DNA of 41,925 bases, taken from assembly GCA_902568975.1 (NCBI GenBank), contig CACFSO010000008.1:1-41925 (forward strand), written 5' to 3'. Position 1 is the first letter of the stretch. Each line of letters begins with the position of its first letter. The notes under the pieces were generated by a model. It was given only the letters and a program-made list of their open reading frames with translations. It was not told the origin of the DNA and did not search any database. Made by a program: the position numbers and the translations under genes. Of this stretch, positions 1 through 41,925 are shown in pieces. The DNA is from an uncultured Pelagibacteraceae bacterium (GTDB taxonomy: Bacteria; Pseudomonadota; Alphaproteobacteria; Pelagibacterales; Pelagibacteraceae).

Positions 1-445
1 TTCTAGATGAAAAATTCATAGCTTCTATACATAATTCTCCGGTTCTGATTGAATCTAAATTTTTATTTCCCGTTGTATTTACAGCCATATCTGACAAAAC
101 TACATCAATTTTTCTTCCAAAATATTCTATAATTTTCTCCTGATTTTTTTGATCTAAAAAATCACCTTTAATGTGAAAAATATTTTGTATTTTTGGTATT
201 TCTTTAATATCAATGGATAATATTTTTCCTCTAATATTTTTTTTTGATATATATTGTGACCAACTACCTGGAGCTGACCCCAAATCTATTAAAGAAATAT
301 TATTTTTAAGAATCTTAAATTTCTTATCAATTTCTATTAATTTGTAAACTGCTCTAGATCTATATCCTTCTGCTTTTGACTGACGTACATAAATGTCTCT
401 TTGATGTTTGTTAATCCAATTTTTTGAAATTTTATTTTTCTTCAA
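1..445 (-). CDS. rlmE: 23S rRNA (uridine-2'-O)-methyltransferase RlmE/FtsJ, 3' end missing
   Basis: FtsJ-family enzymes 2'-O-methylate U2552 of 23S rRNA with SAM. About 148 residues are visible before the left window edge. The translation has the SAM-binding stretch LIDLGSAPGSWSQ and the later VVLSDMAVNTTGN segment holding the catalytic Asp of the family K-D-K-E tetrad. The N-terminal text (NWINKHQRDIYVRQSKAEGYRSRA, read here in two parts) is typical of the family. I place the start at TTG 445-443, directly after the TAG stop of the upstream glycosyltransferase and in the same frame; no ATG or GTG fits, because the conserved N-terminus begins at once. It is probably translated by re-initiation from the upstream gene. 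The C-terminal part cannot be assessed. Confidence 0.93.
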   Translation of the reverse strand, partial: MKKNKISKNWINKHQRDIYVRQSKAEGYRSRAVYKLIEIDKKFKILKNNISLIDLGSAPGSWSQYISKKNIRGKILSIDIKEIPKIQNIFHIKGDFLDQKNQEKIIEYFGRKIDVVLSDMAVNTTGNKNLDSIRTGELCIEAMNFSSR

Positions 446-1357
446 CTACTTAAAATACCTTAAGCTTTTGGATATATAAATATCTTCTAATGTTTTGATT
501 TTTATTTTAACATTTTTATCTAATCTCATATCTTTATTTTTATCCCATATTCCTGCTGCTAGATGCATTATACCAATTTTATTATTTGGTAAGTATGGTT
601 CTACAAAAGCTTTATTAGTATCATCATATTTTGGAAACAGATTACTAGCTATCCAATTACAATATAATGGTAAAAACTCTGTTTCAACTTCATCAATATA
701 CACTGACATGTTTATTGCTAAACCTTCAGATCCAAATATCTTTCCTGAGCTTAAAGTTTTTTTAAGATTATCTTGCCATGATTTCCAACAAGTTGAATTT
801 TTTTCAAGAGAAAAAACTCCAATATTTATATGAGGTGCAAATGCAATTTTTCTAGCTTTTTCAAGTCCTATATTTGAGCTCATGGCATGCTTAAAATTTT
901 GTGATTTAATTAAAGCTAACTTTCCAAAAATCCAATTAACTTTTGACATTATTTTATATCCAGGTCCCATAGTTTGGGTAATTCCTAGTTTTCCATTTTC
1001 ACAAGCCTTAAAGTATAATTCTACTGTAGACCAATCGTGAACCCACGCATCACTATCTATCCAAAGATACTTATTATATTTTGGAAAGTATTTTGGAAGA
1101 AATGCCCTGGATACTTGACTTTTTAACCATTCTTTATCTTTAATTTTGTTAGAAGATACTTCTATATCCCACTCAGCTTTTTCAATTTCATCAACTTCTT
1201 TAGTTAAAAATTTTTTTTGATCTGCTGTTAAACCTGCATCTAATATACAAATTGCAATTTCAGAACTTTCTTTAAAACTTTTTATAGATTCAATTAATTC
1301 TCTCAATAATTCAAAATAATTTGAGTCTGCTAACGAAACAATGGCATTATTTTTCAT
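446..1357 (-). CDS. GT-A fold glycosyltransferase, GT8-like, function unknown
   Basis: A 303-residue protein with a GT-A layout: an N-terminal AIVSLADSNYF strand-loop and a DSD metal/nucleotide-sugar motif at residues 101-103 (YLWIDSDAWV). A late GIMHLAAG segment resembles the metal-binding His region of GT8-type enzymes. No signal peptide or membrane segment is visible, so it is probably cytosolic. The start codon overlaps the pssA stop by one base (TAATG), and rlmE follows with no spacer, so it is part of the psd-pssA-GT-rlmE transcript. Its neighbours suggest a role at the membrane or envelope, but donor and acceptor are not readable from sequence. The fold call is fairly secure; the family number is an inference. 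Confidence 0.75.
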   Translation of the reverse strand: MKNNAIVSLADSNYFELLRELIESIKSFKESSEIAICILDAGLTADQKKFLTKEVDEIEKAEWDIEVSSNKIKDKEWLKSQVSRAFLPKYFPKYNKYLWIDSDAWVHDWSTVELYFKACENGKLGITQTMGPGYKIMSKVNWIFGKLALIKSQNFKHAMSSNIGLEKARKIAFAPHINIGVFSLEKNSTCWKSWQDNLKKTLSSGKIFGSEGLAINMSVYIDEVETEFLPLYCNWIASNLFPKYDDTNKAFVEPYLPNNKIGIMHLAAGIWDKNKDMRLDKNVKIKIKTLEDIYISKSLRYFK

Positions 1358-2154
1358 TACAATATATCTTCATGGTCTTCCGATTCTTCAGATGCTAGAA
1401 AATGCTTTTTGTTTATACTTTGATAATGTAAAAAACTTGCTGGAATCATCGCCAAATATATCAGTCCTGATAAAACAATAGCATTAAATGTATAAACTAA
1501 TAATAATCCAAAATATAAGACTACTCCGAACAATAAAAAAATTGTCATATTTCTTGGTACTGCTATTTTTTTAAATGAATAAGTTGGAATTTTACTTATT
1601 AAAAAAATTGAAATAATAACGAATAAATATGGAGTTATTATTTTAGGATTAATATCAAAAAGTTTTAAATCACTAAAACTATATATTAATGGCATCAAAA
1701 CAAGAACCCCGCCAGCAGGAGAAGGAATTCCTTGAAAAAAGTTATCTCTCCAAGATGGTTCGGTATTAGAGGTTACATTGAATCTTGCAAGTCTTAAGGC
1801 AACACAAACAACATAAACTAAAAAAATAAGCCATCCAATTCTACCTAATTCATTTAAAGTCCAAAAGTACATAATAAATCCCGGTGCTACACCAAAACTT
1901 ATTACATCTGTTAAAGAGTCAAGCTCTTTTCCTACTTTTGAAGTTCCTTTAATCAATCTAGCAATACGTCCATCTAAACCATCTATAACTGCAGCAACTA
2001 TTATTGCAAAAATTGAGATTTCAAATTTACCATCAAAAGCAAATTTTATTGAACTTAATCCTATACATACACCTACCAGTGTTAAAATATTTGGCAACAT
2101 AATTCTAGTTTTTTTGTTCGAAACTAGTTTAAAATTTTTTTTTTGCTCTTCCAT
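1357..2154 (-). CDS. pssA: CDP-diacylglycerol-serine O-phosphatidyltransferase
   Basis: Makes phosphatidylserine from CDP-diacylglycerol and serine, the first step toward phosphatidylethanolamine. The 265-residue protein carries the CDP-alcohol phosphotransferase signature: D58-G59, D61-G62, A65-R66, G75, D79 and D83, with the usual spacing. Several hydrophobic segments precede and follow it, as expected for an integral inner-membrane enzyme of this family. It lies three bases downstream of psd, which carries out the next reaction, so the pair forms a functional operon. The downstream glycosyltransferase start overlaps its stop. The C-terminus is charged (SEESEDHEDIL), which is unremarkable. 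Confidence 0.95.
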   Translation of the reverse strand: MEEQKKNFKLVSNKKTRIMLPNILTLVGVCIGLSSIKFAFDGKFEISIFAIIVAAVIDGLDGRIARLIKGTSKVGKELDSLTDVISFGVAPGFIMYFWTLNELGRIGWLIFLVYVVCVALRLARFNVTSNTEPSWRDNFFQGIPSPAGGVLVLMPLIYSFSDLKLFDINPKIITPYLFVIISIFLISKIPTYSFKKIAVPRNMTIFLLFGVVLYFGLLLVYTFNAIVLSGLIYLAMIPASFLHYQSINKKHFLASEESEDHEDIL

Positions 2155-2157
2155 AAA

Positions 2158-2805
2158 TTATTTCTTTGCAATTAAAGTTTCTCCAGCAATAGTTTTTTGA
2201 TTTAATTTAATTAATGTTTGATAGTTTTCAAAATAAATATCAACTCTACTTCCAAATCTAATCATTCCTATTCTGGATCCTTGACTTAAATTTTCATCTT
2301 TAGATACTTCAGTAACTATTCTTCTGGCAATTAAACCTGCTATTTGAACAACTATTATATCTTCTCCGTTTTTATTTTTAATCTTATAATAATTTTTCTC
2401 GTTATCTTCGCTGGCTTTATCAAGTGAAGCATTTAAAAATTTTCCTGGTTTATATAAAATTTCTGCTACTGATCCTGAACAAGGTGATCTATTAACATGA
2501 CAGTCAAACACGTTCATAAAAATTCCAACTTTGTTAAATTTTTTATTTTCTAAACCTAATTCTTTTGGACCATTTGTTTCAGAAACATGCACAATTGTTC
2601 CATCTGCAGGACTTGTCAAATAATCATCATTTTCGATTGAAAATCTTTCGGGATCTCTAAAAAAATAGTAACACCAAATAGTTAAAATAACTCCTATAAA
2701 TCCTAGAAAGCCATTAATAAAATATAAAACAATTGTTGCTACACAGAATATAACTAAAAACTTGTATCCTTCGTTATGAAGTTTTGGAAAAATTTTGTCT
2801 AACAT
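2158..2805 (-). CDS. psd: Phosphatidylserine decarboxylase proenzyme, short type
   Basis: Converts phosphatidylserine to phosphatidylethanolamine using a pyruvoyl group made by self-cleavage. The 215-residue length and the sequence match the short, archaeal-type PSD subfamily found in many alphaproteobacteria. Supporting motifs are the SPADGT segment, the NVFDCHVNRSPCSG segment with a conserved His, and RFGSRVD near the C-terminus. The predicted self-cleavage is between G185 and S186, so S186 becomes the pyruvoyl group. One or two N-terminal hydrophobic segments (about residues 15-47) should anchor it in the inner membrane. It is the first gene of the minus-strand operon and diverges from icd across 75 bases. 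There is no clear ribosome binding site. Confidence 0.95.
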   Translation of the reverse strand: MLDKIFPKLHNEGYKFLVIFCVATIVLYFINGFLGFIGVILTIWCYYFFRDPERFSIENDDYLTSPADGTIVHVSETNGPKELGLENKKFNKVGIFMNVFDCHVNRSPCSGSVAEILYKPGKFLNASLDKASEDNEKNYYKIKNKNGEDIIVVQIAGLIARRIVTEVSKDENLSQGSRIGMIRFGSRVDIYFENYQTLIKLNQKTIAGETLIAKK

Positions 2806-2815
2806 ATTCGTTTAT

Positions 2816-2843
2816 TTGATAATTTTAGTGTAATATGTATATA
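2816..2843 (+). promoter_or_regulatory. Candidate sigma70 promoter for icd
   Basis: In the 75-base gap between psd and icd, TTGATA (2816-2821) and TATATA (2838-2843) are 16 bases apart on the plus strand. Transcription would start near 2850 and leave a leader of about 30 bases before the icd ATG at 2881. The gap is AT-rich, so a match of this kind can arise by chance. No Shine-Dalgarno sequence is visible before icd. Confidence 0.4.
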
Positions 2844-2880
2844 AGATAATTAAATTCAACTAATAAGATACATCTAAATA

Positions 2881-4095
2881 ATGAGTAAAATTAAGGTAAA
2901 AAATCCCATTGTCGAGCTTGATGGCGATGAAATGACAAGAATAATGTGGAAGTTTATAAAAACTAAACTCATTCTTCCATATATAGATTTAGGTATTAAA
3001 TACTATGATCTTGGAATTAAAAATCGTGATAAAACTAATGACCAAGTAACAATTGATTGCGCTAAGGCAATTAAAAAAAATGGTGTTGGAATAAAATGCG
3101 CAACAATTACACCTGACGAACTTAGAGTTAAAGAATTTAATTTAAAAAAAATGTGGAGATCTCCAAATGGTACAATAAGAAATATTTTAGGAGGTACTGT
3201 TTTTCGAGAACCTATAATATGTAAAAATATTCCTAAATTAGTACCTAGCTGGACTAATCCGATTTGTATAGGAAGACATGCTTTTGGGGATCAATATAGA
3301 GCAACTGATTTTCAAGTACCTGGTAAAGGTAAACTAGAAATGAAATGGACATCGGAAAATGGAAAAGAAAAAAAAGAATTTGAAGTATTTAATTTCCCAG
3401 GGCCAGGTGTTGCAATGTCAATGTATAATCTTGATCAGTCTATTAAAGATTTTGCAAGAGCGTGTATGAATTATGGACTTAATAGAAAGTGGCCTGTTTA
3501 TCTTTCAACTAAAAATACAATTTTAAAAAAATATGATGGAAGATTTAAAGATTTATTTGAACAGGTTTTTGAAAATGAATTTAAAGAAAAATTTAATGAA
3601 AAAGGAATAACATACGAACACAGACTTATAGATGACATGGTTGCGTGTGCAATGAAATGGAATGGCAATTACATTTGGGCATGTAAAAATTATGATGGTG
3701 ACGTACAATCTGATACAGTTGCTCAAGGATTTGGATCTTTGGGACTTATGACAAGTGTTTTGATGACACCAGATGGTGATACTATAGAATCTGAAGCCGC
3801 ACATGGAACAGTTACAAGACATTATAGATTACATCAGCAAGGAAAAGAAACCTCTACAAACCCTATTGCATCAATTTTTGCTTGGGCAAGAGGACTTTAT
3901 CATAGAGCAAAAATGGATAACAATGAAGATTTAAAAAAATTTGTAGAATCGTTAGAAACTGTATGTATAGAAACTGTTGAAAAAGGATCAATGACCAAGG
4001 ACTTAGCTATTTTGGTTGGGCCTTCAACAAAATACCTTACAACAAATCAATTATTAGATATTATAAATAAAAATTTACAATCAAAATTAAATTAA
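2881..4095 (+). CDS. icd: NADP-dependent isocitrate dehydrogenase, eukaryote-like type
   Basis: TCA cycle enzyme producing 2-oxoglutarate, CO2 and NADPH. The 404-residue protein resembles the homodimeric type II (eukaryotic/alphaproteobacterial) group rather than E. coli Icd: it opens with [16 protein letters not shown] and has the substrate loop SPNGTIRN at about 94-101, followed by an [11 protein letters not shown] stretch with Arg110. Further on are the family segments [18 protein letters not shown] and [12 protein letters not shown]. It is the first gene of a plus-strand pair; the next gene starts on the base after its TAA stop and in the same frame. A candidate promoter lies upstream. 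Confidence 0.97.
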
Positions 4096-5085
4096 TTGTC
4101 TAAAAGTTTCGAAAATATATTAATAATAAATACTGGTGGTGGACTAGGTGACGCTTTACAATTAACTAGTTTATTTAACTATATAAATAAAAATTTAGAA
4201 CCAAAAAAAATCTATTATTTTTCAACTGATTTAAAAAAATTTTGGTATGAAAATAATTTGAAAGAGTACGCTCCAAAAAATCTTATAACTATAAAAAACT
4301 TTCCTGAACATTTCGGTGATTTATTCAAAGATAAAGAATTTGCAAAAAATTCTCTTAATGATTTCGAATTTACTTATTTTGATATGATTATTGATACACA
4401 AACTAAGTTAAAAAATACAATAATTTACAAAAAAATTCCTCATAAAGTTTATATTACTCCATGCTTAAATTATCTTTTAAGTAAGCCCTTTTTTTTTATA
4501 AAAAAAGAAAAACATGTAATTTATCGAATAATTAAATATTTAAATAAATATTTAAAAATTAACGATAAGATTGATTATAAAATTGATATTCCACAAATTT
4601 ACATAAATGAAGCAAAAAAAATATTAAATAAGAATTTAAGATATATTGGTTTTTCCATAACATCTGGCCATCCTTCGAGAGAAAAAGAATTTGATTTGAA
4701 AGAAATAATCAAAGTTGCCAATCATTATTCTAGTGATTTTACACCAACTTTTTTTATTGAAGATAAATTTGAAAATTTAAAGAAAGAATTAAAAAAAAAT
4801 GTAAAAAAATCCTTTTTCCCAGAAGAACATGTGGAAAAAAATTATAGAAGACCTATTTTTGTTACTACCTTAGGATCTCTTACAGATTTTAATATTTCAA
4901 TAGATAACGGTATTTCACATATGTTGTCATATTCTAAAAACAAAACATTTTGTTTTTATAATAAATATTCAGATAAATTTAAACCACTAGATGATAATTT
5001 TATTTGTTTTGATTGTGAAAAAGAAAATACTTCAATAAATAAAATTAAAGATAAAGATATAATAAATTATATTAAAAATAATTAA
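4096..5085 (+). CDS. GT9-like (heptosyltransferase-type) glycosyltransferase
   Basis: A 329-residue protein with the two ends of a GT9/GT-B heptosyltransferase fold: the opening ILIINTGGGLGDALQLTSL (phosphate-binding turn of the first Rossmann domain) and the late SIDNGISHMLS, matching the family's DSGxxH nucleotide-sugar site. The middle is divergent and Lys/Phe/Ile-rich. It may add sugars to an envelope glycan, but the substrate is unknown. The start is TTG 4096-4098, immediately after the icd TAA; the Rossmann motif starts within 12 residues, so a later start is unlikely. It probably depends on icd transcription and re-initiation. It converges on alaS with 11 bases between stops and no terminator. 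Confidence 0.75.
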   Translation: MSKSFENILIINTGGGLGDALQLTSLFNYINKNLEPKKIYYFSTDLKKFWYENNLKEYAPKNLITIKNFPEHFGDLFKDKEFAKNSLNDFEFTYFDMIIDTQTKLKNTIIYKKIPHKVYITPCLNYLLSKPFFFIKKEKHVIYRIIKYLNKYLKINDKIDYKIDIPQIYINEAKKILNKNLRYIGFSITSGHPSREKEFDLKEIIKVANHYSSDFTPTFFIEDKFENLKKELKKNVKKSFFPEEHVEKNYRRPIFVTTLGSLTDFNISIDNGISHMLSYSKNKTFCFYNKYSDKFKPLDDNFICFDCEKENTSINKIKDKDIINYIKNN

Positions 5086-5096
5086 GTTTACCTATT

Positions 5097-7766
5097 TTAA
5101 TTAATAAATTTCTTTATTTCTTCAAAAGCTAATTCAATCTTACTAAAATCTGTACCGCCAGCTTGAGCAAAATCAGATCTTCCACCGCCACCTTTTCCAC
5201 CTACTACTTCTGATCCAATTTTAACTAATTTTATAGCATTATATTTATCAATTAAGTTTTTTGTGACACCAACAGCAATTCCAATCTTACCTTCTTTTCC
5301 AGAACAAACTATAACAATTCCTTTTCCTAATTCTTTTTTACCATTATCAACCAACTTTCTTAATTCTTTAGGGGATAAGTCTTTAATTTTCTGAAATCTA
5401 ACTTTTATATTATTAATTAACTCATCTTTGATTTGATTTTTTTCTTTATCAGCTAAAATAGATTTTACTAAAAGTTCTTCATATTGATTATTTAACTCTT
5501 TAATTAATTCAATTTGGTCATTATTATCTAAAATCGGATTTCCTCCTAGCTTTAAAATTCTTTCTTTTATTTCTTTTATCTTTTCTTCATTTTTTTCTAC
5601 AACTAAATCTGATAGTTTTTCTTTTTTATTTAAGTAATCTTTTAATTGTTTATCTCTTAAAGCCTCTATTCTTCTTATCCCGGCTGCAATCGATGTTTGG
5701 CTTATAATCTTAAATTTGCCAATATCACCCGTATTTCTTACGTGTGTTCCACCACATAACTCAGTTGAGAAATATTTATCTTTTTCATCCCCCATAGATA
5801 AAACTCTAACCTCTTCTCCATACTTTTCTCCAAATAATGCTAGAGCGCCATTATCTACTGCTTCTTTAGGAGTCATCATCCTGGTTTTTACATCTGACTT
5901 TTTTTCAACCATTGAATTTACAAAACTTTCTATTTTTTGTATTTCTTCATTAGAAATAGGTTTCATATGGCTAAAATCAAACCTTAATCTATCAGGTGCT
6001 ACTAATGAGCCTTTTTGAATAACATGTGTGCCTAAAACTCTTCTCAATGACTCATGTAATAAATGAGTAGCAGAATGATATGCTCTTATATTTTCTCTTC
6101 TGTCTGTATTAATTTTCATTTCAACATTTTCTCTTAAATTTGCAGATCCTTTAAGTACTTTTCCATGATGTACAAAAATATCACCTAATTGTTTTTGAAC
6201 GTCAGTTACTTCAAATGTAAAATTTTCAGATAAAATAAGGCCAGTATCCCCAACTTGACCACCTGACTCGCCATAGAAAGGTGTTTGATTAACTATTATT
6301 ATTCCTTCTTCACCTTCAGTTAAAGTTTTAGTTTCTTTATTATTTTTTATTAAAGTAACAATTACACCTTCTGCTTGATTGGTTTCATATCCTAAAAATT
6401 CAGTTGCTTCTAATTTATCTTTAATACTAAACCATATTTCATCTACAGAGCTATCTCCAGATCCTTTCCAATTTTTTTTAGCAAGCTCTCTACTTTGTTT
6501 CATTAAAGACTCAAATTTTTTAGTATCTACTTTATAAGTTTTGTTTTTCAAAATATCTTCAGTTAAATCTAATGGAAAACCATAAGTATCATAAAGTTTA
6601 AAAGCAACTTGTCCTGGTAAAATTTTATCTATCTTTGAAATTTCTTCATTTAATATTTTTATACCTCTATCAAGGAGAACTAAAAATTTTTCTTCCTCCA
6701 TTTTTAAAGTTTCTTTAATTAAAGATTTAGCTCTTTCTAATTCTGGATAATTGCCTGACATCTCTTCTTGTAAAGTTTTAAAAATATTAAAAAAAATTGG
6801 TTCTTTAGCACCTAGTAAATGGGAGTGTCTCATCCCACGTCTCATAATACGTCTAAGAACATAACCTCTTCCTTCGTTTGATGGCAAAACACCTTCTGCG
6901 ATTAAAAATGAGCTTGCTCTCAAGTGATCAGCTATAACTCTAAAACTTGAAATATTATTTTCATTTGGATTCTGTTTTAGTGCTTCAGAAGTAGATTGAA
7001 TTAATTTTTTAAAATGATCTGTCTGATAATTATCATGAGTTCCTTGAAGCAGCGCTGTAATTCTTTCTAATCCCATTCCTGTATCAACAGAAGGTTTGGG
7101 TAAATTAATTCTTTTTTCTTTAGTGATTTGTTCAAATTGCATAAAAACAAGATTCCAAATTTCAATAAATCTATCTCCATCTTCATCTTTTGAACCAGGT
7201 AGACCACCTTTTAAATGACTGCCGTGATCATAAAAAATTTCCGAACAAGGTCCGCAAGGTCCTGTTTCGCCCATCGACCAAAAATTATCAGATGTGGAAA
7301 TCTTTATTATTTTATCATTCCCAAAACCAGTAACCTTTTTCCAAAGATTAAAAGCTTCTTGATCTTCATTAAAAACAGTAAAATAAAGTTTATTTTTGTC
7401 CAAACCAAAATCCTTAGTTATTAAATTCCAAGCCAGCTCAATTGCTTGTTCTTTAAAGTAATCTCCAAATGAAAAATTGCCCAGCATTTCAAAAAATGTA
7501 TGGTGTCTTGGTGTATAACCAACATTTTCTAAATCATTATGCTTTCCACCTGCTCTGACACACTTTTGCGAGGTAGTTGCTCTTTTATAATCTCTTTTTT
7601 CGAGCCCGGTAAAAACATTTTTAAACTGTACCATTCCAGAATTAGCAAACATTAGTGTAGGATCATTGTTTGGAACAAGGTTGCTTGATTCAACAATCTT
7701 ATGATCATTTTTTTTGAAATAATCTAGAAAACTATTTCTTATCTGATTTAGTGTTTTGTCTGCCAT
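5097..7766 (-). CDS. alaS: Alanyl-tRNA synthetase
   Basis: Charges tRNA-Ala. The full-length 889-residue protein has the class II catalytic domain (PRHHTFFEMLGNFSFGDYFK near the N-terminus, and GLERI further on) and an editing domain with the zinc-site pattern (HSATHLLH, then STELCGGTH). It ends with the C-Ala domain, whose glycine-rich GGKGGGGRSDFAQAGG segment is diagnostic. The first ATG gives MADKTLNQIRNSFLDYF, the usual N-terminus. It lies downstream of recA on the same strand but behind the recA terminator, so it probably has its own promoter in 7767-7815. It converges on the GT9-like gene. Confidence 0.98.
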   Translation of the reverse strand: MADKTLNQIRNSFLDYFKKNDHKIVESSNLVPNNDPTLMFANSGMVQFKNVFTGLEKRDYKRATTSQKCVRAGGKHNDLENVGYTPRHHTFFEMLGNFSFGDYFKEQAIELAWNLITKDFGLDKNKLYFTVFNEDQEAFNLWKKVTGFGNDKIIKISTSDNFWSMGETGPCGPCSEIFYDHGSHLKGGLPGSKDEDGDRFIEIWNLVFMQFEQITKEKRINLPKPSVDTGMGLERITALLQGTHDNYQTDHFKKLIQSTSEALKQNPNENNISSFRVIADHLRASSFLIAEGVLPSNEGRGYVLRRIMRRGMRHSHLLGAKEPIFFNIFKTLQEEMSGNYPELERAKSLIKETLKMEEEKFLVLLDRGIKILNEEISKIDKILPGQVAFKLYDTYGFPLDLTEDILKNKTYKVDTKKFESLMKQSRELAKKNWKGSGDSSVDEIWFSIKDKLEATEFLGYETNQAEGVIVTLIKNNKETKTLTEGEEGIIIVNQTPFYGESGGQVGDTGLILSENFTFEVTDVQKQLGDIFVHHGKVLKGSANLRENVEMKINTDRRENIRAYHSATHLLHESLRRVLGTHVIQKGSLVAPDRLRFDFSHMKPISNEEIQKIESFVNSMVEKKSDVKTRMMTPKEAVDNGALALFGEKYGEEVRVLSMGDEKDKYFSTELCGGTHVRNTGDIGKFKIISQTSIAAGIRRIEALRDKQLKDYLNKKEKLSDLVVEKNEEKIKEIKERILKLGGNPILDNNDQIELIKELNNQYEELLVKSILADKEKNQIKDELINNIKVRFQKIKDLSPKELRKLVDNGKKELGKGIVIVCSGKEGKIGIAVGVTKNLIDKYNAIKLVKIGSEVVGGKGGGGRSDFAQAGGTDFSKIELAFEEIKKFIN

Positions 7767-7815
7767 ATTTTTTAAAATACAGCTTTTTTGTTTGATGTCT
7801 AGTTATACAGATGGG

Positions 7816-7842
7816 AAAAAGGCGCTTTTTCAGCGCCTTTTT
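7816..7842 (-). terminator. Intrinsic terminator downstream of recA
   Basis: A perfect 10-bp inverted repeat, AAAAAGGCGC / GCGCCTTTTT, encloses a 7-base loop. On the recA strand the GC core is followed by a run of five T. The block of six G/C bases stands out in this AT-rich DNA. It lies 20 bases past the recA stop and 50 bases before alaS, so it should separate the two transcription units. The repeat is symmetric and could work in both directions. Confidence 0.85.
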
Positions 7843-7862
7843 AGTAACTAAAAGTTTTTCTG

Positions 7863-8978
7863 CTAATTCTTTTTAGTAGGAATTTCCTCTTTTGATTCTA
7901 CTTTTTCTTTTTCTATAGGATTTCCTTCAATTTTTTTTGAAATTACACCGGCTTTTTCTCTTATCGCCATTTCAATTTCTGCTGCAGCTTTTGGATTTTG
8001 TTCAAGATAAACTTTAGCGTTTTCTCTGCCTTGGCCTATCTTTTCTCCTTTATATGCATACCAAGCTCCAGATTTTTCAACTATATCTGCCTTTGATCCT
8101 AGATCAATTAGCTCTCCAGATTTACTAATTCCTTTTCCATACATTAAATCGAACTCAACCACTTTGAATGGAGGTGATACTTTATTTTTAACAACTTTAA
8201 CCCTTGTCGCATTTCCAATAATTGCATCTTTTTCTTTAATAGCTCCAATTCTTCTTATATCCATTCTAACAGATGAATAGAATTTAAGTGCATTACCACC
8301 TGATGTAGTTTCCGGACTTCCAAACATAACTCCAATTTTCATTCTTATTTGGTTGATGAAAATAACCATTGTGTTTGTTCGTGAAATTGAACTAGTTAAT
8401 TTTCTTAAAGCTTGACTCATTAGTCTTGACTGAAGGCCTACATGATGGTCTCCCATTTCACCTTCTATTTCAGCTCTTGGCGTTAAAGCAGCCACTGAGT
8501 CAACAACTAGTACTGAAACTGATCCTGATTTAATTAGTGTGTCTGCAATCTCTAAAGCTTGTTCGCCTGTATCTGGTTGAGAAATTAACAGTTCCTCAGT
8601 ATCAACCCCTAATTTTTTTGCATAAACTGGATCTAGTGCATGTTCTGCATCTATAAATCCACAAATTCCACCTGTTTTTTGTGCTTCGGCAAGTACTTGA
8701 AGTGCAAGCGTTGTTTTTCCAGATGATTCAGGTCCATAAATTTCAATAATTCTGCCTTTTGGCAAACCACCTATTCCAAGAGCAAGGTCTAAACTCAAAG
8801 ATCCTGTTGAAATAGACTCAACATCCATAGCTTTTTGTTGACCAAGTTTCATTACAGAGCCTTTTCCAAAATTATCTGTAATTTGGCTTATTGCTGCCTC
8901 TAGAGCCTTATTTTTTTCTTTATTTTCCAATTCTTGGTTTTTAGTAGATTTAACTACTTTTAGGTTATTTTTAGTCAT
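7863..8978 (-). CDS. recA: Recombinase RecA
   Basis: ATP-dependent strand exchange protein and SOS co-protease. The 371-residue sequence has Walker [10 protein letters not shown] at 82-90, the [15 protein letters not shown]alker B region, the L1/L2 DNA-binding loop segments (including [21 protein letters not shown], read here in pieces) and a charged C-terminal tail. A near-consensus LexA-type box and a plausible promoter lie upstream, so it is probably damage-inducible. A strong terminator follows it, making it monocistronic. The start ATG has only a weak GAG-type ribosome binding site (AAAGAGAT). Confidence 0.99.
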
Positions 8979-9024
8979 AATTTATCTCTTTTTTTTGTTT
9001 TTTTAACATTCGAATCATGTTTTA

Positions 9025-9052
9025 AATGTACACATTTTGTTCTCATTGGCAA
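9025..9052 (-). promoter_or_regulatory. Predicted recA promoter
   Basis: On the minus strand, TTGCCA (complement of 9047-9052) and TACATT (complement of 9025-9030) are 16 bases apart. They would start transcription about 60 bases before the recA ATG. The predicted SOS box sits in the spacer and overlaps the -10, a position where a repressor would block RNA polymerase. Confidence 0.5.
9026..9045 (-). promoter_or_regulatory. Predicted SOS (LexA-type) operator of recA
   Basis: The minus strand reads TGAGAACAAAATGTGTACAT. The core GAAC-N7-GTAC (9028-9042) differs by one base from the alphaproteobacterial LexA site GAAC-N7-GAAC (the same as GTTC-N7-GTTC). The 20-base segment matches the operator before umuD (12243-12262) at 17 of 20 positions, a strong internal control. 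The family consensus is established knowledge; its use here is inferred from the match and its position. Confidence 0.75.
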
Positions 9053-9084
9053 CAATAATTTTAAATTAGTTAAAATTTAGCAAT

Positions 9085-10380
9085 TTACTTGAGTTTTAAA
9101 TAGTTACTATTCAAAAGCCCTATTGATTTTAGAAGATTATATTGAGCCAACAAGTAATTCCTTTCAGAATTTGATAAAGAAATTCTTGCATCAAGCAATG
9201 ATTTATTTGATTGAATTACATCTAATGTGCTTCTCCCAGATCCTCTTTCATATTCAGCACTAATTCCTTCATTGGCTATTTTGGCAGCTTTAACTTGAGC
9301 TTCGACTGAATCTAATAAACTTTTTGAAGCTTCCAAATTCGACCAGCTAGTCGCGATTTTCATTTCATTAGTTTTTATTTCATTATCTAATAATAATCTT
9401 TTTCTATTTTTTAAATTTTGATTTTTATTTATAGTTGCTCGATTTTTGCCACCCGTATAAAATGGCCAACTTATTGTTGCCTTTAAAATATCCTTCTCTC
9501 TCTCTTTATTTGTAGAACTTAAATCATTAGTGTAAGATCTTTCTAAAGATAATGTAGCAGTAGGAGATAAATCTGATTTTGCAATCTCAACGTCTTTTTC
9601 TGATTGATCAAATTCTAATTTAGCAATAATTAAATCTGGATTATTGAGTTTAGATAAGTCTATTGCACTATTTACACTCTTGGGAATTTCAACTATTGCT
9701 TTTCTTGATTTATTTAAATTTTCAGTCCTAAATAAAGATCCAATTATATTTTCATAATTAAGTTTACTTGTCAAAAGTTCATTTTGTGACTCAATAAATT
9801 GCGCTCTTGCGCCAGCTAGCGAAGATTCTGATTGGGCTAAATCTGATATAGTTATTTGACCCCTATCTAATCTAACTTTATCAGTTTCCACTTGTCTTTC
9901 TAAAAGCTTGACATTTTTATCATTGAGTAATTTTTTTTCATTAGAAAGAATTAAACCAGTATAAGCCTCGATAGCTTTATATAAAATAATTTGTTCTTTT
10001 TTTAATAATTTTGCTTTAGCTAAATCTAATCCTATTTGATTTTTTTCTAAATCTGCACTTCTTCCTCGATCAATTAAAGTATGTTCAAGTTTTATCGAAG
10101 CTGTTAAAGGATCAACATCTGTAATTGTCGAGTCTTCCCCTCCTCTATCAGTAAGCTTATTTGTATCTTCTTTACTTTTAGAACCTATAATTGTAAAAGA
10201 AGGCAGATAACTACTTTTAGATATATTAATATCTTCATTAGAAACATTTATATTTTCTCTTTCAGCATTTAATTCAGTATTATTTTTATAGGTTTCTTTT
10301 AAAGCATCACTTAAAGTTAATGCATTAACATTTATTGAGAAAAATAAAATTAATAATAATGTTAAAAATATTTTTTTCAT
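9085..10380 (-). CDS. tolC: TolC-family outer membrane efflux protein
   Basis: Outer membrane channel of tripartite efflux or type I secretion systems. The 431-residue sequence begins with a signal peptide (MKKIFLTLLLILFFSINVNA, predicted cleavage after residue 20). Two Gln/Asn/Ser-rich alpha-helical repeats follow, typical of outer membrane efflux proteins: LSDALKETYKNNTELNAERE opens the first, and SYLPSFTI and SDLSPTATLSLERSY are the paired strand segments. No partner pump or adaptor gene is adjacent, so it may serve a pump encoded elsewhere. Its ATG overlaps the kinase stop as ATGA, so it is translationally coupled to the gene upstream. Confidence 0.92.
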   Translation of the reverse strand: MKKIFLTLLLILFFSINVNALTLSDALKETYKNNTELNAERENINVSNEDINISKSSYLPSFTIIGSKSKEDTNKLTDRGGEDSTITDVDPLTASIKLEHTLIDRGRSADLEKNQIGLDLAKAKLLKKEQIILYKAIEAYTGLILSNEKKLLNDKNVKLLERQVETDKVRLDRGQITISDLAQSESSLAGARAQFIESQNELLTSKLNYENIIGSLFRTENLNKSRKAIVEIPKSVNSAIDLSKLNNPDLIIAKLEFDQSEKDVEIAKSDLSPTATLSLERSYTNDLSSTNKEREKDILKATISWPFYTGGKNRATINKNQNLKNRKRLLLDNEIKTNEMKIATSWSNLEASKSLLDSVEAQVKAAKIANEGISAEYERGSGRSTLDVIQSNKSLLDARISLSNSERNYLLAQYNLLKSIGLLNSNYLKLK

Positions 10381-11303
10381 TTTCTTTTATATACAATAGA
10401 TTTTATTTGATGTTTGCTATCCAAATTTATTATTATTGAAGCATAGCTTGTTGTATGCTTAAACATATTTTGCGTTACTCTTTGATATGTTTGCATAAAG
10501 TTAATTACATCCTTTTTGCTCATTATTTTGTTATTACTTGATCTTTTATTTTTTAACCAGAGTTTTTTTTCTTGTTTTATTCGCCATTGCTGAAGAAGCC
10601 TAAAGTTTATAGCTTTTAGATAAAGCAAACAATTTAGATTATCATATAATGTCTTATATTTTGATTTAAGATTTTTATTAACAAATTTACGCCAGACTAA
10701 TTTCTTATCATTTTTTGATTCTAAAGAATTAACTGATTTTTTTAGAGTGTTGTTTTTTTCTGGTTTTGCACCTACACACCAACCTTCAAAAATTATAATA
10801 TCTGGTTTTTTTCTAACTAAGTACCAAGATTTTTTTTTATGTCTATCGTCAATAGCTTTATTAAATTTAGGAAGTTTTAATTCTCTAAAGTTTTTGCTTT
10901 TTAATTTTTTAAAAAAATCCAACATGATTTTTGTATCATGAGTTCCTGGCACTCCTCTTGTCATTAAGAAAGGATGAATTTTTTTTGATAATGATAATCT
11001 TTCATTTCTAGTTTTATAAAAATCATCAATTGAAATTTTAAAAACTTTTAATTTGAAATATTTCTTTAGGATAATTGTGATAATAGAACTTATAGTAGTT
11101 TTGCCTGTTCCTTGGCCGCCACCTAAGCCTACAAAATATGGTTTTTTTTTATTTGCTTTACTTGCTATCCAGAAACTTATTGGGATTAAAAAAGATTTAA
11201 TCATCTTTTCTTTGTTTTTAAATTTTTCTTTTGGTGTTTCTTGTGATTTTATAAATTTTAAACAATCTTTGTTAACTTTTCTGTAACACTCAAGAATTGT
11301 CAT
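10377..11303 (-). CDS. P-loop kinase, D-glycerate 3-kinase (plant GLYK-type) family
   Basis: The 308-residue protein has a Walker A motif GGGQGTGKTT at 61-70, then SIDDFYKTRNERL, TRGVPGTHD and IIFEGWCVGAKP. This order is characteristic of plant/fungal-type D-glycerate 3-kinase and related uridine-kinase-like proteins. The expected reaction is ATP + D-glycerate to 3-phosphoglycerate, which would route glyoxylate or serine carbon to glycolysis. The family match is good, but the substrate is inferred. It lies 10 bases after the second GFA gene and overlaps the TolC gene by four bases. The C-terminal third is very Lys-rich. Confidence 0.78.
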   Translation of the reverse strand: MTILECYRKVNKDCLKFIKSQETPKEKFKNKEKMIKSFLIPISFWIASKANKKKPYFVGLGGGQGTGKTTISSIITIILKKYFKLKVFKISIDDFYKTRNERLSLSKKIHPFLMTRGVPGTHDTKIMLDFFKKLKSKNFRELKLPKFNKAIDDRHKKKSWYLVRKKPDIIIFEGWCVGAKPEKNNTLKKSVNSLESKNDKKLVWRKFVNKNLKSKYKTLYDNLNCLLYLKAINFRLLQQWRIKQEKKLWLKNKRSSNNKIMSKKDVINFMQTYQRVTQNMFKHTTSYASIIINLDSKHQIKSIVYKRK

Positions 11304-11313
11304 TATTTAAAAA

Positions 11314-11682
11314 CTATTTTTTTTGATCTAAAGGATGGTTCTCTCCATCATTTACTGGAACATCTTTTATTTCAAATGGTTTAATACTTTCAATGCAAGC
11401 AATATTTACACCATAGATTTTTGGATTACTTCTTGGTCTATTGTGAGTATGAATGCCACAAACTTTACAAAAATAATGTTGAGCAGTTTTTGTTTTAAAT
11501 TGATAAAGTGTCAAAAGCTCTTCTCCTTTAGTTAATTTAAAATCATCTGGTCCAATAACTCCTATAATGTATCCTTTTCTTTTGCAGATAGAACAATTGC
11601 AACGCATAATCTTTTGAAATCCATTTTCAGGAACATTAACTTCTGCCTCTATACCCCCGCAATGACATGTTAGTTTTTTCAT
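11314..11682 (-). CDS. GFA (glutathione-dependent formaldehyde-activating)-family protein, second copy
   Basis: A small 122-residue zinc-binding protein of the GFA/CENP-V fold. It has the three cysteine clusters of the family: C6-C8, C28-C30-C33 and C72-C75. Family members include the glutathione-dependent formaldehyde-activating enzyme Gfa, but many have unknown substrates. It begins on the base after the TAA of the first GFA gene and in the same frame. A strong ribosome binding site (GGGAGG) lies inside the end of that gene, eight to nine bases upstream, so it is independently translated. It is followed by the glycerate-kinase-like gene. Confidence 0.85.
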   Translation of the reverse strand: MKKLTCHCGGIEAEVNVPENGFQKIMRCNCSICKRKGYIIGVIGPDDFKLTKGEELLTLYQFKTKTAQHYFCKVCGIHTHNRPRSNPKIYGVNIACIESIKPFEIKDVPVNDGENHPLDQKK

Positions 11683-12093
11683 TTACTTTCCTCCCTTGGG
11701 ATAACGTTTAAATTTTGGCATATATTGTTCAAGTTTATAATAGTCTAACTTCCCTTTTACAAATATATTCATTGTTGTTTTAAGCTTAAAAGGTCTATTA
11801 AACATTCCTGCAGAAATATGAATATCTTTCTGTCCAATTGATTTAAAAAATATACTTGCTCCACATTTTTTGCAAAATCCTCTTTTTCCTTTTTTTGATG
11901 ATTGAAACCATTTTAATGTTCTTTTTTTTATAAATTTAATATTTTGTTCTTCAACAGCTGTATAAGCTGCATGATGACCATGTGTTTTCATGCATTGAAT
12001 GCAATGACAGTTGTGCACATCTCTATGATATCCTTTGGTCTTTAATTCTATTCCGCCACATAAACAACTCGCTTTAAGAGATAGTTTTTTCAT
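11683..12093 (-). CDS. GFA-family zinc-binding protein, first copy
   Basis: A GFA-fold protein with cysteine clusters C10-C12, C29-C31-C34 and C74-C77 (numbered from the start chosen here). I choose ATG 12093 because it gives MKKLSLKASCLCGG, aligned with MKKLTCHCGG of the next gene. ATG 12102 is equally possible, and an upstream in-frame start at 12144 is less likely. The start codons lie in the loop of an 11-bp inverted repeat (12077-12120). It is the first gene of the GFA-GFA-kinase-TolC set and diverges from umuD. The substrate is unknown; a thiol adduct such as a glutathione conjugate is the usual guess for the fold. Confidence 0.83.
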   Translation of the reverse strand: MKKLSLKASCLCGGIELKTKGYHRDVHNCHCIQCMKTHGHHAAYTAVEEQNIKFIKKRTLKWFQSSKKGKRGFCKKCGASIFFKSIGQKDIHISAGMFNRPFKLKTTMNIFVKGKLDYYKLEQYMPKFKRYPKGGK

Positions 12094-12120
12094 TTTCAAC
12101 ATGGGTTCTAAACTATCTCT
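12077..12120 (-). repeat. 11-bp inverted repeat around the GFA start codons
   Basis: AGAGATAGTTT (12077-12087) and AAACTATCTCT (12110-12120) are perfect inverted copies separated by 22 bases. In the GFA mRNA they could form a hairpin that presents both candidate ATG codons (12102 and 12093) in its loop. An 11-bp AT-rich repeat can occur by chance in a window of this size, so only its placement is notable. Confidence 0.45.
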
Positions 12121-12167
12121 GGTTAAAGTTATCCACAAGAGCACAAAATCTGGTTTGAATGTTCACG

Positions 12168-12189
12168 TTTTGATTCACTTTTGATTCAC
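12168..12189. repeat. Tandem 11-bp direct repeat in the GFA/umuD intergenic region
   Basis: TTTTGATTCAC occurs twice with no spacer (12168-12178 and 12179-12189). Read on the minus strand, GTGAA recurs at 11- and 12-base intervals, with a third degenerate copy ending near 12161. Direct repeats with one-turn spacing are typical of winged-helix response-regulator sites such as PhoB/OmpR boxes. The regulator, if any, is unknown. Confidence 0.5.
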
Positions 12190-12213
12190 TTCCAGACTCA
12201 AAATACAACCTGA

Positions 12214-12242
12214 TTGACACTATTGAATAACTTGTATATTAA
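12214..12242 (+). promoter_or_regulatory. umuDC promoter
   Basis: TTGACA (12214-12219) is followed by TATATT (12235-12240, spacer 15) or TATTAA (12237-12242, spacer 17). The first element is a full -35 match. Transcription would start at about 12247, inside the SOS box, leaving a short leader before ATG 12265. Confidence 0.65.
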
Positions 12243-12262
12243 TGAGAACAAAATAAGAACAT
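12243..12262 (+). promoter_or_regulatory. Predicted SOS (LexA-type) operator of umuDC
   Basis: The sequence TGAGAACAAAATAAGAACAT contains a perfect GAAC-N7-GAAC (12246-12260), the alphaproteobacterial LexA recognition pattern. It overlaps the predicted transcription start and ends just before the umuD ATG. A 17 of 20 match stands before recA. Confidence 0.85.
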
Positions 12263-12264
12263 TT

Positions 12265-12660
12265 ATGAAGATAGCTATTCCTTATTATTTACACAAGGCT
12301 GGTGCTGGATTTCCTTCTCCAGCAACAGATTATATCGAGGAAGATATTGATCTAAATATTCATTTAATAAAAAATGTTCCAGCCACATTTATTATCAGAG
12401 TTCAAGGCAAATCAATGTCAGATGTTGGTATTCATGATGGTGACTTATTAGTTGTCGATAAAAGTTTAAAACCTAAAAATTTTTCAACTGTTATTGCGAA
12501 TGTGCATGATGAATTAGTTGTTAAAAATCTTGTTATAGAAAAAAACAAACAATTTTTAACTTCAGGATCTAAAAAATTTGAAGATCGGGTTTTAATTGAT
12601 GAGGAAGCCGATATTTTTATTTGGGGAGTTGTCACTTATGTCATCCATTCAGTATACTAA
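12265..12660 (+). CDS. umuD: UmuD, self-cleaving subunit of DNA polymerase V
   Basis: S24 peptidase-like protein that, after RecA-stimulated self-cleavage, forms UmuD' and activates UmuC for translesion synthesis. The 131-residue product has the cleavage region AGAGFPSPATDY (predicted cut between A14 and G15), nucleophile S50 in QGKSMSDVGIHDGD and general base K87 in DELVVKN. The Ser-to-Lys distance (37) and cut-to-Ser distance (36) equal those of E. coli UmuD. I choose ATG 12265: an upstream TTG at 12214 would extend the reading frame but is the -35 hexamer of the promoter. It overlaps umuC by 23 bases. Confidence 0.95.
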   Translation: MKIAIPYYLHKAGAGFPSPATDYIEEDIDLNIHLIKNVPATFIIRVQGKSMSDVGIHDGDLLVVDKSLKPKNFSTVIANVHDELVVKNLVIEKNKQFLTSGSKKFEDRVLIDEEADIFIWGVVTYVIHSVY

Positions 12661-13918
12661 AAAAATAGCTCTTATTGATTGTAATGCCTTTTATGTATCT
12701 TGTGAAAGACTATTTAACCCCAAAATAAGAAAAAAACCCGTTGTTGTTCTATCTAATAATGATGGTTGTATTATTTCAAGATCCAATGAAGCAAAATCTT
12801 TAGGAATTAAAATGGGAGAACCTTACTTTAAAGCAAAAGAAATTATTGTTAAAAATAAAGTTCAAGTCTTTTCATCAAATTATTCTTTATATGGAGATAT
12901 ATCAAGAAGAGTAATGAGAACATTAAAACGTTTTAATTCAGATATAGAAGTTTATTCAATTGATGAAGCATTTTTAGATTTAAGTAATTTTTCTGATGAG
13001 GAAGTTGAAAATGTGGGTCACGAAATTAGGAGTGTTGTTTTACAATGGACAGGTATCCCGACTAGTATTGGAATTGCAAAAACTAAAACATTAAGTAAAG
13101 TAGCAAACCATATTGCTAAAAAGAAAAAATCTGGTGTAACTAGTCTAATAGGAATTGAAAACATTGATCCAATACTAGAAAAAGTAGAAATCAATGATGT
13201 CTGGGGTGTTGGGAGACAATTAACTAAATTTTTTCATAAAAATGGAATTTATAATGCAAGACAATTAAAAAATAAATCTAATACGTGGATTAAAAAAAAT
13301 TCTAATGTTTTAAGTTCCAGAACAGCAATGGAGCTTAAAGGTATTTCTTGCATTGATCTAGAAACGACAAGTTCTAAAAGAAAAAGCTGCGTGGTCTCAA
13401 GGTCATTTGGGAAAAGAGTAGAGAATTTTCAAGAATTAAAAGAAGCTATTGCAAATTATTGTTTAAATGCTTCAGAAAAAATTAGATCGGAGTCATTAGT
13501 TGCAAAATCAATAACTATTTTTATTAGAACAAGTCCTTTTCAAAATCAATATGGATATTATTCAAATTCAAAAACTATTGATTTTCCAATAGCAACTAAT
13601 AATAGTATAGAAGTAGTCAAAGCTGCTATTTTAATTTTAGAAAATATTTTTAAAAATGGATACAGATATCAAAAAGCAGGGGTATTATTATCTAATCTAT
13701 CTGATGTAAACGATGCAAAAAATTTATTTTCTTCCGAAAGAGATGAAAAAATAAATAGTTTAATGAGATCAATTGATAATACAAATTATAGGTATGGTAG
13801 AGCAACTTTAAGCTTGGCTAGCGCAGGTGTTCATAAAAAATGGAACACTAAAAAACAATACTTTTCAAAGATAGATACTGCCGATTTTTATTGCCTACCC
13901 TCTATAAAAGCCCATTAG
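12638..13918 (+). CDS. umuC: UmuC, catalytic subunit of DNA polymerase V (Y-family)
   Basis: Error-prone translesion polymerase. From ATG 12638 it has 426 residues, close to E. coli UmuC. Catalytic acidic residues are D14 (KIALIDCNAFYVSCE) and D109-E110 (VYSIDEAFLDLS). The NNDGCIISRSNEAKSLGIKMGEP segment (read in two parts) and the later helix-hairpin-helix VWGVGRQL are family-typical. A longer reading frame from 12596 would overlap umuD further and adds non-family sequence, so it is rejected. The gene lies in the SOS-controlled umuDC operon. The C-terminal part has a NLFS stretch that may be a clamp-binding peptide. Confidence 0.97.
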   Translation: MSSIQYTKKIALIDCNAFYVSCERLFNPKIRKKPVVVLSNNDGCIISRSNEAKSLGIKMGEPYFKAKEIIVKNKVQVFSSNYSLYGDISRRVMRTLKRFNSDIEVYSIDEAFLDLSNFSDEEVENVGHEIRSVVLQWTGIPTSIGIAKTKTLSKVANHIAKKKKSGVTSLIGIENIDPILEKVEINDVWGVGRQLTKFFHKNGIYNARQLKNKSNTWIKKNSNVLSSRTAMELKGISCIDLETTSSKRKSCVVSRSFGKRVENFQELKEAIANYCLNASEKIRSESLVAKSITIFIRTSPFQNQYGYYSNSKTIDFPIATNNSIEVVKAAILILENIFKNGYRYQKAGVLLSNLSDVNDAKNLFSSERDEKINSLMRSIDNTNYRYGRATLSLASAGVHKKWNTKKQYFSKIDTADFYCLPSIKAH

Positions 13919-13921
13919 TAT

Positions 13922-13930
13922 TGCTATAAT
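13922..13930 (+). promoter_or_regulatory. Extended -10 promoter for the TauE/SafE gene
   Basis: TGCTATAAT is a perfect extended -10 element (TG-N-TATAAT) four bases after the umuC stop. It lies 18 bases before the next ATG, so the leader would be about 12 bases. No good -35 is present, which extended -10 promoters can tolerate. It would uncouple the permease from SOS control. Confidence 0.55.
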
Positions 13931-13948
13931 AGTCCTTAAAAAAATCAA

Positions 13949-14695
13949 ATGACTATATTGTCAGCTCTATTTCTGATAACCGCAGCATTATATGCAAGTG
14001 TTGGCTTTGGGGGTGGTTCAACTTATTTAGCTTTGCTTTTGTTGTCGGGAGTACCATACTTTATCTTTCCTATCATTGCATTATCTTGCAATATTATTGT
14101 CGTATCTGGAAATTGCTTCAATTACATAAGAGCAGGAAATTTAAATTTAAAATTACTAATTCCTTATTTAATAGGTTCTATACCTTTGGCTTTTATTGGT
14201 GGTGCTCTACCAATTGAAAAAAAGTTATTTGAAATAATACTTTTTTTAGTTCTATCATTGGCTGGAATACTTTTACTAATAAATTTTAAATCCTATGATG
14301 ATAATGAAGATAATTATAGAAAAATTCCATTAGCAGCGTCAATTACTATAGGAGGAATATTAGGATTTGTTTCGGGCGTAGTTGGAATTGGAGGTGGAAT
14401 TTTTTTAAGTCCAATTCTTTTTTTAATAAGAGCAGGAAAACCGAAAGATATAGTTACAACTGCCTCATTATTTATTTTAATTAATTCTTTATCTGGAATT
14501 GTAGGACAATTAACAAAAAATTCAGTTTTAAATGAAATATCAAGTTACTGGTTTCTTTTATTAGCAGTTTTAGTAGGTGGACAAATAGGAAATTTTTTAA
14601 ATTTAAAAATGTTTTCAACTCGCATATTAGCTTTAATGACTGCAGGACTTGTAATATTTATATCCATAAGAATGGGGATTAAATTATTTTTGTAA
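13949..14695 (+). CDS. TauE/SafE-family sulfite/organosulfonate exporter-like permease
   Basis: A 248-residue membrane protein with about eight hydrophobic segments in two repeats. The glycine-rich loops SVGFGGGSTYLALLLLSG (near residue 14) and SGVVGIGGGIFLSPIL are the paired motifs of the TauE/SafE (DUF81) family. Members move small anions such as sulfite or sulfoacetate; the substrate is unknown here. An extended -10 promoter lies just upstream, so it may not be co-regulated with umuDC. It converges on the GT2 gene with 12 bases between stops and no terminator. Confidence 0.87.
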   Translation: MTILSALFLITAALYASVGFGGGSTYLALLLLSGVPYFIFPIIALSCNIIVVSGNCFNYIRAGNLNLKLLIPYLIGSIPLAFIGGALPIEKKLFEIILFLVLSLAGILLLINFKSYDDNEDNYRKIPLAASITIGGILGFVSGVVGIGGGIFLSPILFLIRAGKPKDIVTTASLFILINSLSGIVGQLTKNSVLNEISSYWFLLLAVLVGGQIGNFLNLKMFSTRILALMTAGLVIFISIRMGIKLFL

Positions 14696-14707
14696 TTACA
14701 AATCGCA

Positions 14708-15574
14708 TTATAAAGATTCTACCTTCTGTATATTATTTAAACAATTGCTAAATTCATTCATGTTTTCTCTTTTTGAAATTCTAAATGAAGAAAAATTTAA
14801 TACAAATAATAATAAAATTGGTAATAAAGTAATTAAACTAAGATTTTGGTGAATTAAAAATAAGTAAATAACTAAAAAAATTAATGATCTAATAACTAAT
14901 TCAGTTTTAAATACAGCTATTATTGAAATTGAGTGTTTTAACAAATTAATAAAACTCATCTTTGAAGGTCCAAAATATCTTTTTCCTCTTTCAGATTTAA
15001 TTGCAGTTTTATCTTTTATTATTTTTGTTAATGATCCTGAAAAACTACTCCATGTGGCTTTTTCATTGACCATTTTTGCTACAACTGATTTCGGTAAACA
15101 AGTATAATTTCCAAATTTTATTGATTGTCCTGTAAAAGTGAAAGTGATAATTTTATGTACATTGTATAAAAATTTAAATAATTTTCCCTCCGATCTTTTA
15201 GCTCTTTCACCAACTATTGCTTTACCAGGACTATAATTAAAATTATCAATAAATTCTTTAATTTCCTCAGGTCTATCCTCGCCATCTCCATCCATAGGAA
15301 TTGTATAATCAAATTCTTCTTTTTCAGAAATATACTTTAAACCTGTGGCAATGCATCTGGCATGACCTATGTTTTGTTTCATATTAAGCACTTGGACTAA
15401 TTTTATATTATTTAATTGTATATCTGCTTCTGGTTTTGGCTCAGTTGAAGCATCATTTATTATTAAAACTGAAATTTCTTGCTCTAATCCATTAATAACA
15501 TTATCAATATTTCCTAATAGTTTAAAAACTGACTGCCAGTCATTATATATTGGTATTAAAATTTTAATTTTCAT
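14708..15574 (-). CDS. GT2-family membrane glycosyltransferase
   Basis: A 288-residue protein with a GT-A domain opening KILIPIYND, then INDAS (about 39-43) and the DGDG metal site at 95-98 (TIPMDGDGEDRPEEI). Two hydrophobic helices near the C-terminus (about residues 225-265) would anchor it in the membrane. This is the layout of polyprenyl-phosphate sugar synthases (DPM1/ArnC-like), although the catalytic domain is short. Its ATG overlaps the deaminase stop as ATGA. A PMT-type glycosyltransferase lies two genes upstream and could use a lipid-linked sugar made here; that link is inference. Confidence 0.8.
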   Translation of the reverse strand: MKIKILIPIYNDWQSVFKLLGNIDNVINGLEQEISVLIINDASTEPKPEADIQLNNIKLVQVLNMKQNIGHARCIATGLKYISEKEEFDYTIPMDGDGEDRPEEIKEFIDNFNYSPGKAIVGERAKRSEGKLFKFLYNVHKIITFTFTGQSIKFGNYTCLPKSVVAKMVNEKATWSSFSGSLTKIIKDKTAIKSERGKRYFGPSKMSFINLLKHSISIIAVFKTELVIRSLIFLVIYLFLIHQNLSLITLLPILLLFVLNFSSFRISKRENMNEFSNCLNNIQKVESL

Positions 15575-16590
15575 AATTTAGAAATCCAATTATTTTTTTC
15601 ATTTTCACTTAAAAAAGATGATTTAAAAGAATTAATTAACAATGTTTTAACCTCATTCATATTAAGATTTAATGCTGACTGTATTTTAATTAAATTATCA
15701 TTTAAATAACCTCCAAAATAAGCAGGATCGTCAGAATTAACCATTACCATTAATCCTTTTTTCAAAATTTCTTTTAAGTTGTGTTTCTCTAATTTGTTAA
15801 ATACACAAAGTTTTACATTGGAAAGAGGACAAACAGTTAATGGTATTTGAATTTGTTTAAGTTTTTCAACTAATTTTTCATCTTTAAGACATTGAACTCC
15901 GTGGTCAATTCTTTTAACCTTTAATAAATTTATTGCTTCCCAAATATATTCTGTTGGACCCTCTTCTCCAGCATGAGCAACTGTTAAAAAGCCCTCTTCT
16001 ATTGCTTTTTTAAATAATCTTTCAAATTTTTTTGGAGGATTTCCGATTTCAGAAGAATCAAGCCCAACACCTATAATTTTATCTTTATGATTTAATGCTT
16101 TGTCTAAAATTTTAAAACCTGAATCTTCATCTAAATGTCTTAGAAAACACATTATTATATTTGAAGTTATATTAAATTCATCCTTTGCTTTTTTAAGAGC
16201 TTTAAAGATACCATTTATAACTGTATTAAAATCAATTCCTCTATCTACATGTGCCTGGGGATCAAAAAAAATTTCTGTATGCACTATATTATCTTTTTTA
16301 CATTTTAAGACATAAGCCCAAGTTAAATCAAAAAAATCTTGTTCTGTTATTAGTACTTTTGTACCTTGATAATAAATATTTAAGAAGGAATCTAAATTAT
16401 TAAAATTATATGCTGATTTAACCTCTTCAATACTTTTATATGGTATTGAAATTTTATTTTTTCTAGCAAGTTCAAACATAAGATTCGGCTCAAGAGTTCC
16501 TTCTATATGAAGGTGTAACTCTGTCTTTGGGGTTTTTTTAATATATTCAATAATATTTGAATTTCCTGACATTAATTTATTCTCAATCAT
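15571..16590 (-). CDS. Adenine deaminase (adenosine-deaminase superfamily)
   Basis: A zinc amidohydrolase of the adenosine/adenine deaminase superfamily, 339 residues. Seen in sequence: the HLHIEG zinc motif (H26, H28), VAHAGEEGP, RIDHGVQCL and VNSDDPAYFGG. The segments EIFFDPQAHVDRGI and GLDSSEIGNPPKKFERLFKKA resemble the adenine deaminase (Aah1/PA0148-like) branch rather than classical adenosine deaminase, so I favour adenine to hypoxanthine. The first ATG at 16590 overlaps the upstream gene by eight bases; ATG 16572 is also possible. It sits between two glycosyltransferase genes, probably by operon chance. Purine salvage is the expected role. Confidence 0.85.
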   Translation of the reverse strand: MIENKLMSGNSNIIEYIKKTPKTELHLHIEGTLEPNLMFELARKNKISIPYKSIEEVKSAYNFNNLDSFLNIYYQGTKVLITEQDFFDLTWAYVLKCKKDNIVHTEIFFDPQAHVDRGIDFNTVINGIFKALKKAKDEFNITSNIIMCFLRHLDEDSGFKILDKALNHKDKIIGVGLDSSEIGNPPKKFERLFKKAIEEGFLTVAHAGEEGPTEYIWEAINLLKVKRIDHGVQCLKDEKLVEKLKQIQIPLTVCPLSNVKLCVFNKLEKHNLKEILKKGLMVMVNSDDPAYFGGYLNDNLIKIQSALNLNMNEVKTLLINSFKSSFLSENEKNNWISKL

Positions 16591-17905
16591 TTATATCTAA
16601 ACAGCTTGCTCCTTTTTTTTCTCCACACAACCAAATTGCATCTGGAAATTTATCTCTCGAATGCCATTCTAGGATCCATTTTGGTCTATCTTCTAAATGA
16701 TAAGATAGATTGCCCGCAGTCCATTCGCTGCCTCCAATAATCCATACAATTTTTTCATTTCTGTTTTTGTCCCAAACTTCTTGGGCTTTTATTGCAATTT
16801 TCTTACCTGGATAATCTGTTCGTTTGTCATTTTCTGTAATTGACACATAAGCATAAGTAAATGGAGATAAAATAAATAAAATTAGAAAGACTGTAGTAAA
16901 TCCTTTTAGTTTATTTAAATTTATTTTATGTCGAGAAACATAAATTAATAAAACACCGAGAAATAAATAAAAAGGAGATATCCACATTGTTCTTATTTTT
17001 GCTCCCATAATAACAGAAGTTAGGAATACAAAAATTAATGGAATAATGTTTATTGCTAATAAAAATAATAATTTATTATCTCTAAAACTAAACTTTATTT
17101 TAAGTTTATTGTTCAAAAATACAAACATTAAAAATAAAGGTATTAATATAGCTATTTGTTTTGCTAAAAATATAAGTGGATACTTTAAGTGATCAAAAAT
17201 ATTTGAATCTTTTACTGACGCTCTGTCAAAACCATAATTAATTGTTGTATAATTATTTTCTGATAGCCAAATTAAATGAGGTAATAAAATAATTAAAAAA
17301 GGAACTAGAGAAACAAGACATTTAAAATCAATTTTTCTTATAAAAATCATATAAAGTATCAAAACATCTATGGATAAACTTAGATAAATGAATGAATATT
17401 TTGATAAAAATCCAAATCCTGTAAATAAACCAAATAATAACCAATCAGTAATTTTATTTTTTTTAAAACTTTTCCATAAATAAAAAACTGTTAGTGCCCA
17501 AAAAGGCATTAAACAAATATTCACATTAAATTCGGGTGTTGTAAAATTATAAAAATAAATTCCTTCTAGCAATAAAACTGATAACAAAGAAAAAAATTTA
17601 TTTTCAAAAAATTCTTCAGCAAATTTAAAAACAATATAAAAAGTTATAATTATACAAATTTGACTTAATAAATAATAAGCCCAGTCTTTTGCGCCAAAAA
17701 TCTTATAAAAAATTTCAACAAGAAATGCACTCATTGGGGGATGTTTATTAAATCCCCAATCTAAGTTGCTGCCCCAAGCTAGTGCCTCAATTGTGTCTAA
17801 AGGTAAGTTTTGATTTGTAATTGTTGGAATAAACGTCCATATAATCAAATGTAATGTAAGAAAAATATAAAAAATATTTTTTAAATTCTTTTTATTTATA
17901 GTCAT
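16583..17905 (-). CDS. PMT/ArnT-type integral membrane glycosyltransferase (GT39/GT83-like)
   Basis: A 440-residue protein with many hydrophobic helices. Near the N-terminus a periplasmic-loop acidic motif LPLDTIEALAWG (D37, E40) is followed by KHPP (54-57), the arrangement of the PMT_2 family that moves sugars from polyprenyl phosphate to lipids or proteins. The C-terminal soluble part (about 370-440) has ten or more charged residues plus WIIGGSEWTAGNLSYHLEDRP. It is the first gene of a minus-strand trio with the deaminase and GT2 genes and diverges from dksA. The acceptor is unknown. Confidence 0.8.
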   Translation of the reverse strand: MTINKKNLKNIFYIFLTLHLIIWTFIPTITNQNLPLDTIEALAWGSNLDWGFNKHPPMSAFLVEIFYKIFGAKDWAYYLLSQICIIITFYIVFKFAEEFFENKFFSLLSVLLLEGIYFYNFTTPEFNVNICLMPFWALTVFYLWKSFKKNKITDWLLFGLFTGFGFLSKYSFIYLSLSIDVLILYMIFIRKIDFKCLVSLVPFLIILLPHLIWLSENNYTTINYGFDRASVKDSNIFDHLKYPLIFLAKQIAILIPLFLMFVFLNNKLKIKFSFRDNKLLFLLAINIIPLIFVFLTSVIMGAKIRTMWISPFYLFLGVLLIYVSRHKINLNKLKGFTTVFLILFILSPFTYAYVSITENDKRTDYPGKKIAIKAQEVWDKNRNEKIVWIIGGSEWTAGNLSYHLEDRPKWILEWHSRDKFPDAIWLCGEKKGASCLDIND

Positions 17906-17934
17906 TTTTATTAATTTATCGAATTAATGGCCAC

Positions 17935-17962
17935 TTGACACCTATTTATTCATGAATATATT
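17935..17962 (+). promoter_or_regulatory. dksA promoter with a palindrome in the spacer
   Basis: TTGACA (17935-17940) and TATATT (17957-17962) are 16 bases apart, the best sigma70-type pair in the window. Transcription would start near 17969, leaving a leader of about 15 bases to ATG 17984. Between and overlapping the elements is a 12-bp perfect palindrome, TATTCATGAATA (17947-17958), which may be an operator. Confidence 0.65.
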
Positions 17963-17983
17963 CAGACCGTTTTAAATTTAACA

Positions 17984-18400
17984 ATGGTTAAAATCTCCAA
18001 GACATATATCCCAAAAGAAAAAGAAAAATACATGTGCGCTAAACATCTTGCCTATTTTAAACAAAAATTATTAGCTTGGAAATCTGATTTAGTAAAAACA
18101 AATAATGAAGCACTTTATAATAGCTCTATGGATGATAATAGCACCTCTGCTGACATAGTAGATCAAGCTAGTTCCTACACAGAAAAAAATGTAGAAATGA
18201 GAGCTATCAACAGACAAATCAAACTAATATCAAAAATTGATGCTGCATTAAAAAGAATTCAAAATGGCACTTATGGATTTTGTGATGAGACAGGAGACCC
18301 AATTGGTTTAAAAAGATTAATGGCGAGACCAGTTGCTACACTCAGTATTGCAGCTCAAGAAAAACACGAAAAAGAAGAGAAAATTTTTGCTGATGATTAA
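17984..18400 (+). CDS. dksA: DksA-family RNA polymerase-binding regulator without a zinc finger
   Basis: Binds the RNA polymerase secondary channel and, with ppGpp, adjusts rRNA and amino acid promoters. The 138-residue protein has a coiled-coil with the tip motif D57-I-V-D60-Q-A62 (DxxDxA), and the C-terminal GTYGFCDETGDPIGLKRLMARPVATLS region (read in two parts). Only one of the four zinc-ligand cysteines remains (C100); the others are T103, S121 and A124. Loss of some or all of these cysteines is known in alphaproteobacterial DksA, so function is probably retained. A strong promoter precedes it. It converges on the GST gene with stops overlapping on TTAA. Confidence 0.93.
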   Translation: MVKISKTYIPKEKEKYMCAKHLAYFKQKLLAWKSDLVKTNNEALYNSSMDDNSTSADIVDQASSYTEKNVEMRAINRQIKLISKIDAALKRIQNGTYGFCDETGDPIGLKRLMARPVATLSIAAQEKHEKEEKIFADD

Positions 18401-19026
18401 GGGCCAGGTATCACTTCACCTCTATTCATAAAATCAAATCCTTTTATTACAGCCGGTCTTTCTGCAATCTCTAAATACCATCTAGATAAATTTTTAAAAT
18501 TTTTAAGTCCGACATCGTGCCATTCATGTCTTGCAATCCAAGGCCAAGTAGCAATATCAGCGATAGTATAATCATCGCCTGCTAAAAATTTGGATTGCCT
18601 TAACCTTTCATCAAGATCTTTATAAATAGTTTTTGTTATTTTAAAATATCTTTCCTCTCCAAACTTACTTTTTCCAGGATTGTAATGATGAAATTGATGG
18701 TGTTGTCCAATAAATGGACCGACTATCGCCATTTGTATCATCAGCCATTGATTAATTTTTAATCTATTTTTTTGATCATAAAATTTTTTACTTTTCTCAC
18801 CTAAGTACATAAGTATTGCACCAGATTCAAAAATAGCCTCATTACCATTATCGTGATCAATAATTACTGGAATTTTACTAAATGGACTTATTTTTCTAAA
18901 CTCAGGTTTAAATTGTTCTTCTTTAAAAATATTTACTTTAGTTACTTTATAATCCCAACCAATTTCTTCCAACATAATACCAATTTTCTTTCCATTAGGA
19001 GTATCAGCAGTTAAAAGCTCAATCAT
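18397..19026 (-). CDS. Glutathione S-transferase family protein
   Basis: A 209-residue two-domain protein. The N-terminal thioredoxin-like domain runs MIELLTADTPNGKKIGIMLEE to about residue 85, with the SPFSKIPVI glutathione-site cis-Pro and FESGAILMYLGE. A helical C-terminal domain follows, with DYTIADIATWPW. It resembles the Ure2/YfcG/YghU branch, which acts as a disulfide reductase or peroxidase. Its ATG overlaps the FNR stop as ATGA, so ferredoxin, FNR and GST form one coupled unit. Its substrate is not predictable. Confidence 0.88.
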   Translation of the reverse strand: MIELLTADTPNGKKIGIMLEEIGWDYKVTKVNIFKEEQFKPEFRKISPFSKIPVIIDHDNGNEAIFESGAILMYLGEKSKKFYDQKNRLKINQWLMIQMAIVGPFIGQHHQFHHYNPGKSKFGEERYFKITKTIYKDLDERLRQSKFLAGDDYTIADIATWPWIARHEWHDVGLKNFKNLSRWYLEIAERPAVIKGFDFMNRGEVIPGP

Positions 19027-20039
19027 TTTTTAACGCCTAATCTATCTTTCACATTTTTTGATGTAGTTGTAAATTCAAATCTGTATTTTTCATTTGGTCT
19101 TGCATATTTAAAACACCCTCTGGCTGCCAAAGCTCCTTCGTGAAAACCTGACAAAATAAGTTTTAGTTTTCCTGGATACGAACAGATATCTCCTATTGCA
19201 AAAATTCCTTTTTGGTTAGTTTCAAAATTTTCTGTATTGACTGCAATAGTTTTTTTATCAATATTTAATCCCCAATTTAATATTGGCCCAAGCTGCATTA
19301 TTAATCCAAAAAAACCTAAAACATAATCAGCTTTAAAGGATTTGCTTTCTCCATTTTCTTGCTTTATTTCAAAACCTTCTAATACTTTTTGACCTTTAAC
19401 ATTAGATAATTGATATTGTGTGTAAATTTCTAATTTTTTTTCTTTTTCAAGTTGTTTTATTTGTTCAACACTTGCTTGGGCACCTCTGAATTCATCTCTT
19501 CTATGAACTAAAATTACTTTTGCATTTTTAGACAATTCTATTGCCCAATCTAATGCACTATCGCCACCGCCAAATATTGCGACTGTTTTATTTTTAAAAA
19601 TAGCTTTATCTTTAATAGAATATAATACTGATTTTCCTTCAAATATTTCACAACTTTTAGAAGAAAATTTTCTTGGTTCGAAAGATCCTACTCCTCCTGC
19701 AATTACAATATTTGGTGAAATAAATTCTTTATTTGCTGATGTTTTTAAAATCCATTTATTATCTTTGTTTTTAACTTCTTGAACTCTTTCTCCTAAGTGA
19801 AAATTAACATTAAATGGTTTTATTTGTTCAATAAGATTTTCAGTTAACTCTTGTCCTGTACACTCTGGTATAGCTGGAATATCATAAATCGGTTTGTCTG
19901 GATAAAGTTCAATACATTGGCCACCAATTTTATCTAGATTATCAACTATCTCACACTTTAAACCTATTATACCAAGTTGATGAGCGCAAAATAATCCTGT
20001 AGGCCCGGCCCCAATTATAACTACATCTGTATTAATCAT
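19023..20039 (-). CDS. Ferredoxin-NADP+ reductase, thioredoxin-reductase-like type
   Basis: Flavoprotein that passes electrons between NADPH and ferredoxin. The 338-residue length and the motifs GAGPTG (10-15, FAD), GGQCIELYPDKPIYDIPAIP and GGGDSALDWA (NADPH domain), with a late FAIGDICSYPGKLKLI, fit the YumC-like FNR group. The redox-active CxxC of true thioredoxin reductase is absent: the NADP domain has GDSALDWA rather than a CATC-type motif. Its start overlaps the ferredoxin stop by one base (TAATG), a strong hint that the ferredoxin is its partner. It could support iron-sulfur or reductive metabolism. Confidence 0.92.
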   Translation of the reverse strand: MINTDVVIIGAGPTGLFCAHQLGIIGLKCEIVDNLDKIGGQCIELYPDKPIYDIPAIPECTGQELTENLIEQIKPFNVNFHLGERVQEVKNKDNKWILKTSANKEFISPNIVIAGGVGSFEPRKFSSKSCEIFEGKSVLYSIKDKAIFKNKTVAIFGGGDSALDWAIELSKNAKVILVHRRDEFRGAQASVEQIKQLEKEKKLEIYTQYQLSNVKGQKVLEGFEIKQENGESKSFKADYVLGFFGLIMQLGPILNWGLNIDKKTIAVNTENFETNQKGIFAIGDICSYPGKLKLILSGFHEGALAARGCFKYARPNEKYRFEFTTTSKNVKDRLGVKK

Positions 20040-20359
20040 TATGCTTGCTTTTCTGGAAGATCAACTACTAATCCATCTAATTGATCTGAAACCAAAATTT
20101 GGCAACTTAGCCTACTATTTTTTTTTGGCTCATAGGCCATATCTAGCATATCTTCTTCTCCATCTTCCTTTTTTGGTAATTTATTAAACCAATCTTCTTT
20201 GACATAAACATGGCAAGTTGCACACGCCATTGAGCCTCCGCAATCAGCATCTATTCCTGGAATATTATTTTGAATGGCTCCTTCCATTACGCTAAGACCA
20301 TTTGCAACTTCTATTGTATGTATTTTTCCCCCAAATTCTCTATAGGTAATTTTTGCCAT
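20039..20359 (-). CDS. [2Fe-2S] ferredoxin, adrenodoxin type
   Basis: A 106-residue electron carrier. Ligand cysteines are C40, C46, C49 ([17 protein letters not shown]) and C86 (SRLSCQILV), in the spacing of vertebrate-type/ISC ferredoxins. It is the first gene of the ferredoxin-FNR-GST unit, directly downstream of proteorhodopsin but after a strong terminator. Partners other than the adjacent FNR (for example cytochrome P450 or ISC assembly) cannot be told from this window. Confidence 0.95.
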
Positions 20360-20383
20360 GAAATCTATATAAACACAAAAAAA

Positions 20384-20415
20384 AATAGGGCAAGTAGATA
20401 ACTACTTGCCCTATT
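20384..20415 (-). terminator. Intrinsic terminator of the proteorhodopsin gene
   Basis: A perfect 14-bp inverted repeat (20384-20397 with 20402-20415) has a 4-base loop; the stem includes GGGCAAGTAG. On the proteorhodopsin strand it is followed by a T run of eight or more. It lies about 22 bases past the stop and before the ferredoxin gene, so most proteorhodopsin transcripts should end here. It has a T run on the other strand too. Confidence 0.9.
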
Positions 20416-20437
20416 AATATTTTTTTACTCCGAAGTA

Positions 20438-21205
20438 TTATGCTCTTCTTCCAGAGTTAGCAACAGCGCAAGACCATATAATTAGACCAAATGCGATCTT
20501 ATTAACAAAGTCTGCTATATTGTAAATCACGTTAAGAGAATTAGCGTCAATACCTCCTGTTAGGTAACCAAATACGTAACCTAAAGGATAAATTGCCCAT
20601 CCAACTGTAACGATCATTCTTAATGCACCGAATGCTGTAACAAGTGATTTGTTTCCAGATTTAGCAGCTGCTTTTCCAGCCTCACCTGAAAAGATTTCAT
20701 AAAGAATATAAATCCATCCCGCTATACCTATAATAAAACCAAGCATAGGATTGATGAATCCTGCTTCTCCAAGATATCCACCTACAAGCATTACTAAAGA
20801 TCCAATTAATATTCTCCAGAACATGTCTGTTGGAACTTTTCTTACTGCTGCAAGAATTAGATAAAACTCAATTAATTGTAAAGGTACAGTTATTAACCAA
20901 TCAATATATCTGTAAACAGTTGGAGTGTCTCCAGTCTCAACCCATACTGCTCTCATATACATATAGTGAATAAATGCTATACCAGTTACCAAACCAGCTA
21001 CATTTACTGATTTTCTCCACTGAACAGCAACATTTGCTTGTTCCATAAAGAAAAACGCTGTAGCCGCTAACATACCCATTGAAATTAGCCAGAATGAAAT
21101 ACCTACAAAATCATCTGTGGCTAAGAAGGCAGTTGCTGCATTAGCTGCAGTAGATGCTCCAATAAGAGCAAATAAAGCTAGTGCTAACGTTTTAACTGTT
21201 TTCAT
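20438..21205 (-). CDS. Proteorhodopsin, blue-absorbing, proton-pump type
   Basis: Light-driven outward proton pump of the inner membrane; needs retinal. From ATG 21205 it has 255 residues with a signal peptide (MKTVKTLALALFALIGASTA to about residue 23) and seven helices. Key residues are proton acceptor D102 (YRYIDW), spectral-tuning Q110 (TVPLQL, blue), proton donor E113, H80 in helix B and retinal Schiff-base K236 (FVNKIAF). These equal D97, Q105, E108, H75 and K231 of the reference protein. An upstream ATG at 21220 overlaps AGGGAG, which is the ribosome binding site for the chosen start. No retinal synthesis genes are in the window. Confidence 0.97.
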   Translation of the reverse strand: MKTVKTLALALFALIGASTAANAATAFLATDDFVGISFWLISMGMLAATAFFFMEQANVAVQWRKSVNVAGLVTGIAFIHYMYMRAVWVETGDTPTVYRYIDWLITVPLQLIEFYLILAAVRKVPTDMFWRILIGSLVMLVGGYLGEAGFINPMLGFIIGIAGWIYILYEIFSGEAGKAAAKSGNKSLVTAFGALRMIVTVGWAIYPLGYVFGYLTGGIDANSLNVIYNIADFVNKIAFGLIIWSCAVANSGRRA

Positions 21206-21211
21206 AAAAAA

Positions 21212-21217
21212 CTCCCT
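21212..21217 (-). promoter_or_regulatory. Ribosome binding site that fixes the proteorhodopsin start
   Basis: AGGGAG, six bases upstream of ATG 21205, is one of the few strong Shine-Dalgarno sequences in the window. It falls inside the five extra codons of the ATG at 21220, which argues that translation starts at 21205. Confidence 0.8.
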
Positions 21218-21232
21218 CATTAGTTAGTTTTT

Positions 21233-21252
21233 TTAGTTTAAATTTAAACTAA
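21233..21252. repeat. 20-bp perfect palindrome upstream of proteorhodopsin
   Basis: TTAGTTTAAATTTAAACTAA reads identically on both strands. It lies 28 bases before the proteorhodopsin start, in the leader or promoter. It may be an operator for a dimeric regulator or, in RNA, a hairpin without a true loop. A simple AT-composition estimate gives a chance of order 0.1-0.2 for such a palindrome anywhere in the window, so the position is the interesting part. Confidence 0.5.
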
Positions 21253-21417
21253 GGCCTTATCTTTAGATAAAACCAAGTTAAAGGCTAGATAACAAATTAA
21301 AGAAGATTGTTGAAGACTTTTTTACCCTTAATAAGTATTGATTTTACTTACTTTTTGAAATTTAATGCAACCAAATAGATAAATTCTTATGAAAAATGCC
21401 ATTTAAAGCAAATCAGT

Positions 21418-23319
21418 ATGAAAAATAGTTATAAATATCTATATGAAAAATCAATAAAAAATCCTGAAGAATTTTGGAAAGAAGTATCTGAGGATATTTT
21501 CTGGTTTAAGAAACCAACAAAAATATTAAACAAATCAAAACCTCCTTTTTATAAGTGGTTTGAAGACGGTGTAACAAATACGTGTTTTAATGCTATTGAT
21601 TATCATATTCAACAAGGTCGTGGAGATAAAACTGCGTTAATTTATGATAGCCCAATAACTGGAAATAAAGCAAAATTTACATTTAAAGAATTAAAAGAAA
21701 AAATCTCGAAATTTGCTGGAGCTTTAGACAACCAAGGAATCAAAAAAGGTGATCGAGTAGTTATTTATATGCCAATGATACCCGAAGCAGTAGTGGCTAT
21801 ACTTGCTTGCGCAAGGATTGGAGCAATACATTCTGTCGTGTTTGGAGGTTTTGCTTCAAACGAACTTGCAAGTAGAATTGATGATAGTAAAGCAAAAATT
21901 TTAATCACCGCTTCGTGTGGTTTTGAACCAGGAAAAACGGTTGAATATCGCCCTCTTATAGATGGTGCAATAAAATTATCAAAACATAAAATTGAAAAAA
22001 TTATTTTTTATCAAAGAAAAGGTTATGAAGTTAAATTAAATTCTCCTCAAGAGATTAGTTGGTACGAAGCTATGTCAAATTCTAAAGATATGGATTGTGT
22101 AGAAATGGGTGCAAATGAATTTGCATACATTCTTTATACATCAGGAACTACTGGAGTTCCAAAAGGAATAGTAAGAGATATAGGTGGTCATATCGTTGCA
22201 CTTAAATGGACTATGAAAAATATTTATAATATTGATGCTGATGATGTTTGGTGGTCTGCAAGTGATATAGGATGGATTGTTGGTCACTCCTATATAGTCT
22301 ACGCTCCTTTGTTTAAAGGATGCACCACTGTATTATTTGAAGGAAAGCCTGTAGGAACACCAGATGCAGGGGTATTCTGGAGAATAATTTCTGATTATAA
22401 AATTAAATCATTATTTACAGCTCCTACAGCCTTTAGAGCTATTAAAAAAGAAGATCCTGAAGGAAAGTTTTTTTCTAAATATGATCTAAGTTCATTTAAA
22501 TCTTTATTTCTAGCAGGAGAAAGAGCTGATCCAGATACAATTAAATGGGCTGAAAATTTATTGAATGTTCCTGTAATTGACCATTGGTGGCAAACAGAAA
22601 CAAGTTGGGCAATAAGTTCAAATTGTACAGGAATTGAAATGCAAAAAATTAAATATGGATCAGCTTGTAAAGCTGTACCTGGTTATGATGTTAAAATAAT
22701 TAAAACAGATAAAACTTTGGCCAAACCAAATGAAATGGGAGATATAGTTGTTAAACTTCCTCTCCCACCTGGAACATTTCCAACTTTGTGGAATGCAGAC
22801 AAAAGATACGAAGAAAATTATATGTCAAATTATCAAGGATACTACCAAACCTATGATGCGGGACATATTGATGAAGATGGCTATATTTGGATTATGTCTA
22901 GAACTGATGATATAATTAATGTAGCTGGTCACAGATTATCTACAGGTGCAATTGAAGAGGTTTTATCAGAACACAAGTCAGTTGCTGAATGTGCAGTCAT
23001 GGGTATTAAAGACCAATTAAAAGGTCAATTACCTATAGGCTTATTAGCTTTAAAAGCCGGGGTAAAACAAAATAACGACGAAATAGTTAAAGAATGTATT
23101 CAAATGGTTAGAAATAAAGTTGGACCAGTTGCTGCTTTCAAAACAGCAATTATTGTCAAAAGATTACCAAAAACAAGATCGGGAAAAATATTAAGAGGAA
23201 CAATAAGAAAAATTGCTGATAAAGAAGAATATAAAATGCCAGCAACAATTGATGATCCAGTAATATTAAAAGAAATTCAAGAAGATTTAATCAAAAATAA
23301 TATATTAAAAAATGACTAA
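21418..23319 (+). CDS. prpE: Propionyl/acetyl-CoA synthetase (PrpE/ACSS3-like)
   Basis: AMP-forming acyl-CoA synthetase, 633 residues, full length. Seen: the adenylation P-loop YTSGTTGVPKG at about 240, and the substrate region VGHSYIVYAPLFKGCTTVLFEGKPVGTPD (read in two parts). The hinge and C-terminal domain include DDIINVAGHRLSTGAIEEV and the catalytic Lys of RSGKILRGTIRKI at about 590. The stretch KGIVRDIGGHIVAL is typical of the propionyl-CoA synthetase branch rather than Acs, so I favour propionate or a short acyl substrate. It diverges from proteorhodopsin and its 3' end overlaps the SMR gene by eight bases. Confidence 0.9.
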   Translation: MKNSYKYLYEKSIKNPEEFWKEVSEDIFWFKKPTKILNKSKPPFYKWFEDGVTNTCFNAIDYHIQQGRGDKTALIYDSPITGNKAKFTFKELKEKISKFAGALDNQGIKKGDRVVIYMPMIPEAVVAILACARIGAIHSVVFGGFASNELASRIDDSKAKILITASCGFEPGKTVEYRPLIDGAIKLSKHKIEKIIFYQRKGYEVKLNSPQEISWYEAMSNSKDMDCVEMGANEFAYILYTSGTTGVPKGIVRDIGGHIVALKWTMKNIYNIDADDVWWSASDIGWIVGHSYIVYAPLFKGCTTVLFEGKPVGTPDAGVFWRIISDYKIKSLFTAPTAFRAIKKEDPEGKFFSKYDLSSFKSLFLAGERADPDTIKWAENLLNVPVIDHWWQTETSWAISSNCTGIEMQKIKYGSACKAVPGYDVKIIKTDKTLAKPNEMGDIVVKLPLPPGTFPTLWNADKRYEENYMSNYQGYYQTYDAGHIDEDGYIWIMSRTDDIINVAGHRLSTGAIEEVLSEHKSVAECAVMGIKDQLKGQLPIGLLALKAGVKQNNDEIVKECIQMVRNKVGPVAAFKTAIIVKRLPKTRSGKILRGTIRKIADKEEYKMPATIDDPVILKEIQEDLIKNNILKND

Positions 23320-23650
23320 GACATATCTATTATTAATTTTAGCAACCCTTTTTGAGGTTTCGGGAACAATGCTATTGCCAGTAACAAAAAGTTTTACAAA
23401 ACCGTTACCAACCGCAGGTCTGATAGTATTTTATATTTGTGCTTTTTTTTGTTTATCAATAGTAGTAAATAAACTTCCTTTGGCCGTTGTATATGCAACT
23501 TGGTGTGGCTTGGGGATCTTTACTATAGCAATACTTGGATATTTATTTTATGGACAGGCTCTAAGTTGGCAAGTAGTTCTGGGAATGTTTTTAATTATTA
23601 TTGGCTTAACATTAGTAAATATTTACTCATCAAAAACAGGAATTAATTAA
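23312..23650 (+). CDS. SMR-family small multidrug/guanidinium exporter
   Basis: A 112-residue protein with four hydrophobic helices. The family's essential Glu is E15 (LFEVSGTMLL), and the conserved aromatic is W64 (YATWCGLGIF). SMR members export cationic drugs or guanidinium using protons; which applies here is not readable. It overlaps the CoA synthetase by eight bases and so should be coupled to it. It ends against dihydroorotase, sharing an eight-base TTAATTAA in which both stops lie. Confidence 0.9.
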   Translation: MTKTYLLLILATLFEVSGTMLLPVTKSFTKPLPTAGLIVFYICAFFCLSIVVNKLPLAVVYATWCGLGIFTIAILGYLFYGQALSWQVVLGMFLIIIGLTLVNIYSSKTGIN

Positions 23651-24950
23651 ATTTCATTGGTTTTCCAGAAGGATCGCCTAAGATCTTACCATCCTTCATT
23701 TTTATTTCACCATTAATAATTGTTGCTACTGGAGTTCCTTTAAATTTATAGCCATTAAACGGTGACCACTTACATTTACTCTCAATATTTTCATTTTTAA
23801 TTTCAATTTCTTTATTCATATCAATGACTGTAAAATCAGCATCATAACCTTTCTTTATAAATCCTTTGTTTTTAATTCCAAAAATTTTTACTGGATTTTC
23901 ACAAATAAATTTAACTAACTGATCCAATTTTAATCTGCCTTCATTAATATGATTTAACATAACTGGTAAAAGAGTTTGTACTCCTGGCATACCGGAAGGT
24001 GAATTTGGATATTCCTTTTCTTTATTTTCTTTTAAATGAGGAGCGTGATCTGATCCTATCGTATCATTATAATTGTTTCTTATTGCATACCATAAACGAT
24101 CATAGTGTGGCTTACCTCTTATAGGTGGATTCATTTGTGCATAAGTTCCTAAATTTTGATAACAATCAGGTGAAATTAAAGTTAAATGCTGAGGGGTTAT
24201 TTCAAATGTAATCAAACCTTTGTTTTGAGATAAAAAATCTACCTCCTCTTTTGTTGTTACATGAAGAATATGAGCTTTTTTTTTTAATCTTTTTGCAATC
24301 TTTACAATTTTTCTTGTAGAAGATAATGCGCACTCTTCGTTTCTCCACAATTGATGGGTTAGAACATTTCCTTTTTCTGCAAGTTTTTTTCTTTGATTTA
24401 AGATATCTTCATCTTCAGAATGAACAGATACGATTTTAGAAGTATTTAAAAAAACTTTTTCTATATCTTCTTCTTTATGAACTAACAAATCTCCAGTAGA
24501 GGATCCAGCGAACAACTTAACTCCACAACATCCTTCCAAACTATTAAGATCTGATAGTTCTGATTGATTTTTTGGAGTAGCTCCAAAATAAAAAGCATAG
24601 TTACAAAACATTCTTTTTTTAGCTAAACTCAATTTATTTTGAAATTCTTTCTTATTTGATGTGGGTGGATTTGTATTTGGCATTTCAAATACCCCAGTGA
24701 TTCCACCAATGATTGCTGCTCGACTACCAGAATTTAAATCTTCTGCTTCAGTTGATCCTGGCTCTCTGAAATGAACTTGAGTATCTATACATCCTGGTAA
24801 GACAATAAGTGTCTTTGCGTTAAAAATATTTTTAGATTCACTTTCAATTTTACCTATCTCTACTATTTGACCATCTTTTATACCAATATCTTGGATTTGC
24901 AGATTACTGTCGATATAACAAGTTCCGTTTTTAATTATAAGGTCTAACAT
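23643..24950 (-). CDS. pyrC: Dihydroorotase-like amidohydrolase with a QxH metal motif
   Basis: Cyclises carbamoyl aspartate in pyrimidine synthesis. The 435-residue protein has the dihydroorotase frame: DTQVHFREPG at 56-65, the K145 region GVKLFAGSS (carboxylated Lys), H177 (VSVHSED), H230 (ILHVTT) and D301 in IGSDHAPH. The first metal-ligand His of the normal HxH is Gln58 here; only H60 remains. I believe some alphaproteobacterial homologues share this, so it is probably active, but a diverged amidohydrolase cannot be excluded. It diverges from ygfZ over 43 bases. No pyrB is nearby. Confidence 0.82.
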   Translation of the reverse strand: MLDLIIKNGTCYIDSNLQIQDIGIKDGQIVEIGKIESESKNIFNAKTLIVLPGCIDTQVHFREPGSTEAEDLNSGSRAAIIGGITGVFEMPNTNPPTSNKKEFQNKLSLAKKRMFCNYAFYFGATPKNQSELSDLNSLEGCCGVKLFAGSSTGDLLVHKEEDIEKVFLNTSKIVSVHSEDEDILNQRKKLAEKGNVLTHQLWRNEECALSSTRKIVKIAKRLKKKAHILHVTTKEEVDFLSQNKGLITFEITPQHLTLISPDCYQNLGTYAQMNPPIRGKPHYDRLWYAIRNNYNDTIGSDHAPHLKENKEKEYPNSPSGMPGVQTLLPVMLNHINEGRLKLDQLVKFICENPVKIFGIKNKGFIKKGYDADFTVIDMNKEIEIKNENIESKCKWSPFNGYKFKGTPVATIINGEIKMKDGKILGDPSGKPMKFN

Positions 24951-24993
24951 TTAATAGAAAAGTGATTATATTATAAACTAGTATCAATAAATT

Positions 24994-25878
24994 ATGAATA
25001 AAAATAGTGTATTTATTCTTGAGGATAGAGGTATTCTTTTTGTTTCTGGAGAAGATGCAAAAGAATTTTTGCAAAATATAGTAACAAATGATTTAAATAA
25101 AGTAACCAATGATCAAAGCTGTTTTGCTTCTCTTCTTAGTCCACAAGGTAAATATTTATTTGATTTTATTATAGTTAAATATAAACATGGCTATTTTTTA
25201 GATTGTGAAAAAAAACAAATTGACAAATTATATAATCAATTAAAAATTTATAAATTAAGATCTAAAGTTGAAATTTTAAACTTAAGTAATGAGTTTGTAG
25301 TTGCTGTAATCAGTAAAGAAAAATTTTTATCTTTGAAAAATTCAAAAGAAATTGAAGGTTTTACATTAAAATATGAAGAAGACCAGATTGTGTTGGATCC
25401 TAGATTTAAAGAATTAGGAGGAAGATTAATTATTAATTTAGAAAAACTTTATATTTCTCTAAAAAAAATGGAATTAAGAATTGTTAGCAATGAACAATAT
25501 TATAACCTAAGTTATAAACTTGGAGTTCCTCAAATAGATACTGAAAAACTTCAAAATAAAATTTTTGGTATTGAGTGTAATTTTGAAGAATTAAATGCTT
25601 TAGATTTCAAAAAAGGGTGCTACGTAGGACAAGAGAATACCGCAAGAATTAAACTTAAAAAAAAATTATCAAAGAAATTATTACCAATAGAGTTAGTCCA
25701 AGGGAGAATCCAAGAAGATGATATTATTTTTACAGAGGATAAAGAATTGGGTAAAATTTTAATTAATAATAAATTCCCTTTTGCTGTAATAAAATTTAAT
25801 GAAAATTTTGAATATCACAAAGAATATAAATGCGGTTCAGCAAAAATTAAGGTTATTCGTCCAAAATGGCTTTTATAG
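24994..25878 (+). CDS. ygfZ: YgfZ/GcvT-like folate-binding Fe-S cluster repair protein
   Basis: A tetrahydrofolate-binding protein that supports repair or assembly of some Fe-S enzymes. The 294-residue protein has the signature KKGCYVGQE at about 206-214, with the essential Cys, and the N-terminal LLSPQGKYLFDFII. Both are typical of YgfZ rather than GcvT. It appears monocistronic, in front of tRNA-Leu on the opposite strand; its stop is only eight bases from the tRNA 3' end. Confidence 0.92.
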   Translation: MNKNSVFILEDRGILFVSGEDAKEFLQNIVTNDLNKVTNDQSCFASLLSPQGKYLFDFIIVKYKHGYFLDCEKKQIDKLYNQLKIYKLRSKVEILNLSNEFVVAVISKEKFLSLKNSKEIEGFTLKYEEDQIVLDPRFKELGGRLIINLEKLYISLKKMELRIVSNEQYYNLSYKLGVPQIDTEKLQNKIFGIECNFEELNALDFKKGCYVGQENTARIKLKKKLSKKLLPIELVQGRIQEDDIIFTEDKELGKILINNKFPFAVIKFNENFEYHKEYKCGSAKIKVIRPKWLL

Positions 25879-25886
25879 TTTCATAT

Positions 25887-25973
25887 TGGTGCGGCCAGAG
25901 AGACTCGAACTCTCATGGGGCAATACCCACTTGGCCCTCAACCAAGCCTGTCTACCAATTTCAGCATGGCCGC
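25887..25973 (-). tRNA. tRNA-Leu, anticodon GAG
   Basis: An 87-nt class II tRNA read on the minus strand. It starts GCGGCCA and ends TGGCCGC (seven-base acceptor stem), then A73 and an encoded CCA. The anticodon arm is CTTGG / CCAAG around loop TTGAGGG, giving GAG, which reads CUU/CUC. A long variable arm and a GTTCGAGT T-loop complete the cloverleaf. A long reading frame across it on the plus strand is not a gene. Confidence 0.96.
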
Positions 25974-25987
25974 ATAGTATGTGCGTC

Positions 25988-26016
25988 AGAATAATTGAAT
26001 GACAATTTCTTTTCAA
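25988..26016 (-). promoter_or_regulatory. tRNA-Leu promoter
   Basis: On the minus strand, TTGAAA (complement of 26011-26016) and TATTCT (complement of 25988-25993) are 17 bases apart, ending 15 bases before the tRNA. The placement and spacing make a good sigma70 site. Confidence 0.6.
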
Positions 26017-26033
26017 GTTGATACATTATTTTT

Positions 26034-27023
26034 ATGACAGGTCAAAATTTAAAAAATGATTCACTAGATGATATTTACAAAAAGATCTCCTCTGTTATGC
26101 CAGAAATTGAGTGGAAAGTTCATGCTCCATTAATAGAAAAAATTAATATATTAAAAAAAGAAAAAAATGCAGTAATACTTGCTCACAATTATCAAACACC
26201 AGAAATCTATCATGGGATAGCAGATATTTCTGCAGACTCTCTTGCTTTAGCGGTAGAGGCTTCAAAAACATCCGCAAATATAATCGTTTTGTGTGGAGTG
26301 CATTTTATGGCTGAAACTGCAAAATTGATGAATCCCCAGAAAAAAGTTTTATTACCTGATATGCAAGCTGGTTGTTCATTAGCATCATCAATCACTGGAG
26401 AAGATGTTAGAATGCTTAAAGAAAAATATCCAGGAGTCCCAGTAGTTTCATATGTTAATACATCTGCAGAAGTTAAAGCTGAAACTGATGTATGCTGCAC
26501 ATCTGCAAATGCTGTAAAAGTAGTTGAGTCACTGGGAGTAGATAAAGTAATTTTTCTTCCTGACCATTATTTAGCTAACTATGTACAAAAGAATACAAAA
26601 GTTAAAATTATTTCATGGCAAGGAACTTGTATTGTTCATGAAAAATTTACTGCAAAAGAAGTTGATGACATAAGAAAACAAAATCCTGAAATTAAAATTA
26701 TTGCTCACCCAGAATGTCCGCCTGATGTTATAAGTGCATCAGATTTTGCTGGATCTACATCTGGAATGGTTAAATATGTAAAAGAAAATCAACCTAAAAA
26801 AGTTTTATTAGTAACTGAGTGTACAATGAGTGATAATGTTCAGGTTGAAAATCCAAATGTACAATTTATAAAGCCATGTAATCTTTGTCCATATATGAAA
26901 AAAATCACCTTAGGAAAAATTTTTGATTGCTTAAGAAATGAAACTAATGAAATTAAAATCAGCCACAATATAGCTACAATGGCTAGGAAATCAGTACAAA
27001 GAATGGTCGAGATTGGCAGATAA
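26034..27023 (+). CDS. nadA: Quinolinate synthase A
   Basis: Fe-S enzyme that condenses iminoaspartate with dihydroxyacetone phosphate to quinolinate, for NAD. The 329-residue protein contains the family segments AVILAHNYQTPEIY, LCGVHFMAETAKLM, LLPDMQAGCSLA, NTSAEVKAETDVCCTSANA and CNLCPYMKKITL. The cysteines in these segments include the three cluster ligands of the family. It is followed by nadC five bases later. The usual partner nadB is absent from this locus. Confidence 0.98.
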   Translation: MTGQNLKNDSLDDIYKKISSVMPEIEWKVHAPLIEKINILKKEKNAVILAHNYQTPEIYHGIADISADSLALAVEASKTSANIIVLCGVHFMAETAKLMNPQKKVLLPDMQAGCSLASSITGEDVRMLKEKYPGVPVVSYVNTSAEVKAETDVCCTSANAVKVVESLGVDKVIFLPDHYLANYVQKNTKVKIISWQGTCIVHEKFTAKEVDDIRKQNPEIKIIAHPECPPDVISASDFAGSTSGMVKYVKENQPKKVLLVTECTMSDNVQVENPNVQFIKPCNLCPYMKKITLGKIFDCLRNETNEIKISHNIATMARKSVQRMVEIGR

Positions 27024-27028
27024 TATTT

Positions 27029-27862
27029 GTGTCAAAAATAGTCCTAAGTAAAAATTTTATAAAAAATACCTGCAGATTATCTTTGAATGAAGATCTTTAT
27101 CCCTTAGGTGATATAACATCAGATCTTATTAGAAAAAATATAAAAAAAAAAGTCAAATTAATTGCTAGTGAAAAAGGAATAATAGGTGGTACAAAATTTG
27201 CTGATCAAACTTTTAAGTTAATAGATAAAAAAATTAAATTTAAATTAAAAAAAAAAGAAGGCTCTAAAGTTAAAAAAGGAGATGTTATAGCTTTCATAGA
27301 AGGAAATATTAAAAATATACTTGTAGGTGAAAGAGTTGCTTTAAACTTTCTCTCTCACATTTCTGGTATAGCAACAATTACTAATCAATTTGTAAAAAAA
27401 GTGGGAAAAAAGTGCAAAATCTGCTGCACAAGAAAAACAATACCAAACTTAAGAGTGATACAGAAGTACGCTGTTAAATTAGGTGGTGGAACTAACCATA
27501 GATTTAATTTAAGCGATGAATATTTAATAAAAGATAATCATTTAGCAGGAGCTGATATTAAAACTTTATTGAATTTAGCTGTTATGAAAAAAAAAAGAAA
27601 AATAATTACAGTAGAAGTAGATAATATTTATCAGTTAAAAAAAATTATTGGTATGAAATTTAATAGAGTTTTATTCGACAATATGAGTCCTAAAAATATT
27701 AAAAAAGGAGTCAAACTGGTTAAAAATCTTTATCAAACAGAAGCCTCGGGTGGTATTACTTTAAAAAATGTAAAAAAAATCGCTTCTACTGGAGTAAAAA
27801 GAATATCTGTGGGTCAAATCACTCATAGCTCACGCTCACTGAATATTAAATTAGAAATTTAA
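27029..27862 (+). CDS. nadC: Nicotinate-nucleotide pyrophosphorylase (quinolinate phosphoribosyltransferase)
   Basis: Converts quinolinate and PRPP to nicotinate mononucleotide, the step after nadA. The 277-residue protein starts at GTG 27029. It has ITSDLIRKN, GERVALNFLSHISGIAT, CCTRKTIPNLRVIQKYAV and the C-terminal EASGGITLKNVKKIASTG, all family motifs with PRPP- and substrate-binding Arg, Lys and Glu residues. Its sequence is very Lys/Ile-rich, as expected for this AT-rich genome. It converges on ppdK with one base between the stop codons. Confidence 0.97.
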   Translation: MSKIVLSKNFIKNTCRLSLNEDLYPLGDITSDLIRKNIKKKVKLIASEKGIIGGTKFADQTFKLIDKKIKFKLKKKEGSKVKKGDVIAFIEGNIKNILVGERVALNFLSHISGIATITNQFVKKVGKKCKICCTRKTIPNLRVIQKYAVKLGGGTNHRFNLSDEYLIKDNHLAGADIKTLLNLAVMKKKRKIITVEVDNIYQLKKIIGMKFNRVLFDNMSPKNIKKGVKLVKNLYQTEASGGITLKNVKKIASTGVKRISVGQITHSSRSLNIKLEI

Positions 27863-27863
27863 T

Positions 27864-30524
27864 TTAAATTTTTTTTAATTCTGCTTGTGCTGCAGCTAGT
27901 CTTGCTATAGGAACTCTGTAAGGTGAGCAAGAAACATAATCTAAACCAATTTTTGCACAAAAACTTATACTTTTAGGATCACCTCCGTGTTCTCCACAAA
28001 TCCCTAGTTTAATTTTTCTATTTTGTTTTTTTCCTTTTGTTGCTGCTATTTTAATTAAGTCACCAACACCATCGTCTATAGATATAAAAGGATCTATATC
28101 AAAAATTTTATTCTCGATATAATCATTTAAAAATTTTCCACTATCATCCCTGCTAATTCCAAAAGTGGTTTGTGTTAAATCGTTAGTTCCAAAACTAAAG
28201 AACTCAGCATGCTTTGCAATATCTTTTGCTTTTATTGCTGCTCTAGGAAGTTCGATCATTGTACCAACTAAAAAATCGATTTTTATATTATTTTCATCTT
28301 GGACTTTTTTTGCAACTTTAATAACTAAATCTTTCATTATTTTTATTTCTAGTTCTGTAGATACTAAAGGAATCATTATTTCAGGCAAAATAGATTTATA
28401 TTTTTTCCTTTTACATTCAGCTAATGCTTCAAAAATTGCTCGGCACTGCATCTCATAAATTTCTGGAAAAGAAATTCCTAATCTACAACCTCTATGGCCA
28501 AGCATTGGATTATGTTCATGAAGTTCTCCAATCCTTCCTTGAACTTCTTTAAAAGATAAGCTTAGAGACTTTGCAACGTCTAATATTTCATGTTCATTCT
28601 TGGGTAAAAACTCGTGCAAAGGAGGATCTAGCAATCTTACAGTTACAGGCAAACCACTCATTATTTTAAATATTTGAATAAAATCATTTTTTTGATTTGG
28701 CAAAAGTTTAGCTAAGGCTTTCCTTCTATCCTCCTTCGATCTCGATAAAATCATTTCCCGAACAGATAAGATTCTTTCTTCATCAAAAAACATATGTTCT
28801 GTTCTACATAATCCAATTCCTTCTGCGCCAAATTCCCTTCCTGTTTTGCTATCGTTAGGTGTTTCTGAATTTGTTCTAATTCTTAACTTTCTAAAATTAT
28901 CAGCCCAAATCATTATTTTAGAAAAATCACCTGATATTTCTGGTTTAACTGTTTTTACTTTGCCTAAAATTATTCTTCCCGTTGAACCATCTATTGTAAT
29001 TATATCCCCTTCTTTTATTTCAAGACCTTTGGTTTTAAAAATTTTTTTTTCATAATCAATTTCAATCTCACTAGATCCAGAAACGCATGGTCTTCCCATT
29101 CCTCTAGCTACTACTGCTGCATGACTAGTCATTCCTCCTCTTGATGTTAAAATTCCTTTTGCGGCATGCATTCCATTTATATCTTCGGGTGATGTTTCAA
29201 TTCTAACTAAAATAGTATCTTGCATCATTTCATTCAATCTTTCAGCTTCATCAGAAGAAAAAACAACCTTACCACTAACAGCACCTGGTGATGCAGGCAA
29301 ACCTTTTGCGATTGATTGAATCTCACTTTTTTCATCTAAAGTAGGATGTAGCAATGTATCCAATGAATGAGGATTAATTCTTAATATAGCTTCTTTTTTT
29401 GAAATTAATTTTTCTTTAACCATATCAACTGCAATTTTAACAGCTGATTTTGCGGTTCTTTTTCCACTTCGCGTTTGCAGAATCCAAAGTTTATTATTTT
29501 CTACTGTAAACTCAACATCTTGCATATCTTTATAATGCCTTTCTAAAATCTCTAAAATTTTATTTAATTGCTTATAAACTTTTGGCATAGTTTCTTGCAT
29601 AGAACTTCCTTTTAAAGCTAAATCTTTACTAGCTTTTTTAGTTATATATTGGGGTGTTCTTGTTCCAGCAACAACATCTTCTCCTTGTGCATTTATTAAA
29701 TATTCTCCATAAATTTCTTTTATTCCATTGGATGGATTTCTTGTAAAAACTACTCCAGTAGCACTATTTTGACCCATGTTTCCAAAGACCATTGATTGAA
29801 CATTAACTGCAGTTCCCCAAGAGTCAGAGATTTGATTAAGTTTTCTATAAACTTTAGCTCTTTTGCTTTGCCAAGATAAAAACACAGCTTTTATTGCATC
29901 GGTTAATTGTAGTTTTACATCTTGGGGAAAATCTTTATTTGTTTTTTCTTTTACAATTTTCTTAAAATCTTTTATTAAACCATCCCAATCATCTTCATTT
30001 AGCTCGGTATCTAACAAAACACCTTTGGTTAACTTATAATTTTCAATAAGTTCTTCAAAATGATAATTTTCTACTCCCATAACCACTGAAGAATACATTT
30101 GAATAAATCTCCTATAAGTATCTTTTGCAAATCTATTATTTGATGTCTTGTTTGATAATGCTAAAACAGTTTTATCATTTAGGCCTAAGTTTAAAATTGT
30201 ATCCATCATGCCTGGCATTGATACTCTAGACCCCGAACGTATTGATACTAGAAGAGGATTTGTTAAATCTCCAAATTTTTTACCTGTATTTTTTTCAATA
30301 TTTTTCATCTCTTTATTTATTTCTTTGATTATTTTTGTACCTAATTTTTTATTATTTTTATAAAATAAATCACATACTTCTGTTGAAATGGTAAATCCAG
30401 GAGGAATGGGAAGACCTAATTTTCTCATCTCTGATAGATTTGCGCCTTTTCCACCTAAAATATTTTTAGGAAATTTAAATTTTTTTATATTGTTCGATTT
30501 AAAATTAAATAATATTTTTTTCAC
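27864..30524 (-). CDS. ppdK: Pyruvate, phosphate dikinase
   Basis: Interconverts pyruvate + ATP + Pi and phosphoenolpyruvate + AMP + PPi; it can run in either direction in central metabolism. The full-length 886 residues include an N-terminal nucleotide domain (GGKGANLSEM), the swivelling phospho-His domain GGMTSHAAVVARGMGRPCVSG (read in parts; H468, with the regulatory Thr two residues before), and a C-terminal TIM barrel with ICGEHGGDP and its catalytic Cys. The start is GTG 30524, overlapping the glyS stop as GTGA, so it is coupled to glyS. Confidence 0.98.
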   Translation of the reverse strand: MKKILFNFKSNNIKKFKFPKNILGGKGANLSEMRKLGLPIPPGFTISTEVCDLFYKNNKKLGTKIIKEINKEMKNIEKNTGKKFGDLTNPLLVSIRSGSRVSMPGMMDTILNLGLNDKTVLALSNKTSNNRFAKDTYRRFIQMYSSVVMGVENYHFEELIENYKLTKGVLLDTELNEDDWDGLIKDFKKIVKEKTNKDFPQDVKLQLTDAIKAVFLSWQSKRAKVYRKLNQISDSWGTAVNVQSMVFGNMGQNSATGVVFTRNPSNGIKEIYGEYLINAQGEDVVAGTRTPQYITKKASKDLALKGSSMQETMPKVYKQLNKILEILERHYKDMQDVEFTVENNKLWILQTRSGKRTAKSAVKIAVDMVKEKLISKKEAILRINPHSLDTLLHPTLDEKSEIQSIAKGLPASPGAVSGKVVFSSDEAERLNEMMQDTILVRIETSPEDINGMHAAKGILTSRGGMTSHAAVVARGMGRPCVSGSSEIEIDYEKKIFKTKGLEIKEGDIITIDGSTGRIILGKVKTVKPEISGDFSKIMIWADNFRKLRIRTNSETPNDSKTGREFGAEGIGLCRTEHMFFDEERILSVREMILSRSKEDRRKALAKLLPNQKNDFIQIFKIMSGLPVTVRLLDPPLHEFLPKNEHEILDVAKSLSLSFKEVQGRIGELHEHNPMLGHRGCRLGISFPEIYEMQCRAIFEALAECKRKKYKSILPEIMIPLVSTELEIKIMKDLVIKVAKKVQDENNIKIDFLVGTMIELPRAAIKAKDIAKHAEFFSFGTNDLTQTTFGISRDDSGKFLNDYIENKIFDIDPFISIDDGVGDLIKIAATKGKKQNRKIKLGICGEHGGDPKSISFCAKIGLDYVSCSPYRVPIARLAAAQAELKKI

Positions 30525-32593
30525 ACTACGTTTTCCACCTTAGAAAAATTAAAATAATTATCGAAGGTTTTACACAACATTTTTAAAAGTTCTAGTCTAT
30601 TTTTTTTTAACGAAGCATCTTTATCATTAACTATTACATTGTCAAAAAATTCACTCACTTCTTTTTTAATTGAAGCTAAATTTTTAAGAACTTGTTCATA
30701 ATCTTCATTTCTGCCAATGTTAGTTAAATATTTTCTAATTTCATGTATTTTTTTATATAGATTTTTTTCAAATTCATTTTTAAATAGTCCAGGATCTGCG
30801 GATCCTATTATTTCTATCTCTTGATTTGCAGTTTCGTCCGATAATATATTTGAAGCTCTTTTATAACTGAAAATTACATCATTTCCAATTTCTTTGGAAA
30901 TAAGCCTATTAAAAGTAAAAGCTTTCTTGTAAATTTTTAATAAATTATCAATACCATAAGAAGATATTGCGCTTTCAATAATATCAATTCTAATTTTTTT
31001 TTCTTTCATAAAATTCTTTAGCCGATCAATTAAAAATTCTGCTAATTCTTTTTGAATAACTTTAATATCAAAATTTAAATTTTGATCGTTGTACAGCATG
31101 CATGAATAATTAATTAAATCTCTTATTTTAAATTCTTTATTATTTTCTATAATCATCCTAATTAATCCATTCCCATATCTTCTTAGGGCGTAAGGATCTT
31201 TAGAACTAGTTGGTTTTAAATCTAAACCAAAAAAACCAACTAAAGAATCTAGTTTATCACTTAAAGATAAAGCAAAACTATAAGGTTTTTTTGGAACTTT
31301 GCTTTCTGGACCTGTGGGAAGATAGTGTTCACTTACCGCTAAACATACCTCTTTCTCAAAACCTTGGGATTCTGCAAAATATCCTCCTAGGACACCTTGT
31401 AATTCTGGAAATTCACCAACTAAATCTGATAATAAATCCACTTTGCAAATTGAAGATGCTATTTCTATTTTTTCTTTACTTATAAGTAACTCGTCAGAAA
31501 TTAAACCACTTAATTTTCTTATTCTTTGTACTTTTTCAAAATATGTTCCAAGACCTTTAAAATAATTCATACTTTTTAATTTAGACAGCTGTTTCACTAA
31601 ACTTTGAGATTTATTTCTGTTCCAAAAAAATTCTGCATCACTTAATCTTGCCTCTATAACTCTTTCATTTCCAATTTTTACAAAACCCTTGGAATCTTTA
31701 ATATCTGATACAATAAAAAAATTGTTTGTTAAATTATCGTTTTTATCAAAAGTTGGAAAATATTTTTGATGTTGTTGCATTGATATTATTAATATTTCTT
31801 TTGGTATATCTAAAAATTTCTTATCAAATTTACAAAATATAACTTTAGGTTTTTCAACCAAATCTGTTACCTCTGATAATAATCTTGAATTAATATTTAA
31901 TTTAAGGTTTTTTTTATAAGAATTTTTAATTAACTCTTTTTCAATAAAATTTTTTCTCACTATCTCGTCTATAATAATTCCTCTTTTTTTAAAATATGAG
32001 TAATAGGATTTAAAATTTTTAAATGCTTTTTTTCTTTCTTCAAATTCTTTGTCTATAAATGTTGCATTAGTAGAATTTAGATGATGAAAATTAAAATTAA
32101 GTGGTTTTCCATTAAAAATTGCCAATATTGATTTTAATGGTCTGCCCCAATATAACTCAAATTCACCCCATTTCATTGATTTTTTCCATGAAATTTTACT
32201 TAGTAACAAAGGTATATTTTTGTTTAACAAATCTTTAGTTTGTATTTTTTTTTGCGGTTTTTTATAAAAATAAAATTCACCTTTTTCTATTTTTTTTTTA
32301 TAGATTTTTTTTTTTTCTATTTGATTAGATTTTACAAATCCTTCTAAAGCTCTTTCATCTGAAAAAACGTTGGGTCCTCTAATTTCCTCTGATTCTTGGA
32401 TTACTTCTGAATTTAGACTCTGAAAATATAAAATTAATCTATTTGGTGTTGAATAAGATCTTGCCTTTCCTTTAAAAATAATTTTTTTTTCTTCAAAAAA
32501 TTTTTTAAATATTACTATAATTTTTTCCCTTGTTTGTGATTGAAGATTAGCAGGAATTTCCTCACTAAATAGCTCTAAAAAAAATTCAGACAT
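30521..32593 (-). CDS. glyS: Glycyl-tRNA synthetase beta subunit
   Basis: Partner of GlyQ in the heterotetrameric bacterial glycyl-tRNA synthetase, probably handling tRNA binding. The 690-residue protein opens with the family N-terminus FFLELFSEEIPANLQ and has MQQHQKYFPTFDKN, GLGTYFEKVQRIR and KLDSLVGFFGLDLKPTSSKDPYALRR (read in two parts), all typical of the beta subunit. It begins on the base after the glyQ TAA, in the same frame. Codon use is very AT-rich but it looks intact. Confidence 0.97.
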   Translation of the reverse strand: MSEFFLELFSEEIPANLQSQTREKIIVIFKKFFEEKKIIFKGKARSYSTPNRLILYFQSLNSEVIQESEEIRGPNVFSDERALEGFVKSNQIEKKKIYKKKIEKGEFYFYKKPQKKIQTKDLLNKNIPLLLSKISWKKSMKWGEFELYWGRPLKSILAIFNGKPLNFNFHHLNSTNATFIDKEFEERKKAFKNFKSYYSYFKKRGIIIDEIVRKNFIEKELIKNSYKKNLKLNINSRLLSEVTDLVEKPKVIFCKFDKKFLDIPKEILIISMQQHQKYFPTFDKNDNLTNNFFIVSDIKDSKGFVKIGNERVIEARLSDAEFFWNRNKSQSLVKQLSKLKSMNYFKGLGTYFEKVQRIRKLSGLISDELLISKEKIEIASSICKVDLLSDLVGEFPELQGVLGGYFAESQGFEKEVCLAVSEHYLPTGPESKVPKKPYSFALSLSDKLDSLVGFFGLDLKPTSSKDPYALRRYGNGLIRMIIENNKEFKIRDLINYSCMLYNDQNLNFDIKVIQKELAEFLIDRLKNFMKEKKIRIDIIESAISSYGIDNLLKIYKKAFTFNRLISKEIGNDVIFSYKRASNILSDETANQEIEIIGSADPGLFKNEFEKNLYKKIHEIRKYLTNIGRNEDYEQVLKNLASIKKEVSEFFDNVIVNDKDASLKKNRLELLKMLCKTFDNYFNFSKVENVV

Positions 32594-33478
32594 TTAACTT
32601 TGACTTTCTAACCATACCCGTCCAACACCTTTTGTTAAATCCCTTATTCTTGAAATATATTCTGCTCTTTGGGCTACACTTATAGCTCCTCTAGCATCTA
32701 GAATATTAAAAACATGACTTGCCTTTAAACACTGATCATATGCAGGTAATGATAATTTCTTTTCTAATAATAGTTTGGCTTCACCTTCTACCATTTCAAA
32801 AATTTTTAATAAATTATCCGTATTTGCATATTCAAAATTGTAAGCCGAGAATTCTTTTTCAGATTGATGAAAAACTTCTTTGTATAGAACTCCTTCATTA
32901 TTCCATACTAAATCAAAAACATTTTTTTTACCTTGTGTAAACATACATAGTCTTTCAAGACCATATGTAAGTTCTACGGAAATTGGTTTACATTCAATTC
33001 CTGCCATTTGTTGAAAGTAGGTAAATTGTGTAATTTCCATTCCATCACACCAAACTTCCCATCCTAAGCCTGCTGCACCTAAAGTTGGACTTTCCCAATC
33101 ATCTTCGACAAATCTTAAATCATGATCTTGGTGTTTTATGCCAATTGAAGATAGGCTGTTTAAATATAATTTCTTTATATTTTTTGGAGATGGTTTTATT
33201 AAAACTTGAAATTGATAGTAGTGTTGTAATCTATTTGGATTATCTCCATATCTACCGTCCGTTGGTCTTCTCGAGGGTTGCACATACGCAGCTTTCCAAG
33301 GTCTTGCACCTAAAGATCTAAGAGTTGTAGCGGGATGAAAGGTTCCCGCTCCCACTTCCATGTCATATGGTTGAACTATAATGCATCCTTGTTTGCTCCA
33401 ATATTTTTGTAAATTAAATATGGTATCCTGAAAAGTTTGAAAAATTTTTTTTTTTACCTTTTTCTTCTTAGAAACCAT
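32594..33478 (-). CDS. glyQ: Glycyl-tRNA synthetase alpha subunit
   Basis: Catalytic subunit that activates glycine. The 294-residue protein has [21 protein letters not shown] and the following [20 protein letters not shown], and [12 protein letters not shown]. These match E. coli GlyQ almost residue for residue. An earlier ATG at 33505 adds nine residues and overlaps sppA by 38 bases; I prefer ATG 33478, which overlaps it by 11 and fits the family length. It is translationally linked to glyS. Confidence 0.96.
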
Positions 33479-34277
33479 ATTTTTGCCAAATAGATCTTTC
33501 TTCAAGTGCAGAAATTACTTTTTCGGTATTATCTAACGATGATGATAATTTTTTTGCCAGCCAACCTTTCGATTTTTCAAATTTTTTAATTATTATGTCC
33601 TCACCAAACTTCTCTTTTAAAATTTGATCTGCATTCCCAATGCCGTCTATAAGGCCAAGTTCTTTTGCTTTTCTTCCAGACCAAAATTCTCCAGAAAATA
33701 ATTCTATATCCATATCTTTTTTTAATTTAGATCCTCTGCTTTCTTCAACTACATCTATAAAATCTTTATGAAGCTCCAGTTGGATATTTTTTAATCTTTC
33801 AATATCTTCATTTTTTTCTTCTAAAAAAGGATCTAATGTGCTTTTATTTTTGCCTGCTGTGTAAACTCTTCTTTGAACTCCAATTTTTTCAATTAAATCC
33901 TTAAAACCAAAAGAAGAATAAATAACTCCAATTGAACCAATAATTGAACTTGAATTTGCAAAAATTTCATCTCCGGAACATGCTATTAAATAACCTCCTG
34001 AAGCAGCAACATCTTCAGCAAATACAATAACTTTTTTCTTATTTTTTTTTGCCTGTTCTCTAATAAATTTATAAATTAAATGTGATTGAACTGGTGAGCC
34101 ACCTGGTGAATTTATTGTTACAGCAACTACTTTAGCTTTCTTTACTGAAAATGCTTTCTTTATTATTTCTTCCTGACCTGAAAAATCTATACCTTGTTTA
34201 AACTTTCCTACATTTCCTATAACGCCAGTAAGTTTAATGTGTGGTACAATTTTTTTTTTTTTGAAAAATGAAATCAT
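33468..34277 (-). CDS. sppA: Signal peptide peptidase SppA (S49)
   Basis: Membrane-associated serine protease that degrades leftover signal peptides. The 269-residue protein has the S49 core [31 protein letters not shown] with nucleophile S93, and the Lys of [12 protein letters not shown] (K143 or K145), together giving the Ser-Lys dyad. No clear N-terminal transmembrane helix is visible: it starts [16 protein letters not shown], so it may be soluble or peripherally attached. It is the first gene of the sppA-glyQ-glyS-ppdK unit and diverges from the polyprenyl synthase gene. Confidence 0.9.
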
Positions 34278-34353
34278 TTAGAATGCTTATAAAATTTTTG
34301 ATTTAATATAAAGTCTACTTATAGTTGAAGTTTCAGGTGCGTCAATTGATAAG

Positions 34354-34359
34354 TATAAT
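34354..34359 (+). promoter_or_regulatory. Candidate -10 element for the polyprenyl synthase gene
   Basis: A perfect TATAAT lies about 28 bases before ATG 34388. No good -35 is seen 16-18 bases upstream, and the sppA start is about 75 bases to the left. The assignment is tentative. Confidence 0.35.
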
Positions 34360-34387
34360 ATTGCGCCAATTGTACTACTTTAAAGTA

Positions 34388-35401
34388 ATGGGAACGGTTG
34401 TTCAGTTAAAAAATCGAATAAATAATTCATATTCTGATCTAAGAAACTCGGTTGACGATAAGTTATTATTGGTTGAAGAAAAAATTAAAAACAAATTATC
34501 AAGCAAAGTAGAATTGGTTGACGAAATGACAAAATACCATCTTAGAACGGGTGGTAAAAGACTTAGAGCTCTACTGACATTAGGTTCTGCTAAACTTTGT
34601 GGATATTCAAAAGGTTTGAGAGATATAAATCTTGCAGCATGTGTAGAATTAATACACGCGGCCACATTAATGCATGATGATGTAATTGATAATGGTGAAA
34701 TAAGAAGAGGAAAAAAAACTTTAAACAAAATTTGGGGTAATCAATCTTCAATTTTAGTTGGTGACTATTTGCTAAGTAGATGTTTTGAAATGATGGTAAA
34801 TGATGGAGATCAAGAAGTTTTAAAACTTCTATCATCAACTTCGTCTGAAATATCTCAAGGAGAAGTTTTACAATTACAACATAAGGGTGAAATTGATATG
34901 CTTGAAGAAACTTATTTAAAAATAATTTCGGCTAAAACTGCATCTTTGTTCGCAGCAGCTACAAAAGTTGGTTCAATTTTAGCGAATAAAGAAAATAAAA
35001 TTAAAGATGCATTACAATTTTATGGTAAAAACTTAGGATTAACGTTTCAAATAGCTGATGATACTCTTGACTATAATTCTGAATTAAAATTCTTTGGAAA
35101 AGAAATTGGAAATGATTTCTATGAAGGTAAAATAACTTTGCCAATAATATTAGTATATCAAAAAGCAAAACTTGAAGAAAAAAAAGAACTTAAAAAATTC
35201 TTTGAAAAAAAAGAAAGATCTGAAGGTGATTTTAAAAAAGTTTTAATTTTGATTAAAAAATATAATATAATTAATAATTGTTATTCAAAAGCTCAGTACT
35301 TTATAGATCTTGCATCTAACTCTTTAAGTATATTTGATCATTCTAAAGAAAAAGAGATTTTCAAAAATTTAACTTCATTTAGTTTAGAGAGAACTTTTTA
35401 A
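34388..35401 (+). CDS. ispB: Long-chain all-trans polyprenyl diphosphate synthase
   Basis: Builds the ubiquinone side chain (octaprenyl or decaprenyl) from farnesyl diphosphate. From ATG 34388 it has 338 residues with the first Asp-rich motif LMHDDVIDNGEIRRG and the second QIADDTLDY, a normal long-chain synthase pattern. An upstream TTG at 34325 would add 21 hydrophobic residues not expected for the family. It works downstream of ispA and dxs, found later in the window. It converges on pdxH with stops overlapping on TTAA. Confidence 0.9.
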   Translation: MGTVVQLKNRINNSYSDLRNSVDDKLLLVEEKIKNKLSSKVELVDEMTKYHLRTGGKRLRALLTLGSAKLCGYSKGLRDINLAACVELIHAATLMHDDVIDNGEIRRGKKTLNKIWGNQSSILVGDYLLSRCFEMMVNDGDQEVLKLLSSTSSEISQGEVLQLQHKGEIDMLEETYLKIISAKTASLFAAATKVGSILANKENKIKDALQFYGKNLGLTFQIADDTLDYNSELKFFGKEIGNDFYEGKITLPIILVYQKAKLEEKKELKKFFEKKERSEGDFKKVLILIKKYNIINNCYSKAQYFIDLASNSLSIFDHSKEKEIFKNLTSFSLERTF

Positions 35402-36024
35402 GGACTAAGCAAAAATCTATCCCATTTTCCGTCTTTATTTTTTTTATAAAGCAATCTTTCATGAATTCTATGCTCTCCATTAAGCCAAAATTCAATCTCT
35501 TTTGGATTTAAATTCCATCCAGACCAATCAGAAGGCCTGGGAACATTATCCTTATCAGAATATTTTTTTTTATAATCTTTAATTGCCTGATAAAGCTCTT
35601 CTCTATTATTTAAAATTTTACTTTGTTTAGATGCCCATGCACCAATTCTACTTTCGTAAGATCTAGTTTTGTAATATTTGTCTGCTTCTTCGTTTGATAT
35701 TTTTTCAATTTTTCCAGTTATTCTTATTTGTCTCAAAAGACTTTTCCAATGAAAGCACATCGAAGCATTAGGATTTGAATTTAAATCTTCGCTCTTTTTG
35801 CTATTAAAATTTGTATAAAAAACGAATCCGCTATCATTAAAATCTTTAAGTAAAACCATTCTTACTGATGAAATTCCATCTTTTTTTGAAGTTGCTAACG
35901 CAAGTGCATTTGCATCATTAATCTCTGTGTTTTTGGCTTCTTCAAACCAAGCTTTAAATAACTTTATTGGATTTTCTAAATCTCCAAAGCAAATATTTAG
36001 TCCTAAAGAGTTTTTTTGATTCAT
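35398..36024 (-). CDS. pdxH: Pyridoxamine/pyridoxine 5'-phosphate oxidase
   Basis: FMN-dependent last step to pyridoxal phosphate. The 208-residue sequence shows [33 protein letters not shown] and the C-terminal [20 protein letters not shown] with HRIHERLLY, the conserved FMN- and PLP-binding segments. It is divergent from aroC: 33 bases separate the ATG at 36024 from the aroC ATG, leaving little room for two promoters. It converges on the polyprenyl synthase gene and shares the TTAA stop palindrome. Confidence 0.97.
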
Positions 36025-36057
36025 AATTTCAACAAAATAACTTATATAATATATTTA

Positions 36058-37143
36058 ATGTCATTTAATACTTTTGGAAAGCTATTTCGTTTCACGACTT
36101 GGGGGGAATCTCATGGTCCAGCTATTGGATGTATAGTAGATGGATGTCCGCCTAACATTAAAATTAAAGAAGAAGATATACAAAGTGAGTTAAATAAGAG
36201 AAAACCTGGTCAATCTAAATTTACAACTCAAAGAAAAGAAGATGATAAAGTCAGCATTTTGTCAGGAATATTTGAAGGTAAAACTACTGGAACGCCAATA
36301 TCAATGATTATTTATAATAAAGATATGAGGTCAAGAGATTATGAAACCATTAAAAACAAATTTAGACCCGGTCATGCAGACTATACTTATTTTAAAAAAT
36401 ACGGGATAAGAGATTATAGAGGTGGGGGCAGACAATCAGCAAGGGAAACAGCATCCCGAGTAGCTGCAGGAGCTATAGCTAAAAAAGTTTTAGAAAATAA
36501 AATTGGAAAAAAATATAAAGTTATTGGAGCGGTAACACAGTTAGGCATTATTGGATGTGATATAAGTAAATGGAATGATAATTTTATATCAAAAAATCAA
36601 TTATTTTGTCCTGATAAATCAATTTTAAAAATTTGGGAAAAATACTTATTAAGTGTAAGAAAAGCAGGTTCGTCATGTGGAGCAATAATTCAAGTAAGAG
36701 CCATGGGTGTTCCTATTGGATTAGGTGCCCCTATTTATGCAAAACTAGATATGGACTTGGCATCTGCAATGATGAGCATTAATGCCGTTAAAGGAGTTAA
36801 TATAGGATCTGGAATGAATTCTGCACTATTAAGTGGTGAAGAAAATTCTGATGAAATTTTTCAAACAGGCAAAAATACAAAATTTAAATCAAATAATGCT
36901 GGGGGTATACTTGGTGGTATATCATCTGGTCAAAATATAATAGTTTCATTTGCGGTAAAACCAACTTCATCAATTCTTTCTTCAAGAAAAACAATTAATA
37001 AATTTGGAAAAAATACTTCTATATCCGTTAGAGGAAGACATGATCCCTGCGTAGGAATAAGAGCAGTTCCTATTGGAGAAGCAATGATGCACTGTGTATT
37101 ATTAGATCATTACTTAATGAATATTGCTCAGTGTAAAAGTTAA
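36058..37143 (+). CDS. aroC: Chorismate synthase
   Basis: Final shikimate pathway step, making chorismate from EPSP with reduced FMN. From ATG 36058 it has 361 residues: [20 protein letters not shown] opens the protein, and [37 protein letters not shown] and [18 protein letters not shown] are all diagnostic. The first possible in-frame start at 36016 would run back into pdxH and is rejected. It converges on dxs and shares a TTAA stop palindrome with it. Confidence 0.98.
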
Positions 37144-39053
37144 TTTGTTTTTTTAACTATAATCTTTGAATTTAAAGTATCTAAAATTTTGCTTTCAATA
37201 CTATTTGAATCCAATCCAGCAGATTTATACATTGAATCTGGTTTGTTTTGATCAATAAATCTATCAGGTAAAATTATAGATCTATACTTCAATTTATTAT
37301 CTAGTAAATTTTTATCAGATAAAAAATATCCAACGTGAGAGCCAAAACCACCTATTGAACCTTCTTCTATTGATAAAATTACTTCGTGATCAGTTGCTAA
37401 TTGCCAAATTATTTTTTCATCAAGCGGTTTGGCAAATCTAGCATCAAAAAGTGTAATATTGATTCCTTTCTTCTTTAAATTTTCTTGAGCTAACAAACAT
37501 TCGTGCAACCTAGCTCCAAAATTTAAAATTGCTATTTTTTTTCCTTCTTTAATTATCCTCCCTTTTCCAATTTCTAATTTTTCATCAATTTCTGGTAAAT
37601 TTAATCCTAAACCATTACCTCTTGGGTATCTAAACGCTGAGGGTCTGTCATTAATATCGATTGAAGTATTGATCATTCTTACTAGTTCAGCTTCGTCACT
37701 AGGCGCCATAACTACAAAATTTGGTAGTGTAGTTAAAAAAGTTATATCAAAAGAACCAGCGTGAGTTGGTCCATCAGCTCCAACCAAACCAGCTCTATCA
37801 ATAGCAAATCTAACTGGTAAACTTTGAATGGCAACATCATGAACAACTTGATCATAAGCTCTTTGTAAAAATGTAGAATAAATTGCTGCATAAGGTTTAT
37901 AACCTTCAGTTGCTAAACCCGCCGCAAAAGTGACTGCATGCTGCTCTGCAATTCCTACATCAAACATTCTTGTTGGGAATTTTTTCCCAAATATATCCAT
38001 TCCTGTTCCAGATGGCATTGCAGCAGTAATTCCAATAATTTTACTATCTTTTTCTGCATGTTTAACAAGAGTATTTGCAAAAACTTTAGTATAAGCTGGA
38101 ATATTTGATTTAGACTTTTCTTGAATACCAGTATTTATATTAAATTTTGTCACACCATGATATTTATCAGCTGATTTTTCTGCAAATTCATAACCTTTTC
38201 CTTTTTCAGTTTTTATATGAATCATAATTGGACCTTGAAAATCAATTTCTTTAGCATTTTTTAATACAGACACTAATCCATCTATGTCATGACCGTCTAT
38301 CGGACCAATATAATAAAAACCCATTGAGCTAAATAATGTACCGCCTGTTACAGCAGATCTTAAAAAATCTTCAGCTTTTCCAGCTTTCTTACTAAATCTT
38401 TTTGAAAAAGCAGATATAATTAATTTTATAGTCTCTCTAAAGCTAAAATATATTTTTCCAGATAGAATCTTTGCAAGATAAGATCTCATCGCTCCAACTG
38501 GTTTTGCAATAGACATGTCATTATCATTTAAAATAACAATCATTTTTGTCTTAGTTGCTCCAGCATTATTCATGGCTTCATATGCCATTCCTGCACTCAT
38601 TGCTCCATCACCTATTACTGCAATTACATTATTTGATTTATTTGAAAGTTTATTTGCTACAGCAATTCCCAAAGCTGATGATATAGATGTTGAACTGTGC
38701 GCTGCTCCAAAAGGATCATACTCACTTTCTGATCTTTTTGTAAAACCAGATAGCCCATTACCTTTTCTCAAAGTTCTAATTCTATCCTTTCGTCCTGTTA
38801 ATATTTTGTGAGGATAAGTTTGATGGCCGACATCCCAAATTAACTTATCATTTGGGGTATTAAAAACATAATGTAATGCGACTGTTAACTCTACAACGCC
38901 TAATCCAGCACCTAAATGGCCACCAGTTTCAGAAACTGCATCTATCATTTCGCTTCTAACCTCTTCAGCTAAAATTTTTAAATTTGATTGAGAGAGTTTT
39001 TTTATATCAGCTGGAAAGTTAATATCTTTCAGGTACTTATAATTTTTAATCAC
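37140..39053 (-). CDS. dxs: 1-deoxy-D-xylulose-5-phosphate synthase
   Basis: First enzyme of the MEP isoprenoid pathway; uses thiamine diphosphate. The 637-residue protein has [33 protein letters not shown] with the ThDP/Mg site, [18 protein letters not shown] and [18 protein letters not shown], in the standard order. Its ATG overlaps the ispA stop as ATGA. It sits at the end of the xseB-ispA-dxs operon, an order conserved in many proteobacteria. The products feed ubiquinone and, elsewhere in the genome, probably retinal for proteorhodopsin. Confidence 0.98.
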
Positions 39054-39919
39054 TTGCTTCTTTCAAAAATGTAATTTACAGTTTCTTTTAAATCTTTTGC
39101 TTTTCTTCCAAATATATTAAGATTTTTAAAAATATCTAATTTTAATTTTTCTCCATATTTAATGGTATTTTTATGCCCAATCAAACTAATTAGGGTCGCC
39201 TTACCTTTTTTTAAATCTTTTTTCGTTTTTTTACCTACCTTTTTTGTATTACCAGTATAGTCTATTAAATCATCAGCTATTTGAAATAACAAACCAATAT
39301 TAGATCCAATTTTATCAAATTTTTTAAGATATTTGAATTTTTTACTAAGTATTACAGGTGCCATACAACAAAAACTAAAAAGTTTTCCTGTTTTTTTAAT
39401 TTGCATTTCTAAAATTTTTTTTAAAGAGACTGTTTTTTTTTCAAAAATTAAATCTGAATATTGACCTCCTGCTATTCCTGAGTGTCCAGAACATTCTGAT
39501 ATTAAATTTATTAATTTTATTCGTAAAATATTATCAAATTTAATATTATTTTGACTTAAAATTTCAAAAGCAATAGTTAAAAGTGAATTACCTGCCAAGA
39601 TTGCAGTTGACTCACCAAATTTTTTGTGTGTTGATAGCTTACCTCTTCTTAATGAATCGTTATCCATACATGGAAGATCATCGTGAATTAAAGAATAGGC
39701 ATGGATACATTCTACAGCGGCACCTAATAGAATAAGTGTTTGATATTTTATTTTAAATATCTTTCCTACATCTATAATTAACTTTGATCTAATCTTTTTA
39801 CCGCCAGGAAGCAGACCATATTTCATGGGTTTTAATAAATCTGTTTTTTTCTGTTTAGATAAAAATTTTAATAAAAATAAATTGGTATCCTTAGCTATTT
39901 TATTTAATTTTTTTTTCAT
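39050..39919 (-). CDS. ispA: Farnesyl (or geranylgeranyl) diphosphate synthase
   Basis: Short-chain all-trans prenyl synthase, 289 residues. It has [20 protein letters not shown] (first Asp-rich motif, DDLPCMD) with [18 protein letters not shown], and the second motif [12 protein letters not shown], all typical of bacterial IspA. It overlaps xseB by 20 bases and dxs by four. Chain length (C15 or C20) is not decided by residues I can interpret. Confidence 0.93.
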
Positions 39920-40154
39920 TTTTTTTATTTAATATATCGTTTATTTTTTCCTTTGTAATTTTAGATATTTCTTTTGAAGTATTTTGAAATTTTTTTTCCA
40001 TTATATTATTTAATCTTATTAGGGCTTGATATTCTTCAATTGAATTTTCAAGATCTTTTTTATTCTCAAGACTTTCGATAATATTGTTTATTAATTCTTT
40101 TAATTCATTGAATGATTTATTTTTAATATCATGTGGTAAATTTTTTTCTTTCAT
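39900..40154 (-). CDS. xseB: Exodeoxyribonuclease VII small subunit
   Basis: A small (84-residue) partner of XseA in a single-strand DNA exonuclease. It is recognised by SFNELKELINNIIESLENKKDLENSIEEYQ-like spacing (read in parts) and an amphipathic helical, Lys/Glu-rich composition, and by its place before ispA and dxs, conserved in proteobacteria. The large-subunit gene is not in the window. The start is 20 bases from that of tsaC on the other strand. Confidence 0.85.
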   Translation of the reverse strand: MKEKNLPHDIKNKSFNELKELINNIIESLENKKDLENSIEEYQALIRLNNIMEKKFQNTSKEISKITKEKINDILNKKNEKKIK

Positions 40155-40174
40155 ATATTAGTTGGTAATATTAC

Positions 40175-41104
40175 ATGAAAAACAATCTTTCAAATATTAA
40201 AAAATCTAAATACTATTTAGATAAAGGTGAATGTGTGGGCATTCCTACAGAAACTGTTTATGGCTTAGCTGCAAATGCTTATTCTGCAAAAGCAACTTCG
40301 AAAATTTTTAAATTAAAAAAAAGACCAAAGAAAAATCCTCTTATAGTGCACTATAGTAGTATTAAAATGTTAAAAAAAGACTGTCAAATAAATATTAATT
40401 TTATGAAATTGTTTAAAAAATTTTGTCCTGGTCCAATAACTTTTGTACTTAAATTAAATAAAGTTAATAAAATTTCTAAAAATGTCACTAGTAATAAAAC
40501 ATTGGCTGTTAGGTTCCCTAGACACTTTATTACAAGAAAACTTTTAAAAAGTTTAAATTATCCTCTGGCTGCCCCTAGTGCAAACATATCTACAAAAATA
40601 AGTCCAGTATCAAAAAAAGATGTTAAAGATGAGTTTGGAAAAAAAATTAAATATATTCTTGATGGAGGAAGGTCTAAAATAGGTTTGGAGTCAACTATAA
40701 TTAGTTTGGTAAATAAACCACAAATACTTCGACTTGGAGGAATAGAAATAAGTAAAATTAATAAAATACTTAAAACAAATCTTAGATTTAACAAGAAAAA
40801 TAAAAAAATTAAGTCTCCTGGCCAATCAAAACTCCATTATTCTCCGGGTATACCCATAAAATTAAATGTTCGCAGGCCAAAACAAGATGAGGCATTTATA
40901 TTAATTAAAAAAAGAAAATTATCTGGTAAAAACTTTTATTATTTAAGTAAAAAAAATAATCTAAAGGAAGCAGCAAAAAATCTATACAAAACCTTAAGAA
41001 TGATAAAAAAAAAAAAATTTAAAAGTATTTCTGTTGAAAAAATTCCAAATAGAGGATTGGGTGAAACAATTAATGATAGGCTATCAAGAGCTTCAAAATT
41101 TTAA
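40175..41104 (+). CDS. tsaC: Threonylcarbamoyl-AMP synthase (Sua5/TsaC type)
   Basis: Makes threonylcarbamoyl-AMP for the t6A37 modification of ANN-reading tRNAs. The 309-residue protein has the YrdC domain (GIPTETVYGLAANAYSAKA, KKRPKKNPLIVHY, SANIS) and a C-terminal extension with SPGQSKLHYSPGIP, the Sua5 linker/domain, so it is the long Sua5-like form. The start lies 20 bases from the xseB start on the other strand. Its TAA overlaps the ABC gene ATG by one base (TAATG). Confidence 0.92.
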   Translation: MKNNLSNIKKSKYYLDKGECVGIPTETVYGLAANAYSAKATSKIFKLKKRPKKNPLIVHYSSIKMLKKDCQININFMKLFKKFCPGPITFVLKLNKVNKISKNVTSNKTLAVRFPRHFITRKLLKSLNYPLAAPSANISTKISPVSKKDVKDEFGKKIKYILDGGRSKIGLESTIISLVNKPQILRLGGIEISKINKILKTNLRFNKKNKKIKSPGQSKLHYSPGIPIKLNVRRPKQDEAFILIKKRKLSGKNFYYLSKKNNLKEAAKNLYKTLRMIKKKKFKSISVEKIPNRGLGETINDRLSRASKF

Positions 41105-41841
41105 TGGTAAATTCTGTAGAAGTAATAAATTTAAAAAAATTTTATGGTAAAAAAAGAGCTGTAAATAATATTAATTTTAAGATTAGAGAAAATGAAATTT
41201 TAGGATTGCTTGGCCCAAATGGATGTGGAAAAACAACAACTATTGGTATGATTTTGGGTTTATTAAAGCCATCAAGTGGAGAAATATTTATAAATGGAAT
41301 GAGAATTGAAGAAAATAGAATAAATATTTTACAAAAAATAAACTTTATTTCTCCATATATAGAGTTGCCAAAAAAATTAACTGTTAAACAAAATCTAACT
41401 GTTTATGGAAAATTATATAGTATTAAAAATTTAAATAGTAGAATAGATTACCTAGTCGATAAATTAAGATTAGAAAATTTGTTAAATAGAGTTACAGGTG
41501 AGCTTTCTTCAGGACAAAAAAATAGAATAAGTCTAGCAAAGGCTTTGATAAATGAGCCTAGCGTGTTATTGCTAGATGAACCAACAGCTTCTTTAGATCC
41601 AGAAATAGGTGATTTTGTGAGAACTTTTTTGGAAGATTACATAAAAGAAAAAAAAGTTTCTATTTTGTTAGCTTCACATAATATGAATGAAGTTACAAGA
41701 TTATGTTCTAACATCTTAATGATGAAAGAAGGTAATATTATTGATAGAGGAAAGCCTGAAGATCTAATAAAAAAACATGGTAGAAAAAATTTGGAAGAAG
41801 TTTTTTTGAAACTTTCTAGAAATAAAAATGAGCTTTATTAG
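41104..41841 (+). CDS. ABC transporter ATP-binding protein, ABC-2 export type
   Basis: A 245-residue nucleotide-binding domain: Walker A GPNGCGKTT at 37-45, signature ELSSGQKNRISLAKAL, Walker B LLLDEPTASLDPE and the switch ASHNM. The overall layout matches exporters that pair with an ABC-2 permease, encoded next. The substrate is unknown. Its start overlaps the tsaC stop, and its end overlaps the permease start by 14 bases. Confidence 0.93.
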   Translation: MVNSVEVINLKKFYGKKRAVNNINFKIRENEILGLLGPNGCGKTTTIGMILGLLKPSSGEIFINGMRIEENRINILQKINFISPYIELPKKLTVKQNLTVYGKLYSIKNLNSRIDYLVDKLRLENLLNRVTGELSSGQKNRISLAKALINEPSVLLLDEPTASLDPEIGDFVRTFLEDYIKEKKVSILLASHNMNEVTRLCSNILMMKEGNIIDRGKPEDLIKKHGRKNLEEVFLKLSRNKNELY

Positions 41842-41925
41842 AATATACGGTCTATTTTTAAGACATTTTTATTTAATAATTAGATCTTTTCCTAGAATAT
41901 TGGATTTAATATATTGGCCAACGAT
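41828..41925 (+). CDS. ABC-2 type permease, 5' part only
   Basis: The reading frame starting at ATG 41828 overlaps the ATPase gene by 14 bases and runs off the right edge. The 32 visible residues begin MSFIRIYGLFLRHFYLIIR and continue through SFPRILDLIYWPT, a basic, hydrophobic start like the N-terminal cytoplasmic segment and first helix of ABC-2 permeases. It is the natural partner of the preceding ATPase. Confidence 0.75.
   Translation, partial: MSFIRIYGLFLRHFYLIIRSFPRILDLIYWPT

Follow-up and report, generated by a model that had tools for sequence, protein, structure and literature searches.

A conserved LexA-type box before recA and umuDC in a Pelagibacteraceae genome suggests a very small SOS regulon in SAR11

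The recA and umuDC loci

The DNA analyzed here comes from an uncultured Pelagibacteraceae bacterium (GCA_902568975.1, contig CACFSO010000008.1, positions 1-41,925, forward strand), and the window denotes this whole stretch of 41,925 nucleotides. It holds recA and the umuDC pair, each preceded by a 20-base box, and the motif of a small RNA adjoins umuD. The features are as follows.

7863 to 8978, minus strand: recA (PF00154, 473 bits; TIGR02012, 556.7 bits, over cut-off)
9025 to 9052, minus strand: promoter-like TTGCCA-N16-TACATT before recA, from the consensus scan only; spacer and most of the -10 covered by the operator
9026 to 9045, minus strand: predicted LexA operator of recA, TGAGAACAAAATGTGTACAT; core in 59/59 readable SAR11 recA upstreams
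12121 to 12210, minus strand: SAR11_0636 sRNA (RF01827), divergent from umuD; 98.9 bits, gathering score 67
12214 to 12242, plus strand: umuD promoter-like TTGACA (12214-12219) and TATATT/TATTAA (12235-12242), read from the sequence; similar pairs in relatives
12222 to 12250, minus strand: predicted promoter of the RNA, -35 TGTTCT (12250-12245) within the LexA operator, 17 bases, -10 TTCAAT (12227-12222)
12243 to 12262, plus strand: predicted LexA operator of umuDC, TGAGAACAAAATAAGAACAT; core in 60/60 readable SAR11 umuD upstreams
12265 to 12660, plus strand: umuD, 131 aa, S24 peptidase domain only (PF00717, 75.7 bits; NF007621, 142.5 bits, cut-off 110; 8gmt, E 5.5e-20)
12638 to 13918, plus strand: umuC, Y-family polymerase (PF00817, PF11799, PF13438)

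The positions and the similarity of the two boxes given by the original prediction were reproduced, as TGAGAACAAAATGTGTACAT (minus strand, 9045-9026) and TGAGAACAAAATAAGAACAT (plus strand, 12243-12262) are identical at 17/20 positions. The umuD box contains an exact GAAC-N7-GAAC (12246-12260) and ends two bases 5' of the umuD ATG, and the recA box reads GAAC-N7-GTAC (9028-9042, minus strand). The promoter-like pair before umuD was not among the sites listed by the consensus scan of 8900-12700. The scan found 18 promoter-like sites in this interval, versus 21.8 expected in shuffles, and a single such match is therefore not evidence by itself.

The umuD product was aligned to the UmuD of 8gmt, and among 31 readable UmuD sequences the cut site and the GxSM motif are present in 31 and the Lys pattern in 29. 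The best NCBIfam model for umuC, NF002955 (404.3 bits), stays under its cut-off of 431, and the name rests on the Y-family Pfam domains, this best model and the place behind umuD. The enzyme is the sole Y-family polymerase in nine of the ten genomes searched, the tenth being without any. A passage of PMC2704228 mentions that SAR11_0635, which we take to be umuD, is labelled an SOS-mediated repressor in some databases, and UmuD itself might thus act as the repressor, as UmuDAb does in Acinetobacter. However, Pfam shows the S24 peptidase domain alone in its 131 residues, with no DNA-binding domain, and a separate lexA is present; we rejected UmuD as a repressor and regard this reading as practically discounted.

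Conservation of the boxes at recA, umuD and lexA

Judged on the window alone, the recA and umuD boxes resemble each other hardly more than chance would allow. A best 20-mer match of at least 17 between the two 200-bp upstreams was reached by 19 of 2000 dinucleotide shuffles; 9/465 pairs of ORF upstreams in the window match at 17 or more positions. If at most one mismatch is allowed, the window contains GAAC-N7-GAAC 19 times, versus 16.9 expected, and the exact motif occurs nine times in the whole genome (reversed control, 11); in four genomes, the motif matches number 6-8 per genome, versus 4-6 for reversed controls. Given that half-site counts show no excess in the window or the genome, they cannot define a regulon, and we replaced them by flanked patterns and gene-anchored conservation.

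It is the conservation across relatives that makes the boxes solid. All 59 readable SAR11 recA upstreams carry the box in its GTAC form, two of them with GTAGTAC replacing TGTGTAC, and the umuD box is likewise retained in all 60 readable upstreams. Of all 17-mers in the 150 bp upstream of recA, the box is the one conserved best, with a mean column identity of 0.994 against 0.761 for the upstream as a whole, in 58 distinct sequences. The umuD box was not singled out by this 17-mer measure, because the adjoining RNA block is conserved still more (0.997). The equally similar upstream pairs in the window and the lack of excess in half-sites would suit an accidental resemblance between AT-rich upstreams, but this reading is refuted by the conservation in relatives and is very improbable.

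The original prediction had read the recA box as bearing one mismatch. The GTAC half-site is indeed there, but it is not aberrant: among non-SAR11 alphaproteobacteria, 53/59 recA upstreams contain GAAC-N7-GWAC, where 0.7 loci are expected from shuffles, and 42 of them have GTAC, which is thus what recA usually carries in the class and not a product of decay. The half-sites and their spacing are those of the motif GTTC-N7-GTTC (GAAC-N7-GAAC on the other strand) stated for LexA of the Alphaproteobacteria (PMC7987155).

A LexA-type gene is present in the genome (G000:C3:59567-59755, minus strand; PF01726, 53.2 bits, over cut-off). In this assembly the gene has a frameshift at a stretch of nine A, and it is intact in 28/28 readable relatives. 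The 167-aa frame left by the frameshift scores 102.7 bits with TIGR00498 (cut-off 110.95), and the LexA of a relative (L046) scores 168.2 bits, over the cut-off. The motifs AAGTP, GDSM and AMLKR, which represent the self-cleavage site and the Ser-Lys pair of LexA, and the DNA-reading segment are found in 30/30 relatives. Among the sampled genomes, lexA was found in 75/101 of the genus and 99/118 of the family, including all 45 family-sample genomes that are at least 90% complete; in the genus sample, 14 of the 16 genomes at this completeness have a LexA match and two have none.

The lexA gene is itself preceded by two facing boxes in 93/93 readable of 97 SAR11 loci, spanning 12 genera. Their centres lie 21 or 22 bases apart, about two helical turns, and the inner half-site of the second box is GTAC in 81 loci and GTTT in 12. 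The likely -10 is covered by one of them, and the other reaches the start codon. The lexA promoter of Escherichia coli also has two adjacent operators, while the SAR11 boxes differ in their direct-repeat half-sites and facing orientation.

These comparisons of sequence make it highly probable that the two 20-base boxes are LexA operators and belong to a small SOS regulon of the kind ordinary in Alphaproteobacteria. The claim of a real SOS regulon with error-prone repair is supported by the presence of lexA in the genome and by the conservation of the boxes in relatives. Its extent was incompletely predicted, as recA and umuDC stand, but lexA with its two boxes and a further box near nrdA had been missed.

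Extent of the predicted regulon

In 30/31 loci of this genus, the intergenic region that nrdA shares with a divergent gene contains the further box, which starts 94 to 112 bases upstream of nrdA and often ends in T instead of A. It is probably a LexA site with nrdA in the regulon, and of the two divergent genes we infer that nrdA is probably the one it serves. Alternatively, the boxes may be real and LexA may target only recA, lexA and umuDC, with the nrdA-side box belonging to another regulator or serving only the divergent, phosphohexomutase-like gene. The divergent intergenic position, the distance from nrdA, the one locus without the box and the frequent terminal T would fit such an arrangement. 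However, the half-sites and spacing are identical to those of the other boxes, and nrdAB is reported to rise alongside recA, lexA and umuDC (PMC12753301), so that we consider it unlikely.

That report describes strain HTCC1062 infected by phage HTVC027P, in which recA, lexA, umuD, umuC, nrdA and nrdB are up, as is uvrABC. The rising genes include all those that bear a box here, plus nrdB. In the sections cited here, however, the report gives no operator or LexA binding, and its uvrABC genes rise, whereas uvrA is boxless in our analysis (PMC12753301).

Across four genomes, 26 motif matches were found; all 17 intergenic ones lie at the recA, lexA, umuD and nrdA sites, and the other nine lie inside reading frames. 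These nine were rejected as operators; by reading of the translations, their frames include RelA/SpoT-like, dihydroorotase-like and NrdB-like ones. We also rejected AGAACAATTTTAGAACA, which three genomes have at the beginning of a frame read as XdhC-like, and AGAACTGCAATGGAACT, which recurs inside umuC. Other pattern matches were judged among the matches listed, and rarer sites are possible. The umuD box was also met in viral contigs, in at least 120 stretches among 2.9 million contigs, which we judged compatible with chance.

In Alphaproteobacteria, uvrA is a usual LexA target. We sampled it in 18 genomes, one of which was left out since its match was without the gene start, and found a box within 260 bp upstream in 0/17; uvrA was rejected as a LexA target. 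The predicted SAR11 regulon shares with that of the class its half-sites and spacing, the recA operator form common to 42/59 and a boxed lexA, and differs in its very short list (recA, lexA, umuDC and probably nrdA). Some observations run counter to a small regulon, namely that uvrABC is reported up yet uvrA is without a box (17/17), that the lexA of this assembly is frameshifted, that two genus-sample genomes of at least 90% completeness have no LexA match, that genome-wide the motif is no commoner than its reversed controls, and that one of 31 nrdA loci is without a box.

The SAR11_0636 RNA and the proposed SOS circuit

The orphan RNA SAR11_0636 is represented by about 640 marine metagenome sequences. 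The authors who described it thought it a separately transcribed RNA, and in the part of their report that concerns it they neither ascribed a function to it nor connected it with SOS (PMC2704228). The same RNA motif adjoins umuD here, and we propose in addition a LexA operator in its predicted promoter. As its predicted -35 falls within the umuD operator, the RNA would be LexA-controlled too, and one operator may have two outputs, repressing umuDC and, through the -35 of a back-to-back promoter, SAR11_0636. We put this forward only tentatively from the promoter layout.

The block might instead be no RNA at all but part of the umuD promoter DNA, containing the DnaA-box-like TTATCCACA (12129-12137) and three GANTC sites (12172, 12183 and 12195); this is a serious possibility, if short of probable. 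Both words are present in the block, and covariation support for the RF01827 fold is absent beyond shuffles: 93.8% of cells are paired, the same as in shuffles, and a two-sided change was observed in 1/23 pairs. RNAalifold gave a partly different fold, with such a change in 0/17 pairs. On the other hand, Rfam keeps the sRNA entry, its describers favoured a separate transcript (PMC2704228), and on the RNA strand the hexamer at the fixed spacing matches TATAAT at four or more of six positions in 38/45 distinct sequences. The RNA loci were all located beside umuD or recA, and they are thus uninformative on whether the block occurs without umuD. If the two-output proposal is true, SAR11_0636 would be a DNA-damage-induced small RNA, added to a regulon of recA, lexA, umuDC and nrdA.

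In the circuit that we propose, LexA would likely bind AGAAC-N7-GWACA and repress at the recA, lexA and umuDC promoters, and probably also beside nrdA. The umuD operator takes up the interval from the -10 to the start codon, and bound LexA would therefore block initiation; the recA operator lies over the spacer and the greater part of the -10. RecA on damaged DNA would trigger LexA self-cleavage, LexA would leave its operators, and the induced products would be RecA, new LexA that shuts the system off, polymerase V, and NrdA to supply deoxynucleotides.

Apparently new are the operator in SAR11, the site beside nrdA and the possible second output to the SAR11_0636 RNA. It is likely that a very small SOS response persists in the stripped-down SAR11 genomes. 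A conserved four-promoter regulon would indicate the damage genes whose control still pays in these organisms, namely the recombinase, the repressor, the nucleotide supply and the mutagenic polymerase. It offers a possible explanation of how recA, lexA, umuDC and nrdAB come to rise in phage infection, and would provide a testable inducer for an unexplained marine RNA.

The recA and umuD boxes in the window and in relatives

Contig 8 of a draft assembly (996,534 bases, 31 contigs, 77% complete) makes up the window. In a recA comparison, the nearest named relatives belong to SAR11: uncultured Pelagibacteraceae and one strain of Candidatus Pelagibacter ubique. The features concerned are:

7863-8978, minus strand: recA (Pfam and NCBIfam)
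12121-12210, minus strand: SAR11_0636 sRNA (Rfam RF01827, 98.9 bits)
12265-12660, plus strand: umuD (Pfam and NCBIfam)
12638-13918, plus strand: umuC (Pfam; the best NCBIfam model missed its cut-off by 27 bits)

Direct reading bore out the original prediction of two 20-base boxes, before recA (minus strand, 9026-9045) and before umuD (12243-12262), identical at 17 of 20 positions. In the window on its own, this match is barely above chance: when the two upstream regions were shuffled, the best 20-mer match was at least 17 in 19 of 2000 shuffles, and 9 of 465 pairs of ORF-upstream regions within the window also reach at least 17, some of them probably because of DNA in common. Half-site counts for GAAC-N7-GAAC show no excess in the window or the whole genome. 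What lifts the boxes above chance is their conservation across relatives. The recA box is kept in all 59 readable SAR11 upstreams, which include 58 distinct sequences (30/30, 8/8, the readable ones among 20 regions retrieved, and 21/21 named SAR11 loci), and the umuD box in all 60 (29/29 readable of 30, 19/19 readable of 20, and 12/12). These loci, the best-scoring ones plus a hand-picked, more diverged set, come from a subset of genomes; among 101 genomes sampled from the genus, recA was found in 79, and umuC likewise in 79. A PF00817 search of 10 genomes gave one Y-family polymerase, UmuC, in nine and zero in one. The recA box is the most conserved 17-mer across 150 bp upstream (0.994 vs a mean of 0.761). 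The 17-mer measure does not pick out the umuD box, because the adjoining RNA block is even more conserved (0.997).

The recA box had been described as carrying one mismatch. The deviating second half-site, GTAC, is indeed present in 59/59 SAR11 loci, but it is not decay, GTAC being usual in other alphaproteobacteria. Among 59 non-SAR11 recA upstreams (Rhizobium, Mesorhizobium, Parvibaculum and others), 53 have GAAC-N7-GWAC within 400 bp, 42 of them as GTAC, vs 0.7 loci expected from mononucleotide shuffles; the other six lack the pattern in the 400 bp searched. Downstream of the operator, ahead of the recA start, is GATTC (9012-9016), a match to GANTC, the motif that CcrM methylates. It sits in ATGATTCG, a stretch kept before SAR11 recA for which the LexA box and the start region do not account.

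The lexA gene and the extent of the predicted regulon

The search for lexA, on which the original prediction turned, found the gene on contig 3 (59098-59755, minus strand). Upstream of it are two facing boxes, AGAACTTTTGTAGAACA on the gene strand and AGAACAAATATCGTACA on the opposite strand, the latter extending to the lexA start codon. Both occur in all 93 readable loci, from 12 genera of the family (97 examined; 91 scored by script, L046 and L317 by eye; L238, L254, L365 and L338 left out). With a gap of 6 or 7 bases, the box centres are spaced by 21 or 22 bases, or roughly two turns of the helix. In the second box, the inner half-site reads GTAC in 81 loci and GTTT in 12. The gene is present in 75 of 101 genus genomes and 99 of 118 family genomes (14/16 and 45/45, respectively, among those at least 90% complete). 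All 30 LexA relatives keep AAGTP, the cleavage site, together with GDSM, AMLKR and SKSGIHRLI. The genome's own lexA (1753-2256, minus strand, of the contig 3 region L014) loses its frame at a run of nine A within the peptidase domain, while the frame is intact in 28/28 readable relatives (of 30). The frameshift probably reflects either an error of assembly or a mutation that arose recently in the strain; if real, it would alter SOS control in this strain.

Scanning four genomes with AGAACN7GWACA gave 26 matches. The 17 intergenic ones are all at recA (4), umuD (4), lexA (8) or nrdA (1), and the remaining nine lie within reading frames of at least 150 aa. Since per-genome counts are close for the pattern (6 to 8) and its reversed control (4 to 6), the sites are marked by location and conservation, not number. 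The nrdA-side box, typically AGAACATTTATAGAACW or AGAACATATATAGAACA, starts 94 to 112 bases upstream of nrdA (NF006577, 1018.7 bits), between it and a divergent phosphohexomutase-like gene that is below the cut-off of each model matched. It was found in 30 of 31 loci, one half-site being missing at the other, L289. TTGATT directly after the box and TATTAA 16 bases further could be the nrdA promoter, and LexA at this box may control nrdA, its divergent neighbour, or the two together. Words like ACACAACATCTAGTTGT and TATATAGTATAT, conserved in the stretch from this box to nrdA (region L017, about 2325-2380, minus strand), resemble NrdR boxes. No box was found in the uvrA upstreams (0/17).

The SAR11_0636 RNA, a possible second output of the predicted umuD operator

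RF01827 is the sole Rfam match of the window at the gathering threshold. The RNA is divergent to umuD, its block is nearly invariant, and the promoter predicted for it shares bases with the predicted LexA operator. According to PMC2704228, the sole paper found under the name SAR11_0636 in a search of open-licence papers, the RNA of HTCC1062 is flanked by SAR11_0636 on one side and on the other by SAR11_0635, whose annotation is SOS-mediated repressor or S24-like peptidase. It has about 640 metagenome representatives whose neighbours are not strictly conserved; its authors view it as separately transcribed and assign it no function. SAR11_0635 is most likely umuD. The other flank is variable, with a SOUL heme-binding gene reported beside the RNA in HTCC1062 and a GFA-family gene here (PF04828, 11314-11682, minus strand), downstream of the block on the same strand; a second ORF on that strand (11683-12144, minus) lies behind the RNA. 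The block also contains the DnaA-box-like TTATCCACA (12129-12137), its only exact copy in the window, and three clustered GANTC words (12172-12199).

Among 45 distinct sequences with both operator and block, the distance between the two is 32 to 34 bases in 37. On the RNA strand, 17 bases from the operator TGTTCT, 38 have a hexamer that agrees with TATAAT at four or more of its six positions; the mean score at this spacing is 4.24 of 6, vs 3.02 at the next best, and the intervening bases have changed. This is how a promoter with a LexA half-site as its -35 would look. Against such a promoter, seven sequences do not fit the hexamer at spacing 17, and eight differ in operator-block distance, including a clade of six with five extra bases. 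Under a stricter test (A at position 2, T at position 6), 21 of the 45 fit at spacing 17, vs 25 at spacing 22. It is also possible that the block is a DNA element rather than an RNA, because covariation support for the RNA fold is no better than in shuffles.

Proposed mechanism and relation to known SOS systems

At recA, a consensus scan gave a promoter-like TTGCCA-N16-TACATT whose spacer, and the greater part of whose -10, lie under the box, such matches being no commoner in the scanned region than in shuffles (18 vs 21.8). The umuD box starts immediately after the -10 and stops two bases short of the ATG, which it abuts in many relatives. With the box so placed, bound LexA would occupy the start site, and the operator itself would serve as a short messenger leader. 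LexA self-cleavage, promoted by RecA, would free the sites, and UmuD would be cut at its cleavage site and then join UmuC, as the known families of these proteins suggest. The UmuD cleavage site before GFPSPA is present in 31 of 31 sequences read, and an alignment with E. coli UmuD was made.

SOS in SAR11 as such is already published: in transcriptome data for HTCC1062 during infection with phage HTVC027P, recA, lexA, umuD and umuC are reported up, as are nrdA (3.12 to 8.87-fold), nrdB (2.53 to 5.83-fold) and the three excinuclease subunits (PMC12753301). The excinuclease rise is not explained by the boxes, and phage infection is no clean damage signal. Our search of open-licence papers found none that describes the LexA operator of SAR11, its nrdA-side box or the link to the RNA. 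The SAR11 box motif is the class motif of the alphaproteobacterial LexA regulon, as given in PMC7987155. The predicted SAR11 regulon is therefore of a known kind, a short gene list on a motif common to the class.
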